Shown here one piece after another: positions 1 to 64,000 of a DNA stretch of 64,000 nt (positions are counted from its first letter, which is position 1; each line of letters opens with the position of its first letter). The notes under the pieces were generated by a model. It saw nothing but the letters and a program-made list of their open reading frames with translations. It searched no databases and had not been told where the DNA came from. The DNA lies in the NCBI RefSeq assembly GCF_900111585.1, contig NZ_FOHI01000001.1:62001-126000 (forward strand), read 5' to 3'. The translations under genes were made by a program, and so were the position numbers. This DNA comes from Nitrosospira multiformis (GTDB lineage Bacteria; Pseudomonadota; Gammaproteobacteria; Burkholderiales; Nitrosomonadaceae).

Positions 1-203
1 GCGCCTGGGCGGGAAGCCTGATTGGTGTGAGTACGGCAAGCTCGAGAATTAAGCAGTTTGAACAGGCGATCGAAGCAGGTCAGTTGCTCGTACTGGCTGA
101 TGTGCCAAAAAGTCGTGTCGAGGAGATCGAGGCGCGCATAAAAAATCATTTGCCGACTGTAGAGATTGAAGGAACCGAACCGAAACAGCCCGCCTTTCCG
201 TGA
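1..203 (+). CDS. C-terminal fragment of a DUF1269-like predicted membrane protein
   Basis: The frame is open from the window edge to TGA at 201-203 and gives about 66 residues, starting AWAGSLIGVS and ending KQPAFP. The tail contains a stretch like LLVLADVPKSRVEEIEARI, which resembles the C-terminus of the DUF1269 / COG4803 family of small predicted membrane proteins, where a glycine-rich hydrophobic hairpin precedes a short soluble domain. The start and most of the protein lie outside the window, so membrane topology cannot be judged. Function is unknown. The family assignment is from memory of the tail motif and is moderate to low. Confidence 0.5.
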   Translation, partial: AWAGSLIGVSTASSRIKQFEQAIEAGQLLVLADVPKSRVEEIEARIKNHLPTVEIEGTEPKQPAFP

Positions 204-546
204 TCGGGCCTGCGCCACCGGCGCTTTGAAATTGCTGCGAGGTGAATGGGAAAGGTAGCCTCGCACAACGACGAGGAACAATGAGAATCGCATACGCTGC
301 ATAGGATCTTATCGGCAGATAATTTGCATTGATCCTCAGCACGGCAGCGGCAAAGGTGAGCGCGGACAGGCAGGTTCTCGTAACGGTCGGAAGTCGCTGG
401 AATCCTGCTGGTCTATTTCCGAATCCTCCCTTCTGTCCCTGGTTTTTTTGCTGGAAATCACATCCAATTTGCCGTCAAGGTTTTAGTTTGGCTCCTACTG
501 GTTTATCATTCGCCATTCCCCACCGGGATCAAACTGGAGAAAGGCA
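204..546. other. Intergenic region, no convincing gene
   Basis: This stretch separates the DUF1269-like gene from the DUF971 gene. Short open frames exist on both strands but show no recognisable protein and no good ribosome binding site. A weak GCCCG/CGGGC pairing spans the upstream stop codon and has no T-run. The downstream gene has an acceptable Shine-Dalgarno (GGAGAAAG, about 536-543). I see no promoter I would defend. Confidence 0.5.
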
Positions 547-966
547 ATGGCTGGCTTGAGTAAAAACACGCCTGTTCCCGTTGAAATCAAGCTACACCGA
601 AAATCACGGCTGCTGGAAATCACTTTCAGTGATGGAAAGACGTTCCAGTACACCAGCGAGTTCCTGCGGGTGTATTCGCCCTCGGCAGAAGTGCGAGGTC
701 ATAGTCCCGGCCAGGAAGTACTGCAGACCGGCAAGAAAGAGGTGAATATCAATCGTATCGATCCGGTAGGCAACTATGCGATTCAACTGACTTTTTCTGA
801 TGGCCATAATACCGGGCTTTATTCCTGGGATCTGCTCTACGAGTATGGTCTGCAACAGGATGAAATGTGGCAGCGCTATCTGCGCCGAATGGAAGAAGCG
901 GGAGCCAGCCGGGAACGGCTCGGGTATTTATCGGACTGGAACCGGGAATCAGCGGCAAAAAGCTGA
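547..966 (+). CDS. DUF971 family protein (gamma-butyrobetaine hydroxylase-like N-terminal domain)
   Basis: This 139-residue protein has the DUF971 pattern: an early LEITFSDGKTF strand pair, a YTSEFLRVYSPSAEVRGH segment near residues 35-52, and a repeat-like second half with IQLTFSDGH and GLYSWDLLYEYG near residues 80-101. In eukaryotes the domain is the N-terminal zinc-binding part of gamma-butyrobetaine hydroxylase. Stand-alone bacterial members are small, with no firmly established role; some have been linked to iron-sulfur protein handling. Start ATG at 547 has a GGAGAAAG Shine-Dalgarno just upstream. ubiE follows after 56 bases in the same direction, an arrangement I recall from other betaproteobacteria, so co-transcription is likely. 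Confidence 0.85.
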   Translation: MAGLSKNTPVPVEIKLHRKSRLLEITFSDGKTFQYTSEFLRVYSPSAEVRGHSPGQEVLQTGKKEVNINRIDPVGNYAIQLTFSDGHNTGLYSWDLLYEYGLQQDEMWQRYLRRMEEAGASRERLGYLSDWNRESAAKS

Positions 967-1022
967 GGCTATCCGGAACCAGGCTTCTTCTCCCTCTACC
1001 CTTTATTTAAGTTTGAATATCG

Positions 1023-1757
1023 ATGACGAGAACTACCCATTTCGGCTTTAAGACCGTGTCGGAAACGGAGAAAGCACGCGAGGTAGCAGGTGTGTTTGAT
1101 TCTGTCGCGGACCGTTACAACCTGATGAATGACCTGATGTCGGGGGGCATGCATCGGCTGTGGAAACGATTTGCTGTCGAAACGAGCGGAGTCCGGACAG
1201 GGGACCGTGTACTGGATATTGCCGGGGGAACGGCGGATCTGAGCTCGCTCTTCCTTGAGCAGGTGGGGAGCAGGGGAGAGGTCTGGCTGACCGACATCAA
1301 CAATTCCATGCTGACCATTGGTCGCGATCGGCTGCTGGATGAAGGTACTGCGGTACCGGTTGCGCAATGCGATGCGGAAAAACTGCCGTTCCCTACCAAT
1401 TACTTCGACTGCGTAAGCGTTGCTTTTGGTCTGAGGAACATGACGCACAAGGATGTTGCGCTGAAAGAAATGCTGCGCGTATTACGTCCCGGGGGCTGCG
1501 TTATCGTGCTTGAATTCTCCAGGATATGGAAACCTCTGCAACGGCTCTACGACCTCTACTCGTTCAAGGTACTTCCCGCGATGGGGGGTCTCGTCGCAAA
1601 GGACCGGGACAGCTATCGGTATCTTGCTGAATCCATCCGCGTGCATCCAGGGCAGGAGGAGTTGAAGCAATTGATGCAGAAAGCCGGATTCGAGCGCGTG
1701 GAATATTTCAATCTTGCTGCAAACGCCGTAGCATTGCACCGAGGATACAAGTTTTAG
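1023..1757 (+). CDS. ubiE: Ubiquinone/menaquinone biosynthesis C-methyltransferase UbiE
   Basis: A 244-residue SAM-dependent methyltransferase that carries out the C-methylation step of ubiquinone synthesis (and of menaquinone where present). The UbiE signature is visible near residues 31-50 ([18 protein letters not shown]), the SAM-binding motif [11 protein letters not shown] at about 63-73, and the post-II motif [10 protein letters not shown] near residue 136. The protein ends [11 protein letters not shown], which matches the conserved UbiE C-terminus (usually HxGxKF). Length is normal for the family. It lies 56 bases after the DUF971 gene and is probably in the same transcript. Nothing is odd about the coding sequence. 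Confidence 0.97.
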
Positions 1758-2171
1758 GACCTGCTAGCATTTGTTTCGCATTTCGCACACGCGCGTATGT
1801 CTGCTATCGCACAGAAACCTTTCCGTAGCTGATAATATTGTTGGTTATTCCGTTTTCACAGGAGGATGGAAAAGAGGCAAAAGAAGCGGTAATCATTACA
1901 AATAAGAGCGGAGTGCTCTTCATTTTTCCCTGAATTTTCTCCTGATGCTTCCTTCTTCCTTTATTCATAGCGAGGAGAGGAAGGTAATAAGCTTCTGAAT
2001 CGGTGCCATATGCACCCGCTTTAAAAAGGTTCGGACAGGCGGTGCTGGAGATGCTTGTATAGCAGGCAATATCCCTCTTTTCCCATGGCTTCACACGGAA
2101 GTATAAGCAAGACCCACTCATGTGTGTCGGCGAACTCGGAGTAGATTCGCGACGATTTTTTTCGAGCTATC
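1758..2171. other. Intergenic region between ubiE and the sucrose operon
   Basis: This 414-base gap holds no clear protein gene on the plus strand. It must contain the promoter of the sucrose operon, but I cannot point to a convincing -35/-10 pair. On the minus strand there is a short possible secreted peptide, listed separately. No strong terminator hairpin is visible after ubiE. Confidence 0.4.
1804..1923 (-). CDS. Possible 39-residue secreted peptide (speculative)
   Basis: A short minus-strand frame starts at ATG 1923 and ends at TAG 1804. It would encode a lysine followed by a hydrophobic stretch (MKSTPLLFVMITASFASF) and then a small polar tail containing one cysteine, which looks like a signal peptide or very small lipoprotein. 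CAGGG lies a few bases before the ATG. The frame extends upstream to 2121, but that extension has no protein-like character. There is no family evidence, so this may be chance. Confidence 0.2.
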   Translation of the reverse strand: MKSTPLLFVMITASFASFPSSCENGITNNIISYGKVSVR

Positions 2172-3086
2172 ATGATGATCGAGGTTCGTCACTCAGTGCT
2201 TCTTTTTGGCGAAATACTGATAGACCGGTTCCCCGACCGGGACGTGCTCGGTGGCGCACCTCTTAATGTAGCCTGCCATTTGCACGCTTTTGGCTGTGCG
2301 CCTATTCTCGTAAGTCGAATAGGCCAGGATGCGGAGGGGGCGCGTCTGTTGCAGACGATGGAGAGCGCCGGATTGAGTATGCATGGCATACAGCTTGACT
2401 CGGTTTATCCTACAGGCGTGGTAGCGGTTCATCTGGGGGCAGAAGGGCATCGGTTCAATATTGTCCCTAACCAGGCTTACGATCATATTCATCCACGTCT
2501 GGCACGGATGGCCGCGCTTGCGGCAAACCCGAAAATGGTCTATTTCGGAACGTTGGCTCAGCGCGCCGACTCGCATCGCGCTCTGCGTCATATGCTGCGC
2601 GCAACCAGCGGTCAATGTTTTTTTGATGTCAATCTGCGCGATCCCTGGATTTATGGCGAACGACTGCACTGGTCGCTGCGGCATGCCGATATCGTTAAAG
2701 CGAACAACGATGAGCTGGATCGTATCGCTCAACTGATGAATATGGATGAGTCTGGTGCCGAGACTCAGGCCAGAGCGCTGATTGAGCGATATCAGTTGCG
2801 CGGCATGCTCATTACCTGCGGCGGAGCCGGTGCCTGGTGGCTGGAGCGTGGGGGAGAAAAAATATCGATTGTGCCGGACAAGGCAGTGGATGTTGTCGAC
2901 ACGGTGGGAGCGGGGGACGCGTTCTCCGCGGTCTTTATGTTCGGCCTGTTGCGGGGATGGGATATGCCCGTCACCTTGATGCGGGCACAGCAATTTGCCA
3001 GTGCGGTTTGCGGAATACGGGGAGCCATTCCCGAACACGGCGATTTTTACGAGCCGTTCATCAGACAGTGGGCAGTGGACGGTTAG
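2172..3086 (+). CDS. Fructokinase, PfkB/ribokinase family
   Basis: A 304-residue PfkB-family sugar kinase. The first PfkB signature region is GGAPLNVA at 27-34, and the catalytic and anion-hole motif DTVGAGDAF lies at about 243-251, with the aspartate of GAGD as the expected catalytic base. The substrate-side NLRDPW at 154-159 is typical of fructokinases. The gene is first in a tight operon with sucrose-phosphate synthase (7-base gap) and sucrose synthase. It therefore probably phosphorylates fructose released from sucrose, giving fructose-6-phosphate for re-use. The start is uncertain by one codon (ATGATG), and the Shine-Dalgarno is poor. Confidence 0.9.
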   Translation: MMIEVRHSVLLFGEILIDRFPDRDVLGGAPLNVACHLHAFGCAPILVSRIGQDAEGARLLQTMESAGLSMHGIQLDSVYPTGVVAVHLGAEGHRFNIVPNQAYDHIHPRLARMAALAANPKMVYFGTLAQRADSHRALRHMLRATSGQCFFDVNLRDPWIYGERLHWSLRHADIVKANNDELDRIAQLMNMDESGAETQARALIERYQLRGMLITCGGAGAWWLERGGEKISIVPDKAVDVVDTVGAGDAFSAVFMFGLLRGWDMPVTLMRAQQFASAVCGIRGAIPEHGDFYEPFIRQWAVDG

Positions 3087-3093
3087 GAGACGG

Positions 3094-5259
3094 ATGAAAG
3101 AGTTATACGTACTGATGCTGAGCCTGCACGGCCTGATTCGGGGCAACGACATGGAGTTGGGGTGCGACGCGGATACCGGCGGCCAGGTGCTGTATGTAGT
3201 GGAGTTGGCGCGAGCACTTGCGCGTCAGCCGCAGGTTGGCAAAGTGGATCTGCTCACGCGAAGGATAGAAGATCCTTCGGTTTCCCCGGATTATTCCCGT
3301 CTTGAGGAACCGCTGGGCAACAATGCGCGCATTATCCGCCTTCAATGCGGTCCCCGTCGCTATCTGCGCAAGGAAAGCCTTTGGCCCTACCTGGATCAAC
3401 TGGTGGATCGCGCGCTGCTTTTTCTCCGCGGGCAGAAGCGCTTGCCGGATGTTATCCACAGTCATTATGCCGACGCCGGTTATGTCGGCATGCAGCTTTC
3501 CCAACTATTGGGCATCCCTCAGATTCATACCGGACACTCATTGGGACGCAGCAAGCAACAACGCCTGCTGGCACAAGGCCGGAAGCCGCAGGCACTGGAG
3601 CGCCAATTCAGCTTTTACCGGCGAATAGCTACCGAGGAAGCGGTATTGCAACATGCTAGCCTGGTCATAACCAGCACCCCTCAGGAAAGCGTCGAGCAAT
3701 ACGGGTTATACACCAACTATCACCCGGAACGCGCGGTTGTCATTCCACCGGGGACTGATATATCGCGTTTTTCTCCTCCCCATCGTCAAAAACCAGTGGA
3801 GGTGGAGACTGCGGGCCTCATTGATCGCTTTCTCACCCACCCGCGCAAGCCCCTGGTATTGACCATTTGCCGTCCTGAAATTCGGAAAAATCTGGGGGCG
3901 CTGGTCGCCGCCTTCGGCAGTTCGCCCAAACTACATGAACAGGCCAATCTCGCCATCGTAGCGGGCAACCGGGATGACATCCGTCAACTGGATGCTGCCC
4001 AGAACGAAGTGATGACCGATCTGCTGCTGGATATCGACCGCTACGATTTATGGGGCAAGGTGGCCCTGCCCAAGCACCACAAGCCTTCCGACATCGCCGG
4101 TTTCTACCGTCTTGCAGCCCAGCGGCGGGGCGTGTTCATCAATCCGGCGCTTACCGAACCCTTCGGTCTTACACTGATCGAAGCTGCCGCCAGCGGACTT
4201 CCCATTGTTGCGACAGAAGATGGAGGACCGCGCGATATCGTGGCGAACTGCAAAAATGGGATACTGGTAAATCCATCGGACACCGGCGCGATTGCCGGAG
4301 CGATCGAGTATGCGCTTGCTGATCCTATGCGCTGGCGGCGCTGGGCGCGAAACGGCGTTTCAGGGGTAAAAAACCACTACACGTGGGAGGCGCATGTCAG
4401 GAAATATCTGCATGTTCTGTCGCGTCTGCTGCATCACGAGCGCAAGCGCATCCGCCGAAACCTGGCGATATATCAAAGGCAACCGCGCCCGCTGCCCTTG
4501 ATATCGCATATGCTCATCACGGATATAGACAATACGCTGCTTGGCGACCGTGCTGCGCTGCGTCGCCTTCTCGCTATCCTGCGAGCGACGCCCCCCAACC
4601 TGGGCTTTGGTGTCGCCACTGGCCGCACGTTGGAAAGCGCCGTGAAAATATTGAAGGAGTGGGGCGTACCCTTGCCCGATGTGCTGATCACCGCAGTGGG
4701 CAGCGAAATCTATTATGGTCCCGAGCTTCGTCCGGATATCGGGTGGCAAAACCTGATCAAGTATCTATGGCGCCGCGATGCCATTGAAAACGTATTGCAG
4801 AGAGTGCCGGGACTCACGCTGCAGGCGCGCGAAAACCAGCGTGAATTCAAGCTCAGCTACAACGTGGATCCGGAAAAAATGCCGCCAGTAGCCAAAATCC
4901 GCACATTGTTGCGCGAGCAGAATCTGTCAGCACACCTGATCTACTCGCGAGGGACTTATCTCGACGTGTTGCCACTGAGGGCGTCCAAAGGGCGGGCAAT
5001 ACGTTATCTTGCGTACAAGTGGGGACTGCCGCTACGCGCATTTCTGGTCGCGGGGGATTCCGGCAATGATCATGAAATGCTGATCGGTGACACCCTGGGC
5101 GTTATAGTCGCCAACCATAGTCCCGAACTCGCAAGCCTGAAAGGGAATGAGCAAATCTATTTTGCCCGGTCCGCATATGCCGATGGCATTGCAGAGGGTA
5201 TGGCGCATTATGAATTTGGTACTTCCATCATGGAGACTGCAAATGCTGCACAAATTTGA
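3094..5259 (+). CDS. sps: Sucrose-phosphate synthase with C-terminal HAD phosphatase-like domain
   Basis: A 721-residue bifunctional-looking protein. Residues 1 to about 460 form a GT-B family 4 glycosyltransferase: the sugar-nucleotide loop DADTGGQ lies near 25-31 and the retaining E-x7-E region [16 protein letters not shown] near 354. The C-terminal part (about 470-700) is a HAD-IIB domain with the nucleophile motif DIDNTL (D477, D479) and motif GDSGNDHEM near 655, as in sucrose-phosphate phosphatase. It should make sucrose-6-phosphate from UDP/ADP-glucose and fructose-6-phosphate, and could dephosphorylate it. The frame is open further upstream to 2995, but ATG 3094 has a GGAGA Shine-Dalgarno and begins with the conserved family N-terminus. 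The last 17 bases overlap sucrose synthase. Confidence 0.93.
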
Positions 5260-7627
5260 AGCCTGGGCTGTCGATCATCGCGGTGATATGTATACGCTTC
5301 TGCGCAGGTGGTTCGAACTGGAAAGGCCACTTTTGCTTCATTCCGATCTAGGAGCGGTTTTTGATGCGTTGAGCGCAGATCATGCGCCTCTGCTTGCTGA
5401 TTCACAGATACGAGAGGTCGTAGACACTTTGCAGGAAGCGGTGTGCCGGCCTCCAATGGTCTATATGGCAGGTCGCGAGGACGCGGGGTGCTGGTGGTAC
5501 GCCCGCCTGCATCTGGATCGGCTAATCCCCGAGTCTGTCACCGTGTCGGAATATCTCGCTTTCAAGGAACTGCTGGTAAATCCGGAGGGGGCGAATGAGC
5601 CCGTGCTGGAAATTGATTTTGCACCTTTTAATCGCAGTTCTCCAAAGCTCAAGGAAATCCGGTCTATAGGGCAGGGTGTGATTTTCCTCAACAAGCAACT
5701 TGCCGGGGGGCTGTTTGGGCAACTGGGGTTGGGGTCGGACAAGCTGCTGCATTTCCTGGCAGTACATTCCATGGACGGAAAGCAGTTGATGTTGGGCGGC
5801 AATTTCACCGATGTGCCGGCGCTGCGTTCCGGGTTGCGCAGGGCTCTGAGCATGCTTGAGAAGTATCCCGACGATACCGAGTGGAAGGATGTTGCCGAGT
5901 CCCTCGGAGGTATCGGTTTTGCACCCGGCTGGGGAAATTGTGTGGGCCGTGTGAGCGAGACGATGAGTTTGTTGGTGGATATTCTGGAAGCCCCCTCTCC
6001 CCAGATCCTGGAGAGCTTCCTCGCCCGCATTCCGATGATCTCGAAACTGCTGATTCTGTCTCCCCATGGCTACTTTGGCCAGGATAACGTGTTGGGACTG
6101 CCGGACACGGGCGGACAAGTGGTATACATCCTCGATCAGGTGCGGGCTCTGGAACGGGAAATGAGCGAACGCCTGATATTGCAGGGAATAGATGCGGCGC
6201 CAAAAATCCTGATTGGTACGCGCCTCATTCCCGACGCGGGCGATACACTCTGCCACCAGCCTCTGGAAAAAATCCACGGTACCCAGAATTCATGGATCGT
6301 GCGAGTGCCATTTCGAAAAGCGAGCGGTGAAATCGTTCGCCATTGGATTTCCCGGTTCGAGATATGGCCATACCTGGAAAATTTTGCGCATGACATTGAA
6401 CGCGAAGCTCTGGCCCAACTCAGCGGTAGTCCCGACCTGATCATAGGCAACTATTCCGATGGAAATCTTGTCGCCTCGCTGATTTCCAAACGGATTGGTG
6501 TAACTCAGTGCAATATTGCGCATGCACTGGAGCAGAGCAAGTACCTGCACTCGGCGTTGTATTGGCGGGAGAACGAAGCTCAGTATCACTTCAACTGCCA
6601 ATATACCGCCGATCTCATCGCGATGAACAGTGCTGATTTCATCATCACCAGCACCTTTCAGGAAATTGCGGGTACCGAGCAGACGGTAGGCCAATATGAA
6701 ACGTACCAGAACTATACGATGCCCGGCTTATACCGGGTGGTGAACGGCATTGACCTTTTCGATCCCAAGTTCAATATCGTTTCGCCGGGTGCGGATGCAG
6801 AAGTTTATTTTTCTTATCTCGATCGCGAGCGGCGCCTGGACGCCCTGATTCCGGACATCGAGCGTCTTTTGTACGGGGAGGATCCGGGCGTGCCCTGCCG
6901 GGGCTACTTCGCGGATCCTGCGAAGCCTTTGATTTTTACAATGGCGCGCCTGGACACTGTGAAGAATCTTACCGGCCTTGCCGCATGGTTCGGGCAGTGC
7001 GAGTCCTTATCGACTGCCGCCAACCTTCTGGTAATCGGGGGGCATATCGATCCAGCAGCCTCCAGTGATGGCGAGGAGCGTGCCGAGATCGAGCATATGC
7101 ATGCCCTCATGAACGAGTACAAACTGGAGGGACGCATGCGCTGGCTTGGCACCCGGCTGGAAAAGAATCTTGCCGGCGAGCTGTACCGGCACGTGGCGGA
7201 CCGTCGCGGCATTTTTGTTCAGCCGGCGCGATTCGAGGCATTCGGGTTGACCATTATCGAGGCCATGGCCTCCGGCCTGCCTGTATTCGCCACCTGCTAT
7301 GGCGGCCCGCGCGAAATCATTCAACATGGGGTTTCGGGCTATCATTTCGATCCCAACAATGGATTGGCGGGAGCTTCCGCCATGGCAGATTTTTTTGAGC
7401 GGGTGGCGGTTGATCCAGGTTTTTGGGACAAGATTTCGCAGAGAGCCTTGCAAAGGGTCGAAGCGCGCTATACTTGGCGCCTCTATGCCGAAAGAATGAT
7501 GACGCTATCGCGTATTTACGGTTTCTGGAAGTTCGTCAGTAAGCTGGAGCACGAAGAAACCGTGCGTTACCTCAACATGTTCTATCACTTGCAGTTTCGG
7601 CCTATGGCACAGGCGCTTCCCCAATAA
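5243..7627 (+). CDS. sus: Sucrose synthase
   Basis: A 794-residue GT4 sucrose synthase, the same length I recall for the characterised Nitrosomonas europaea enzyme. The N-terminal regulatory region ([24 protein letters not shown]) is followed by the GT-B core: [19 protein letters not shown] near 285-303, HALEQSKY near 430, and the E-x7-E region [16 protein letters not shown] near 664. It reversibly interconverts sucrose plus NDP with NDP-glucose plus fructose. The frame is open back to 5147, but ATG 5243 has GGAG seven bases upstream and overlaps the sps stop by 17 bases, which implies translational coupling. With the two upstream genes it forms a complete sucrose synthesis and re-use unit. 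Confidence 0.95.
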
Positions 7628-7698
7628 AAGGCGGTCATGCTGGCGTTTTTAAAGAATAAGACCGTTCCAATGCGCATCGTGCCGTCAATGGGGAAAGC

Positions 7699-8481
7699 TT
7701 ATTTGTTGTTCGGCGATGTTTTCTCTGCTGTCGGCATCACTTGAGAACGGTCGGCAGCATGCAGTTTCTGGAATAGATCCAGCAGGCAGTTTTTTACCGT
7801 AAAAGTGCTGACTTCCAGTATCGCCGCCGTTTCAGAAACCGTTTTACCCATCCGGATCCACTCCATTATCGCGATTTCGCGAGGACTGAATCCATACTCC
7901 TCCGGATTTAACGGAACCAGGCTGCGTCGATTGTTCCGGGGCGGTGGATCGATGCGGCCGAATGCCGCGTCGATATATGGAAGCAGTATTCCGATGACAT
8001 CCATCGAGGAAGGGGACATATTCCTGCTCGAACTGAACATTACGTACAGACAATCATGCTGCCAGCGTTTGTCGCTGATGCCATGTACCAACATGGAATG
8101 CATACCTTGCAGCGCCCCTCCCAGAGGACATTGCAGGACGCGTTCTTCCATCAGGAAACCATATTCGCCGCTACCAAGAGCGTAAGGAACCCTGTCGAGT
8201 TGGAGCCAGCGGTGGAACAGACCCTGGAGTAAGGGTAGCAGCGCCCTTGCATCGGAGTTTTCGCTCCTCACTTCGAGCAAGGCAGAGACAACGTCATGAC
8301 ACACAGCATCTGCCTCGAAATCTCCCCATGCAGCGAGCATGATCTCGTGAGGCAGATAGTGTTGCATCTCGCCTTGCAGCCACAGCAATAGATCATAGTG
8401 ACAGCTTACTTCCAGCCATTCCTGGATGATATGGTGGTACCGCTCCACGTGTTCCACAGAAAAAGAGGCCGGCCAGTTCAT
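7699..8481 (-). CDS. LuxR-type transcriptional regulator, EpsA-like (PEP-CTERM/exosortase associated)
   Basis: A 260-residue protein with a C-terminal LuxR-type helix-turn-helix at about 196-245 (FSPREIAIMEWIRMGKT and then VSTFTVKNCLLDLFQKL). The N-terminal 190 residues lack a recognisable receiver or autoinducer domain. They match my memory of the EpsA family, regulators of exopolysaccharide loci linked to exosortase XrtB. No exosortase, PEP-CTERM or polysaccharide genes lie in the window, so the regulator looks detached from its usual targets. It converges on the sucrose operon, whose end is 71 bases away. Confidence 0.65.
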   Translation of the reverse strand: MNWPASFSVEHVERYHHIIQEWLEVSCHYDLLLWLQGEMQHYLPHEIMLAAWGDFEADAVCHDVVSALLEVRSENSDARALLPLLQGLFHRWLQLDRVPYALGSGEYGFLMEERVLQCPLGGALQGMHSMLVHGISDKRWQHDCLYVMFSSSRNMSPSSMDVIGILLPYIDAAFGRIDPPPRNNRRSLVPLNPEEYGFSPREIAIMEWIRMGKTVSETAAILEVSTFTVKNCLLDLFQKLHAADRSQVMPTAEKTSPNNK

Positions 8482-8920
8482 TGGGAATATTGATTGGAGT
8501 TACGGTGGATATCCATTCACACTATATGTAAGCAATCTTCATACCAAGAGGTAATTCGCGGATTTCAAAGGTCGAAAAGACGTTTGATGGAAGAAATATG
8601 GGAAGAATGTAAAGATTTCTGACAGACGATCAGGCCTATTTAAACTTGCAGCACCGAAGCTCCTGGATTATTTTTACCCACTGCGGCGCTGGAATACGGC
8701 GTTTCCGCAACTGGTATTTTCTTGTTGACCCCTTTCTTTGTTGATAAAATAAATTGGATTTAGTCCTAGAGAGTTCTTGAACCAGAGCTATTTGTTCCCG
8801 AGCCGGGGAACAGGGCAGGTTGGGAACAGAGCGAGCCACGGTTCCTCCCTGAGGTGGAGAGGCGCGTTTTTTTTTATTGCCGATTTTGACCAGTGCGGAG
8901 AAATTCCGTAAAGGAGTATC
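8482..8920. other. Intergenic region with a possible structured leader or small RNA
   Basis: This 439-base gap lies between the divergent EpsA-like gene and the next plus-strand gene. The second half contains G/C-rich short inverted segments (for example GTTCCCgagccgGGGAAC at about 8789-8806) and ends with a nine-T run at about 8868-8876, 45 bases before the next start codon. A TTGACC box near 8724 precedes it. A minus-strand frame of 124 codons covers this area but looks like chance. I cannot decide between a leader RNA, a small RNA and nothing. Confidence 0.3.
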
Positions 8921-9382
8921 ATGAACAAGAGAGTAAAGGACAAGAGAGTAATAGCGATTGCATTCTCTATTATTCTGTCGTGGCCCGTCTCTGCCTTCTC
9001 GTTGCAGCAACCGGAATCACAATCACAGTCACAATCGGCTTCATCCCGGGAATTGCCTCATGGAGACGGTTGGCGCCTCGTGCGCTCAATTCAGCTTGGC
9101 AACTCAAAAAACTATATCCATATGGTCCTGATCGATGGCAAGCGGGATATGGATAAGGCCGTTTATGGCGCTGCGCTCAGCAAGATATGCCGATCGGAAC
9201 CCGATTTCTGCAGGGTCAGATTCTGGAATGAAGAACGTTACGTAGCTGACTCGATTTCGTTTACAGATGCTCAATTTAAAGCGCTGCGGGCCGAATACAT
9301 ATTCAATCGTGCCGGACACGTGCAGCAAATGAAATATGCATGCACGGTCGTATCCGACAAGAATCAATGTTTCTCTCACTGA
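8921..9382 (+). CDS. Secreted hypothetical protein
   Basis: A 153-residue protein that I do not recognise. It starts with a basic stretch and a hydrophobic segment (about residues 9-26) ending near SAFS, consistent with a signal peptide. A low-complexity Q/S run (SQSQSQSAS, about 33-41) follows, then a mature domain of about 105 residues with two cysteines near its middle and two near its end, suggesting possible disulfides in the periplasm. The start has a strong AAAGGAG Shine-Dalgarno. The next gene (RidA family) is 75 bases downstream. No catalytic motif is visible. Confidence 0.6.
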   Translation: MNKRVKDKRVIAIAFSIILSWPVSAFSLQQPESQSQSQSASSRELPHGDGWRLVRSIQLGNSKNYIHMVLIDGKRDMDKAVYGAALSKICRSEPDFCRVRFWNEERYVADSISFTDAQFKALRAEYIFNRAGHVQQMKYACTVVSDKNQCFSH

Positions 9383-9457
9383 GGAACACGATCGGCTGCA
9401 TCCGGGAAAGCGGGAGAGGTTCGTCCGCCTGCTGACCAAAAAAAACAGGAAGCTCAA

Positions 9458-9847
9458 ATGACACGCAGATTGATCAGTTCAGGCTCCACCTTCGAACAGG
9501 AGATCGGTTACTCCAGGGCTGTAGTTGAGGGTGACTGGGTCTTCGTCTCAGGCACGACAGGTTTTGATTACAGCAAAATGACAATCTCGGACGATCTTCT
9601 TGAGCAGGCTGAGCAATGTTTCAGAAATATCGGTGCTGCTCTGGATGAGGCCGGGGCAAGCATGAGAGATATTGTGCGCGTCACCTATATATTGCCTGAT
9701 GCTGCCGATTTCCCCAAATGCTGGCCCATATTCCGGAAATATCTTGGGGATGTAAAGCCAGCGGCAATGATGTTGGCTGCCGGCCTGTCGGATCCGCGTA
9801 TGCGTATCGAGATACAGGTAACCGCAAGGCGCGGCTCAGGAGCGTGA
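9458..9847 (+). CDS. RidA/YjgF/Rid family protein
   Basis: A 129-residue Rid-family protein. Typical features are the VVEGDWVFVSGTTGFD segment near 23-38, EQAEQCFRNI near 50-59, the substrate-region VRVTYILPDAADF near 72-84, and the C-terminal RMRIEIQVTARR with the family's usual arginine and glutamate. RidA proteins hydrolyse reactive enamine/imine intermediates made by PLP enzymes, while paralogues have varied and often unknown substrates. The early residues differ from classical RidA, so this is probably a Rid paralogue. A Shine-Dalgarno (AGGAAG) precedes the ATG. No metabolic partner is adjacent. Confidence 0.85.
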   Translation: MTRRLISSGSTFEQEIGYSRAVVEGDWVFVSGTTGFDYSKMTISDDLLEQAEQCFRNIGAALDEAGASMRDIVRVTYILPDAADFPKCWPIFRKYLGDVKPAAMMLAAGLSDPRMRIEIQVTARRGSGA

Positions 9848-9943
9848 GATATTTGAACGATCAAGGGAGAGCCTGTCGCTGTTGGCAGAGAGGATGGTTG
9901 GGATTTAGGATTCCACGCTAATAACAAATGAAGGGGGTAATTG

Positions 9944-10330
9944 ATGGCTGAAAAAACAAACAAGATCTTTATCAGTTTTGCACTCAGGGACAGAAGTGCT
10001 CACGATCAGCTTCTGGAGCAATTGAGGGAGCAAACAAAGTTTTCCTTTGAGGAAATGCCCGTCAAGCAGTCCTGGGAGCCTTCCTGGAAAGACGAGTGCC
10101 GGGAGACGGTGAGGGGATGTGATGGCGTGATTGGCCTGATTACCAAAAACTACGTCAGAGCGGACGGCCAGCAATGGGAACTGCACTGCGCTTACGATGC
10201 GAGAATGCCTGTACTGCTTATTCACGGAGATTCTGATAAGCTCCCCTCCAAACTGCCTGAACCCGTTGGAGACCGCGAGATCGATGCGTGGACCTGGCCG
10301 ACGATTTCATCGTTCCTCAACAGACTATAA
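9944..10330 (+). CDS. Stand-alone TIR-like domain protein
   Basis: A 128-residue single-domain protein starting at ATG 9944, with AAGGGGG six bases upstream (an in-frame TTG directly before it is less likely). The fold pattern is that of bacterial TIR-like domains (ThsB/DUF1863 type): first strand KIFISFALRD at 7-16, a GCDGVIGLITKNYV strand-loop at 58-71, then QQWELHCAYDA with Glu79 in the position of the TIR catalytic glutamate, then the strand MPVLLIHG at 88-95. TIR domains bind or hydrolyse NAD-like nucleotides or make signalling cyclic nucleotides, and many serve in phage defence. No partner such as ThsA, SIR2 or a channel is next to it. Confidence 0.7.
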   Translation: MAEKTNKIFISFALRDRSAHDQLLEQLREQTKFSFEEMPVKQSWEPSWKDECRETVRGCDGVIGLITKNYVRADGQQWELHCAYDARMPVLLIHGDSDKLPSKLPEPVGDREIDAWTWPTISSFLNRL

Positions 10331-10415
10331 GCATTTTTTCCTGAGCACTCCGGGCGGCAAAAAACCGCATATTGCCGACCGGAGCATGTCAGTTTTTCAT
10401 ATACCACCTTCCATA

Positions 10416-10449
10416 GCCTGGGGAAACCTGTCGCCTGGGGAAACCTGTC
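10416..10449. repeat. Perfect tandem duplication of a 17-bp unit
   Basis: The unit GCCTGGGGAAACCTGTC occurs twice back to back (10416-10432 and 10433-10449) in the gap between the TIR gene and the convergent hypothetical gene. No third copy is visible nearby. It is probably a replication-slippage duplication. Confidence 0.85.
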
Positions 10450-10576
10450 AGAAGGCGCCAGCAGCCCTGAGCCAAGTTCGACCGCTGCCTTTGTTGAAAG
10501 TGGGACCGCACGTTAAGAGTATTGCTGAAGAGTATCGATGCTCCCGCTGGAACCGCCCGGTGAGTCGAGAAAACTC

Positions 10577-11839
10577 TTATTGCAACACGCCCAGATCCGC
10601 TACCCGTTGCTCGATAGTTCGCATCATTTCTTCATAGGTTGGCGTTCCGGTTCCTCCGAAGCGTCTTTTGAACTCGGCCTCCGGCATGAATTCCGGCAGA
10701 TCGGACCAGAAGGGCATCAAATCCGTGTCCCCAATGCCGGAGAGGACGCGATACTGAAGTTGCTGGGCTGATGTCTCGCTTGCTACCGCTTTTTCTCCAA
10801 ATTTTGTGCCTGCGTGATCTGCAGCAAGATCGTTAAAGGAGAAGCCGCTGCCATGGCGGGAGTCCTCGAATTCCTTGTATAACCCGATTGCATCCGCGAG
10901 TGCGGTGTCGGCATAGGCAGCGATGGCGGCGGAAACCATGAAGTGCTTGGCAAAATCATCACGGCCATCCAGTGTTACAACCTGAGGCTGAGCTCGGGGC
11001 CACGCTGTTTTTCCTGGAAGAATCCGCTTCAGGGAGATACCCAGCACATGTGCTGTGGCCACCAGAATAAGGGCGCGGTTTTCAGCACGCGAGTCAGCCT
11101 CCGTCGATTGCCCAGCTGCTGCGCGCATGAGCGGTGAAAGCACATCCGACAGCGGTAATTCTTTCTCGCCAGCTCTGCTGCTTTCCACCAGCAGACGTTG
11201 ATAACGAAGCAAGCGTTCGCGCTCCTCTTCGCCGATGATCGAGGCCTTCATTCCGTGGGAGAGCCCGCCGCGCCAACGATAAACAATGGTTAATTCATCC
11301 GGGGAAACCTTTACCATCCGAAGCGAGTCCAAACTGGCCTTGTATTCCGGGCTCTCTCTTAACCACTCCAGTATCCGGGGCATGAGCATGTCCGCAAGCG
11401 CGTCGGGCAACGAAAGTTTGCCGATCTGGATCGATCTGAGGTGGGGCAGGCGATCGGTCTCGACTAAGGATGCTTGAATGTTGAGATATCTATCCGAGTA
11501 GTGCCTGAGTGGAGTCTCGGAAAGGGGGATGCTTAGGCGGACCACTGCGCTTCGATGGGCAAGGGTGAGGTGAGCGCTGCCTTTCAGGAGCCTGCGCGCC
11601 AGATAATTTACGGCCAGATCCGCATCCGCCGGCATTATCCTTGCAGCAGCGAACATTCCCGGACGTACCCAGTAACGATGCTTATCCACAATGCGCTTTG
11701 CGCGTTCTACGTGATCCGGTGTCAGGACGACCTGACGGTTGACGCGGGGGCGATCTTCAATGGCGAGTGAGATTACGACGACCAGGATCAGGGAAAAACT
11801 CAATAGCAATCCAGCCGATACAATCAGAAGTTTGCGCAT
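10577..11839 (-). CDS. Membrane-anchored conserved hypothetical protein
   Basis: A 420-residue protein with a single N-terminal hydrophobic segment (about residues 4-26) after MRK, so it is either an inner-membrane anchor with a periplasmic body or a signal peptide. The body has no motif I can name. The region around residues 295-355 (DGRDDFAKHFMVSAAIAAYA, later GSGFSFNDLAADHAG) is conserved-looking and resembles hypothetical proteins of other Proteobacteria. A histidine/aspartate-rich patch there could be functional, but I see no defined active site. It stands alone, convergent with the TIR gene. Confidence 0.65.
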   Translation of the reverse strand: MRKLLIVSAGLLLSFSLILVVVISLAIEDRPRVNRQVVLTPDHVERAKRIVDKHRYWVRPGMFAAARIMPADADLAVNYLARRLLKGSAHLTLAHRSAVVRLSIPLSETPLRHYSDRYLNIQASLVETDRLPHLRSIQIGKLSLPDALADMLMPRILEWLRESPEYKASLDSLRMVKVSPDELTIVYRWRGGLSHGMKASIIGEEERERLLRYQRLLVESSRAGEKELPLSDVLSPLMRAAAGQSTEADSRAENRALILVATAHVLGISLKRILPGKTAWPRAQPQVVTLDGRDDFAKHFMVSAAIAAYADTALADAIGLYKEFEDSRHGSGFSFNDLAADHAGTKFGEKAVASETSAQQLQYRVLSGIGDTDLMPFWSDLPEFMPEAEFKRRFGGTGTPTYEEMMRTIEQRVADLGVLQ

Positions 11840-12107
11840 GAAATTTTATTGAAGTGTCGCTCAGGACAGAAGACGCCCGATGCCGTGTTCCGGACCCTGG
11901 CATCTGCGTCCTTGGAGATTTGCCGGGAGAAGATAAAGAAAAACGACGTTTTGACCGATACTCAAATCGCTTTCTCAAAAAAGGCGGAACAGATCACAAC
12001 GGTCCCAATGGCATGCAAACCGCGCCGTACAGGCGGCGCATGCCGCATCCGGTGATGATTATCCCGACTTTACCGAGAATGCTCAAGGAGGACTTATCAA
12101 ACGGTTT

Positions 12108-12653
12108 CTAATACCACCAGTAGGGGCGGTAGAATCCTCCCCAATAGGGTCCGCCATAATAATACCCATATCCGAAGTATGGACTGAAGCCGTAGCCGGG
12201 CCCACCATAAGCGTAAGGCTGATATTGGTACACCGGCCATAAATAAATGCCTTTAGAAGAAAGCAGAGGCAGACGTACGTGTTTTTTTCCTATCGTACGC
12301 TCGATATCACCTTCGATTGTTCCCGCAACTGTGATTTCTCTATCCTTTGCATAAACGGCGGGATCCAGAAATTCGGAACTCTTGATCACGAAACGTCCCT
12401 CGCTCTGTTTGTTCAGTTGCGGCCGTCCGGAATAATTGAGAGGATAGGACAGCACCTGCACCAAGGTGAAGTTTTCTTCATTTTCAACATCAATCACCAC
12501 GCCTCCCCAACGGACGGACGTATCCTTATAGCTGTTCGGGTTCTGGCTCACTTCGCCATAATCGACTTTTGCCACCGGTACGTCTCGCACTGCTGCCGGC
12601 AGTCCGACGCACGCGCTCAAGAAGATACAGACGAATAACAAGTATGGTCTCAT
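12108..12653 (-). CDS. Slp-family outer-membrane lipoprotein
   Basis: A 181-residue lipoprotein. The signal peptide ends in lipobox LSAC with the lipidated cysteine at residue 15. The body has the Slp pattern: YGEVSQNPNSYKDTSVRWGG near 32-51, VVIDVENEENFTLVQVLSYPLN following, and FVIKSSEFLDPAVYAKDREI near 88-107. Slp proteins are stress- or starvation-induced outer-membrane lipoproteins of unknown molecular role. The last 45 residues are unusual, extremely rich in Tyr, Gly and Pro with repeated YGGP/GYGF-like steps, and end WWY. Canonical Slp lacks such a tail. The gene stands alone. Confidence 0.8.
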   Translation of the reverse strand: MRPYLLFVCIFLSACVGLPAAVRDVPVAKVDYGEVSQNPNSYKDTSVRWGGVVIDVENEENFTLVQVLSYPLNYSGRPQLNKQSEGRFVIKSSEFLDPAVYAKDREITVAGTIEGDIERTIGKKHVRLPLLSSKGIYLWPVYQYQPYAYGGPGYGFSPYFGYGYYYGGPYWGGFYRPYWWY

Positions 12654-12839
12654 CTTTTTTTCCTTTCATGAAAACACGGTCCATGGATTGTTTATTTGCC
12701 ATCTTCGCCTAGAATTGGAATTTCTTAATAGAGCCACTACAAGCATAGTTTAATCTGGATTAAAAACACGACGCTATTAATAGGGCGCCTTTGAATCTCT
12801 CTCATGACTGGGCAAGCTGTCAGGGGATTCCTTCGGGTG

Positions 12840-13502
12840 TTATGCCGTCCGTGTCGTGAGGAGGAGGATGCTTTCCTGAAGCCGGCTTATGCCTCGTTGT
12901 TGAAAGCGCGGATTCTCCGTCAGCACGTCGAATTTTGCGAGCAGTCGAATATCCGTGTGTTTTCCGTAAAGCGCCTCTACCTCGACTGTGGAAACCGCAA
13001 AAGGCGGACCGGACATTTCAGCTTGGGGATAATCGAAAGTAACGAGCAGTATCCGGATTGCGGGCGGCAAGATGGACAGCAAGTGGTCCGTGTATGCATC
13101 GCGGGTTTCCGGGGGCAAGGCGACGAGGGAGGCGCGGTCGTACACTGCGTCCACCTGTGCCAGATGGTCTTTTTTCAGGTCGAAAAAATCTCCGCACAGA
13201 AGGCGGATGCCATCAGCATCCCACTGATCGAATTTCTCGCCCATGATGTGGCGAGGGGAATATCCGTTCTCCTTGAAGAACGCCTCTACTGCCAGAGGGC
13301 TTAATTCCACCCCCAGCACGGAAAGATTCTGCTCGCGAAGCCATATCATGTCACGGTTTTTACCGCAGAGAGGAACGAATACCTGTTTTCCGGGCGCAAC
13401 CTGTAATTCCGGCCAATATCGGCTTAAATATGGATTGATCTCGCTCTGGTGAAAACCGATTTCTTCCTGCCTCCAGCGTTCCAGCCAGTACTCTTTCTTC
13501 AT
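12840..13502 (-). CDS. tpm: Thiopurine S-methyltransferase family protein
   Basis: A 220-residue SAM-dependent methyltransferase of the bacterial TPMT family. The N-terminal WLERWRQEEIGFHQ (6-19), the SAM-site VFVPLCGKNRDM (41-52) and GVELSPLAVEAFF (64-76) are diagnostic. Bacterial members methylate thiopurines and also tellurite and selenium or sulfur compounds; the natural substrate is uncertain. An upstream in-frame ATG (13523) exists, but ATG 13502 has CAGGA close upstream, starts MKKEYW, and gives the usual family length. No operon partner is present. Confidence 0.9.
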   Translation of the reverse strand: MKKEYWLERWRQEEIGFHQSEINPYLSRYWPELQVAPGKQVFVPLCGKNRDMIWLREQNLSVLGVELSPLAVEAFFKENGYSPRHIMGEKFDQWDADGIRLLCGDFFDLKKDHLAQVDAVYDRASLVALPPETRDAYTDHLLSILPPAIRILLVTFDYPQAEMSGPPFAVSTVEVEALYGKHTDIRLLAKFDVLTENPRFQQRGISRLQESILLLTTRTA

Positions 13503-13635
13503 TTTCCTGTGTTCTCCCGGCATTATTTAAGATAAATTTATCCTGTCGCCATCCACTTGAGCTCGTAAAAGATTAGGCCGACAATGGTTCGTCGATATAA
13601 AAATCCGCCAAAATTATCTCGCTGACAACTACGAA

Positions 13636-14334
13636 ATGCTTCAAAAACTTGCTGCACTTTTCAAGGAATTCGGATTTTTTGCTGGTCTGCTGTATCTGTC
13701 AGATCGTTTTCTTGCCAGCATTTCTCCCAGCCTGCGACTGTATTTCTACGACATTATGGTCCAGCCCATTCACAAAGAGCCGCTTATTCCAGAGCGGTTA
13801 AGCAGGAACCTAGAAATTCGCGAGATCAAGCGAGGTGATCCCGAAGTGGAGCTTATGCCGGCACGACCAGACATAAAGGAGGCTCGTTTCGAGCAGAATG
13901 CGGTTTGTCTTGGTGCTTTTCAAAAGGGGAAATTTATCGGGTATATGTGGTTTTGTCCCCATACCTATATAGAAGATGAAGTTCGCTGCATCTTCCTGGT
14001 GTCGCCCTCAGGCGAAGCGGTCTTCGATTTCGATTTCTACCTTTTTCCCGAATATCGCATGGGTCGAGGATTTATCGGCATGTGGAGCGGAGCCAATCAA
14101 TATCTCAACGAGCGAGGGATAAAATATACGTTCAGTCGTGTCACCCGGACGAATATCGCCTCGCGCCGGGCGCACAGTCACCTCGGATGGAAATGTGTAG
14201 GACGCACACTATTCCTGCAGGCCGGACAATTGCAGTTCATGGCTGCCACTATTTTTCCCTTCCTTCACTTGTCGTTTGGGAAGTCCGGACGTGTTCAGCT
14301 AAAATTACGTCCCGATGCTCTGCTGGTCCAATAA
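13636..14334 (+). CDS. GNAT-like acyltransferase / hypothetical protein
   Basis: A 232-residue protein. Residues 60-215 resemble a GNAT fold: GAFQKGKFIGYMWFC near 95-109 (central strands), the FYLFPEYRMGRGFIGMWSG segment near 136-154 in the acyl-CoA loop position, and VTRTNIASRRAHSHLGWKCVG near 171-191, which matches the usual N-x-x-S-x-x-x-x-x-x-x-G-F/W pattern at the end of GNAT domains. Substrate is unknown. The first 35 residues are hydrophobic and aromatic and may associate with membrane. The gene stands alone, divergent from tpm. Confidence 0.6.
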   Translation: MLQKLAALFKEFGFFAGLLYLSDRFLASISPSLRLYFYDIMVQPIHKEPLIPERLSRNLEIREIKRGDPEVELMPARPDIKEARFEQNAVCLGAFQKGKFIGYMWFCPHTYIEDEVRCIFLVSPSGEAVFDFDFYLFPEYRMGRGFIGMWSGANQYLNERGIKYTFSRVTRTNIASRRAHSHLGWKCVGRTLFLQAGQLQFMAATIFPFLHLSFGKSGRVQLKLRPDALLVQ

Positions 14335-14644
14335 TCCCTCCCTGAAATAAATGTGGAACTCGGGCTCGCCAGGACAATCGAAGGCACCAGAATAAACCAG
14401 AATAATCAAGGGCCCGAAGTTTGCGAAGGGTTGAAGTAACCTCAGGTCTTTTTACGCAGCACCGTGGTATGAAGCATCAGGCGGGAGAGCGTCAGCAATT
14501 CGAGTGAAACTCCTCTTCACTGTGCTGTCATGTTTTTCAGTGCAGAGTTCTCTGATCCATGTTCTTGGCAATAGTGAGGCAATGTATCCGGGTGTACACT
14601 TCGTTTATTTTATATTGAGAGGCTATCCATAACCGAGGGTGAAC
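14335..14644. other. Intergenic region upstream of ovoA
   Basis: This 310-base gap contains no credible gene. It must hold the ovoA promoter, but I see only AT-rich patches (for example TTTATTTTATATTGA near 14605-14620) and no clean -35/-10 pair. No strong terminator follows the GNAT-like gene. Confidence 0.4.
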
Positions 14645-16825
14645 ATGAATTTGAATGCAAAGAAAACAACCACAGCTGTTCAATCTGCTTCCGAAAACCC
14701 CAAGTTGCGTGTAATGCCCAAACAACTCTTTTCCCGAACTCCTGTTCTTGCCGGAGGTAATGCTGCGGCAAAGCGTGAGGAAATACGCGAATACTTTCAT
14801 TCCACGCTGGACCGTTACGAGCAGCTCTTCGAAACGTTGCGGGGAGATGCGGCCTACTTCAAAAAGCCCATTTCTTTGCGTCACCCGCTCATATTCTATC
14901 TCGGCCATACGGCAACCTTCTTTACCAATAAACTACTGCTCGCAGGTCTGATCACTGAACGTATCAACCCCAAAATGGAATCGATGTTCGCAGTGGGTGT
15001 CGATGAAATGAGTTGGGACGATCTGGATACGACGCATTACGATTGGCCTTCTGTCGAGGAGGTGCGAGCCTATCGCAGAAGGATGCGGGAAACTGTCGAT
15101 CGACTCATCCGTGAAACGCCTCTGACCTTGCCCATTGAATGGGACAGTCCCTGGTGGACGATCATGATGGGTATCGAACACGAACGCATTCATCTCGAAA
15201 CTTCGTCCGTCCTTATCCGGCAGCATGCGCTGGAATATGTTGCCCCCCACCCTGCATGGGAGCCCTACCGTAAATCCGGAGCGGCGCCCGACAATCAGTT
15301 GGTGAAGGTGCCCGAAGGCACCGTGCAGCTTGGCAAGAAAAAAGATGATCCTTTCTACGGATGGGATAACGAATACGGTACCCACATTGCGGACGTTGCA
15401 GCCTTTGAAGCCAGCAAATACCTGGTAAGTAATCAGGAATTCCTGGAGTTTGTTCAGGCAGATGGCTATGGAACCGAAAGTTACTGGGAGGAGGAAGGGC
15501 GCGCCTGGCTGAAGCATGCGGGCGCGAAGCATCCCACCTTCTGGATTCGGCGAGGCGCCGAATGGGAGTTGCGCCTGATGACCAAGGAAGTTTCCATGCC
15601 CTGGGATTGGCCCGTGGAGGTGAATTATCACGAAGCCAAGGCCTTCTGTAACTGGAAGGCGGCCGCAAGTGGCCAGCCCTACCGCCTCCCGACCGAAGAC
15701 GAATGGTACCGGCTCTATGAGGTGGCAGGATTATCCGAGGTTCCGGCTGCTGCACCGGCCGAAGCCAACATTCATCTCGATCATGGGGCATCCAGCCACC
15801 CTGTCAACGAATTTGCTCAGGGCGATTTTTACGATGTGGTCGGGAATGTGTGGCAGTGGACCGAAACGCCCATTTATCCGTTCGATGGCTTTGATGTTCA
15901 TCCCCACTATGATGATTTCACAACACCAACCTTCGATGGCAGGCATAACCTCATCAAGGGAGGTTCCTGGATTTCCTGCGGCAATGAATCCTTGAAGAAC
16001 TCACGTTACGCGTTTCGGCGCCATTTCTTTCAGCACGCGGGTTTTCGCTACGTGGTCGGCGCTGCCCCGGCGATTCAGCATGGCTCGCACTATGAAACCG
16101 ACAAGCTGCTCTCCGAATATGCGGAATTCCATTATGGAGACATCTATTTCGGTGTGCCAAATTTTCCGAAAGCGCTGGCGGAACTCGCTATTGCCGCCAT
16201 GGGAGATAAGCCTGCATACAAGGCGCTCGACCTGGGCTGTGCTTCGGGGCGAGCTGCTTTTGAACTGGCGCGGCATTTCGATGAGGTGACAGGGGTAGAT
16301 TTCTCCGCCCGCTTCATCGGACAGGGAGTTCAGCTGGCATCGCAAGGGGTGTTACGCTATACCCTGACTGATGAAGGCGATCTGGTCTTTTACCGGGAGC
16401 GGACGCTGGCCGGACTGGGCCTGGATACGGTCAGGCATAAGGTGGCGTTCTATCAGGGCGATGCCTGTAATCTCAAGCCCATTTATACAGGTTACGACCT
16501 GATCCTCGCAGCGAATCTCATAGACCGCCTTTATGATCCGGCCAAACTGCTCACATCCATACACAACCGCCTCAATCCTGGTGGTATTTTGCTGATTGCC
16601 TCTCCCTATACCTGGCTGGAAGAACATACCAAGCGGGAAGCCTGGATCGGCGGATTCAAGCGGGATGGTGAAAGTTTCGGAACGCTCGACGGTCTGAAAG
16701 AAATTCTGGGTGCCCACTTCAAGCTGATTCAGGGCCCTACGGAAGTTCCATTTGTCATTCGCGAAACACGCCGTAAATTCCAGCACACGCTCTCGGAAGT
16801 AACAATCTGGGAGAAAATTGCTTGA
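14645..16825 (+). CDS. ovoA: 5-histidylcysteine sulfoxide synthase / 4-mercaptohistidine N1-methyltransferase (OvoA)
   Basis: A 726-residue three-domain protein matching OvoA of ovothiol synthesis. The DinB-like N-terminus (about 45-200) carries the non-haem iron motif H-x3-H-x-E as H179, H183 and E185. An FGE/sulfatase-modifying-like domain follows (about 215-460), with GGSWISCGNESLKNSRYAFR near its end. The C-terminal SAM methyltransferase domain begins near 490, with motif I ALDLGCASGRAAFELA near 525. The first two domains join cysteine to C5 of histidine as a sulfoxide, and the last methylates the imidazole of the mercaptohistidine. GTG 14639 lies in frame, but ATG 14645 is better spaced after GAGG. 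The stop overlaps the next start (TTGA), implying coupling to a PLP lyase. Confidence 0.93.
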   Translation: MNLNAKKTTTAVQSASENPKLRVMPKQLFSRTPVLAGGNAAAKREEIREYFHSTLDRYEQLFETLRGDAAYFKKPISLRHPLIFYLGHTATFFTNKLLLAGLITERINPKMESMFAVGVDEMSWDDLDTTHYDWPSVEEVRAYRRRMRETVDRLIRETPLTLPIEWDSPWWTIMMGIEHERIHLETSSVLIRQHALEYVAPHPAWEPYRKSGAAPDNQLVKVPEGTVQLGKKKDDPFYGWDNEYGTHIADVAAFEASKYLVSNQEFLEFVQADGYGTESYWEEEGRAWLKHAGAKHPTFWIRRGAEWELRLMTKEVSMPWDWPVEVNYHEAKAFCNWKAAASGQPYRLPTEDEWYRLYEVAGLSEVPAAAPAEANIHLDHGASSHPVNEFAQGDFYDVVGNVWQWTETPIYPFDGFDVHPHYDDFTTPTFDGRHNLIKGGSWISCGNESLKNSRYAFRRHFFQHAGFRYVVGAAPAIQHGSHYETDKLLSEYAEFHYGDIYFGVPNFPKALAELAIAAMGDKPAYKALDLGCASGRAAFELARHFDEVTGVDFSARFIGQGVQLASQGVLRYTLTDEGDLVFYRERTLAGLGLDTVRHKVAFYQGDACNLKPIYTGYDLILAANLIDRLYDPAKLLTSIHNRLNPGGILLIASPYTWLEEHTKREAWIGGFKRDGESFGTLDGLKEILGAHFKLIQGPTEVPFVIRETRRKFQHTLSEVTIWEKIA

Positions 16826-18048
16826 ACAGAAGCGCTTCCATCGGGAACCAGGATTTTGATAAGGAAATCGACCGGACCGGGACAGCCAGCCTGAAATACG
16901 ACAGGCGCCAAAGTATGTTCGGCGCAGCGGGAGTGATTCCCCTATGGGTCGCGGACATGGATTTTGCCGCTCCAGCCGCGGTCACCCAGGCGCTTTCCCG
17001 ACGCGCCGCTCATCCGGTGTATGGGTACACTGTTTTTCCCGACAGTTTGTATGAGGCGCTGACTGGTTGGCTGAGGCGTCGTCATGGCTGGGAGATCGAG
17101 CGGGACTGGATCATGATGTGTCCCGGCGTGGTTCCGTCGTTGCATGCCGCCATCATGACCTTTGCGCAACCCGGAGAATCGGTTATCGTGCAACCGCCGG
17201 TATATTTCCCCTTTTTTTCTGCTGTTACCAGTACCGGCAGGCAACTCGTACAGAATCCGCTGCGGTTGCGGAATGGCCATTATGAGATCGATTACGATCA
17301 TCTCGAGCAGTGTGCGCAAGGCGCCCGTCTCCTGTTGTTATGCTCACCGCATAATCCCGTCGGCAGGGTATGGAGCAGGGGAGAACTCGAACGCATCCTG
17401 CGGATAGCGGATAAACACAATCTCGTGGTATTTTCCGACGAAATCCACGCTGATCTGGTTTATCCTGAAGCCAGGCATCATGTACTTTCCCGGCTGGCGA
17501 AAGCATGGGCCGGAAGCAAGGCGAATGTCATAACAGCTGTCGCTCCCAGCAAGACATTCAACATTCCCGGATTGAATCTTTCCGCACTCGTCGTGCCGGA
17601 TTCCAGGCATCGGGAAGAGCTTGCGCGGACGTTCGATATCCTGCATGTCAGCGCATCCAATCCTTTCAGCATTGCTGCTTTCGAGGCAGCCTATCAGGAA
17701 GGTGAAGTCTGGCTGGATGAATTGCTGGTTTATCTACAGAAAACCCGTGATTTTGTCTCAGAGTATCTGGCGATCCACCTCCCGGAAATCCACCTCATCG
17801 AGCCCGAAGGCACGTATCTGCTCTGGTTTGATTGCCACGAACTGATGAACGCATTGGGGATGACGGATATCCAGCTCAGGCATTTTTTTGTGCATGAAGC
17901 GGGGATCGGCATGAGTCCCGGCACTTTGTTTGGCGAGGAAGGCAGCGGTTTCATGCGCATGAACATCGGTGCGCCCCGTAGCATCATTGAAGCAGCACTT
18001 GAAAGCATCAGAAAAGCTGTGCACAAAGCAAAGCAGGGGAGCACCTGA
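16822..18048 (+). CDS. PLP-dependent C-S lyase, MalY/PatB family (candidate OvoB)
   Basis: A 408-residue fold-type I PLP enzyme. PatB/MalY features are the early GTASLKYDRR (20-29) and PLWVADMDF (39-47), then CSPHNPVGRVW near 174-184 and the PLP lysine in APSKTFNIPGLN (Lys244). The C-terminal MRMNIGAPRSII holds the carboxylate-binding arginine. The family normally cleaves cystathionine. Here the start codon (TTG at 16822) overlaps the ovoA stop as TTGA, so the gene is translationally coupled to ovoA. I infer that it cleaves the histidylcysteine sulfoxide to 5-mercaptohistidine, the OvoB step. The next in-frame ATG would remove conserved N-terminal residues, which supports the TTG start. Confidence 0.85.
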   Translation: MNRSASIGNQDFDKEIDRTGTASLKYDRRQSMFGAAGVIPLWVADMDFAAPAAVTQALSRRAAHPVYGYTVFPDSLYEALTGWLRRRHGWEIERDWIMMCPGVVPSLHAAIMTFAQPGESVIVQPPVYFPFFSAVTSTGRQLVQNPLRLRNGHYEIDYDHLEQCAQGARLLLLCSPHNPVGRVWSRGELERILRIADKHNLVVFSDEIHADLVYPEARHHVLSRLAKAWAGSKANVITAVAPSKTFNIPGLNLSALVVPDSRHREELARTFDILHVSASNPFSIAAFEAAYQEGEVWLDELLVYLQKTRDFVSEYLAIHLPEIHLIEPEGTYLLWFDCHELMNALGMTDIQLRHFFVHEAGIGMSPGTLFGEEGSGFMRMNIGAPRSIIEAALESIRKAVHKAKQGST

Positions 18049-18154
18049 GCGTATGGAAGTTCCGGCAGTCCTGTTTTCCCAGGAAGGGAAGCTCCGCTCG
18101 TACTCATGAGACAGCCGCAACAAAGAACAACCAGACAATAACGAGCGCTGTTTC

Positions 18155-18328
18155 AACCTAGAAACCGTAGTTGGAAGTGGAACGTGTGGTGATCCAGGTG
18201 CGAGGCAAGGCGCGATGAGGCCGCAGGGCCGCTCCCTGCAACGAAGAACAACGCCACGTTTTCGACAATGCCTCTATATCCCATCGGCTTGGCTCTCTAA
18301 TTAAGCGGTCAACTGCGGTTTCTAGGTT
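18155..18328. repeat. 174-bp element bounded by 19-bp imperfect terminal inverted repeats (MITE-like)
   Basis: The left end AACCTAGAAACCGTAGTTG (18155-18173) and the right end (18310-18328, reading CAACTGCGGTTTCTAGGTT) are reverse complements with one mismatch. The interior is non-coding, G/C-rich, and has no transposase. The flanking bases do not show an unambiguous target duplication. The right end lies six bases before the start codon of the EamA transporter gene. It resembles a miniature inverted-repeat element or long palindromic repeat family, but I see only one copy here. Confidence 0.7.
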
Positions 18329-18334
18329 CAATAC

Positions 18335-19210
18335 ATGAGCGAAGCACTCAAATCCTGGAGCGGCTGGATAGCGGTCTTCTTTTCCATATGCATCTGGACC
18401 GGTTTCATTCTTGTCAGCCGATACGGAGGAATGGGGACGTTGACAAGCTGGGACATTGCCCTGCTGCGATTCGGAGTAGGTGCTTCGATCGCCGTCTTTT
18501 TTTTGCCGCGCATCCTGTTGCCCCCACTCAAGGTGATAGTCCTGTTCTCGCTGTTCGGCGGTATCGGTTACGCTGCGGTGGTATACGCTGCCTTTCGCTG
18601 GGCGCCGGCAGCTCATGCTTCCGTGCTGCTCCCCGGCACGCTGCCTTTTCTGACTGCGATCATTGCGTGGCTGTGGTTCGGCGAAAGATTTACCGGGGCG
18701 CGCCGACTGGCGCTGCTTATTGTTTTTGCCGGTATCCTGCTGACTGCCGCTGACTCGCTCTCACTCGGAACACATGTATCTCCCACGCAGATTCTCGGTG
18801 ATGTGCTATTTCTTTGCGGCTCCTCATTATGGGCGATATTCACGCTGCTGCTTGCACGCTATCCGATGCCGCCGCTTGCTGCCACTGTAACGACCACCCT
18901 GGGCAGCGCCGCAGTTTACCTGCCCGTTTGGCTGTTATTTCTGCCCAGCAATCTCGCACAGGCACCTGTCCGCGAAATCATCCTCCAGGCCGCGTATCAG
19001 GGCGTGCTGGTCGTCTTTATCGCGATGCTGCTCTATACGTTCGCGGTGCGTCGCCTCGGGTCACAGACGGTCGCCCTGCTGATGGCATTCGTGCCCGTCA
19101 TATCCGCATTGGCGGCTGTGCCTGTTCTGGGGGAACCTCTGCCTCTGCTCACTTTGGCGGGATTGGGGGCGGTTACCGTGGGCGCCGTGCTCGGAGCGCG
19201 GCGGGTATGA
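18335..19210 (+). CDS. EamA/DMT-family transporter
   Basis: A 291-residue protein with about ten hydrophobic segments arranged as two EamA repeats (roughly residues 10-140 and 155-290). Typical motifs are LRFGVGASIAVFFLP after the second helix, ALIxxPVLGEPL-like VISALAAVPVLGEPLPLL near 255-272 and GAVTVGAVL at the end. The family exports amino acids, nucleobases or related metabolites, and the substrate cannot be read from sequence. The start codon lies six bases after an inverted-repeat element with no clear Shine-Dalgarno, so translation initiation may be weak or altered. Confidence 0.85.
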   Translation: MSEALKSWSGWIAVFFSICIWTGFILVSRYGGMGTLTSWDIALLRFGVGASIAVFFLPRILLPPLKVIVLFSLFGGIGYAAVVYAAFRWAPAAHASVLLPGTLPFLTAIIAWLWFGERFTGARRLALLIVFAGILLTAADSLSLGTHVSPTQILGDVLFLCGSSLWAIFTLLLARYPMPPLAATVTTTLGSAAVYLPVWLLFLPSNLAQAPVREIILQAAYQGVLVVFIAMLLYTFAVRRLGSQTVALLMAFVPVISALAAVPVLGEPLPLLTLAGLGAVTVGAVLGARRV

Positions 19211-19481
19211 ATATTCGGCGGAAGCAAATGCGGAGACACAGTATCCCCGATAAGGGCATAATGAGCATTATCTGATACTCTAGCCGACCATACTCGGGTT
19301 TCGGGTGGAGGTAGTCATCGTGCTCGTGTTCATGTGAATCTCGCTCTGCGAATAGCTCTTGAACGATGACGCCTCAAAGCGAGGCGAAGATGCCTGCCGC
19401 GAACTGGGGCGGACGAAGAGACAGGACTGCTCCTATTCGCTATTTTTGAATCTCTGATATTGATTTCCCCTATATAGAGTA
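19211..19481. other. Intergenic region upstream of the cyanophycin locus
   Basis: This gap of about 270 bases contains no gene. The promoter of the cyanophycin-associated ABC transporter should lie here; a TATATAGAG patch just before the start (about 19471-19479) is too close to act as its -10. I see no strong terminator after the EamA gene. Confidence 0.35.
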
Positions 19482-21830
19482 ATGCCGGAATCCGGGCTTT
19501 CGCCGATTTCTCCCGATGACATGCTTTCAGCCGCAGGGGCGCCTGCTCTGCCGGCTACCTGGATTGCGGCTGTTGAATCCCGGCTTTCCAAGGAAGAAAA
19601 GGTGGCGGCATGGCTCGAAACTGACCTCAATGGCCGATTGCATTTTGATCCTGGACTAGTAGTCGTCACCAATAAACGTCTGCTCGTCAAGGCGGAGGCG
19701 GAGGCGGGGGCGGCGACAACGTTACAGGAGTGGAGTTACCGGCCCGGATTGACGCTTGTGCGCAGTGATCATGCAGGCGTCGGCAGCCTTGAACTCTTCG
19801 ATGAGAACGCACTGCTCGCACGCTGGCGCTACACATTGGGGAGGGATGCTGCGGCCACCCGGCTCATCGATAATTTCCGGGAGCAACTTCATTATCACTT
19901 GACAGGGGAGTTTCGCCCTTTACCTGTACAGATTCTCTGTCCCAAATGTCACAGGGTACTGGATGTCCCACTGGCTCCGGGGCAGGAGGAGTGCGAAGCG
20001 TGCCGCAAGCAAGTGCACGCGCCTCCGTCTACCTGGACTCTGTTACGTTTGTGGCGTTTCGCCAGACCCTACAAGTGGAGGCTTTTTGCCGGTTTTCTTC
20101 TGACGCTTGGCAGCACGGGAGCGGCGATGATACCTCCGTACTTGACCATGCCCCTGATGGACAACGTACTGATTCCCTACCAGAACGGTAAGCCAATTGA
20201 CGTTGAACTAGTTGAGTTTTATCTGACCGGACTGCTCGGGGCCGCGATTGTGGCCTGGGGATTGGGATGGGCACGCACTTACGTGCTCGCACTGGTTTCC
20301 GAGCGTATTGGCGCTGATTTGCGCACAGCCACTTTTGAGCATCTGCTCAAACTCTCGCACGCCTATTTTGGCGGCAAGCGCACCGGGGATCTCATGGCGC
20401 GCATCGGGTCGGAAACAGACCGCCTCAACATTTTCCTGTCGCTTCATCTGCTCGATTTCGCCACCGACGTGCTGATGATCGGCATGACGACCATTATCCT
20501 GGTTTCGATCGAGCCGTGGCTTGCGCTGGTGACCCTGACGCCATTACCGATCATTGCTTGGTTGATCCATCTCGTTCGCGACAAGTTGCGGACCGGGTTC
20601 GAAAAGGTCGATCGCGTTTGGGCTGAGTTGACCAGCGTGCTTGCCGATACCATTCCTGGGGTGAGGGTGGTAAAGGCGTTTGCACAGGAGAAGCGTGAAG
20701 CAAGCCGCTTTCGTGGCGCCAATGAACGCAATCGGGAAGTCAATGACCGGGTCAACAAAGTCTGGTCGATGTTCACGCCAACGGTCGTGCTGTTGACCGA
20801 GGTCGGTTTGCTGGTGGTGTGGGTTTTCGGTATCTGGCAGGTATCAAAAGATGAGATCACGGTAGGGGTGCTGACGGCTTTTCTCACCTACATCAGCCGT
20901 TTCTATGTACGACTGGATGCGATGAGCCGCATCGTCTCGTTTACGCAAAAGGCCGCTGCCGGCACCAAACGCATCTTCGAAATTCTCGACCACGTTTCCA
21001 GCGTTCCAGAGCCTGCCCACCCCGTGCACCTGCCCATTGTAGACGGGCGCATCGAGCTGCGAAATGTCGAGTTCCGCTACGGTACCCGTACAGTCACGCA
21101 CGGCATCAATATAACCATCGAGCCAGGTGAAATGGTGGGTTTGGTAGGGCATAGCGGCTCAGGCAAGAGCACACTCGTCAATCTGATCTGCCGTTTCTAC
21201 GACGTGACGGAAGGCGCAATCCTGCTGGATGGCGTGGATATACGCGCGCTTCCGGTCGCGGAATACCGGAAGCATATCGGGCTTGTTCTTCAGGAACCCT
21301 TTTTGTTTTTCGGCACCATTGCCGAGAATATTGCCTACGGCAAACCGAACGCGACGCAGGAGGAAATTATTGCGGCCGCGCGAGCCGCGCATGCGCATGA
21401 GTTTATTCTCCGCCTGCCGCACGGCTATGACTCCCTGGTCGGCGAACGGGGACAGGCGCTCTCGGGCGGAGAGCGGCAGCGCATATCCATTGCAAGGGCG
21501 CTGCTAATCGATCCGCGTATTCTGATCCTGGATGAAGCGACATCCTCCGTGGATACGACCACAGAGAAAGAGATCCAGAAAGCGCTCGAGAACCTGGTAC
21601 GGGGCCGGACTACCATCGCGATTGCCCATCGGCTCTCCACATTGCGCGATGCCAGCCGGCTTATCGTGTTTGACCGTGGGAGCGTTATCGAAATAGGTAA
21701 TCATGATGAACTCATGGCGCGTGAAGGGCATTATTACCGGCTTTACCAGGCGCAAGTGCGTAATGTAGACACAGAGGACGATCTGCGCAGGCCGAGCCCG
21801 GAGCCAAGGGCTGAAGGTGGCCGGGAATGA
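19482..21830 (+). CDS. ABC transporter, fused permease/ATPase (cyanophycin-locus type)
   Basis: A 782-residue exporter-type half transporter with an unusual N-terminal extension. Residues 1-180 are soluble and end in a zinc-ribbon-like segment with two CxxC pairs (C153/C156 and a second pair near 172-175). Six membrane helices follow (about 195-480), then the nucleotide-binding domain with Walker A GHSGSGKST near 555, signature LSGGERQR near 658 and Walker B ILILDEATS near 678. Its stop overlaps the DUF1854 start (ATGA), and two cyanophycin synthetases follow. I recall this ABC-plus-DUF1854 pair being recurrently linked to cyanophycin genes. The transported substrate is unknown. Confidence 0.88.
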   Translation: MPESGLSPISPDDMLSAAGAPALPATWIAAVESRLSKEEKVAAWLETDLNGRLHFDPGLVVVTNKRLLVKAEAEAGAATTLQEWSYRPGLTLVRSDHAGVGSLELFDENALLARWRYTLGRDAAATRLIDNFREQLHYHLTGEFRPLPVQILCPKCHRVLDVPLAPGQEECEACRKQVHAPPSTWTLLRLWRFARPYKWRLFAGFLLTLGSTGAAMIPPYLTMPLMDNVLIPYQNGKPIDVELVEFYLTGLLGAAIVAWGLGWARTYVLALVSERIGADLRTATFEHLLKLSHAYFGGKRTGDLMARIGSETDRLNIFLSLHLLDFATDVLMIGMTTIILVSIEPWLALVTLTPLPIIAWLIHLVRDKLRTGFEKVDRVWAELTSVLADTIPGVRVVKAFAQEKREASRFRGANERNREVNDRVNKVWSMFTPTVVLLTEVGLLVVWVFGIWQVSKDEITVGVLTAFLTYISRFYVRLDAMSRIVSFTQKAAAGTKRIFEILDHVSSVPEPAHPVHLPIVDGRIELRNVEFRYGTRTVTHGINITIEPGEMVGLVGHSGSGKSTLVNLICRFYDVTEGAILLDGVDIRALPVAEYRKHIGLVLQEPFLFFGTIAENIAYGKPNATQEEIIAAARAAHAHEFILRLPHGYDSLVGERGQALSGGERQRISIARALLIDPRILILDEATSSVDTTTEKEIQKALENLVRGRTTIAIAHRLSTLRDASRLIVFDRGSVIEIGNHDELMAREGHYYRLYQAQVRNVDTEDDLRRPSPEPRAEGGRE

Positions 21831-22306
21831 CGGAAAAAACGCCCTTATACTACTCCCTGCACCGTAATGCCTTTGGACGACTGGTATTTACCGGGGAGAA
21901 CGGGGAAGTGCGAGAGGACGTGTTTCCGGTGCGGGCTTTTCCCATTACCGCTCCCAGCCGCGGTATCTCGCTGGTCGATGCGGATGGCCATGAGCTGGCG
22001 TGGATCGAGGCGTTGAGCGACCTTCCCGATGAAACGCGCAAGCATGTTGAAACGGATCTTGCCAACCGGGAGTTCATGCCGGAAATCAAACGCATCGAGG
22101 CAGTTTCAAGTTTTGCTACCCCCAGCACCTGGCGGGTTGAAACCGACCGCGGTGCTACGTCATTCGTTCTCAAGGGCGAAGAATACATTCGCCGTCTGAC
22201 TCCAATCGCTTTGCTGATCACCGACAGCCAGAACATCAACTTCCTGATACGCGACCGTACGGCGCTCGATCATTACAGCCGAAAGATCCTCGACCGCTTC
22301 CTCTGA
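21827..22306 (+). CDS. DUF1854 family protein, cyanophycin-associated
   Basis: A 159-residue soluble protein with DUF1854 character: the opening YSLHRNAFGRLVFTGENGE, then VFPVRAFPITAPSRGISLVD near 32-51, and LPDETRKHVETDLANREFMP near 65-84. It ends in a helical INFLIRDRTALDHYSRKILDR. The start is coupled to the ABC gene by an ATGA overlap. The ABC transporter's N-terminal region may be a partner or a diverged relative of this domain. Its molecular role is unknown; conserved linkage to cyanophycin synthetases suggests a role in handling the polymer or its dipeptide. Confidence 0.85.
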   Translation: MTEKTPLYYSLHRNAFGRLVFTGENGEVREDVFPVRAFPITAPSRGISLVDADGHELAWIEALSDLPDETRKHVETDLANREFMPEIKRIEAVSSFATPSTWRVETDRGATSFVLKGEEYIRRLTPIALLITDSQNINFLIRDRTALDHYSRKILDRFL

Positions 22307-22700
22307 TTCAAAGTACAGATGGCAAGGGTATCGATTCCGCTACTTGCAGTTGGAGCATTGTTTCGCAGTTCCGTGCTTACAGCATCCCGCTGCAAAGTCT
22401 GTCGCTGGCAGGAGACATATAACATCGCGTGATATCAACGGCATATTTTCGCCGGGAAGCCAGTTGTCGGCAAATGGCGACAGAATTGCCTCCTTTCCTG
22501 CTCCAAACAACTGTTTTGCAAAGACTATTTTAGCTGGCATAATCCCTGCTTGATTTCTTACGGATGGGGACTTCGTATTGAAAGTGAGATTCTCGTGAGA
22601 AAAACCATTTGCTTTTCATATTAATTTATCTGGTTGTAAACCTATTGTAGTCAGCCGCGTTAGTTCAACCTTAACTTATTTCTTGTGAGAATCTCACTTT
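22307..22700. other. Intergenic region between the DUF1854 gene and CphA-prime
   Basis: This gap of about 394 bases contains no gene. Its last 120 bases are AT-rich and carry a 14-bp perfect inverted repeat, listed separately. The gap size suggests that the synthetases have their own promoter rather than depending only on the ABC/DUF1854 transcript. No obvious terminator follows the DUF1854 gene. Confidence 0.5.
22581..22700. promoter_or_regulatory. 14-bp inverted repeat flanking the probable cphA-prime promoter region
   Basis: AAAGTGAGATTCTC at 22581-22594 is repeated exactly in inverted orientation as GAGAATCTCACTTT at 22687-22700, with 92 bases between them. The second arm ends at the base before the ATG of the cphA-prime gene, so it takes the place where a Shine-Dalgarno would be. 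Two distant arms of this type could be paired operators, or they could form a long-range RNA stem that hides the start codon. Which of these is true cannot be read from sequence. Confidence 0.5.
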
Positions 22701-24941
22701 ATGCTGGCTTACGCAGATACCAAACCTGACTACATAGCGGTAAATCGAGATATCAAGTTTATTGAAATACGTCACCTCAACGGACCCAATATCTGGAGTG
22801 TTCGTCCCGTACTTGAAGCCATTGTCGATATCGGGGAACTTGAAGACTTTCCCTCCGACACAATTCCCGGTTTCTATGAATGCCTGTCTTCCTGGCTTCC
22901 TTCGCTCATCGAGCACCGCTGCAGCTATGGGGAGCGGGGCGGATTTCTGCGCCGTTTAAAGGAAGGTACCTGGACCGGTCATATTCTCGAGCACGTTACG
23001 CTTGAACTGCAAAATCTGGCAGGAATGCCCGGCGGCTTCGGCCGCGCGCGCGAAACATCCCTGCGCGGTGTCTACAAGGTGGCCGTGAGCGCCTGGCAGG
23101 AGGATGTCGCGCGCAATGCTCTCGCAGCGGCAAGGGAATTGCTGCTTGCGGCAATGGATTATTCGCCGGGGGATGAACCTTATGATGTGAGAGGCGCTGT
23201 TGCGCGTCTGCGCGGCATGGTCGATTCGCTGTGGCTCGGACCATCCACTGCCTGCATTGTTGACGCTGCCGCCAGCCGCAACATTCCGGCAATTCGCCTT
23301 CTTGCCAAAGGCAATCTGGTACAGTTGGGTTATGGCATCCGAAGCCAGCGCATCTGGACAGCCGAAACGGACCGCACTCCCGCGATTGCAGAAAGCATCT
23401 CGCGCGATAAGGATCTGACCAAGGCGTTGCTGCAATCGTGCGGTGTCGCTATCCCTGAAGGACGCATCGTTCACAGCGCTGAGGATGCATGGGAAGCGGC
23501 ACAGGAAATCGGTCTGCCGGTGGTGATCAAACCGTGTGATGGAAATCATGGACGTGGCGTTTTTATCGAGTTGAGCAAGCGTGAAGAAATCGAGTCCGCT
23601 TATAGGGTAGCTCTGGAAGAGGGTAGCGGTGTCCTGGTCGAGGGTTATATTCCCGGTACGGAACACCGCCTGCTGGTGGTCGGGGGCCGTCTGGTCGCCG
23701 CAAGCCGGGGTGATTCCGTTTCGGTTACTGGGGATGGAATTTCCACTATAAACGAACTGATCCAGCAGCAGATCAACTCTGATCTCCGGCGGGGAGAAAG
23801 TGAAGAGCATCCGCTGAATCCGGTCAGTGTGGATGGGGTAACGATAATGGAACTCCAGCGGCAAGGTTTCACCACGGATTCAATACCGCTTGCGGGACAG
23901 GAAGTCATCATTCAGCGTAACGGTAACCATGCTTTCGATGTTACCGACGAGGTGCACCCCAGTACGGCGGCAGCAGCCTCGCTGGCGGCGCGTGTTGTCG
24001 GGCTAGATATTGCGGGCGTCGATCTTGTCGCGACGGATATTGCGCGACCGCTTGCAGAACAGGGTGGCGCCATTGTCGAAGTCAATGCCGGACCCGGTTT
24101 GCTGATGCACATTAAGCCCGCTATTGGTACCCCACGGCCGGTCGGTGAAGCGATCGTCGAGCACCTTTTCCCGAGCCACGAGGACGGCCGCATTCCGATT
24201 GTAGGTATTACCGGCAGTTATGGTACAACCAACCTGGCTCATCTCATTGCCCAACTGCTCGCGCTATCCGGAAAGCAGACGGGTCTGGCATGCAGCGATG
24301 GCTTCTATCTTGACCGCAGACAAGTGAAAAAAGGTGACCAAGCCAACTGGAAGGCAGCGCGCAACATCCTCATGAACCGGTCAATCGAGGCGGCGGTTTT
24401 TGAAAACGGCAGTGACAGCATGCTGCGCGAGGGATTGGCCTACGATGGCTGTCATATCGGCATCGTTACCAATGTGGAGTTGACCCGTCATTATGGAAAA
24501 TATCTCGAAACCCCTAAACAGATCTTCGACTTGTTGCGTACCCAAGTGGATGTAGTCGTGCCCGCAGGGGCGGCAGTGCTCAATGCCAGGGAGCCGATGC
24601 TGGTGGAAATGGCTGCGCTGTGCAATGGGGAGATTATTTACTTCAGCCTGGATTCCGATCTACCGGTAATAAAAGAGCATTGTTTACACGGTACCGCTGG
24701 TATAAACGGCGTTCAAGGCAAACGGGCGGTAACAGTTCGAGACGGAGAAATTTTCCTTGTTAACGGATCCAGTGAACTGCCACTGAGTAAATTGAACGAT
24801 GTTCCGGTTACATGTAACGGGCAGGCGGCTTTGGAGGTGGAAAATATACTTGCGGCAGTAGCCGCCGCATGGTCACTCGGCATCGACCCGACCGTCATAC
24901 GGTCGGGAATTGAAAGCTTCCATGCGTTTAGCAAGGTGTAA
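22701..24941 (+). CDS. Cyanophycin synthetase-like protein CphA-prime with degenerate, shortened ligase domain
   Basis: A 746-residue relative of cyanophycin synthetase. The N-terminal domain (IEIRHLNGPNIWSVRP) and the ATP-grasp domain (about 215-480; VVIKPCDGNHGRGVFIEL, IVEVNAGPGLLMHIKPA) look intact. The Mur-ligase-like part starts near 498, but its P-loop reads TGSYGTTN (504-511), with Thr509 where the catalytic P-loop lysine should be. The protein stops at about the point where the Mur C-terminal domain should begin; CphA next door is 110 residues longer. It may therefore perform only the ATP-grasp reaction or act as a partner of CphA. The start abuts an inverted repeat and lacks a clear Shine-Dalgarno. 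Confidence 0.85.
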   Translation: MLAYADTKPDYIAVNRDIKFIEIRHLNGPNIWSVRPVLEAIVDIGELEDFPSDTIPGFYECLSSWLPSLIEHRCSYGERGGFLRRLKEGTWTGHILEHVTLELQNLAGMPGGFGRARETSLRGVYKVAVSAWQEDVARNALAAARELLLAAMDYSPGDEPYDVRGAVARLRGMVDSLWLGPSTACIVDAAASRNIPAIRLLAKGNLVQLGYGIRSQRIWTAETDRTPAIAESISRDKDLTKALLQSCGVAIPEGRIVHSAEDAWEAAQEIGLPVVIKPCDGNHGRGVFIELSKREEIESAYRVALEEGSGVLVEGYIPGTEHRLLVVGGRLVAASRGDSVSVTGDGISTINELIQQQINSDLRRGESEEHPLNPVSVDGVTIMELQRQGFTTDSIPLAGQEVIIQRNGNHAFDVTDEVHPSTAAAASLAARVVGLDIAGVDLVATDIARPLAEQGGAIVEVNAGPGLLMHIKPAIGTPRPVGEAIVEHLFPSHEDGRIPIVGITGSYGTTNLAHLIAQLLALSGKQTGLACSDGFYLDRRQVKKGDQANWKAARNILMNRSIEAAVFENGSDSMLREGLAYDGCHIGIVTNVELTRHYGKYLETPKQIFDLLRTQVDVVVPAGAAVLNAREPMLVEMAALCNGEIIYFSLDSDLPVIKEHCLHGTAGINGVQGKRAVTVRDGEIFLVNGSSELPLSKLNDVPVTCNGQAALEVENILAAVAAAWSLGIDPTVIRSGIESFHAFSKV

Positions 24942-24989
24942 AAACATATCACTAAGGCGCATGAATAAGAAACGCTAGGAGAACTGTCG

Positions 24990-27560
24990 ATGCAAGTATC
25001 ATGTCTCCGCGCTCTGCGCGGGCCCAATTTGTGGAGCCGTCAGACAGCCATAGAGGCAGTCGTTTCCTGCGACACTCCTGAATCCCTGCCGGATGGCATG
25101 CTGGGTTTTCTGGATCGCCTGTACGCACGATTCCCGCAAATCGATTTGCTTCGAGCCGCATCTTGCCCTGAAGCGGAAATGCTTGCACACGCGCTTGAGC
25201 GCACTGCACTCGGACTGGAAATACAGGTGGGTTGTCCGGTGGCTTTCAGCAAGATCGCCCCGACGCTTGAAGCCGGCGTCTACCGGGTTGTCGTGGAATA
25301 CAGCGAAGAGGCGGTTGGCAGGCTCGCCTTTGATCTTGCACAAGCCCTATGCAGCGCGGCTATAGAAGATACTCCTTTCAATCTGGCCGATGCCCTGCAG
25401 CGTCTGCGTGAGCTCTTCGAGGACATACGCCTGGGGCCGAGCACCGGTTCAGTAGTGCGGGCAGCGATTGCCCGCGGCATTCCCTTCCACCGGCTGACTG
25501 ATGGCAGCATGGTGCAATTCGGCTGGGGTAGCAGGCAGCGCCGTATTCAGGCTGCAGAAACCTGTCTCACCAGCCTCGTAGCCGAGTCGGTTGCGCAGGA
25601 CAAAGAGCTTACCCGATTCTTGCTGGATGCGGCCGGCGTACCAGTCACACCCGGAAGGCCGGTCACAAGTGCGGAGGACGCATGGGTGGCGACTTGTGAA
25701 ATTGGCAGCCCTGTCGTCGTCAAGCCGCAGGACGGCAATCAGGGAAGGGGAGTCCGCGTGAACCTCGTGAGCCGTGAACAGGTGGAAGCAGCGTACGCCG
25801 TTGCAGTTGAAGTCACCGGAAAAGTAATGGTTGAGCGCTACATTCCCGGCCACGACTATCGCATGCTGGTAGTCGGCAACAAGTTGGTTGCCGCCGCGCG
25901 ACGTGAGCCACCCCAGGTTGCAGGGGATGGGATTCACACGGTTGAAGAATTGGTGGAGCAGATCAACCGTGACCCGCGACGCGGTGAGGGACATGCCAAC
26001 GCGCTTACAAAAATCCATTTTGATGAAATCGCTCTTGCGCACCTTGCAACTCAGGGCTTGACGTCTGACTCCGTACCGCCCGCGGGCACGCGAGTAGTTC
26101 TCAGAAATAATGCGAATCTCTCGACCGGGGGAACGGCGACAGATGTTACCGACGAAGTTCATTCGGAGTTTGCGGCACGGATGGTCGAAGCTGCGCAGAT
26201 GATTGGCTTGGATATCTGTGGAGTAGATGTTGTCTGCCAAAGCGTATCCAGACCTTTGGAGGGACAAGGCGCTATTATCGAAATCAATGCAGCGCCGGGT
26301 TTGCGCATGCATTTGCAGCCTTCCTTTGGCAAAGGGCGTGTGGTGGGAGAGGCGATCATTGCGAACATGTTCAAGAAGGGTGATGATGCCCGCATCCCGG
26401 TAGTGGCGGTAACAGGCACCAACGGCAAAACGACTACCGTCAGGCTGATTGGCAATATTCTTGATTGCCAGGGTCTGCGCGTCGGCATGACAAGCACGGA
26501 CGGCGTCTATATTGAGGGGCAGCGTATCGACACCGGCGATTGCAGCGGTCCCAAGAGTGCAAGAAAAGTGCTTCTTCATCCGGATGTGGACGCGGCAGTG
26601 CTTGAAACTGCCAGAGGGGGTCTGCTGCGCGAAGGATTGGCTTTCGATCGTTGCGATGTCGCAGTGGTTACCAACATCGGGGTCGGTGATCACCTCGGTC
26701 TTTCCTACATCAATACCGTGGAAGACCTGACCGCCGTCAAGCGCATCATTGTGCAGAATGTGAAGCCCGGTACAGGTGTGGCGGTGCTGAACGCGGCCGA
26801 TCCGTTTGTCGCAGGCATGGCCGCTCATTGCCCTGGCAAGGTCACTTTTTTTGCGCGTGATCCGGATAATCCCGTGATCGCGAAGCATCACGCCCAACGT
26901 AAACGTGTCGTTTATGTCGATGGCGATGCAATCGTCGCTGCGGAAGGCAATTTCGAATATCGCCTTCCATTTGCAGGCATTCCCGTGACACAGAATGGCG
27001 CGATCGCATTCCAGATTGAAAACGCCATGGCCGCCATAGCTGCGGGCTGGGCGCTGGGTCTTGACTGGCAGATCATTCGTGGCGGGCTCGCGAATTTTGT
27101 CAGCGACATGCAAACTGCCCCTGGCCGTTTCAATTTCTTCACTCATCGGGGCGCTACACTTATTGCTGACTACGGCCATAACGTCGATGCGATTCGCGCG
27201 CTTGTAAATGCGATCGACAAAATTCCGGCGAAACGTCGCTCCGTGGTTATCAGCGGTGCTGGCGATCGACGCGATGAGGATATTCGGCGTCAGACGGAAA
27301 TATTGGGCGATGCTTTTGATGAAGTGGTGCTTTATCAGGATCAGTGCCAGCGGGGACGTGCGAATGGGGAAGTACTGAGCCTGCTGCGGCAGGGGCTGGA
27401 AAAGGCGAAACGCACCCGGAACATCAAGGAAATCTACGGGGAGTTCGGAGCTATTGATGCCGCGTTTGACAATCTGAAAGAGGGAGAATTGTGCCTTATT
27501 CTCATCGATCAGGTGGATGAAGCGCTCGGATACATCACCAAGCGGGTGGTAGCTGGCTGA
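24990..27560 (+). CDS. cphA: Cyanophycin synthetase CphA
   Basis: An 856-residue canonical cyanophycin synthetase. It has the N-terminal domain (VSCLRALRGPNLW at 3-15), the ATP-grasp domain adding one amino acid (VVVKPQDGNQGRGVRVNL, IIEINAAPGLRMH), and a complete Mur-ligase-like domain with P-loop GTNGKTTT (476-483, Lys480), ETARGGLLREGLAFDRC and the C-terminal domain with DYGHNVDAI. It polymerises aspartate and arginine into multi-L-arginyl-poly-L-aspartate, a nitrogen store. The start has an AGGAGA Shine-Dalgarno and lies 48 bases after the CphA-prime stop, so the two are probably co-transcribed. No cyanophycinase gene is visible in the window. Confidence 0.96.
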   Translation: MQVSCLRALRGPNLWSRQTAIEAVVSCDTPESLPDGMLGFLDRLYARFPQIDLLRAASCPEAEMLAHALERTALGLEIQVGCPVAFSKIAPTLEAGVYRVVVEYSEEAVGRLAFDLAQALCSAAIEDTPFNLADALQRLRELFEDIRLGPSTGSVVRAAIARGIPFHRLTDGSMVQFGWGSRQRRIQAAETCLTSLVAESVAQDKELTRFLLDAAGVPVTPGRPVTSAEDAWVATCEIGSPVVVKPQDGNQGRGVRVNLVSREQVEAAYAVAVEVTGKVMVERYIPGHDYRMLVVGNKLVAAARREPPQVAGDGIHTVEELVEQINRDPRRGEGHANALTKIHFDEIALAHLATQGLTSDSVPPAGTRVVLRNNANLSTGGTATDVTDEVHSEFAARMVEAAQMIGLDICGVDVVCQSVSRPLEGQGAIIEINAAPGLRMHLQPSFGKGRVVGEAIIANMFKKGDDARIPVVAVTGTNGKTTTVRLIGNILDCQGLRVGMTSTDGVYIEGQRIDTGDCSGPKSARKVLLHPDVDAAVLETARGGLLREGLAFDRCDVAVVTNIGVGDHLGLSYINTVEDLTAVKRIIVQNVKPGTGVAVLNAADPFVAGMAAHCPGKVTFFARDPDNPVIAKHHAQRKRVVYVDGDAIVAAEGNFEYRLPFAGIPVTQNGAIAFQIENAMAAIAAGWALGLDWQIIRGGLANFVSDMQTAPGRFNFFTHRGATLIADYGHNVDAIRALVNAIDKIPAKRRSVVISGAGDRRDEDIRRQTEILGDAFDEVVLYQDQCQRGRANGEVLSLLRQGLEKAKRTRNIKEIYGEFGAIDAAFDNLKEGELCLILIDQVDEALGYITKRVVAG

Positions 27561-27927
27561 TAGAGGCGTTCTGGATTCCCCGGGGGTCGCGGAACACCTC
27601 TTGACCCGAGCGTTTCAAGGGTTTCTTACCCCGGTTTTACGCAACGTTGAGTCCTTCTTGTGTGACTACAGCTCAGGACAGGCTTGCCCAAGGTCGAACG
27701 GGCGCAGCCTTGTCGAAGAATTGAGACTGAATTAGAGGCCTCGCCATTTCCCCTCCAACGTTTCCCGAAATCCGCATTCTTCCCAGGAGAGCCAGGGAGG
27801 ATGCCCAGCTTAAATTCTCGGCAGGTTGCAATCCGCAAAAGTTAACCTAAACTGAAATCACATCAGTAGAGGTGCTGGACTTGTCAGCGCCAAGTTTTCG
27901 TTGCTCACCCATCCGAGGAGAAATGTC
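27561..27927. other. Intergenic region between cphA and dodecin
   Basis: This gap of about 367 bases has no credible gene; a minus-strand frame here has no protein-like features. No strong T-tailed hairpin is visible after cphA. The dodecin promoter should lie in the last 100 bases but is not obvious. Confidence 0.4.
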
Positions 27928-28146
27928 ATGGCAGGAGATAGTGTTTACAAAATAACGGAGATAATCGGAACCAGCACGACTTCCTGGGAAGACGCCGCCA
28001 AGAACGCCGTGGAAACAGCATCAAAGACATTGAGAGACTTACGCGTCGCGGAAATAGTGAAGCTGGATCTGGTGGTTGAAGACGGCAAGGTGGTTGCTTA
28101 TCGTGCGAGAGTAAATCTGTCTTTCAAATACCAGCCCGGCAAATAG
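27928..28146 (+). CDS. Dodecin (flavin-binding storage protein)
   Basis: A 72-residue protein with the dodecin pattern: VYKITEIIGTSTTSWEDAAK at residues 6-25, then KTLRDLRVAEIVKLDLVVEDGKV and YRARVNLSFKY at the end. Bacterial dodecins form hollow dodecamers that bind flavins (or sometimes CoA) and buffer free flavin. A longer frame starts at 27901 (TTG), but ATG 27928 has GAGGAG seven bases upstream and gives the usual length. The gene stands alone; a strong bidirectional terminator lies 155 bases downstream. Confidence 0.93.
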   Translation: MAGDSVYKITEIIGTSTTSWEDAAKNAVETASKTLRDLRVAEIVKLDLVVEDGKVVAYRARVNLSFKYQPGK

Positions 28147-28300
28147 CCGGCTTCCGGTACTCATGAGGTATAAGGAGTTCCTAGGGAGTCCATGGAGGTT
28201 ATGGTGGACGCCAGGGTGCGTAGTGATCTCGGTTAAATCAGCCTGCGAGGAATAATCGGGACAACAGCCGAGGCAAAATAAAAAAGAGTAAAAAAGACAA

Positions 28301-28334
28301 ACAAAGAAGGCGTGGAAATTCGCGCCTTCTTTGT
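28301..28334. terminator. Bidirectional rho-independent terminator (dodecin / clpA)
   Basis: A perfect 12-bp stem, ACAAAGAAGGCG (28301-28312) with CGCCTTCTTTGT (28323-28334), and a 10-base loop. It is flanked by T-rich sequence on the plus side and a long A-rich run on the other, so it can stop transcripts from the dodecin side and from the convergent clpA gene, whose stop is at 28361. Confidence 0.9.
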
Positions 28335-28360
28335 TTTCTACCTGAGAATCGAGTTTAAGT

Positions 28361-30619
28361 TTATATCGCTGCTGCTGCCTCTTCCTCAAACTGAAGCTTT
28401 ACCTTGTTATCGGAATCGATATCCACAGTCACTCTGCCGCCATTGGCCAGACGTCCGAACAGTAATTCATCCGCCAAGGCGCTGCGTATGGTGTCTTGAA
28501 TGAGACGCGCCATCGGCCGTGCGCCCATGAGAGGATCCGCACCATTACTGGCAAGATACTCTCTCAGTGCATCGGTGAATATCGCATCCACTTTCTTCTC
28601 CTGCAACTGTGCTTCAAGCTGCATCAGGAATTTATCCACTACGCGCAGAATCACTTCTCTGTCTAGCGGCGCAAAGGAAATGATCGCATCCAGCCGATTG
28701 CGGAACTCAGGGGTAAACATCCGCTTGATATCGGCCATCTCGTCACCTGCCTGCGCGGCCTTGGTGAAGCCCATGGTAGCCTTGCTCAAGGCTTCCGCTC
28801 CAGCATTGGTCGTCATGATGATGACGACATTACGGAAATCCGCCTTGCGGCCGTTATTGTCCGTTAATGTGCCGTGATCCATCACCTGCAGCAGGATATT
28901 GAAAATATCGGGATGCGCCTTTTCAATTTCGTCCAGCAGCAGCACGGAATAGGGTTGCTTGATGATAGCCTCGGTGAGCAAGCCACCCTGATCAAACCCG
29001 ACATACCCCGGCGGCGCGCCGATCAGACGCGAAACAGCGTGCCGTTCCATATATTCGGACATGTCGAAACGGTGCAAGTGAATCCCAAGTGCATAGGCCA
29101 GCTGTCGCGCAACCTCGGTTTTGCCAACTCCGGTCGGGCCGGAAAAAAGGAAAGACCCCACCGGCTTTTGTGGATTGCCGAGACCGCTTCTCGCCATCTT
29201 GATCGAGGCTGTCAGCGCGTTGATGGCCTTGTCCTGTCCGAATACAATTGCTTTCAGGTCACGGTCAAGCGTCTTCAAGGTGTTGCGGTCATCACTGGAA
29301 ACATTCTGCGCCGGAATGCGTGCAATCTTGGCAATAATGGCCTCTATCTCATGCCTGCTGATTACCTTGCGTTGCTTCGATTTGGGTAAAACACGCTGTG
29401 CTGCACCGGCTTCGTCGATCACATCGATCGCCTTGTCAGGCAAGTGCCGGTCGTTGATAAAGCGTGCCGATAACTCCGCGGCGGTCGTAAGCGCGGTAGC
29501 GGTATATTTGACACCATGATGCGCCTCATAACGCGCTTTCAAGCCACGCAGTATGGAAACCGTTTCATCCACGCTCGGTTCGAGCACATCAATCTTCTGG
29601 AAGCGCCGCGAAAGCGCATGATCCTTTTCGAAGATTCCGCGATATTCGCTGTAGGTGGTGGCGCCAATACATTTCAGCTGTCCGGTATTCAGTATTGGTT
29701 TCAATAGATTGGAGGCGTCCAGCGTGCCTCCGGAAGCCGCACCGGCCCCGATCAGGGTGTGAATTTCGTCGATGAACAGTATGGCATTCGAGCTTTCAAG
29801 CAACTGTTTGAGCACTGCCTTCAGGCGTTGCTCGAAATCACCCCGGTATTTGGTACCTGCCAGCAATGCGCCCATATCGAGAGCATAGACTTGATGATGT
29901 GCAAGGATCTCGGGAACGTCGTTCTCGATGATTCGCCGCGCCAGACCTTCAGCGATAGCTGTTTTGCCTACCCCTGCTTCCCCCACCAATAACGGATTGT
30001 TCTTGCGTCGGCGGCACAGTGTCTGTATCAGGCGCTCCAGTTCACGCTCGCGTCCGATCAACGGATCGATCTTGCCTGCCAGCGCCTGGGCGTTGAGGTT
30101 GACCGCATAACTTTCCAGCGCGCCCCCCGCATTCATTTCCTGCTCGGTATCACCTTCGCTTTCGGTTTTGGCGTTTGTTCCCTGCGGAACTTTGCTGATG
30201 CCGTGAGAAATATAGTTCACGACATCGAGTCGGGTTACCCCCTTTTGATGAAGAAAATAAACTGCGTGGGAATCCTTTTCGCCAAATATCGCTACCAGTA
30301 CGTTTGCGCCCGTAACCTCTTTTTTCCCCGAGGACTGCACATGCAGAATCGCGCGCTGGATAACGCGCTGAAAACCAAGAGTAGGCTGCGTATCTACCTC
30401 TCCACTCCCTCCCACAGTCGGCGTGTTTTCGGTGACATGCTCAGTCAGCAGCCGGCGTAGATCGTCCATATCAACCGAGCAGGCGCGCAATACCTCTGCG
30501 GCAGTCGGATTATCGAGCAGGGCGAGTAACAAATGCTCGACCGTAATGAACTCGTGGCGCTTCTGACGCGATTCCACGAATGCCATATGCAGACTTACCT
30601 CTAATTCTTGAGCAATCAT
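28361..30619 (-). CDS. clpA: ATP-dependent Clp protease ATP-binding subunit ClpA
   Basis: A 752-residue AAA+ unfoldase. An N-terminal Clp-N repeat domain (about 1-150) is followed by AAA domain 1 with Walker A GEAGVGKT near 213 and AAA domain 2 with Walker A GPTGVGKT near 494. The ClpP-docking IGL-type loop should sit in domain 2. ClpA unfolds substrates and feeds them to ClpP; with ClpS it degrades N-end-rule proteins. It directly follows clpS on the minus strand with a one-base gap, the usual clpS-clpA arrangement. No clpP lies in the window. The length is normal. Confidence 0.97.
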
Positions 30620-30620
30620 T

Positions 30621-30929
30621 TCAGTTCTCCTCCATCACGCACTGTAGCGGATGCTGATGCTGCCTTGCAAATGCAACCACTTGCTCGACTTTTGTGGAAG
30701 CCACATCATTGGGATAAACTCCACATACTCCAGCTCCGTCCATATGGACTTTGAGCATTATTTGTGTCGCCTGTTCTCGGTTCATGGAAAAAAAAGTCTG
30801 TAATACAGTCACCACGAAATCCATGGGCGTGAAGTCATCATTCAGTAAAATAACCTTGAACATTGGCGGCGGCTTGAGTTTACTCTTTTTAGCCTCAAGT
30901 ACAACCTCACCATGATTTCTTGCAGCCAT
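30621..30929 (-). CDS. clpS: ATP-dependent Clp protease adaptor ClpS
   Basis: A 102-residue N-end-rule adaptor. The diagnostic motif [15 protein letters not shown] lies at about 25-39, and the substrate-pocket region around M-x-K-V-H ([14 protein letters not shown]) at about 59-72. The unstructured N-terminus (about 1-22) enters the ClpA pore in characterised homologues. ClpS binds proteins with N-terminal Leu, Phe, Tyr or Trp and delivers them to ClpAP. It is directly upstream of clpA in one transcript. Confidence 0.97.
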
Positions 30930-31066
30930 GATCCTGTATTCTTGCCTTCAATTAAAACGGAAATATAACAACTTCCAATCTTTATATTTGATGATTGCGC
31001 TGAAATATTCAAGTACCTTTTAGAAAATTTTCTGCTGCATTTCTACCAAATAACGGGACCGACTAC

Positions 31067-31095
31067 TTGACTTGAACAATGGATTTGCGTAAAAC
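31067..31095 (+). promoter_or_regulatory. Probable sigma-70 promoter of the cold-shock gene
   Basis: TTGACT at 31067-31072 and TAAAAC at 31090-31095 are separated by 17 bases, a good vegetative promoter match. It would give a 5-prime untranslated region of about 105 bases before the ATG at 31210. Long leaders are common for cspA-type genes, whose mRNA structure responds to temperature. Confidence 0.6.
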
Positions 31096-31209
31096 AGCTC
31101 TTGGCGTTTGGCTTCAAGTTCTCTGCAGCACCGGTTACAGCCGTTTTGCGGTCTTGAAACTCAAACAGTGTTCGGGTTTCCGGCCCGGTTTTATTTATAG
31201 GAAGCAATA

Positions 31210-31413
31210 ATGGCAACTGGTACAGTAAAATGGTTTAATGATTCAAAGGGTTTTGGCTTCATTACACCCGATGATGGAAGCGAGGATTTATTCGCGCACT
31301 TCTCCGCAATCAATATGTCCGGATTCAAAACTCTCAAAGAAGGTCAAAAAGTAACGTTTGAGGTTACCCAAGGTCCGAAGGGCAAGCAAGCATCAAATAT
31401 TCAGTCTGCTTAA
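31210..31413 (+). CDS. Cold-shock protein, CspA family
   Basis: A 67-residue single-domain cold-shock protein. RNP1 (KGFGFI, 13-18) and RNP2-like DLFAHFS (26-32) are present in the five-strand OB fold. The protein binds single-stranded RNA or DNA as an RNA chaperone. The start has a GGAAG Shine-Dalgarno. The gene is monocistronic, with a probable promoter about 105 bases before it and a strong terminator 62 bases after. Whether it is cold-induced or constitutive cannot be told from sequence. Confidence 0.97.
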
Positions 31414-31474
31414 AGATTTCATGCCGGGGCGTGCGAGCGCACTGAGCAGCATGTGATCCATCACAGAATTATAC

Positions 31475-31507
31475 AAAGCCCCTTGCTGTAAATCAGCAAG
31501 GGGCTTT
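31475..31507 (+). terminator. Rho-independent terminator of the cold-shock gene
   Basis: A perfect 14-bp stem, AAAGCCCCTTGCTG (31475-31488) with CAGCAAGGGGCTTT (31494-31507), a TAAAT loop, and a T-run continuing to 31509. It is one of the strongest terminators in the window. Confidence 0.95.
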
Positions 31508-31590
31508 TTCTTGTCGAGGATAAGCAGCAAGCTCAGCAATGCGCTTGACGCTTGCTTACCCTTCCGCCCCCAAGGCGGCAGATTTTCAAT

Positions 31591-31636
31591 GCGCCATGTT
31601 TTCACGGGCCATGTTTTCAACGGGCCATGTTTTCGA
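31591..31636. repeat. Three tandem copies of a 14-16-bp unit at the 3-prime end of icd
   Basis: On the plus strand GCGCCATGTTTTCA (31591-31604), CGGGCCATGTTTTCAA (31605-31620) and CGGGCCATGTTTTCGA (31621-31636) follow each other. On the icd strand each unit reads AAACATGGC followed by CCGT or GCAT and a TGA. The first copy supplies the last codons (ENMAR) and stop of icd, and the other two are a non-coding echo. Confidence 0.8.
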
Positions 31637-32870
31637 TCAGGGCCTGCCCGAATGCTGAACAGGAGACTTTTTGCGCGCCGGCCATCAGGCGGGCGAAGTC
31701 ATAAGTTACGGTTTTATCCTGAATGGTTTTTTCCATCGACCGCGTGATGAGATCAGCGGCTTCCGGCCAGCCCATATGCCTCAGCATCATCTCCGCGGAC
31801 AGAATGATGGAGCCTGGATTAACCTGATCCTTGCCGGCATACTTGGGGGCGGTTCCATGGGTCGCCTCGAAAATGGCTATCGAGTCGCTCATGTTTGCGC
31901 CGGGGGCGATCCCGATGCCGCCCACCTGCGCGGCCAAAGCATCGGAAACATAATCACCGTTCAGATTCAACGTGGCGATGACATCGTATTCCTCCGGCCG
32001 CAGCAGAATCTGCTGAAGAAAAGCGTCGGCGATCACATCTTTGATCACTATACCGCCTTTATCCTCGGGCAGCTTCATCCATGGTCCGCCGTCGAGCAGG
32101 CTTGCCCCAAACTCTTTTGCTGCAAGCTGATAGCCCCAGTTCTTGAACGCACCCTCGGTAAATTTCATGATGTTGCCTTTGTGCACCAGTGTTACCGAGC
32201 GCCGTCCGTTATCTATCGCATATTGAATTGCCTTGCGTACCAGCCTCTCGGTACCTTCGCGGGATACCGGCTTTATGCCGATCCCTGCAGTTTGGGGAAA
32301 GCGTATCTTGGTGACGCCCATGTCGTTCATTAGAAAATCGATAACTTTTTTCGCGCCTTCCGACCCGGCTTCCCATTCAATACCGGCATAGATGTCCTCC
32401 GAGTTCTCGCGAAAAATGACCATGTCGGTTTTTTCCGGGTTTTTCAAAGGGCTAGGTACTCCCTGAAAATAGCGAACAGGGCGAAGGCATACATACAAAT
32501 CCAGTTCCTGACGCAAAGCGACATTGATGGAGCGGATTCCGCCTCCCACCGGTGTGGTCAACGGACCCTTGATCGAAACCACGTACTCTTTCGCCGCTTG
32601 CAGGGTTTCCTCGGGTAGCCAGACATTTTCGCCGTAAATACGCGTCGATTTCTCTCCGGCGTAGATTTCCATCCAGGAAACCCTGCGTTTGCCTTCATAA
32701 GCTTTTTCTACAGCGGAATCCACCACCTTCCTCATTACCGGCGTAATGTCCACCCCGATTCCGTCGCCTTCTATATAGGGTATGACCGGATTGTCCGGCA
32801 CATTCAGGGAATAATCCGCATTTACGCTGATTTTTGAGCCTTCCGCTGGTATGCTGATGTGCTGATACAT
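31617..32870 (-). CDS. icd: NADP-dependent isocitrate dehydrogenase
   Basis: A 417-residue protein of E. coli Icd type. Features are [15 protein letters not shown] near 33-47, the [19 protein letters not shown] block with the substrate-binding serine and arginines, the catalytic-region [15 protein letters not shown], and the NADP-binding C-terminal [16 protein letters not shown]. It oxidises isocitrate to 2-oxoglutarate in the cytoplasm, supplying 2-oxoglutarate for nitrogen assimilation even where the TCA cycle runs incompletely. The frame is open to 32936, but ATG 32870 has GGAG upstream and gives the standard length. The 3-prime end carries a tandem repeat that includes the stop codon. Confidence 0.96.
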
Positions 32871-33133
32871 GCTATCTCCATTTGTTGAGCTGGGCTTGGT
32901 TCCATAATCCGGAACAAGCCGGAACCGGATCGGCAAAATTCGTATATTTTAACCGCCTTTCAGATAGAAGCGCTTGCTTTTGCCCGCAGGTTTTCCCGAT
33001 ATATCCTGAAAGCGTTACAGACGGCAGCAGCGGGACGGCTTCCCTTATAATAGGAGGATGATATTTCGCGCCCGTATCCGGTTGTATCCACGTTCCGCTA
33101 TTTGATAATTAAAACGGTTGAAATAACGAAATC

Positions 33134-33580
33134 ATGATCTGGAAACCCAACGTGACAGTGGCAGCAGTGGTGGAGAAAGACGGGCAATATCTTCTGGTGG
33201 AAGAGCAAACAAGTAACGGCTTGTTGTTTAATCAGCCGGCGGGTCATCTGGAGCCCGGCGAGTCAATCATCCATGGCGCGATACGAGAAACTCTGGAAGA
33301 GACGGGCTACATGTTTGTCCCCCAATCCGTACTCGGCATTTACCACTGGCATTCCCCGGCGGAAGATACGACATTTATACGCTTTGCTTTTTCCGGCTCA
33401 GTGAGCGACCACGATCCCGGCCGTGACCTGGATGCAGGCATCGTACGCGCTGACTGGTTTGACATCGATGAAATCCGCAGCATGATCTATTGCCACCGTA
33501 GCCCGCTCGTTATGAAATGCATCGAAGACCATCTGGCGGGGAAGGGGTGCCCGCTCGACATCCTTACTCATCTGGCTTGA
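33134..33580 (+). CDS. nudJ: Nudix hydrolase, NudJ type
   Basis: A 148-residue Nudix protein. The Nudix box runs from GHLEPGESI through REtlEETGY, about residues 37-59, with all the glutamates expected to bind magnesium. Context supports NudJ: the gene sits one base before mnmA, as in many proteobacteria. E. coli NudJ (YmfB) hydrolyses nucleoside di- and triphosphates and thiamine pyrophosphate precursors. Exact substrate here is an inference. The Shine-Dalgarno is weak. Confidence 0.87.
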
Positions 33581-33581
33581 A

Positions 33582-34673
33582 ATGAGCAAAGCACGGGTAG
33601 TTGTCGGAATGTCCGGCGGCGTGGATTCCTCTGTCGCCGCTTTGTTGTTGAAACAGCAGGGGTATGAAGTAATCGGCCTCTTCATGAAGAACTGGGAAGA
33701 TGACGATACGGATGAATACTGCTCCTCCCGACAGGATTTGATAGATGCGGCATCAGTGGCGGATGTTATTGGAATTCCCCTTGAAGCGGTGAATTTCTCC
33801 ACTGAATATAAGGAGCGGGTATTCAGCCATTTTCTTGCCGAATACAAGGCAGGCCGGACACCCAATCCGGACGTGCTATGCAACGCAGAGATAAAGTTCA
33901 AGGCGTTTCTGGATCATGCGGCGGGGCTGGGTGCGGACTATATTGCGACAGGCCATTATGCCCAGGTGCGCAATACGCATGGTGTATTCCAGTTGCTCAA
34001 GGGTGAAGATGGAACGAAGGACCAGAGCTATTTTCTCTACCGGCTCAACCAGGCGCAGTTGTCCAGGACACTGTTTCCCATCGGGCATCTTTATAAGCGT
34101 GATGTGCGAAGAATCGCGAAAGACTACGGGTTGCCTAATTTCTCCAAGAAGGACAGCACCGGCATCTGTTTTATTGGCGAACGGCCTTTTCGGGAATTTC
34201 TCAACCGCTATTTGCCGAACGACCCAGGCGAAATCCGGACACCTTCCGGGGACGTCATGGGCAGGCATGCTGGTCTTATGTATTACACCATCGGGCAACG
34301 GCAGGGATTGGGCATAGGCGGAACAAGGGGGGGCGACGGCGAACCCTGGTTTGTTTCGGAAAAGGACGTGAAGCGGAACATCCTGACGGTAGTACAGGGC
34401 CACGATCATCCCGACCTGCTCAGACCCGCGCTTACCGCAACCGACCTGACATGGGTGAGCGGCAAGATGCCTCGCTGCAACTGGGTGTACGCGGCCAAAA
34501 TCCGTTATCGCCAATCGGACGCTCCCTGCTCGATTACTTACCTTGATCGCGATAAATGCGAAATCGAGTTCGCCCAACCGCAGTGGGCCGTGGCCCCCGG
34601 GCAGTCAGTGGTGGTGTACGAAAGCAAGGTGTGCCTGGGGGGAGGGGTAATTACCGCTACGCAGGATGATTGA
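33582..34673 (+). CDS. mnmA: tRNA-specific 2-thiouridylase MnmA
   Basis: A 363-residue enzyme that thiolates U34 of tRNAs for Lys, Glu and Gln. The ATP PP-loop GMSGGVDSS is at about 8-16, the catalytic cysteine motif NPDVLCN at about 98-104, and the second catalytic cysteine lies in [10 protein letters not shown] near 200. The tRNA-binding and C-terminal beta-barrel regions are present ([14 protein letters not shown] near 238-251). The gene is immediately downstream of nudJ, with a single intervening base after its stop. Confidence 0.97.
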
Positions 34674-34913
34674 GAGGGAAAGCAGATAAAACGGCCAATG
34701 TACGAACATACCATATATGCTAACTTTCTGGAATCTGCCCTGCACAGAGGCGGGATATAGACGGAGCAGAGGTGGTATGGATCGCGGCTTTCCGTTTCCA
34801 CCCTTCAGACTACCACCTATACCTATATAGCTGTGGAATCTGCGGCGCAAAACAAGTGTTAGCAAGCCCTATATCCACTTTCCGTGGTATGGGCCATCAT
34901 GGCAATACCGCTG

Positions 34914-35522
34914 TCAATCCTGTGGCGCGGTTTCCATGAACGCAGGCCGTTTTTCCAGACGATCGGAAAGCTCTGCAAGGTTGGGAAAATTCTCCCGCCA
35001 CTTGATCTCCGGAAACCGGAAGGCAAGATAGCCCAGCGCACAGCCCAGTGCGATGTCAGCCAGTGAATAGGCATTTCCATCACACCATTTTCTGTCCCCA
35101 AGTTCCCTTGCCGCCGCTTCCAGGCCTCCCTCAACCTTTTTCTGCTGGCGGGAAATCCACTGTCCGCTTTGCTGCGTCTTGCTGCGCTTGCGCTCCAGGA
35201 AAATGGCGGCGGCGGCGTCACAGATACCGTCCGCCAGCGCTTCCCAGCGTTTTACCGCGATGCGCCGCCGATTGCCGTCCGGAATCAGACGCGATACGGG
35301 ATTGACACTGTCGAGATACTCGACGATCACGCGTGAATCGAACACGCTCGTCCCGTCATCCATGATCAGCACCGGCACCTTGCCGAGCGGATTGTAGTCA
35401 GGTACCTGGCTATCATCGTTCCAGGGGACATCCAGTTCGAAGGTATAACCAACGTGCTTTTCGGCGAGGACAATACGTGCCTTGCGTACGTAGGGGCTGG
35501 TAAGTGATCCAATAAGCTTCAT
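34914..35522 (-). CDS. Glutathione S-transferase family protein
   Basis: A 202-residue two-domain GST. The thioredoxin-like N-domain has LIGSLTSPYVRKARIVLAEK at 3-22, the cis-proline loop NPLGKVPVL near 44-52 and the glutathione-contacting DSRVIVEYLD near 62-71. The helical C-domain includes SLADIALGCALGYL near 153-166. It resembles the YibF subgroup. The physiological substrate is unknown. The gene is transcribed divergently from purB with a 108-base gap. Confidence 0.88.
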   Translation of the reverse strand: MKLIGSLTSPYVRKARIVLAEKHVGYTFELDVPWNDDSQVPDYNPLGKVPVLIMDDGTSVFDSRVIVEYLDSVNPVSRLIPDGNRRRIAVKRWEALADGICDAAAAIFLERKRSKTQQSGQWISRQQKKVEGGLEAAARELGDRKWCDGNAYSLADIALGCALGYLAFRFPEIKWRENFPNLAELSDRLEKRPAFMETAPQD

Positions 35523-35609
35523 GGCGAATCTTGAAGAGAGTGGTCAGCGCGCATTATATCGGCTTTCCGCACTGCATGGCATAACGGGCCCGAGGCCTAC
35601 CTGTGTTAA

Positions 35610-37013
<1,404 letters not shown>

Positions 37014-37080
37014 TTCTCGCGTCCTTTCCTTTTCTATCAAGCTGTCCCCTGCACACATCATAGAGCCTGAAAATTTTGGG

Positions 37081-37108
37081 CTTGAAATTCGAGAAACCAT
37101 CCCGATAT
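37081..37108 (+). promoter_or_regulatory. Sigma-32 (heat-shock) promoter of grpE
   Basis: CTTGAA at 37081-37086 and CCCGATAT at 37101-37108 are separated by 14 bases, matching the sigma-32 consensus CTTGAA N13-15 CCCCATNT with one deviation. It lies 29 bases before the grpE start. No CIRCE inverted repeat is seen, so control looks RpoH-based. Confidence 0.85.
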
Positions 37109-37137
37109 GTTTAGGGATAGAAAATCAGGAGAAAGCC

Positions 37138-37719
37138 ATGACAGAAGAAAACCGACCTCAACCAGACCAGCCCGAGCTGACCGTAACAAGCGAAAGCAGT
37201 GTACAGGAAACCGGGGAAAACAAGGCCAAGACGCCTGAGCAGGAGGGCGAAGCCATGCCCAGCCTGGAGCAGTTACTGAAAAAAGCCGAACTCGATGCAG
37301 CGGAACATTATGATGCATGGCTTCGCGCCAAGGCTGAGGGCGAGAACATAAGAAAGCGCGCCCAGATGGACGTCACCAACGCGCACAAATACGCTATTGA
37401 AAATTTTTCCACTGAACTGCTCTCGGTCATGGACAGCCTGGAAGCTGCATTGGCGGTGGAGAATGCAACAGTCGAAAATTTCAAAAGCGGCATGGAATTG
37501 ACGCTCAAGCAGCTTACTGCGACTTTCGCCAAGTTCAATATCAAGCAGCTCAGTCCCCAAGGTGAAAAATTCGATCCGCATTTGCACCAGGCCATGTGCA
37601 TGGTGGAGTCCGAGCTTCCGCACAACACCGTAGTGCAGGTTATGCAGAAAGGGTATGTGCTGAATGATCGTGTTATCCGGCCGGCGCTGGTTTCGGTTTC
37701 GAAGGGAAAAGAGTCTTGA
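37138..37719 (+). CDS. grpE: Nucleotide exchange factor GrpE
   Basis: A 193-residue DnaK co-chaperone. The N-terminal 40 residues are acidic and disordered-looking, followed by a long helix (about 43-100; [20 protein letters not shown]), and the C-terminal beta domain with [17 protein letters not shown] near 142-158 and [22 protein letters not shown] to the end. GrpE releases ADP from DnaK. It has a sigma-32 promoter upstream, and its own last codons overlap the next sigma-32 promoter. Confidence 0.97.
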
Positions 37720-37742
37720 AATCACGATCTTTATCCCCATTT
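37715..37742 (+). promoter_or_regulatory. Sigma-32 promoter of dnaK overlapping the grpE stop codon
   Basis: CTTGAA at 37715-37720 and CCCCATTT at 37735-37742 with a 14-base spacer form an exact consensus sigma-32 promoter. The -35 element contains the grpE stop codon (TGA 37717-37719). It gives dnaK its own heat-shock start about 55 bases before the dnaK ATG. Confidence 0.92.
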
Positions 37743-37802
37743 CAGCGGTAACAAGCGAATTATTCAACGGATATCAAGAATTAACCAATACAAGGATCAA
37801 TT

Positions 37803-39737
37803 ATGGGAAAAATTATCGGAATCGACCTGGGAACCACTAACTCATGTGTTGCCGTCATGGAAAGCGGCAAGCCCAAGGTGATAGAAAACTCCGAGGGGGC
37901 GCGCACCACGCCTTCCATCGTCGCCTATACGGAAGATGGCGAGATTCTGGTGGGGGCGTCTGCCAAACGTCAGGCGGTTACCAATCCGAAAAATACCTTG
38001 TTCGCCGTGAAACGCCTGATCGGTCGGCGCTTTAACGAGGAGATGGTGCAAAAGGACATCAAAATGGTGCCTTACACCATCATCAAAGCCGACAACAACG
38101 ATGCATGGATTGAGGTGCGCGGCAAGAAAGTCGCGCCGCCCGAGGTGTCGGCGCAAGTGCTCATGAAGATGAAAAAAACGGCGGAGGATTATCTGGGTGA
38201 ACCCGTGACTGAAGCCGTCATTACCGTTCCGGCTTATTTCAACGATTCCCAGCGGCAGGCCACAAAAGACGCAGGCCGCATCGCGGGACTCGAAGTCAAG
38301 CGTATCATCAACGAGCCGACCGCGGCCGCGCTTGCTTTCGGAATGGATAAAAAGGAAGGAGATCGCAAGCTTGCCGTGTACGATCTGGGCGGCGGAACAT
38401 TCGATATTTCCATTATCGAAATTGCAGAAGTCGAAGGCGAGCATCAGTTTGAAGTGCTGGCGACCAATGGCGACACCTTCCTGGGCGGGGAGGATTTCGA
38501 CGCCCGCATCATCGAGTATCTGGTGGATGAGTTCAAAAAGGAAAACGGTATCGATCTCAAGAAGGATATGCTTGCTTTGCAGCGGTTAAAGGACTCCGCG
38601 GAAAAAGCCAAGATCGAACTCTCTTCCAGCCAGCAAACCGAGGTCAATCTGCCGTACATCACGGCGGATGCCAGCGGCCCGAAGCATCTCGCGGTAAGAA
38701 TCACCCGCGCCAAGCTGGAAAGCCTGGTGGAAGATTTGATCACGCGCACGGTGGAGCCTTGCCGTATCGCCATCAAGGATGCGGGTATAAAGGTTTCCGA
38801 TATCGACGACGTCATCCTGGTGGGGGGTCAGACCCGCATGCCCAAGGTACAGGAAAAGGTCAAGGAAATTTTCGCCAAAGAGCCCCGCAAGGATGTGAAC
38901 CCTGACGAGGCGGTGGCCGTGGGCGCAGCGATCCAGGGCGGCGTGCTGCAGGGCGCGGTGAAGGATGTGCTGCTGCTGGATGTGACCCCGTTGTCGCTGG
39001 GTATCGAAACGTTGGGCGGCGTGATGACCAAGCTGATCCAGAAGAACACGACTATTCCGACAAAGGCGCAACAGGTATTTTCCACCGCGGATGACAATCA
39101 GACTGCCGTAACCATTCACGTGCTGCAAGGCGAACGCGAGATGGCATCCGGCAACAAGAGCCTGGGCCAATTCAACCTGGCCGATATCCCGCCGGCTCCG
39201 CGCGGCATGCCGCAAATCGAGGTGACATTCGATATCGACTCGAATGGCATACTGCATGTGTCGGCCAAGGACAAGGCGACAGGCAAGGAAAGCAAGATCA
39301 AGATTCAGGCGAGTTCCGGTCTGTCGGAAGAGGAAGTGCAGCGCATGGTCAAGGATGCCGAAGCCCATGCCGAGGAAGACCATAAGGCGATGGAACTGGT
39401 CACGGCGCGCAACCAGTGTGATGCGATGATCCACTCTGTGCAGAAAACCATGAAGGAGCATGGGGATAAACTGGCCGATGAGGAAAAATCCCAGATAGAG
39501 GCGGCACTGAAAGAGGCGGAAGATGCGTTGAAGTCCGGCGACAAGGAAACCATCGAAGCCAAAACCCAGGCATTGGCCGAGGCTTCGCATAAATTGGCGG
39601 AAAAGATGTATTCACAGGGGCAGGGCCCGCAGGCCGGGCCCGGTGAGGAACCTTCCGGCCAGAGCGGCGGGACCGAAAAACCTGTCGAAGGAGAAGTTGT
39701 CGATGCGGAGTTCGAGGAAGTAAAAAACAAGAAGTAA
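37803..39737 (+). CDS. dnaK: Chaperone protein DnaK (Hsp70)
   Basis: A 644-residue Hsp70. It has the ATPase domain with [13 protein letters not shown] (5-17), [15 protein letters not shown] near 194-208 and [14 protein letters not shown] near 338-351, then the linker [18 protein letters not shown], the substrate-binding domain and a C-terminal lid ending in a Gly/Gln-rich tail and [12 protein letters not shown]. It folds nascent and stress-denatured proteins with DnaJ and GrpE. The operon order grpE-dnaK-dnaJ is standard for Betaproteobacteria. It has its own consensus sigma-32 promoter. Confidence 0.99.
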
Positions 39738-39784
39738 ATCCGCGAAGCAGCCAAAAAAGCATCAAGGCATTCTAAGCGCAGCGG

Positions 39785-39814
39785 TGCGGGAAAGGGGCGT
39801 CATTCCTTTCCGCA
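39785..39814 (+). terminator. Hairpin between dnaK and dnaJ (possible attenuator)
   Basis: TGCGG-(G)-AAAGG at 39785-39795 pairs with CCTTTCCGCA at 39805-39814 with one bulged G. The following TCCTGCGTTTT has only a short T-run, so it is more likely a partial terminator or RNA-stability hairpin that lowers dnaJ expression relative to dnaK. Confidence 0.45.
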
Positions 39815-39897
39815 TCCTGCGTTTTGGCGTGCCGGAGAGGAAGCTGGGTTAAGCTGGTCCGCTACTTTCCGTACTGCCAAATTTTCAAGAAGACTAT

Positions 39898-41004
39898 ATG
39901 AGCAAACGCGACTACTACGAAGTGCTGGGCATTAATCGCGACAGCAGCGAGGATGAAATAAAAAAGGCATATCGCAGGCTGGCGATGAAATATCATCCGG
40001 ATCGCAATCCGGATAGCCCGAAAGCAGAGGAACACTTCAAGGAAGCAAAAGAGGCCTACGAGGTACTTTCGGACCCCCGGAAGCGGGCAGCGTACGACCA
40101 GCATGGCCATGCCGGAGTGGATGCCAGCATGGGCGGCGGTGGAGCCCAGGGGTTTGCTGACGCATTCGGCGATATATTCGGTGATCTTTTCGGGGGTCGT
40201 AGCGGGCAAGCCAACGTCTACCGGGGAGCGGATCTGCGCTATAACCTGGAAGTTTCACTGGAACAGGCGGCGCGCGGAACCGAAACGAAGATTCGCATTC
40301 CTACCATGGATGCCTGCGGCACCTGCCATGGCAGCGGCGCAAAACCTGGCACCTCGCCCACCACCTGTCCTACCTGCAATGGCCACGGACAGGTGAGGAT
40401 GCAACAGGGATTCTTCTCGATTCAGCAGACGTGTCCCAAGTGTCATGGCAGCGGCAAATTCATTTCCAGTCCATGCAATACCTGTGGCGGTTCCGGTCGC
40501 GTCAAACATCATAAGACGTTATCCGTAAAAATTCCGGCGGGTGTGGATGAAGGTGATCGCATCCGTTTATCGGGAGAAGGCGAAGCGGGTGTCAACGGCG
40601 GTCCTCCGGGGGACTTGTATGTTGTCATTCACCTGACGCCTCATTCAGTCTTTCAGCGCGATCACAACGACCTGCACTGTGAAATGCCCATCAGTTTCAC
40701 GACCGCAGCGCTGGGAGGCGAGATCGAGATTCCCACGCTGGAAGGGCATGCAAAAATCCGGATACCGGCGGAAACACAAAGCGGAAAAATCTTCCGACTG
40801 CGTGGCAAAGGTATCAAGGGTGTGCGCAGCAATAACCCGGGCGACCTGTTGTGTCATGTCGTGGTGGAGACGCCAGTCAAGCTTACTCCTCGGCAGAAAG
40901 AGCTGTTGCAGGAGCTGGAAGCGATCAACCAGGAAGACGGCTCTCGTCATAGCCCGCGCGCAAAATCCTGGATGGACAAGGTCCGGGAGTTTTTTGCGGA
41001 GTGA
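39898..41004 (+). CDS. dnaJ: Chaperone protein DnaJ (Hsp40)
   Basis: A 368-residue type I J-protein. The J domain (1-70) contains HPD at 33-35. A Gly/Phe-rich segment (about 75-105) is followed by the zinc-binding cysteine-rich region with four CxxCxGxG repeats ([32 protein letters not shown]; about 140-200) and the C-terminal substrate-binding domains. It stimulates DnaK ATPase and delivers substrates. It lies 160 bases after dnaK with a hairpin in the gap. Confidence 0.98.
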
Positions 41005-41036
41005 GTGCATATATTCGAAGTCATATAAACCACAGA

Positions 41037-41060
41037 GTCAGTGTGGCTTCCCACATTGAC
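41037..41060 (+). terminator. Probable terminator after dnaJ
   Basis: GTCAGTGTGG (41037-41046) pairs with CCACATTGAC (41051-41060) through ten base pairs, one of them G-U, with a CTTC loop. The downstream sequence is pyrimidine-rich (TATCCTTTCCCCTTT) rather than a clean T-run, so efficiency is uncertain. Confidence 0.5.
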
Positions 41061-41597
41061 TGATATCCTTTCCCCTTTGCTGCAGTAGAGAGCGTTCCTG
41101 TCCGGTTTCGCAAATCGGGCAGTTCTCATAAAATCAGTTGCATTTGCGGGAACACCGGAGTGATGAATTCTGCACCGGATTCATCATCAAGGTTTTTTCC
41201 AAAAGATTCTGCCCTTACAAAGCAGCTGTCTTTTGCCCATGCAGTTCTCCGGATTGCCACTCATTTTATTCCGGACAGTAGTACACATCCTCGTCGCTTC
41301 ATACAAGCTCATACCCAGCAATTAGCGGCCTCTTCCCCTTCTTATTCCCCGATTTGAATCCAGTCCGGCGGTGCTAACCTTTCGGAACGCAGTTGTATCG
41401 ATGTCGCTTCCTTGTGGCGAGGGACTCGGGCACTGCGCTTTCATAATCCAAGAAAAAGAAGCCTGCTGGAAATACCTCATTCTGTCAGTAGTCGGTATCA
41501 AACCGGAAGAAGCTATTTTTGGCATCCCGATTCCCTGATGGAAATTTCTTCCAGTACGTTGGATTTATTCATTCAAAGCCTATAAGGGGAATCTCAA
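41061..41597. other. Intergenic region upstream of the first propeller cassette
   Basis: This gap of about 537 bases has no credible gene; a 65-codon plus-strand frame at 41160 lacks protein-like character. The cassette promoter should be near the end (an AT-rich patch at about 41561-41585 precedes the AAGGGGA Shine-Dalgarno). I see no full Pho box or sigma-32 site here, only scattered single TGTCA-like words. Confidence 0.4.
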
Positions 41598-43109
41598 ATG
41601 ACTTTAATCAAGAAGAATTCTCGCCTGTTTTTACAGGCGAGTTTGTGCATGCTGACGCTCTCTGTGAGCGCAATTCATGCTGCAGATAATCCCTCCTTCT
41701 TAAAAGAGAGCACTTCACCAAGCGTCGCTGTTTCAACGCCAAACGCCGGCAAGATGCGCACGAGAGTCGACAGCCTGCGTGCAAAAGATGACAAGATACT
41801 CGCCGATGATGACGATTATGCGGATAAGGGGCGTGGAAGAGGGGATCGCGAGCCGTTGCCGTTCGACCAGTATCCCAACGTCTATAACGGTTATGTTCAG
41901 CCTATCGCAACCGCAATCGACTACCACAACGGGATGGTCTATCTCTTCAATTATGAAAACGACGGGCTGATCATCCTGGATCCCACCACACTTCCCGGTT
42001 GGCCCGGAAATGTTCCCCTGCAGCATACGGTAGTGATGCCCGAAGGAAACAGGATTTATCTCACTTCCGACAATACGCCGGATCACCCTTCCTATATCAT
42101 CGCCCTGGGTGTGAACGAAATCAATTGGGATACCCGCTACGCTTCTCTGAGGGTGGATGCCGTGCTGGCGACTGATTCACCCAATAATCCCTCGGAATTA
42201 CCATTTGTCACGCCGGTCAATCCCGTACAGGCCGTTCCCAATTGGCTCATAGGCAGGGGAACGCAAATTCACGGCCCAACCCTGTTGCCGTACTCCGATT
42301 TTCTCTACTTTACGGAATTTACATCGGACAGGATACGTGTCATCAACCACAAAACGAATCAGTTCCTGAGTTTTGATCCGATCGTCATACCCGGCTACAC
42401 TGAGCAAACCCATGGGGTTAACTTCAATAAATCGGGCACCATTGGTCTTGGGACAGGCTACTTTTTCGATAACAGCGTAATCGATGTATACAAGCCGAAC
42501 AGGGAAACGGGTGAACTGCAGACGGTAGGCCAGATCATGCTGGGCAACGAAAAGAGGCATGCAGCTTTTACCCATTTCGTATACTGGCTGGACGAGCGGT
42601 ATGCGGTCACCGCATCGATGCAATTCGACAAAACTTCCCTGACACCCTCCAGCACTCAGCAGATCATTCCCCCAGGCGTGTGGCTGATCGACACTCACTT
42701 GGGAACGGCAAAGGAAATAGTCAAGACTGCGCATCACGCCAATAGTCCGGGTGTATTCCGCTCCGCATCGGATATCGCCGTGGTGAATGGCAAGCTTTAC
42801 ATCGCAGAAGAGGATACGCTTGATTTTACATTCGGCAATGATGGCTACATCTCGATATTCGATTTGACCGACCGCGAAAAGCCGAAGTTCATCAAGAGAC
42901 TGCGGCCCGGTTTCGAACTTCCGAAAGGATACGCCGTCGCTCATACGATCAGTCCGACATCGGATCACCGTTATTTACTGGTGGCAAGCTGGGTTTCCGG
43001 ATATGTCCTGAAGATTGATACTGAAACCGACACGGTAGCCAAGGTATGGGGTCCGCGTGACGGTCTTGTCAAGCCGCATGGCATATTTGCCGCTGGCGGT
43101 CTGCGCTGA
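41598..43109 (+). CDS. Secreted beta-propeller-like protein, copy 1 of a duplicated cassette
   Basis: A 503-residue exported protein. A signal peptide (1-29) ends at AIHA, followed by a low-complexity acidic linker with DDDDY and RGRGDR. The rest is built of repeated strand-turn units such as NGMVYLFNYENDGLIILDPTT, typical of a YVTN or seven-bladed propeller. Many histidines sit in conserved short motifs (IDYHNG, QHTVVMP, TQIHGPT, EQTHGVNF, HAAFTHFVYW, AHTISP, KPHGIFA), suggesting a metal site. A SCO copper chaperone follows, so copper is an inferred candidate. I do not recognise the family; a remote link to selenium-binding/methanethiol-oxidase proteins is possible but unproven. Confidence 0.75.
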   Translation: MTLIKKNSRLFLQASLCMLTLSVSAIHAADNPSFLKESTSPSVAVSTPNAGKMRTRVDSLRAKDDKILADDDDYADKGRGRGDREPLPFDQYPNVYNGYVQPIATAIDYHNGMVYLFNYENDGLIILDPTTLPGWPGNVPLQHTVVMPEGNRIYLTSDNTPDHPSYIIALGVNEINWDTRYASLRVDAVLATDSPNNPSELPFVTPVNPVQAVPNWLIGRGTQIHGPTLLPYSDFLYFTEFTSDRIRVINHKTNQFLSFDPIVIPGYTEQTHGVNFNKSGTIGLGTGYFFDNSVIDVYKPNRETGELQTVGQIMLGNEKRHAAFTHFVYWLDERYAVTASMQFDKTSLTPSSTQQIIPPGVWLIDTHLGTAKEIVKTAHHANSPGVFRSASDIAVVNGKLYIAEEDTLDFTFGNDGYISIFDLTDREKPKFIKRLRPGFELPKGYAVAHTISPTSDHRYLLVASWVSGYVLKIDTETDTVAKVWGPRDGLVKPHGIFAAGGLR

Positions 43110-43161
43110 TCCCGGCAATCCCGCCTTTCCTTTATACCTTCGTATTCCGGCCCATCTTCTC

Positions 43162-43181
43162 CTCCGGGATTCTTCCCGGAG
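43162..43181 (+). promoter_or_regulatory. Intercistronic hairpin, cassette copy 1
   Basis: CTCCGGGA (43162-43169) pairs perfectly with TCCCGGAG (43174-43181) around a TTCT loop. It has no T-run and lies between the propeller and SCO genes. The second cassette has a hairpin at the same place with a changed sequence but kept pairing, which argues for a functional RNA structure (mRNA processing or 3-prime-end protection). Confidence 0.6.
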
Positions 43182-43237
43182 ATTGAACAGGATGGGTCGC
43201 TTCCGGAAGCCAAGCAGAAGAATTCATTGACTTGACT

Positions 43238-43852
43238 ATGAAATACATCAGCAAAATCCGCTCGGGGATATACCGGAAATACTTCAGCGCTATGCTAGCA
43301 ATCTTGCTTCTGGCGGCGAGTGCCGGAAGTGAGGCGGCTACAGTTCTCCTGCGCCGCCCGATACCCTTGCTTCCCGAGGCTGCCGCCCGGTTGAATCAGG
43401 TACATGCGGGCAAGGATCCCCGGATGTGGCAATTGGTCGTTTTCGGGTTTGCCCACTGCAAGGATGTTTGTCCGGCGTCGCTTGCCAATCTATCCATGCT
43501 GGTCAAAGCTGGCACTGCCGAGCGGATCAGGCTTAGTGGAATCTTTGTAACAATAGATCCGGACCGGGACACCGATGCAACTCTGTCACAGTACATCAAG
43601 GCCTTCGGAACCGATCTTGGCTATTTGCGGCTCGAGGGTGAGGAACTGGAGCGGTTCAAGGCTGCTTTCAGTGTGGAAACCGCCTTCTATACGAAAAATG
43701 CCGGGAACATGCTGAATTATCAGGTAGATCATAGCACTACTGCGTTTCTGATCGATCCTGCAGGAAATATCAGAGTGATATTCGATGCATTGACGGACTC
43801 TACCGATATAGAAGATTTATTTCGCAGAAACAGGACGTTGTTTGAATCATGA
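43238..43852 (+). CDS. SCO-family copper chaperone / thiol-disulfide protein, copy 1
   Basis: A 204-residue protein with an N-terminal signal anchor (about 16-34) and a SCO1/SenC thioredoxin-like domain. The metal-binding CxxxC is HCKDVCP (C74, C78) and the third ligand is His165 in YQVDHSTTAFLIDPAG. The GIFVTIDPDRDT segment (101-112) is characteristic. SCO proteins insert copper into or reduce partner cuproproteins, classically cytochrome oxidase CuA. Here the neighbours are a propeller protein and an unknown secreted protein, not oxidase genes, so the client may be the propeller. The stop overlaps the next gene as ATGA. A TTG six bases upstream is a less likely start. Confidence 0.88.
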   Translation: MKYISKIRSGIYRKYFSAMLAILLLAASAGSEAATVLLRRPIPLLPEAAARLNQVHAGKDPRMWQLVVFGFAHCKDVCPASLANLSMLVKAGTAERIRLSGIFVTIDPDRDTDATLSQYIKAFGTDLGYLRLEGEELERFKAAFSVETAFYTKNAGNMLNYQVDHSTTAFLIDPAGNIRVIFDALTDSTDIEDLFRRNRTLFES

Positions 43853-44478
43853 TTCGCCCTGGTACGTTGCTCCCACTGCTGATGGTCTTCTCTCTCACTG
43901 TATCTGCCATGCAGATCGATGCCGATCCCCGTACTATCGTATCTTTCATGGACAAGGCGCTGTCTCCGGAGCTCGATATTCTATCTGTGACTACCGATAT
44001 TTCTCTGGATGATCACCTGGTATTTCAAGTTAAGACCAGGGGAGAAAGAGAGCGGGGGGAAGCTGCCGATCACTTGCTGCTGCGCATACTGCACGGGAAA
44101 GTGTACGTTCTCCTCGTTCCGATAAATAAGGGAGATGGCGATAAGGTTCTGATGTATGAAAGCATGCTTCAGCCTGATTATCCTCTGTTGCCGCAAGTGT
44201 TGGAGCAGTCCCATGAAAATGACATGTCCCGCCATTTGAAGGTAGAACGTCTCGCCAGGGGAGTGGAACTTACACTCCCTCTCGAGTGGATCGACTTCGG
44301 TAAAGAGTTCAGTTTCGATGCCTACACTGTAAGTGCGTACGTACGGGGAAATACTCTGGAAATAAGCAGAGTCCATGATCAGGCAGGAAAAGGCCGCGAT
44401 GGAAGCAACAAGTTCTCTGCCATTACCCTGCTCAATAAACTTTGTACGCCCCAGCGGCTGCGATCACGCGCAGATTAA
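43849..44478 (+). CDS. Secreted hypothetical protein, third gene of cassette copy 1
   Basis: A 209-residue protein that I do not recognise. A signal peptide (about 1-20) precedes MQIDADPRTIVSFMDKAL. The body predicts mixed strands, with HLVFQVKTRGERERGE near 55-70 and LRILHGKVYVLLVPIN near 77-92. The conserved C-terminus reads VHDQAGKGRDGSNKFSAITL and then LCTPQRLRSR. There is one cysteine only. The start overlaps the SCO stop (ATGA), so the two are translationally coupled, suggesting a shared job in the periplasm. A close paralogue is at 51359-51988. Confidence 0.75.
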   Translation: MIRPGTLLPLLMVFSLTVSAMQIDADPRTIVSFMDKALSPELDILSVTTDISLDDHLVFQVKTRGERERGEAADHLLLRILHGKVYVLLVPINKGDGDKVLMYESMLQPDYPLLPQVLEQSHENDMSRHLKVERLARGVELTLPLEWIDFGKEFSFDAYTVSAYVRGNTLEISRVHDQAGKGRDGSNKFSAITLLNKLCTPQRLRSRAD

Positions 44479-44698
44479 GAGGGGCAGGCCAAGTTTTTTG
44501 AGCTAAAAGTTTTGGGCAGGTGCGAACTCACCTGATCTGTCTGCCGCCACATCCCGAGTTCCATCTGTTTCAATATCGCTACGGTCTGTTCTATCGAAAA
44601 AACTGATTCTTTTTCACGGCAAATGAGAGTGTCTTTCGAGGTCAAGCTTGCTGGAAAACTCGGTCGATCACGTTTTCACAGCTCGGCCGTATTCCCGA

Positions 44699-46543
44699 TT
44701 AAACCCTGCGTTCGATGAAGAGCGAATTTCCCCGCATTTTTTTTGCTTCCGATTTTGCGGAAGTAGCGGCTTCCGCAACCTGATAACTTGTAAGGGTGGC
44801 CGCAGCATCGATCTGTACCGCTCCCAAGGACATGCTGACCAGCTCGGTAAAGGATTGGCCACCTTGACGATTCTCGGACATATATCCGCCCAGAGCCAGA
44901 TGCTCATCACTATAAAATCGCCTGGTCGCGGATGTGAATGAGTGCAGCATTCGTCGACAGCGGGTTTCCCAATCGCTGCTCTTGAATACAATGATGAAAT
45001 CGTCACCTCCGACATGGCCGATAAAATCAATATCCTGATCGGTATGACTTTTCAATACATCGACAGTCACCTGGATTATCTCATCTCCCCTGCGGTATCC
45101 GTACAAGTCATTAAATGCTTTGAAGTGATCCAGATCACAATAGCAAATAACGAAATCGTCTCGAGTTGAAAGCAGGAAATCGATATGCTCATTGATCGGG
45201 ACGTTGCCTGGCAATTGAGTCAGAGGATTGGCATAGCGTGCGGCGATTATTCGTATCTGCGTCAGTTCACAAAATAAATCATGGCCTGTTCCGACACCGA
45301 TATACTTACCCCCATCGGTGACGATGAATCCGTTAGACAAATGCTGTGGATCGGATTCCACCATCAAGTGACTCAGGGCCTGTACACTGGTTTGATGCTC
45401 GACTATCAACGGCAGGGAGTCGATAAAATGCACGCAACACTTTTTTCCATATAATTCTCTCTGATATGGTCGTGCGAAACGGTCAATCATCCGGAATCGA
45501 TTGATAAGCCCAATAGGAACGCCAGCTTCAAGAACCGGGATAATCTGTAAATCAGGCTGCCTCAAGAACAGGTCATACACATCGTTTGTAGACGTTGCGC
45601 TCGTCACAGGAGTCACCTCATGCGTTATCTTGCGCACAGTCTGTGCATGCCTTTGGCAAGGGTTACTCCGTAAATATTGCTTGCTGGGTGCTTTGCGAAA
45701 CAAGGCAAGTATTTGAGATGAAAGTTCTTGTGACGGTGAGGCCGTGGGACGCGCCAGGAAATAACCTTGGCCATAATGGATTCCCAAGTCCCTTACCACT
45801 GTCAATTCCGCTTCCGTTTCAATGCCCTCAGCAATCACAATCGAATTGGATTCCTGGGAAATTTCGAGAATAGAGCGAATAAATTGTAGCTTGACCGGAT
45901 CAAGATCGATCCCTTGAATGAAATGCCTGTCGATTTTTACGTATTCCGGACGCAGCTCCGACCACAGCCGGAGGCTCGAAAAACCTTCTCCCAGGTCATC
46001 AATCGCAATTTTTAGTCCATGGCCCCGGTAAAGTGCCGCGGCATTTCGAAGGCGCGTGTAGTCACGGGCAGCGTCGGCTTCGGTCAGTTCGATGACAAGG
46101 TTCTCAGGATCCACACCGATACTTTTCATCACCTGCAAAATGGCATTCACCTCTACTTGGGATATCATGAAGACATCCGGGCTCATATTAAGGAACAATT
46201 TTCCTTTGAGCCCCTGTGCGACAAACTGTTTCAAAAGTATTTTGCTGCTGGCTCCTTCAAGCTGAATCGTAAGACCGTGCATTTTAGCCAGCCGGAAAAG
46301 CGCGATGGGAGAATGCAGCGGCGAATTGGAAGGGCCGCGAATCAATCCCTCGTAACCTACAAATTTTCCCGATTGAAGATTCACTATCGGTTGATAGCGC
46401 GGCGTCAATAATTCTTCCTGAAGAATCTCGCTGAGGGTTATCAGCATGCGCTGCTCTTCTAAATCTTTACAGTCAAGACGCTGAATGATCGAACTGAGAA
46501 TACTGGTTGTCTTATCCCACTGTTTTTGCATTTTGAGGTCCAT
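44699..46543 (-). CDS. EAL-CBS-GGDEF cyclic-di-GMP signalling protein
   Basis: A 614-residue cytoplasmic protein with no membrane helix. An EAL domain (about 45-280) carries YQPIVNLQSGKFVGYEGLIR (the EAL motif reads EGL), NMSPDVF, ELTEADAARDY, DDLGEGFSSLRL and AEGIETEAEL. A CBS-like pair (about 305-430) follows, then a GGDEF domain (about 440-600) whose signature reads GGDDF near 525. This EAL-CBS-GGDEF order is a known architecture. The phosphodiesterase residues look mostly kept, and the cyclase motif is conservatively changed. Net activity cannot be predicted. It lies between the two propeller cassettes on the opposite strand. Confidence 0.88.
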   Translation of the reverse strand: MDLKMQKQWDKTTSILSSIIQRLDCKDLEEQRMLITLSEILQEELLTPRYQPIVNLQSGKFVGYEGLIRGPSNSPLHSPIALFRLAKMHGLTIQLEGASSKILLKQFVAQGLKGKLFLNMSPDVFMISQVEVNAILQVMKSIGVDPENLVIELTEADAARDYTRLRNAAALYRGHGLKIAIDDLGEGFSSLRLWSELRPEYVKIDRHFIQGIDLDPVKLQFIRSILEISQESNSIVIAEGIETEAELTVVRDLGIHYGQGYFLARPTASPSQELSSQILALFRKAPSKQYLRSNPCQRHAQTVRKITHEVTPVTSATSTNDVYDLFLRQPDLQIIPVLEAGVPIGLINRFRMIDRFARPYQRELYGKKCCVHFIDSLPLIVEHQTSVQALSHLMVESDPQHLSNGFIVTDGGKYIGVGTGHDLFCELTQIRIIAARYANPLTQLPGNVPINEHIDFLLSTRDDFVICYCDLDHFKAFNDLYGYRRGDEIIQVTVDVLKSHTDQDIDFIGHVGGDDFIIVFKSSDWETRCRRMLHSFTSATRRFYSDEHLALGGYMSENRQGGQSFTELVSMSLGAVQIDAAATLTSYQVAEAATSAKSEAKKMRGNSLFIERRV

Positions 46544-47020
46544 CCTACTGTTGACGTATTACAGATTACTTCCTGCAAGTCCAGCTAATAATCATTTATC
46601 ACACCCGATATCGCCTTAGGAAAAACTGGAGTTCCAACCTAAAGCTATCTGTGCATACAACCCCCTGATCCGAGTCGGAACTGATTCCTGTTGTTTCCTG
46701 CCTATAATCTACAAGCGAACGGGGGAACTGATTCTGCTTCATTAACGGCAGATTCCAAGGAAAACTCACTCCGCGCCGGTTGTAAGTCTTTTCGCTTTCG
46801 TAATTGACAGGGGTCAGCCTGCATGAACTTAGGCAAGCTTTCTGAATAAAATATTGGTTGACTTGCCGTGGGCGGGCTAGCTGGCTAAAAGATGACGGAA
46901 ATGGGCTGAGCTTCATCCGCAACAGGTTCGATCTTAGAGAAAATAATATCGATATGTTTTTTACATAAGAGAAAATTAACTTGTAGCACATTTACATATC
47001 AAGTGTACGACATCGTTTTG
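46544..47020. other. Intergenic region upstream of the EAL/GGDEF gene
   Basis: This is the first part of a gap of about 960 bases without a protein gene. A 130-codon minus-strand frame (46599-46991) has no protein-like features. The promoter of the EAL/GGDEF gene should lie in the first 150 bases. I see no repeat or hairpin worth listing here. Confidence 0.4.
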
Positions 47021-47054
47021 CTGTCATAAACCTGTCATCCCGCTATGGGATATT
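47021..47054 (+). promoter_or_regulatory. Pho box with associated -10 element
   Basis: CTGTCATAAACCTGTCAT at 47021-47038 matches the E. coli PhoB consensus (CTGTCATAWAWCTGTCAY) at 17 of 18 positions, with the two CTGTCA half-sites 11 bases apart. A -10-like GATATT sits ten bases downstream (47049-47054), the same spacing as in E. coli phoA. The site points rightward. The window's own phoB-phoR genes are 6-8 kb away. Confidence 0.75.
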
Positions 47055-47060
47055 AATCGT

Positions 47061-47158
47061 GGTTCTATCTTTCTCCTTTGATAGACACCCTTGAAGTCTT
47101 TCCGGCAATAGGAACGACAACCCGGCTCAATTGGTTAACTTGGGCCGGGTTTCTTTTT
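47061..47158 (+). ncRNA. Candidate PhoB-controlled small RNA, about 95 nt
   Basis: The Pho-box promoter predicts a start near 47061. A strong rho-independent terminator ends at about 47158, and no plus-strand protein gene lies between 44479 and this terminator. The short transcript therefore needs another explanation, and a small RNA is the simplest. No open frame of useful length with a ribosome site is present in it. The first part is pyrimidine-rich (TTCTATCTTTCTCCTTTG), a possible pairing region for purine-rich ribosome sites. It has not been matched to any known RNA family. Confidence 0.55.
47119..47158 (+). terminator. Orphan rho-independent terminator
   Basis: AACCCGGC (47119-47126) pairs with GCCGGGTT (47144-47151), and the stem is extended by a T-G wobble and CAA/TTG. 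The hairpin is followed by TTCTTTTT to 47158. It faces rightward and has no upstream protein gene on that strand, which is the main evidence for the small RNA. Confidence 0.85.
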
Positions 47159-47526
47159 GCCTGGCTTTATCACTATGCATAATAAAAATTATTATTATCA
47201 GAAACCTGCATGAATATCCCTCACTTCTTCATGTATTAACTCAAATACGTTTGTCATACCCAGTAATACCTGCTTGAGAATAATCGGATGTGAGATCGGG
47301 TTTTCAAACCGGAAAACTGCAATCAGCTAATATGCCAAAAACATGAAAAGGCTTGTTTGGCATAGTCCTGGGCATTATTGCTCCGATAGGATCAAGATTT
47401 TTGTCAATAGAATGCAATGTTGTTATGCAAAAATCTTTTGGAATAAAAAATAAATATTACAAAAGCATAATAAAAGGAGGATATATTCTAATATAATCAA
47501 TTAATTATATGAGAAAGGAACGAGTC
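47159..47526. other. AT-rich leader region of the porin gene with two inverted repeats
   Basis: This region is markedly richer in A and T than the rest of the window. Two perfect inverted repeats are visible: TATGCCAAA (47331-47339) with TTTGGCATA (47356-47364), and AAGATTTTTG (47394-47403) with CAAAAATCTT (47428-47437). A strong AAAGGAGG lies at about 47475-47482 but is 26 or more bases from any start codon. These look like regulator sites or leader structure for the porin gene. Confidence 0.5.
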
Positions 47527-48870
47527 ATGATGAGTGACAAGAGGAAAGTCCGTGTAATAATAGAAGGGGGTATGACAAACTCATGTTTTATGGCACGGAC
47601 TGCTCTGAACAGGAAGAGCAATCAATTGCCTGGAGTGTCGATACTGATGGTACTGGTGCTAAGTTTTCTGTTCTTGCTGCCCGAGGCATTCGCGATGAAT
47701 GGTCATATTGCGGATAGCCCCAAGTGGGTTATCGATGACACCAAATGGTTCACCCTCGGCATCGGTTTCAGAGGTTCGGGCGTATGGGTCGAAAACAGGG
47801 ATACTGGCAATTTCCAGACCAGTTTCAGCATTGACAATGCCCGTGTCTATCTCAACGGGCAGATCCACAAGTATGTCAAATTCGAAAGCTACACCGAATG
47901 TATTTTCTGCAATAACACCAGCCCCGGGGATAACCCCAGGATGTCCTACAACATTCTCGCCGCAATCGGAAAGGTCGAGATTAACCGCTTTGTTAATTTC
48001 TGGGGTGGGCGCATGCTGGTGCCCACGGAACGGGGCGAATTGAGTGCCCCTTTTTATCATGCGACACACGATGCCATCAAAACGCCGTTCTTCCCCCAGG
48101 GATTCAGTACTAAATTCGGCAGCCTCGGCGCAGGCCGGTATGGACATGATGACGGGGGGACTTTTTGGGGCAGTGTCGAGCCCGGCTTCATCAAAGGCAC
48201 CTTGGGCTACGCGCTCGGCGTGTACAGGGGCTTGCAGTCATCCACGCCAGCGCGCATGGGACCCAATCAGGGTGATAGTGTCGCATGGGCCGGGCGTCTT
48301 ACCTACAATTTCCTGAACCCCGAGCCGAATCCGGGCTATTACACCCGCAATACCTACTTCGGCAAGGCTGGTGACATTCTGGCGCTAGCAGCCGGTACTT
48401 CATATCAAAAGGATGGTGCCGGATCGTTTGCACATCCCAGTGATTTCCTGGGTCTTGTCGGCGATGTCCTGTTTGAAAAGGTCCTGCCAAAAAATATGGG
48501 TGTAGTTACCGTCAACGGTGATTACAAGCAATTCTATGCCAATTACTCGCCGCTGGCCTTTGCCGATCCGGACTGCTTCTGCATATTCGATGGGAAATCA
48601 TGGGGTGTCACCGGACTCTACCTGATTCCCGTCAAGGTAGGGATCGGGCAATTTCAGCCTTATGGGAGATTTACCAGCGTTCAGCCTGATAACAGCAGCA
48701 AACGGGAAGAAATCGAGGCTGGGGTGAATTATGTCATCAGTGGCTTCAACGCCCGTATTTCGGCGTACTACCAGCACGGTGATCTTCGCACCAAAGGCAT
48801 CAACTATGCGCCGGATGTAACAGGTGACAAGGTCGATGTTTTTAAACTGGCATTCCAGCTGCAAATCTGA
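47527..48870 (+). CDS. Outer-membrane porin, O/P (phosphate-selective porin)-like
   Basis: About 447 residues. A late hydrophobic segment (GVSILMVLVLSFLFLLPEAFA) is the signal sequence, so the true start may be later than the ATG used here; possible ATGs are 47509, 47527, 47572 and 47590. The mature part has alternating-strand porin character (TLGIGFRGSGVWV, SFSIDNARVYLNGQIHKYVK) and ends in a strand finishing FKLAFQLQI. It resembles O/P-type porins. Context fits phosphate: a Pho box is 0.5 kb upstream and phoBR lies downstream. Two CxxC-like cysteine pairs (ECIFCN and DCFCIF) are unusual for a porin. Substrate is inferred. Confidence 0.65.
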   Translation: MMSDKRKVRVIIEGGMTNSCFMARTALNRKSNQLPGVSILMVLVLSFLFLLPEAFAMNGHIADSPKWVIDDTKWFTLGIGFRGSGVWVENRDTGNFQTSFSIDNARVYLNGQIHKYVKFESYTECIFCNNTSPGDNPRMSYNILAAIGKVEINRFVNFWGGRMLVPTERGELSAPFYHATHDAIKTPFFPQGFSTKFGSLGAGRYGHDDGGTFWGSVEPGFIKGTLGYALGVYRGLQSSTPARMGPNQGDSVAWAGRLTYNFLNPEPNPGYYTRNTYFGKAGDILALAAGTSYQKDGAGSFAHPSDFLGLVGDVLFEKVLPKNMGVVTVNGDYKQFYANYSPLAFADPDCFCIFDGKSWGVTGLYLIPVKVGIGQFQPYGRFTSVQPDNSSKREEIEAGVNYVISGFNARISAYYQHGDLRTKGINYAPDVTGDKVDVFKLAFQLQI

Positions 48871-49070
48871 ATTTAATTTCTCCGTCATGCATATCCCCAA
48901 TTGGCTGAATAAGCACTATGGCTGCAGTCATGGCTTTGTCATGCAAGTTGCGTAGATTACGTCACGGCGTATTGGATGATTGATAAAAAAGAAGATTTGA
49001 GCCTCTGGTCTTGTTCTTCGTCTGGTTTGGCTACAAACGAAGTTTCCATTTCGCCTATTCAAGACGACTG

Positions 49071-49102
49071 AACCGGGAGCAGCTTTTTCAATCCCGGTTT
49101 TT
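49071..49102 (+). terminator. Rho-independent terminator after the porin gene
   Basis: AACCGGGA (49071-49078) pairs with TCCCGGTT (49092-49099) and is followed by a T-run to 49102. It lies 200 bases after the porin stop. Either the porin mRNA has a long 3-prime tail, or this interval (48871-49070) makes its own short RNA. The rest of the gap before 49177 holds the second cassette's promoter region (TATAAATATCGTATAAGAGG). Confidence 0.85.
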
Positions 49103-49176
49103 CATTTCTTATGAATGAGTAGAGCCGTTCCAGATCATCGGATCATTATAAATATCGTATAAGAGGAAAATTTAGA

Positions 49177-50634
49177 ATGATTTCAAAGAAGAAAATGAGT
49201 CGCCTGCTTCCGCTGGCGGCTTTATGTGCGCAGGTGCTGGTGGTTGGCCCGATCCAGGCGGCAGATAATCTCTCGCCTTCAACACCGCGTACAAGAATCG
49301 ACAGCCTGCGTGACGCAGATGGTAAGGTGTATGCGGGCGATGATAATTACGCGAACAAGGGGCAAGTACCCCCTCAGTCGCTTCCACTCGATCAATATCC
49401 CGATGTCTATAACAATTATATCCAGCCTATCGCGACCGCAATCGACTACCACAACGGGATGGTCTATCTCTTCAACTATGAAAACGACAAGTTGATCATC
49501 CTGGATCCCACCACGCTCCCTGGCTGGCCTGGAAATGTTCCCTTGCAACACACGGTGGTAATGCCCGAGGGGAAAAAGATTTATATCACCTCCGACAATA
49601 CGCCGGATCACCCTTCCTACATCATCGCCCTGGGTGTGAACGAAATCAACTGGGATACGCGCTACGCCTCACTGACGGTCGAGGCAGTACTTGCGGCTGA
49701 TACACCCAATAAGCCTGGGGAATTACCGTTTGTCAAGCCGGTCAACCAGGTCCAGGCTGTTCCCAACTGGTTGATAGGCAGAGGAACGCAAATTCACGGT
49801 CCGACCTTGTTGCCTTACTCTGATTTTCTCTACTTTACGGAATTTACGTCGGACAGGGTGCGGGTCATCAACCACAAAACCAACCAGTTTGTGAGTTTTG
49901 ATCCGATCGTCATACCTGGCTACACTGAGCAAACTCATGGGGTTAACTTCAATAAATCGGGCACCATTGGTCTTGGCACAGGCTACTTTTTCGATAACAG
50001 TGTAATCGATGTATACAAGCCGAACAGGGAAACAGGTGAATTGCAAGCTGTCGGCCAGATCATGCTGGGCAACGAGACGATGCATGCGGCTTTTACCCAT
50101 TTCGTGTACTGGCTGGACGAGCGGTATGCTGTCACCGCAACGATGCAATTCGACAAAACCTCCCTGACGCCCTCGACCACGAGTTACATCATTCCACCGA
50201 GTGTATGGCTGCTTGATACCCACGAAGGAACCGCAAAACAGATACTCTGGCCTACCAATCAAGTCGATAAGCAAGGGGTTCTTCGTTCTGCATCCGACAT
50301 TGCCGTGGTGAATGGCAAACTCTACATCGCGGAGGAAGATACCCTCGATTTTACATTCGGCAATGACGGCTACATCTCGGTATTCGACCTGACCGATCGT
50401 AAAAATCCCAGATTCATCAATAGGTTGCGACCCGGTTTCGAGCTCCCGAATGGATACTCCGTAGCGCATACCATCAGTCCAACACCGGATAATCGCTATT
50501 TGCTGGTGGCAAGCTGGGTTTCCGGATATGTGCTGAAGATTGATACCGAAACCGACACGGTAGCCAAGGTATGGGGGCCGCAGGATGGTCTTATTAAACC
50601 GCATGGCATATTTGCTGCAGGCGGCTTGCGCTAA
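49177..50634 (+). CDS. Secreted beta-propeller-like protein, copy 2
   Basis: A 485-residue close paralogue of the protein at 41598-43109. The signal peptide (1-29, ending PIQA) and the first 50 mature residues differ and are shorter, lacking the RGRGDR linker. From YPDVYNNYIQPIATAIDYHN onward the two are near-identical by eye, with all histidine motifs kept (TQIHGPT, EQTHGVNF, HAAFTHFVYW, AHTISP, KPHGIFA). Differences concentrate near residues 335-360. Same gene order and downstream hairpin as copy 1. A rightward promoter is likely between the porin terminator and the AAGAGGA Shine-Dalgarno. Function is unknown, as for copy 1. Confidence 0.75.
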   Translation: MISKKKMSRLLPLAALCAQVLVVGPIQAADNLSPSTPRTRIDSLRDADGKVYAGDDNYANKGQVPPQSLPLDQYPDVYNNYIQPIATAIDYHNGMVYLFNYENDKLIILDPTTLPGWPGNVPLQHTVVMPEGKKIYITSDNTPDHPSYIIALGVNEINWDTRYASLTVEAVLAADTPNKPGELPFVKPVNQVQAVPNWLIGRGTQIHGPTLLPYSDFLYFTEFTSDRVRVINHKTNQFVSFDPIVIPGYTEQTHGVNFNKSGTIGLGTGYFFDNSVIDVYKPNRETGELQAVGQIMLGNETMHAAFTHFVYWLDERYAVTATMQFDKTSLTPSTTSYIIPPSVWLLDTHEGTAKQILWPTNQVDKQGVLRSASDIAVVNGKLYIAEEDTLDFTFGNDGYISVFDLTDRKNPRFINRLRPGFELPNGYSVAHTISPTPDNRYLLVASWVSGYVLKIDTETDTVAKVWGPQDGLIKPHGIFAAGGLR

Positions 50635-50671
50635 TCCGGTTAGCTACTTTTATATCCCGGCTCATCCGTTC

Positions 50672-50692
50672 TTCCAGGAAATCATCCTGGGG
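50672..50692 (+). promoter_or_regulatory. Intercistronic hairpin, cassette copy 2
   Basis: TTCCAGGA (50672-50679) pairs with TCCTGGGG (50685-50692) through six Watson-Crick pairs and two terminal G-U pairs around AATCA. Compared with copy 1, a G-C pair has become A-T with both sides changed, so pairing is preserved by covariation. Confidence 0.6.
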
Positions 50693-50729
50693 CTGAACAG
50701 GGATGGGCCGCCTTCAGGTAGTAATACAG

Positions 50730-51362
50730 ATGATCATCAAGACTGATAAGAAACGGATAAGCAAAATTCGATCAGAGGCATTCCGAAAATGCCATTTCCC
50801 CGCTGCTTTGGCAGCCTTTCTCCTATTTGCCCACACAAGCATCGAAGCCGCCACTGTTGTTCTGCCTCGTCCGATACCTTTGCTGCCTGAGACGATGGCT
50901 CAGTTGAAACAGTCGCTTGCAGACAAGGATCCCCAGTGGCAATTGGTCGTTTTCGGGTTTACGCACTGCAAGGATGTCTGCCCGACGTCGCTCGCCAATC
51001 TGTCCATGCTCGTCAAGGCTGCTGCGGCCGAGCAGATCAGATTGGGTGGAATCTTCGTAACGGTGGATCCTGACAGGGATACCAATGACGTCCTGTCGCG
51101 CTATACCAAGGCCTTTGGGTCCGCGCTTGCCTACTTGCGTTTTGAAGGTGAAGAACTGGAGCGATTCAAGGCCACTTTTAGCGTCGAGGCTGCCTTTTAC
51201 ACAAAAAATGCCGGAAACATGCAGAATTATCAGGTGGATCATAGCACTACTGTATTTCTGATCGATCCTGCCGGAAATATCAGGGTGATATTTGATGCAC
51301 TGAAGGATTCGGCTCAAATAGAGCAGATGTTTCGTGGGAATAAGGCCTTGTTCGAGTCATGA
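50730..51362 (+). CDS. SCO-family copper chaperone, copy 2
   Basis: A 210-residue paralogue of the protein at 43238-43852. The signal anchor is about residues 24-41; the CxxxC motif is HCKDVCP (C80, C84) and the distal histidine lies in YQVDHSTTVFLIDPAG. The N-terminus differs most, and the catalytic domain is strongly conserved. Frame is open to 50703, but ATG 50730 aligns best with copy 1. The stop overlaps the next start as ATGA. Retention of all metal ligands in both copies suggests both are functional. Confidence 0.87.
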   Translation: MIIKTDKKRISKIRSEAFRKCHFPAALAAFLLFAHTSIEAATVVLPRPIPLLPETMAQLKQSLADKDPQWQLVVFGFTHCKDVCPTSLANLSMLVKAAAAEQIRLGGIFVTVDPDRDTNDVLSRYTKAFGSALAYLRFEGEELERFKATFSVEAAFYTKNAGNMQNYQVDHSTTVFLIDPAGNIRVIFDALKDSAQIEQMFRGNKALFES

Positions 51363-51988
51363 TTTGGACTGTCGTACTCCTCCCGCTACTGCTAATCAGC
51401 TCGCTCACTGCATCCGCCATGCAGATCGATGCCGATCCCCGTACGATCGTATCTTTCATGGACAAGGCGCTGTCTCCGGAGCTCGATATTCTATCTGTGG
51501 CTACCGATATTTCTCCGGATAATCACTTGGTATTTCAAGTTAAGACCAGGGGAGAAAGAGCGCAGGGGGAAGTTGCGGATCACTTGCTGCTGCGTATACT
51601 ACATGGAAAAGTCTATGTTTTCCTCATTCCGATAAATAAAGAAAATGGAAATAAGGTTCTGATGTATGAAACGGCGCTTCAGCCCGATAACACTGTACTG
51701 CCCCACGTATTGAAAGCGCCACAAGAGAGCAGCTTGCCTGCTGGTTTGAATGCCGGGCGTATAGTAAACGGAGCGGAGTTTATTCTACCCATCGAGTGGA
51801 TCGACTTCGGTAAAGAGTTCGGTTTCGAGGCCTATACTGTAAGTGCGCAGGTACAGGGAGATACTCTGGAAATAAGCAGAGTCCATGATCAGGCAGGAAA
51901 AGGCCGCGGTGGAAGCAACAAGTTCTCTGCCATTACCCTGCTCAATAAACTGTGTACGCCCCAGCGGCTGCGGTCACGCACAGATTAA
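51359..51988 (+). CDS. Secreted hypothetical protein, third gene of cassette copy 2
   Basis: A 209-residue paralogue of the protein at 43849-44478. The length is the same, with the ATGA overlap with the SCO gene and the C-terminal VHDQAGKGRGGSNKFSAIT and LCTPQRLRSR kept. Blocks around residues 20-70 and 143-209 are almost identical at the DNA level to copy 1, while residues 1-18 and about 108-140 have diverged. The downstream 40 bases (GTTTTTTGAGCTAAAAGTTT) are also shared with copy 1. Function is unknown. Confidence 0.75.
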   Translation: MIWTVVLLPLLLISSLTASAMQIDADPRTIVSFMDKALSPELDILSVATDISPDNHLVFQVKTRGERAQGEVADHLLLRILHGKVYVFLIPINKENGNKVLMYETALQPDNTVLPHVLKAPQESSLPAGLNAGRIVNGAEFILPIEWIDFGKEFGFEAYTVSAQVQGDTLEISRVHDQAGKGRGGSNKFSAITLLNKLCTPQRLRSRTD

Positions 51989-52113
51989 TAGGGGCAGCGA
52001 AGTTTTTTGAGCTAAAAGTTTTGGGTAGGGGACAGGCCGAATCTAATTAATCTGTGTGGTTTTTTCGATCCAAATGAAAAAACGCGACAGTCTTCTGCTA
52101 CTTTTCTCCTCTG

Positions 52114-52710
52114 TTACTTTACTGCCCATTCGCCTCTCAATATCTTCTCCGCCCAGAACAAACCTGAAACCGATTTGTTGTCGGTAATTTTTCCTTCCTT
52201 TACCCATTCCAGTGCTTCTGCCGGAGGCAGGGTAAATATCTCCAGGTATTCTCCATCATCGAGGTTTGCCCCCTCAAAGGTGAGTTCCTGCGCGAGGTAA
52301 TAGATCAGTTTTTCATTCGAGTAACCGATGCAGGGATGCAGGGTAGCGAGATAACGCCAGCTTTTCGCTGTGTAACCGGTTTCTTCCAGCAGTTCCCGTT
52401 GCGCGCATACAAGCGGATCCTCCCCGGAGTCGATTTTTCCAGCGGGCAATTCGTAAAAATCCCGATGCAGCGGGTAGCGGAACTGACGTTCCAGCACCAG
52501 TTCGCCATTGTCGAGCAATGGGATAATGACCACCGCGCCAGGGTGGGCGATGTACTCGCGTATTTTCACTTTGCCGTCGGGGAGGCGTGCATGGTCTTGG
52601 TAGACATGCAGCAGGTCGCCTTCAAAAGCCTTCTGGCTGCTGACAGTGGTTTCGGTAAGGTCGGGATGTTCAGGCCGGGTTCTGGACATAGGAACGGTAC
52701 GTCTCTTCAT
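52114..52710 (-). CDS. Nudix hydrolase, ADP-ribose pyrophosphatase (NudF) type
   Basis: A 198-residue Nudix protein. A central Nudix box (about 92-114) runs from GKIDSGEDP to RELLEETGY with the metal-binding glutamates. VVIIPLLDNGELVLERQFRYP before it, and ATLHPCIGYSNEKLIYYLA after it, are typical of ADP-ribose pyrophosphatases. It probably cleaves ADP-ribose to AMP and ribose-5-phosphate. A second in-frame ATG (52689) gives a seven-residue shorter protein; neither has a clear Shine-Dalgarno. It follows phoR on the same strand after a gap of about 130 bases. Confidence 0.88.
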   Translation of the reverse strand: MKRRTVPMSRTRPEHPDLTETTVSSQKAFEGDLLHVYQDHARLPDGKVKIREYIAHPGAVVIIPLLDNGELVLERQFRYPLHRDFYELPAGKIDSGEDPLVCAQRELLEETGYTAKSWRYLATLHPCIGYSNEKLIYYLAQELTFEGANLDDGEYLEIFTLPPAEALEWVKEGKITDNKSVSGLFWAEKILRGEWAVK

Positions 52711-52839
52711 GCAATGGATAGCGATATCTTGTCCGCAGTGGATCTGTTTATTCCACTGTTTGTTGCGTCCAATATCCGCTTTCCGGGGAAGTGGTAAGCA
52801 GCCGATTATACCGCGCGCAGCAGGCGCTATTCACTCCCC

Positions 52840-54132
52840 TTACTGTATCAGAAGCCGGGTAGCCGGAAACACCGCGCTGAAGCGACTGCCTTTGCCCGGT
52901 TCGCTGCTAATTTCCAGCTTCGCCTGATGACCGTTGAGCACGTGCTTGACAATGGCAAGACCCAGGCCTGTGCCTCCGGTTTCACGCGATCGGCCGCGGT
53001 CCACGCGATAAAAACGCTCCGTCAGGCGCGAGATATGTTCCGGTTCGATCCCTATCCCGGTGTCCTGTACCGAAAATACACCTTGCCCGCCCTGAATTGC
53101 CCAGCGCAGCGTTATATTCCCCCCATCCGGAGTATAGCGTATGGCATTGCTGATCAGATTGATGAAGGCGCTGCGCAGGTCAAACAGATTGCCCAGGAGC
53201 TTTGTGGTTGTATCGAGCTTGAGCGTGATGCGATGGTGCCCTGCACTCAGGGATTTCGCTTCCTCATACAGCGTTCGTAACATTTCCGGTATATTGACGT
53301 GCTCCTCGCGCACCTGGTTTTCCGTATCCTCGAGCCGCGACAGGGTCAACAGATCTTCCACCAGGCTCTGCATACGTCGCGTCTGCTCGCTCATCAATTC
53401 CAACGCCCATCTGCGCGTATCGGGATCTGGTTGATTATCGTCCGACAGTGTTTCGAGAAATCCGCCGATGACGGTCAAAGGCGTGCGCAGTTCATGCGAG
53501 ACGTTGGCCACAAAATCACGGCGCATGGTCTGGATTCTTTCAAGCTTGGTTATATCACGGCTGAGGAGCAGTTTCTGCTTGTCGCCATAAGGAACGAACT
53601 GCAGCGAGAGCGTCAGCTCGTGCTGCCGCGGCTGTTTGATCACCAGGGGTTCCTTGTAATTCCGCGAAGCGAGATATTCCGCGAACTGGGTTTGACGCAT
53701 CAGATGCGTGATATGCTGTCCGGTATCGAGACTGGCATTGATACCCAGATGTTTTTCGGCCACTGGATTGCACCATTCGATGTGGTCCATTTCATCGAGG
53801 ATGACCACTCCCTCGGGCATGGCTGAGGTAGCGCGCCGCAGACGCTCCAAAGCGGAGCTGAGGTTTTGGTGGGTTTGTTTTTGATCGCGCATGAGCCGGG
53901 CCAGACGCGCGAATACATCTCCCCATCTGCCGGAGCTGTCGGGTAGCGCAGCTTCTTCACTATGGAGCCATCGGTCCAGCCGCTTCAGATTGTGCGAGTG
54001 GCGCAGGACCAGCAGGAACAGAACGATGACATAAAATGTCAGCGCCGCAGCTGCGCCGAACACAGTCATCAGTACTCCGCTTACAACGGCAATCAGTACG
54101 AGAGTGGCAAAATGCCCCCAGAAACCGGACAC
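52840..54132 (-). CDS. phoR: Phosphate regulon sensor histidine kinase PhoR
   Basis: A 430-residue membrane histidine kinase. Two close hydrophobic segments lie at about 8-43, with no sizeable periplasmic domain, as usual for PhoR. A PAS domain follows (about 98-190; SAMPEGVVILDEMDHIEWCN), then HisKA with the phosphorylated His213 in NVSHELRTPLTV, and a HATPase domain with N-box LISNAIRYTPDGG and G-boxes (VQDTGIGIE, GGTGLGLAIVKHV). It phosphorylates PhoB when phosphate is scarce. It lies 40 bases after phoB. No phoU or pst genes lie in the window. Confidence 0.94.
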   Translation of the reverse strand: MSGFWGHFATLVLIAVVSGVLMTVFGAAAALTFYVIVLFLLVLRHSHNLKRLDRWLHSEEAALPDSSGRWGDVFARLARLMRDQKQTHQNLSSALERLRRATSAMPEGVVILDEMDHIEWCNPVAEKHLGINASLDTGQHITHLMRQTQFAEYLASRNYKEPLVIKQPRQHELTLSLQFVPYGDKQKLLLSRDITKLERIQTMRRDFVANVSHELRTPLTVIGGFLETLSDDNQPDPDTRRWALELMSEQTRRMQSLVEDLLTLSRLEDTENQVREEHVNIPEMLRTLYEEAKSLSAGHHRITLKLDTTTKLLGNLFDLRSAFINLISNAIRYTPDGGNITLRWAIQGGQGVFSVQDTGIGIEPEHISRLTERFYRVDRGRSRETGGTGLGLAIVKHVLNGHQAKLEISSEPGKGSRFSAVFPATRLLIQ

Positions 54133-54172
54133 GAACGTCAGCTGGAACGATTACAACAGATCATTCCAGCTT

Positions 54173-54877
54173 TCATCCCGCGTTCACCGCTTGCCCTGCC
54201 GAGAGGCGATAGCCGGAGCCCCGTACCGTCTGCACCAATCCATCTTTGTCGACGTTTTCGAGAGCCTTGCGCAGGCGGCGGATATGCACATCCACGGTAC
54301 GGTCCTCGACAAATACATGATCGCCCCATACCTGATCGAGCAATTGGGAACGGCTATGTACCCGTTCGGAATGAGTCATGAGATAGTGCAGCAAGCGGAA
54401 TTCGGTGGGTCCGAGCACGACTTCAATCTCATTCGCAGTGACGCGATGGGTTGCCGAATCCAGCCGCAGTCCACCGATCTCCACAATATCGTCGGCGGCT
54501 TCGGGAGCGCGCCGCCGTAGCACCGCCTTGATTCTCGCCAGCAGTTCCCGGGGTGAAAAAGGCTTGGTAATGTAATCGTCGGCGCCGCTTTCCAAGCCGG
54601 TCACCTTGTCGCTCTCGTCCGCGCGAGCAGTGAGCATAATAATGGGAATATCTTTTGTGCGAGTGGCTCGCCGCAGCATGCGGGCAAAATCCGCGCCGCT
54701 CATGCCGGGTAGCATCCAATCCAGGAGCACTAGGTCGGGCAGCGTATCATTGATGATTTTCATGGCTTCCTCTGCGTTTTTCGTCGAGGAAACCGTATGC
54801 TTGGCCTGCCGGAGACTATATGAGATCAGTTCCTGGATCGCGGGTTCATCTTCCACCACCAGTATCGTTGCTGCCAT
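54173..54877 (-). CDS. phoB: Phosphate regulon response regulator PhoB
   Basis: A 234-residue OmpR-type response regulator. The receiver domain has the acidic pocket at E9-D10, phosphorylated Asp53 in LVLLDWMLPG, and the lysine in DDYITKPFSPRELLARI near 105. The winged-helix effector domain (about 130-228) includes LGPTEFRLLHYLMTHSERV and RTVDVHIRRLRKAL. It binds Pho boxes to activate phosphate-starvation genes; a near-consensus box is present at 47021-47038. It is first in the phoB-phoR operon, with its promoter in 54878-55058. Confidence 0.95.
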   Translation of the reverse strand: MAATILVVEDEPAIQELISYSLRQAKHTVSSTKNAEEAMKIINDTLPDLVLLDWMLPGMSGADFARMLRRATRTKDIPIIMLTARADESDKVTGLESGADDYITKPFSPRELLARIKAVLRRRAPEAADDIVEIGGLRLDSATHRVTANEIEVVLGPTEFRLLHYLMTHSERVHSRSQLLDQVWGDHVFVEDRTVDVHIRRLRKALENVDKDGLVQTVRGSGYRLSAGQAVNAG

Positions 54878-55058
54878 TAGATCATTCCTTCTATCGTCAG
54901 AATCTTCTCCGTTTTTGATTTTTTCTTATATTTCGATGATATGTAAACAGTATTGCGGTTTTGTGACATTTGCAAGCAGCGAGAGATCCGCAGCAGGTAT
55001 CGTCAAGCCACGAGGAGGTTCCGGCGGCATCGAGGGATTCGAACCTCCTGTCGAAGAT

Positions 55059-56414
55059 TCACAAAATCAGTATGACGCGGTAGTCGTTGACGTTGGTTCG
55101 GGTCGGGCCGGTCGTGACCAGATCGCCCAGCGCTTCAAAGAAGGCATAGGCATTATTACAGGTTAGCAAGGATGAAGGGTTCATGCGCCGCTCGGTGGCG
55201 CGCCTGAGGGAGTCCGGCGTGATGAGCGCGCCTGCATTGTTTTCAGTGCCGTCTATGCCGTCGGTATCGCATGCGAGCGCGTAGATGTTTGCCGCACCGT
55301 TCAGTTCGATGGCGAGCGACAGCAGAAACTCGGTATTGCGACCGCCCCGTCCGCTCTTCTTACATCCTTGTTCATTTTCCCGTAATGTGACTGTCGTCTC
55401 GCCTCCTGAGATCAGGGCTACCGGCAGCTTCCACGGCTGCCCATGTTGCCGCACCTCCTTCGTCATTGCGGCGAAGACCTTCGCCACCTCGCGCGCTTCC
55501 CCGGTAACGGAATCTCCCAGCACTACAGCTGGAATTCCTTGGGCACAAAAATATTCCGCCGCTGCCACGAGTGAAGCATGCGCTGTTGCGATCACCCGGT
55601 TTTCCACCCGATCGAAAACGGTATCCCCGGGTTTGGGCGTCTCCCTGAGCCTGCCTTCCACTCCTGCACGCAACGTTTCCGTCACGGCTGCCGAGGCATC
55701 GATTTTATAGTGTTCGAGTATGGCGAGCGCATCGGAGAACGTCGTGGGATCAGGTGCGCAGGGGCCGGAAGCAATATGGGTCGGATCGTCTCCTGTTACA
55801 TCGGAAATGATCAGTGCCAGCACCGGAGCACGGCTCGAAGCCGCCAGTCGCCCGCCCGCTGTCGCAGAGAGATGCTTTCGTACAGTATTGATTTCCTGGA
55901 TGGCTGCACCGCTGCGCAGCAGTTGGGTAGTGACATCGCGGAGATCATCGAGCGATATGCCGGTTGCCGGTACCGACAGAAGACTGGAGCCGCCCCCACT
56001 CAGCAGGCACAGCAGGAAATCGCCAGCTCCCAGTTTTTCTATTTCCGCCAGAATGGCACGGGCCCCTTGCTCCCCGCTTTCGTCTGGCAGTGGATGGCCT
56101 GCTTCTATCAACCGGATTCGTGCGAGGGGCAGGCCGTGACCATAGCGGGTGAGTACGATTCCGCTCAAAGGCATCTCTTGGGGCCAATAGATTTCCACAG
56201 CCTGCGCCATTGCCGCCGCAGCCTTGCCTGCGCCTACCACCAGGGTCCGTCCCCCGACATGGTTCCTGATACGGTCCCTAATGCAGCCTTCATGCTGTTT
56301 GACTGCAAGCGCGCGAGATGACACGGAAGCAAGATGCAGGGATACGACACGCAGCGGATCGGCTGCGGCGAGCGCAGCGTTGAAACTGTTGAGCAGGAGT
56401 ACCCGCGGGTTCAT
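55059..56414 (-). CDS. Glycerate 2-kinase (GckA/TtuD, MOFRL family)
   Basis: A 451-residue protein of the DUF4147-plus-MOFRL glycerate kinase family. It has TLVVGAGKAAAAMAQAVE near 55-72, LCLLSGGGSSLLSVPA near 135-150, EINTVRKHLSATAGGRLA near 174-191, and the C-terminal MOFRL region with ACDTDGIDGTENNAGALI near 394-411. It phosphorylates glycerate at C2, linking glycolate/glyoxylate salvage to central metabolism, which is plausible for an autotroph recycling phosphoglycolate. The stop is about 180 bases upstream of phoB. Some relatives are named hydroxypyruvate reductase TtuD. Confidence 0.88.
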   Translation of the reverse strand: MNPRVLLLNSFNAALAAADPLRVVSLHLASVSSRALAVKQHEGCIRDRIRNHVGGRTLVVGAGKAAAAMAQAVEIYWPQEMPLSGIVLTRYGHGLPLARIRLIEAGHPLPDESGEQGARAILAEIEKLGAGDFLLCLLSGGGSSLLSVPATGISLDDLRDVTTQLLRSGAAIQEINTVRKHLSATAGGRLAASSRAPVLALIISDVTGDDPTHIASGPCAPDPTTFSDALAILEHYKIDASAAVTETLRAGVEGRLRETPKPGDTVFDRVENRVIATAHASLVAAAEYFCAQGIPAVVLGDSVTGEAREVAKVFAAMTKEVRQHGQPWKLPVALISGGETTVTLRENEQGCKKSGRGGRNTEFLLSLAIELNGAANIYALACDTDGIDGTENNAGALITPDSLRRATERRMNPSSLLTCNNAYAFFEALGDLVTTGPTRTNVNDYRVILIL

Positions 56415-56442
56415 GACGCGCCTTTACCTTTCAACAGTGCAT

Positions 56443-59277
56443 TCAGGTGGTCGCGTGAAGATTCTCCAGCATGCCCTTGAGGTGATGCCCGGTAAAGCTT
56501 CTTTCATTCGCTGCTATTTCCTCCGGCGGGCCCTGTGCGATGATTTCACCGCCACCTTCGCCACCTTCGGGGCCGAGATCGATAATCCAGTCCGCAGTCT
56601 TGATCACATCCAGGTTGTGTTCGATCACGACCACGGTATTGCCATGGTCGCGCAATCGATGCAACACTTTGAGCAGGAGGTCGATATCCTGGAAGTGAAG
56701 CCCGGTGGTGGGTTCATCCAGAATGTAGAGCGTGCGTCCGGTATCCCGTTTGGAGAGCTCCAGCGAAAGTTTCACCCGTTGCGCTTCGCCGCCTGAAAGC
56801 GTCGTCGCCGATTGGCCCAGGCTGATGTAACCCAGGCCGACATCCAGCAAGGTCTGGAGCTTGCGTGCCACCACGGGTACGGGACTGAAAAATTCATGCG
56901 CCTGCTCTACCGTCATCTGCAGGATTTCATGAATGTTTTTTCCCTTGTATTGAATCTCCAGCGTTTCGCGGTTATAGCGCTTGCCGTGGCAGACATCGCA
57001 CGATACGTAGATATCGGGGAGAAAGTGCATTTCCACCTTGATCATGCCGTCACCCTGGCAGGCTTCGCAACGGCCGCCCTTCACATTGAACGAGAACCGC
57101 CCCGGTCCATAGCCGCGTTCCCGCGCCTGGGGCACACCGGCAAATAACTCCCGGATCGGAGTGAACAACCCGGTATAAGTAGCTGGATTCGAGCGTGGCG
57201 TGCGTCCGATGGGACTTTGGTCCACGCTGATCACTTTGTCGAAAAACGCCAGTCCTTCCAGATTCTGATAGGGAGCGGGTTCTGTTGCGCTGCCATAAAG
57301 ATGGCGGGCAGCAGCCTGGTAGAGCGTTTCGTTGATGAGCGTCGATTTACCCGAGCCGGATACACCGGTAACGCAAACGAACAATCCCACCGGCAGGTTC
57401 AGGGTGACGTTTTTCAGATTGTTTCCCGATGCGCCTTCAATCCGCAGCCAGCGGTCATTTTTCGGTTCGGTGCGTTTTTCGGGGGTGCTTATGGTCAATT
57501 CGCCCGAGAGATACTTTCCGGTAAGTGAGCCGGCATCGCGCTGGATAGCTTCCGGCGTACCTTGGGCGATGATGGCGCCCCCATGCTCACCGGCCCCGGG
57601 GCCCATGTCTATCACATGATCCGCGGTCAGTATTGCATCCTGGTCGTGTTCCACCACGATCACGCTGTTGCCGAGATCGCGCAGGTTCTTGAGGGTTTTC
57701 AGCAGGCGGCTGTTGTCCCGCTGGTGCAGGCCGATGGAAGGTTCATCCAGCACATACATCACACCGGTGAGACCTGATCCAATCTGGCTGGCAAGCCGGA
57801 TGCGCTGGGATTCCCCCCCGGACAAGGTATCGGCGGACCGATCCAGCGACAGGTAGTCCAGTCCGACATTGTTGAGAAATGATATACGGCTCGAGATTTC
57901 CTTGATGATCTTCTCTGCAATGGCAAGCTTATGACCGGTCAGCGTCACCTGGTCGAAAAAAACCTTTGCTTCCTTCAGCGGCAAGGCGTTGATTTCATAT
58001 ATTGCCATGCCGCCTACATGCACATGGCGTGCTTCCCGCCGTAAGCGCGTTCCAGCGCATTCAGGGCAGATCTGGGAATTCAAATATTTCGCCAGTTCCT
58101 CGCGTACGGTAACTGAATCGGTTTCCTTGTAGCGCCGTTCCAGGTTGGGAAGGATTCCCTCGAACGTATGCTTGCGATAATTTCTCGATCCGTTTTCGTT
58201 GAGATACGAAAACATGATTTTTTCATTGCCGGATCCATTCAGGATGAGGTCCTGAATATGGCTGTTCAGTTGCTCGAAAGGCACTTCCAGATCAAAATCG
58301 TAATGACTGGCCAGGCTCGCCAGCAACTGATGATAAAACTGGTTGCGCCTGTCCCATCCCTTGATGGCGCCGGCAGCCAATGACAGATGCGGAAACGCGA
58401 CGATCCGTTTGGGATCGAAGAAGGTGATTCTGCCCAGTCCATCGCATTTGGGGCAGGCGCCCATCGGGTTGTTGAACGAAAACAGACGGGGTTCGAGTTC
58501 GGGCAGCGAATAGCTGCATATCGGGCAACTGAACCTGGCTGAAAAAAGATGCTCCGCGCCGAAATCCATCTCTACCGCCAGTGCGCGCCCCTCGGCATGG
58601 CGCAGCGCTGTTTCGAATGATTCCGCAAGCCGCTGCTTTGAATCCGGCGAAACCTTGAGCCTGTCGATTACCACCTCGATCGTATGCTTCTGGTTTTTTT
58701 GCAGCTTGGGCAGGGCATCGATTTCGTATACGTTTCCGTCGACCCGCAGCCGGATGAAGCCTTGCGCGCGCAGTTCATCGATCAAGTCCACCTGCTCGCC
58801 CTTGCGCCCCACTACCAGTGGCGCAAGTATCATCAGCCGGGTATCCGGCGGCAGGCACAGCACATGATCGACCATCTGGGAAACGCTCTGCACAGTCAGC
58901 GTGATGCCATGATCGGGACACTGCGGATCTCCTACCCGCGCGAAAAGCAGGCGCAGGTAATCATGTATTTCAGTGACAGTGCCGACAGTCGAACGCGGGT
59001 TATGGGAAGTCGCTTTCTGCTCTATGGCGATGGCGGGCGATAATCCTTCAATCAGATCGACATCCGGTTTTTCCATCAATTGCAGGAACTGGCGGGCGTA
59101 TGCCGAAAGCGATTCCACATAACGCCGCTGGCCTTCCGCATAGAGCGTGTCGAACGCCAGCGAAGACTTGCCCGATCCGGACAGACCCGTAATGACGACA
59201 AGCTTGTTGCGCGGCAGATCGAGGTTAATGTTTTTGAGGTTGTGCGTGCGCGCACCGCGGATCTTGATGAGTTCCAT
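56443..59277 (-). CDS. uvrA: Excinuclease ABC subunit A
   Basis: A 944-residue DNA-damage recognition ATPase. It has two ABC ATPase modules (Walker [10 protein letters not shown] near 31 and GVSGSGKST near 640), each with signature LSGGE. There is one zinc site of CPICSYSL...CPKCDG type in the first insert and a second CEACQGDG...CDVCHGKRY near 740-765. It acts with UvrB and UvrC in nucleotide excision repair. The frame is open to 59427, but ATG 59277 has AAGGAG five bases upstream and begins with the conserved [16 protein letters not shown]. It is divergent from the MFS gene. Confidence 0.98.
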
Positions 59278-59389
59278 TGACTCCTTTCGCTGACGGTCCG
59301 GCGCCTGCTCCTCCAGCGAGGCAAGGCTACCTGAGAACCGGCCAAACCTGTTAATATACTCAAGTTTCCGCGTTTTCCCAATCTGATTC

Positions 59390-60775
59390 ATGTCCCCCTC
59401 ATCGTCTCCCGAGAAACTGTCACCCACAGAGGTACGCGCGATCGCGGGCCTGGCGAGTATTTACGGCCTGCGCATGCTGGGAATGTTCATCATTCTCCCG
59501 GTATTCGCGTTTTATGCCGAACGTCTGCCGGGAGGAGACAACTACACGCTGGTCGGAATTGCACTGGGGGCATACGGGTTGACGCAGGCGATATTGCAGG
59601 TTCCGTTTGGCTGGCTGTCTGATCGCTTCGGTCGCAAACCGGTGATTTACGGCGGCCTGCTCTTGTTCGCCCTGGGCAGTTTTGTCGCAGCCGCGGCAAC
59701 GGATATTTACTGGGTAATCGCTGGCCGCGTCATCCAGGGAGCAGGGGCGATTTCGGCGGCTGTGATGGCGCTTGCCGCGGATCTCACACGCGAAGAGCAT
59801 CGCACCAAGGCAATGGCAGCGATCGGCATGACGATAGGGACGACCTTCGCGCTGTCGCTGGTCATTGCGCCGTCGCTCAACCGCATGATCGGCGTACCCG
59901 GAATTTTCTTCATGACAGGCGTGCTGGTGCTGCTGGCGATGATCGTGGTTTCGCGAGTGGTTCCCAACCCGACAGACAGCCGGTTTCATTCGGATACGGA
60001 AGCATCCGCTGGGCGATTTTCCAATGTTTTAAGAAATCCGGAACTGTTGCGGCTCGATTTTGGTGTCTTCGCACTGCACGCCGTACTGATGGCACTGTGG
60101 CTGGTGGTACCGCTGTCGCTGCGGCAGGCAGGGCTCGCAGCGGATGATCACTGGCAAATCTATTTTCCCGCGCTGGTCATTTCCATGCTGCTGATCATTC
60201 CAGTGATCATCTACAGCGAAAAGAAGGCAAAGCTCAAGCAAGTGTTTGTCATATCCGTCGCTGTGCTGCTGGTAAGCCAGATCCTGCTGGCTTTTACATT
60301 CGATTCGATATGGGGCACCGCAGGAGCCCTGCTGGTATTCTTCACCGCCTTCAACCTGCTGGAAGCGACCCTGCCTTCGCTCATTTCCAAGATCGCTCCC
60401 GTAGGGGCAAAAGGCACCGCCATCGGTGTCTATAGCAGTGTCCAGTTCCTGGGTACGTTTATTGGTGCCAGCGCCGGTGGCTATCTCTATCAACATTACG
60501 GGAGTACCGCACTGTTTGCATTCTGTGCCGTGCTCCTCATGTTGTGGCTGATATTTGCCGTTACCATGAAGGCGCCCGCGGCTGTTCGTACCAGGATGTA
60601 CCACGTGCAGGTAATGGATACCGGCACCGCCCACGGACTTTCACGGCAACTGGCGGCGCTGCCGGGAGTACACGAGGCGCTCGTACTTGCGAGCGAAGGG
60701 GTGGCTTACCTGAAAGTAGATATGCGCGGTTTTGATGAGCAAGGCGTTGCTCAATTACTTGGAGGGGAAGCATAA
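59390..60775 (+). CDS. MFS transporter with C-terminal YAM-like domain (YajR type)
   Basis: A 461-residue major facilitator. Twelve hydrophobic segments occupy about 15-395. Motif [14 protein letters not shown], is near 71-83 between helices 2 and 3. The last 60 residues form a soluble ferredoxin-like domain (TARGLSRQL-like [19 protein letters not shown] and [13 protein letters not shown]), as in E. coli YajR. Substrate is unknown; drug or metabolite efflux is assumed for the family. Its stop TAA is directly followed by the ssb ATG. The order uvrA-MFS-ssb recurs in Betaproteobacteria. Confidence 0.88.
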
Positions 60776-61234
60776 ATGGCATCAGTCAACAAAGTCATAC
60801 TCATCGGCAACCTCGGCAAGGACCCTGAGACGCGCTATATGCCGAACGGTGACGCGGTAACGAACATCACCGTGGCAACAACCGAGACCTGGAAAGACAA
60901 GAACGGCGAAAAGCAGGAAAAAACCGAGTGGCATCGCGTCACCTTCTACCGCAAGCTGGCTGAGATCGCAGGCGAATACCTCAAGAAAGGACGCTCCGTC
61001 TATGTCGAAGGACGGCTGGAGACGCGCAAGTGGACCGACAAGTCGGGCGTCGAGCGCTACACTACAGATATCATCGCTACCGATATGAAAATGCTTGGCA
61101 GCAAACCCGGGGGAGCCAGCTATGAAGCTCCGGCGAGGGAAGAAGGCGGATTCGCGCCGAGTTCATCCGGGGGCAGGGCGCCCGCCAGAAGCAGCACCGG
61201 GTTTGATGATATGGATGATGATATTCCATTTTGA
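60776..61234 (+). CDS. ssb: Single-stranded DNA-binding protein
   Basis: A 152-residue SSB. The OB fold (about 1-110) opens with [20 protein letters not shown] and contains [21 protein letters not shown]-type core strands. A Gly/Ser/Ala-rich linker leads to the acidic tip DDDIPF, which binds partner proteins. The start codon follows the MFS stop with no gap, and the ribosome site GGAGGGG lies within the end of the MFS gene. It binds ssDNA in replication and repair and is usually an essential housekeeping gene. Confidence 0.97.
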
Positions 61235-61618
61235 ATGGAGATGAGTCAAGATCATCATCAGAATCTAAGCTCTAGCGCGAGTACTGAACCGTCGTGATTG
61301 CCACTAGCCACTGGATTTGAACGGGTAGCTCTAAAACCTTTATGCCGTCGACGCATCAGCAAGGTAGAAAGGGACGCATGACCTCTCAAAAGAGGGCAAT
61401 TTCTGCCCAATCTTTTTGCTCCAATCGCTCCTAAGCGTTCGCACTAATCCACAGTTCCAGACTCCCGAACTGCTGTCCGATAGGTCTTATGCAATCGTCC
61501 CCAGCACGAGGCCCACAGTAACGCCCAAAATACTTTGCTGTATTCGAGTGTATGAGAGTTATCTGGAGCAAAATTTGGAGTCTATAGCTATGTATAAGCT
61601 GTCGCGCTCGAATGCCCT
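61235..61618. other. Junction between chromosomal backbone and the lower-GC reverse transcriptase segment
   Basis: This gap of about 384 bases has no credible gene. The base composition drops from the G/C-rich style of ssb to a more even mix, which suggests a boundary of acquired DNA, but I see no tRNA, integrase or clear attachment repeat. A short TCCATT/AATGGA pairing lies at the ssb stop. The reverse transcriptase promoter is not obvious, and its start at 61619 has no good Shine-Dalgarno. Confidence 0.45.
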
Positions 61619-62206
61619 ATGTTCAAATTAAGTGCAAATGGCCGATTGACAGGGGCGTTCATTAGTCTAGGTGATCTCTATGTCGCTTATCGAAAAGCCA
61701 AGGTTGAGGCTTACTACGAAAACACCCATTTTCACGCACTCGCCTTTACAGAGTATGAGCAGGACCTACATGAGAATCTAACTCGCCTACATCAATCGTT
61801 ATTGAAACCAGGCTTCGCTTGGGCCTTTGATTTGGCGTTTATTGGGGACTTCGCTTATTTGCCAAAGTCAATCGATTCCTCAGTATGGGAAAGTCAGGCT
61901 GATGGGCATTTCCGCGCATTAGATCCACTGAGTGATTGGGAGCAGCGGTTTCATGAGTCAACGATCCGCGCACCCGCCAAGTTAAGGTTGATCATTCGAC
62001 CCACGGTCAACTTCCAAATTGTGTCCGCTCTCTGGATTATCAAAGTTGGTCATCTATTCGACGGTGTGATTAAGCCGGCGGTGTCATACGGGAATAGGCT
62101 TCGTCGCTCTTACAACGAGTTCGGCGATCCGAGAGTGGATGGACCGGCGATAAATTTGACGACAACAGGTCTCTTCGCTCCCTATTTCTCTGCCTACCGT
62201 ACGTAG
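61619..62206 (+). CDS. DRT1-type (UG1) reverse transcriptase, N-terminal part, ended by an in-frame TAG
   Basis: This 195-codon frame encodes the start of a defence-associated reverse transcriptase. SLGDLYVAYRKAKVEAYYEN (16-35) and HALAFTEYEQDLHENLTRLH (39-58) match my memory of the UG1/DRT1 N-terminus. The RT fingers follow with LRLIIRPTVNFQIVSALW and GNRLRRSYNEFGDPRVDGP, and the part ends LFAPYFSAYRT before TAG (62204-62206). The frame continues without any other stop into the polymerase motifs. Homologues would normally read Tyr-Arg-x-Trp-Arg here, so TAG most simply replaces TGG. Codon use and base composition differ from the upstream genes. Confidence 0.75.
   Translation: MFKLSANGRLTGAFISLGDLYVAYRKAKVEAYYENTHFHALAFTEYEQDLHENLTRLHQSLLKPGFAWAFDLAFIGDFAYLPKSIDSSVWESQADGHFRALDPLSDWEQRFHESTIRAPAKLRLIIRPTVNFQIVSALWIIKVGHLFDGVIKPAVSYGNRLRRSYNEFGDPRVDGPAINLTTTGLFAPYFSAYRT
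62204..62206 (+). other. Internal TAG interrupting the reverse transcriptase frame
   Basis: The TAG is codon 196 of an otherwise open 794-codon frame (61619-64000). The next base is C, a context often permissive for readthrough. Twenty-one bases later, ATG 62228 follows an AAGGGA that could act as a Shine-Dalgarno, so reinitiation is also possible. A single G-to-A change (TGG to TAG) explains it. Sequencing error cannot be excluded. Confidence 0.8.
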
Positions 62207-62227
62207 CGTGAAAAGGGATTGTCAGCG

Positions 62228-64000
62228 ATGGAAAGGTCGCTGCAAGAAGGGAAAAGTATCTTGGCGATCACAATGGATATAGAACAATTTTACCATCGTG
62301 TATCGCCCAAGTTTTTACTAAGGAAGACATTTCTAGACTCAATAAAGCTGTCTCTTTATCGGCAAGAATCCATATTTACGAGAGCACTGTTAGCTGCAAT
62401 CGACGTCTGGTACAAATCGACACCCGATTACGTTGATCGTCCAGAGGGAGGAATACCTGTTGGTCTTTCGGCCTCAAAGATCATCGCGAATGTATTGCTT
62501 TCAAACTTCGACAATGAGCTTGTTGATCGGTTAAAACCGATATATTACGGCCGTTACGTCGACGATATTTTTCTTGTCTTCGAAAATCTAGAGGGACTTA
62601 CGACTGCAAGGCAGGTAACGAAGCGAATAGCTGATGTTTTGGCACCTGAATTAGTTCTTGAAAGCAATGATACGGAAGCACCGTCTCTGAAACTTCGTCT
62701 CCCCTATGCAAAAGATTCGGAATTGCTTTTCGTCGGGAAGAAACAAAAGATATTCGCGTTGTCGTCATCGCATGGCCTCGATCTGATACAGCATATTCGA
62801 GAGCAGATTCGCATTCAGTCCAGTGAATATCGTCTGCTCCCCGCTGTTCCGACAACCGGTGTCAGAAGGGCGTCCAAGGCATTGCTGGCGACTCCTAATG
62901 CAACTCTACAAGTAGACGCGCTTCGGAAAGCGGATGTGGTGTCCGTGAAACGCCTAGGAGTATCTCTCTTACTTAGGGATTTGGAAGCTTATTCGGCTGA
63001 CTTACATCCTGAATCATGGAGTGAAATACGTAAAGAGTTTTACGGACTAGCGAAGCGCCACATCTTAACGCCAATAGGTTTTTTTGAATTTTTCGGCTAT
63101 CTGCCTCGGATTTTTGGTTTGATGCTCACGAGCCGAGATGTGCGCGAGGCTAGTCAACTCATTGAAGACTTGATCGCGGTCGCAAATCTTGTCAAGAGAA
63201 CGACCACAGTTGGCGAGGCTGCTCAGTTGCCGAAATTTAGGCTGTGCTTAGTGCAATATGCACAAGCTTTTCTCCAGGCTGGCTTACAGGCTGCGACTGA
63301 ACGTACCCTAAAGTTGGATCGTCAGTATCTTAAAGTGTTGCACGCGCTGTTAGGGTTGGATAAAGACATCAAAATTCCCACTTCACTGCGCTGCCTAAAG
63401 ACGCGTGCCCATCAAATTCTATTGGCTGATTGGGGAAGACGCCCCTATAAGGACTATTGGTATCTGAGCCAAGAGAACGATGAGAAAGGACCACCCATAC
63501 CTCGCCAGCTGGAAATTCAACGAAAGATTAGATTGGGTGGCATTCGGCGTTTCAGTACACAATCGACCAATCTCAAAATTCCGCATTGGCCAGCCCTTGC
63601 ATTTCCGACAAGGCCCTTACGAATCGACGAAATAGCCTTGGTTGCACCGAATGTTCTTTCGGATCCTGTGCAGTTTAAGCATGCCATTCTGGTTTTACGT
63701 GGAGCGAAGGTGTCAGCAAGGTCGCACCTAGGGTTTGTACTGGGAAGTGAGGCGGGTAACGAGGAACCAGCCATATTTATTGTTCCTGGGCACAGCAAAA
63801 AGTTGATAGGGGTGGCGATCACTAGTCTTGAAACGACTGAAGTACAATGGGCTAAGGCGGCAAAAGGAAAACAAGATCGATCAATAGAGCGATATAGAAA
63901 TCTAAACGGACTGGTAAACCAGATTCTTCGGGAGACTAAGACCCCTGACTATATTGTTTTTCCCGAACTTAGTATTCCCCTTCGATGGGGTTTGAGGATT
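62228..64000 (+). CDS. DRT1-type (UG1) reverse transcriptase-nitrilase, main part, runs off the window
   Basis: I translated this frame base by base. It is open from 62207 to 64000. The RT core is clear: motif A TMDIEQFYHRV (about 62270), motif B PEGGIPVGLSASKIIANVLL and motif C YVDD at 62555-62566 (residues 110-113 from ATG 62228). A helical region of about 350 residues follows, then a C-terminal alpha/beta domain that begins with RLGG-like strands and reaches PDYIVFPELSIP at about 63946. Its glutamate sits where nitrilases have their first catalytic Glu. RT plus nitrilase is the DRT1/UG1 anti-phage architecture; full members are about 1,200 residues, so roughly a third lies beyond the edge. 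Confidence 0.85.
   Translation, partial: MERSLQEGKSILAITMDIEQFYHRVSPKFLLRKTFLDSIKLSLYRQESIFTRALLAAIDVWYKSTPDYVDRPEGGIPVGLSASKIIANVLLSNFDNELVDRLKPIYYGRYVDDIFLVFENLEGLTTARQVTKRIADVLAPELVLESNDTEAPSLKLRLPYAKDSELLFVGKKQKIFALSSSHGLDLIQHIREQIRIQSSEYRLLPAVPTTGVRRASKALLATPNATLQVDALRKADVVSVKRLGVSLLLRDLEAYSADLHPESWSEIRKEFYGLAKRHILTPIGFFEFFGYLPRIFGLMLTSRDVREASQLIEDLIAVANLVKRTTTVGEAAQLPKFRLCLVQYAQAFLQAGLQAATERTLKLDRQYLKVLHALLGLDKDIKIPTSLRCLKTRAHQILLADWGRRPYKDYWYLSQENDEKGPPIPRQLEIQRKIRLGGIRRFSTQSTNLKIPHWPALAFPTRPLRIDEIALVAPNVLSDPVQFKHAILVLRGAKVSARSHLGFVLGSEAGNEEPAIFIVPGHSKKLIGVAITSLETTEVQWAKAAKGKQDRSIERYRNLNGLVNQILRETKTPDYIVFPELSIPLRWGLRI

Follow-up and report, generated by a model that had tools for sequence, protein, structure and literature searches.

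The window analysed here is a stretch of 64,000 nucleotides (C14:62001-126000 of G000, a 3.2-Mb genome in 21 contigs), and C14 positions above 126000 lie past its end. All features described are on the forward strand. The ssb gene (60776-61234, Pfam SSB) encodes 152 residues ending in DDMDDDIPF. Its last nine bases (61226-61234) form the left junction of a 3.6-kb insert that begins at 61235, runs through 64000 and ends at about C14:126839 (window position 64839), where a copy of these bases, identical at 7/9 positions, is found at the right junction (C14:126840-126848). Within the insert an ATG frame starts at 61619 and is interrupted by an in-frame TAG at 62204-62206, which splits the gene into 195 and 818 codons. 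The first open piece (61619-62206) covers the N-terminal region and ends before reverse transcriptase (RT) motif A, the TAG being 5' of that motif. The second piece (62207-64000) continues in the same frame for 663 bases beyond the window, to a stop codon ending at C14:126663, and covers RT motif A onwards, an alpha-helical region and a nitrilase. The motif A aspartate is at 62276-62278, the YVDD with the RT catalytic aspartates at 62555-62566 and the catalytic glutamate of the nitrilase, in FPEL, at 63965-63967. The nitrilase Lys and Cys codons (C14:126151 and C14:126292) lie past the window end, and the nitrilase domain is complete once the frame is followed that far. The original prediction that coding sequence extends from 61619 as far as the window end and includes RT motif A, YVDD and the first part of a nitrilase agrees with the sequence and profile searches, and the Lys and Cys that it looked for after 64000 are both present. 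On the other hand its 794 codons do not make one frame, as the 'joined frame' reads across the TAG, and its description of the catalytic residues as intact is correct for the residues tested but not for the gene, which carries the stop.

Family assignment and predicted structure

The two open pieces match one PADLOC profile, RT_UG5-nitrilase, consecutively and over nearly its whole length: the 195-aa piece corresponds to profile positions 21-167 of 907 (150.5 bits, E = 1.7e-44) and the 818-codon piece to positions 170-898 (740.8 bits, E = 6.9e-223). Chance is excluded by these E-values, obtained with both halves against a single profile. The gene is therefore classified, from its profile matches, as a UG5-nitrilase defence-associated reverse transcriptase (PADLOC PDLC03780, DRT). 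It resembles this group in that both pieces fit the profile in order and the RT and nitrilase residues are conserved, and it differs by the in-frame stop and by its solitary position, some relatives being flanked by BREX or restriction genes. The only Pfam match in the gene was RVT_1, and neither Pfam nor NCBIfam named a nitrilase in the 818-aa piece at E ≤ 0.1. NCBIfam scores for the retron St85 RT (36.3 bits, cut-off 235) and the group II RT/maturase (30.7 bits, cut-off 300) were far below their cut-offs, and a group II intron or retron RT was rejected on these grounds.

The gene had been proposed to belong to DRT1 (UG1) and was called UG1-like. The domain order is indeed the same, and among solved structures DRT1 (PDB 9YFD) is the nearest by sequence profile (E 4.6e-17, with the best stretch in the nitrilase; Drt3a came next). 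However, the Drt1a (UG1) profile scored only 87.7 bits in PADLOC against 740.8 bits for UG5-nitrilase, with its best stretch again in the nitrilase, and the gene has about 1013 codons compared to 1229 residues in DRT1. DRT1 membership was rejected on the profile scores and we regard it as highly improbable. The broader part of the proposal, an RT fused to a C-terminal nitrilase and belonging to a defence-associated RT family, is borne out by the profiles.

An AlphaFold2 model was made for the closest uninterrupted relative, the protein of strain Nm13 (83% identity across 816 codons), with 38 relatives in the input alignment, and had a mean pLDDT of 89.2 and a pTM of 0.90. Foldseek searches of the PDB with this model returned amidases and nitrilases first (E about 1e-7, TM 0.4-0.7 by target length, among the best 50 matches). 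For the RT part the best 50 matches included AbiA, AbiK, DRT4, UG15, DRT6, DRT9 and DRT2, all of them at large rmsd and those to AbiA, AbiK, DRT4 and DRT6 being looser (rmsd 7-20 A) than the nitrilase matches; DRT1 9YFD was not among the best 50. Profiles and the structure matches of this model both describe the C-terminal domain as nitrilase-like.

Conservation and the in-frame stop

A profile search of genome contigs, made with an alignment of eight family members, yielded 163 relatives; the best 80 were taken. Open frames of at least 950 aa were present in 74/80, and these were aligned; the other six, with frames below 950 aa and some of them at or near contig ends, were left out. All 74 aligned relatives have the RT aspartates of motif A and YVDD and the Glu, Lys and Cys of the nitrilase, as does this copy, and a Lys in the C-terminal tail (FKPxP here) is found in 73/74. 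Of 109 columns conserved to at least 95% among the 73 others, two differ in this copy: the stop and one further column, where Nm13 shows the same departure. Relative to Nm13, dN/dS is 0.069 over 1013 codons, 0.093 before the stop and 0.064 after it; these values are rough because dS > 1. No match to UG5 was found in phage records at E ≤ 1e-10, and five plasmid records had a match, all less than 60% identical.

The 74 aligned relatives had been selected for open frames and are unable to show a conserved stop, and all 80 were used instead. A stop just before the matched stretch was seen in none of these best 80 of 163 relatives, about 78 of which could be judged (L152 extends beyond its contig end, and the match in L163 starts further on). 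A conserved, programmed stop is rejected by this comparison, and there is likewise no sign of conserved recoding. Since the stop is missing from the relatives, the conserved columns are kept and dN/dS is low, the stop looks like a recent nonsense change or an assembly error. An uninterrupted single frame, which is needed for function and not for descent, is lacking here, and most likely the copy as sequenced yields no full-length protein; it is therefore probably inactive, and only recently so.

Two other readings of the stop would keep the gene active. It could be a sequencing or assembly error, or be missing from most cells, in which case the gene would be whole and working. The stop is the sole clear lesion in 1014 codons and purifying selection is strong on either side of it, but the assembly is good (99.6% complete, 21 contigs) and shortened frames also occur among the relatives (the 6/80 mentioned above), and we consider an error unlikely. 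It is also conceivable that both pieces are translated, by reinitiation or readthrough, giving a split RT-nitrilase, or that the second piece acts alone. An in-frame TTG and ATG follow the stop by 13 and 22 bases and are preceded by the purine-rich AAAAGGGA, and the second piece contains motif A, YVDD and the nitrilase. A split product would, however, carry the region before motif A on a separate chain, the stop has no counterpart in the relatives that could be judged, and RT-dead DRT1 is reported to be inactive (PMC13275509), all of which makes translation of both pieces very unlikely. Inactivation by a recent nonsense change is the reading followed below.

Relatives and origin of the gene

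The 83% identical gene is that of Nitrosomonas ureae Nm13 (G091, loci L050 and L090). About 50 bases downstream of it also align with the present locus, and a similar right-end motif is found 165 vs 170 bases after the gene. The Nm13 gene differs by its open frame of 1016 codons and by its position directly after type I methyltransferase, specificity and restriction genes (PADLOC). Its contig also carries type IV secretion-like genes, recognised by eye, and a gene of the phage integrase family (Pfam, 102.6 bits). In the present insert a possible hsdR relic was found upstream of the gene (61452-61499), a weak signal consisting of one 16-residue match (tblastn E 2e-4, with a 425-base stretch searched alone) that hints at a restriction operon that may have been lost. 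Most likely the gene was acquired horizontally.

Flanks of the best 80 of the 163 relatives were searched by tblastn with proteins of L052, L050 and L053, and the labels were confirmed by PADLOC. BREX genes were found in 19/80 and type I restriction genes in 11/80. The BREX genes lie on both sides of the UG5 gene in 17/80 relatives, and in 12/80 PglX precedes and PglZ follows it on one strand. UG5-nitrilase genes are thus often located inside BREX clusters (L052, L056, L115, L116, L118, L124, L125, L127, L135, L137, L145, L146, L151, L157). A 2026 BREX survey (PMC12839542) contains none of six RT or nitrilase terms, and the arrangement is not reported in the accessible text of two papers naming BREX, reverse transcriptase and nitrilase together. 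A distant UG5-nitrilase (34%) is present in Nitrosospira sp. Nsp14 (G111, L051 8161-11127) beside rpoD-like and dnaG-like genes, as judged by eye, and this neighbourhood is perhaps a second insertion spot.

The insertion site behind ssb

The insert is missing from the close relative G098, in which bases 736-4340 of the present locus (L003) are lacking and ssb directly joins a comEA-like gene for a helix-hairpin-helix protein. The flanks are 96.9% (left, with ssb) and 95.6% (right) identical to those of G098. The G+C content is 46.5% in the insert and 55.5% in the downstream flank. It was proposed from the start that an acquired segment, less G/C-rich than its neighbours, follows ssb, and the position of ssb, the base composition and the empty site agree with this.

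The ssb spot was compared in all 23 Nitrosospira genomes of the set, one genome per species. In 16/23 genomes ssb and cysM are 0.1-1.2 kb apart, one of the 16 being without the comEA-like gene. The other seven carry inserts of roughly 2-6 kb that differ in cargo: the UG5-nitrilase in G000, Lamassu LmuA and LmuB in G111, a dCTP deaminase in G105, SIR2 with a short Argonaute in G104, a DNA methylase with HEPN and GmrSD-N proteins in G094, a DNA methylase with PRTase-CE, ORC-CDC6-like ATPase and CARF6 proteins in G097, and in G103 a protein weakly like ORC-CDC6 ATPases that has no PADLOC hit. Within the genus this spot (window position 61234; L003 735-4340, L046 and L061-L066), located in the gap that separates ssb from the comEA-like gene, is a hotspot for defence genes. 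The gene itself is of a known kind, and the insertion site at the ssb tail is the more novel part of the locus. ssb is not the usual neighbour of UG5 genes, as it was found in the examined flanks of 0/80 of the best relatives (of 163). Nor is the site a hotspot of the whole family, since 24 further ssb loci (21 from genus g3 and 3 from g4, inspected by eye in ORF lists) showed no defence-like insert; one of them (L074) has less than 0.3 kb downstream and in another (L081) ssb is a broken copy with an integrase gene nearby, seemingly in a prophage-like remnant.

The right junction in G000, CCGTTCTGATGCGAC, equals the empty site of G098, and the left copy of these ssb bases reads CCATTTTGA. Similarly the right junction in G094, CCGTTTTAATATTACAT, equals the empty site of G113, while G105 and G104 have different cargo and a common right flank that begins inside the ssb-tail copy. 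The junctions and empty sites of these three pairs indicate separate inserts at one place, with the ssb ending rebuilt on the left. In three of the seven inserts (G000, G105 and G094) the copy at the right junction repeats the last nine bases of ssb exactly or nearly and fits the pattern CCNTTYTRA, and for two of these three (G000 and G094) an empty site matches at that very base. G104 has a degenerate copy and G111 a doubtful one, and none was seen in G097 and G103, so a site-specific reading accounts for only part of the inserts. Between G000 and G105, whose cargo is unrelated, 16/22 anchored bases of the right ends are identical; both anchor and length were chosen after looking, and 16 was also the highest agreement reached by 200,000 random pairs drawn from the two inserts. 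G094 has a different right end (7/22). Searching 125 genomes with the right-end motif gave five exact matches compared to four with the reversed pattern, and a longer motif with at most three mismatches gave 11 compared to 16 with the control. As these are chance numbers, the motif finds no further elements.

No recombinase was recognised in ORF lists and Pfam searches among the main ORFs of the seven inserts, which are those of at least 80-90 aa apart from a few overlapping ones; this speaks against an element that brings its own integrase for integration at ssb. Site-specific insertion is supported for the position, weakly for the shared ends, and lacks an enzyme. It is tempting to speculate that Nitrosospira has a family of small, integrase-less cassettes, each with one defence system, for which the final codons of ssb serve as attachment site. 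A recombinase supplied from elsewhere would insert them at the same base, much like integron cassettes, and the incoming DNA would rebuild the ending of a housekeeping gene; we put this forward as a tentative possibility that may well turn out wrong. Ordinary homologous exchange between the flanks, with one end of short homology, is an explanation that still stands beside it. The locus is a spot of a few kb behind ssb where whole defence systems vary among related nitrifiers and where junctions are repeated at one base. It would be a simple place to seek new defence genes and perhaps points to a route of their movement.

An SSB-like C-terminal tip is also seen in a separate gene of the same genome (G000:C15, L004 8015-9577), an RT matching the DRT8 profile with 454 bits and ending in FDDDDNIPF. 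Such a tail is missing in four more distant relatives (L179, L181, L182 and L183). A 76% identical homologue in G354 (L180 9528-11090), located beside a uvrA-like gene, ends in DFDDDLPF.

Possible function

The overall reading that we find likely is that a UG5-nitrilase RT gene entered a Nitrosospira-type chromosome by horizontal transfer, as a single-gene insert with ssb on one side and the comEA-like gene on the other, and is now interrupted by a stop before motif A; by analogy it would act in a DRT1-like abortive infection, and this copy is probably inactive. Its domain make-up places the gene in class 3 of a recent classification, which comprises RTs with a nitrilase or phosphohydrolase, in a paper that does not name UG5 (PMC13275509). 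According to this paper, DRT1 immunity requires both RT and nitrilase residues, DRT1 and DRT5 make untemplated DNA, and the priming serine of DRT1 (S402) is not conserved in other class 3 DRTs. DRT1 (PDB 9YFD) shares with the UG5 protein the RT, the alpha-helical region, the nitrilase and a conserved Lys-bearing C-terminal tail, but belongs to another RT clade by profile and is longer at 1229 aa. By analogy with DRT1, the RT of an uninterrupted UG5-nitrilase protein might prime untemplated DNA synthesis on itself, and the DNA adduct would then set an assembly that holds or frees the nitrilase. Infection would free the nitrilase, which may kill or arrest the infected cell and thereby confer antiphage activity. 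As the priming serine is reported not to be conserved in other class 3 DRTs, the UG5 mechanism may differ from that of DRT1.

No UG5-nitrilase biochemistry was found in the literature searched, and the mechanism is little studied. The present gene is an interrupted but otherwise well preserved member of the family, and the uninterrupted Nm13 copy provides a partner for asking whether UG5 works like DRT1. The validated antiphage systems include, according to PMC9122126, a UG5 RT-nitrilase with a partner of one transmembrane (TM) segment from a P4-like satellite. The likeness extends to the UG5 RT, the C-terminal nitrilase and the placing of a single system in each small hotspot, bounded by conserved genes, and the system is reported to be antiphage there. 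It differs in that the tested UG5-nitrilase had the TM partner and was located on a satellite, whereas the gene here has a chromosomal ssb site and no such partner: none was seen among the ORFs of at least 20 aa flanking the gene, and a TM partner as in the P4 system was rejected accordingly. In relatives from Aeromonas and Pantoea (L104 and L108) a small protein with a likely membrane helix, recognised by eye, is encoded directly after the UG5 gene, an arrangement that resembles the reported system of UG5 with a one-TM partner.
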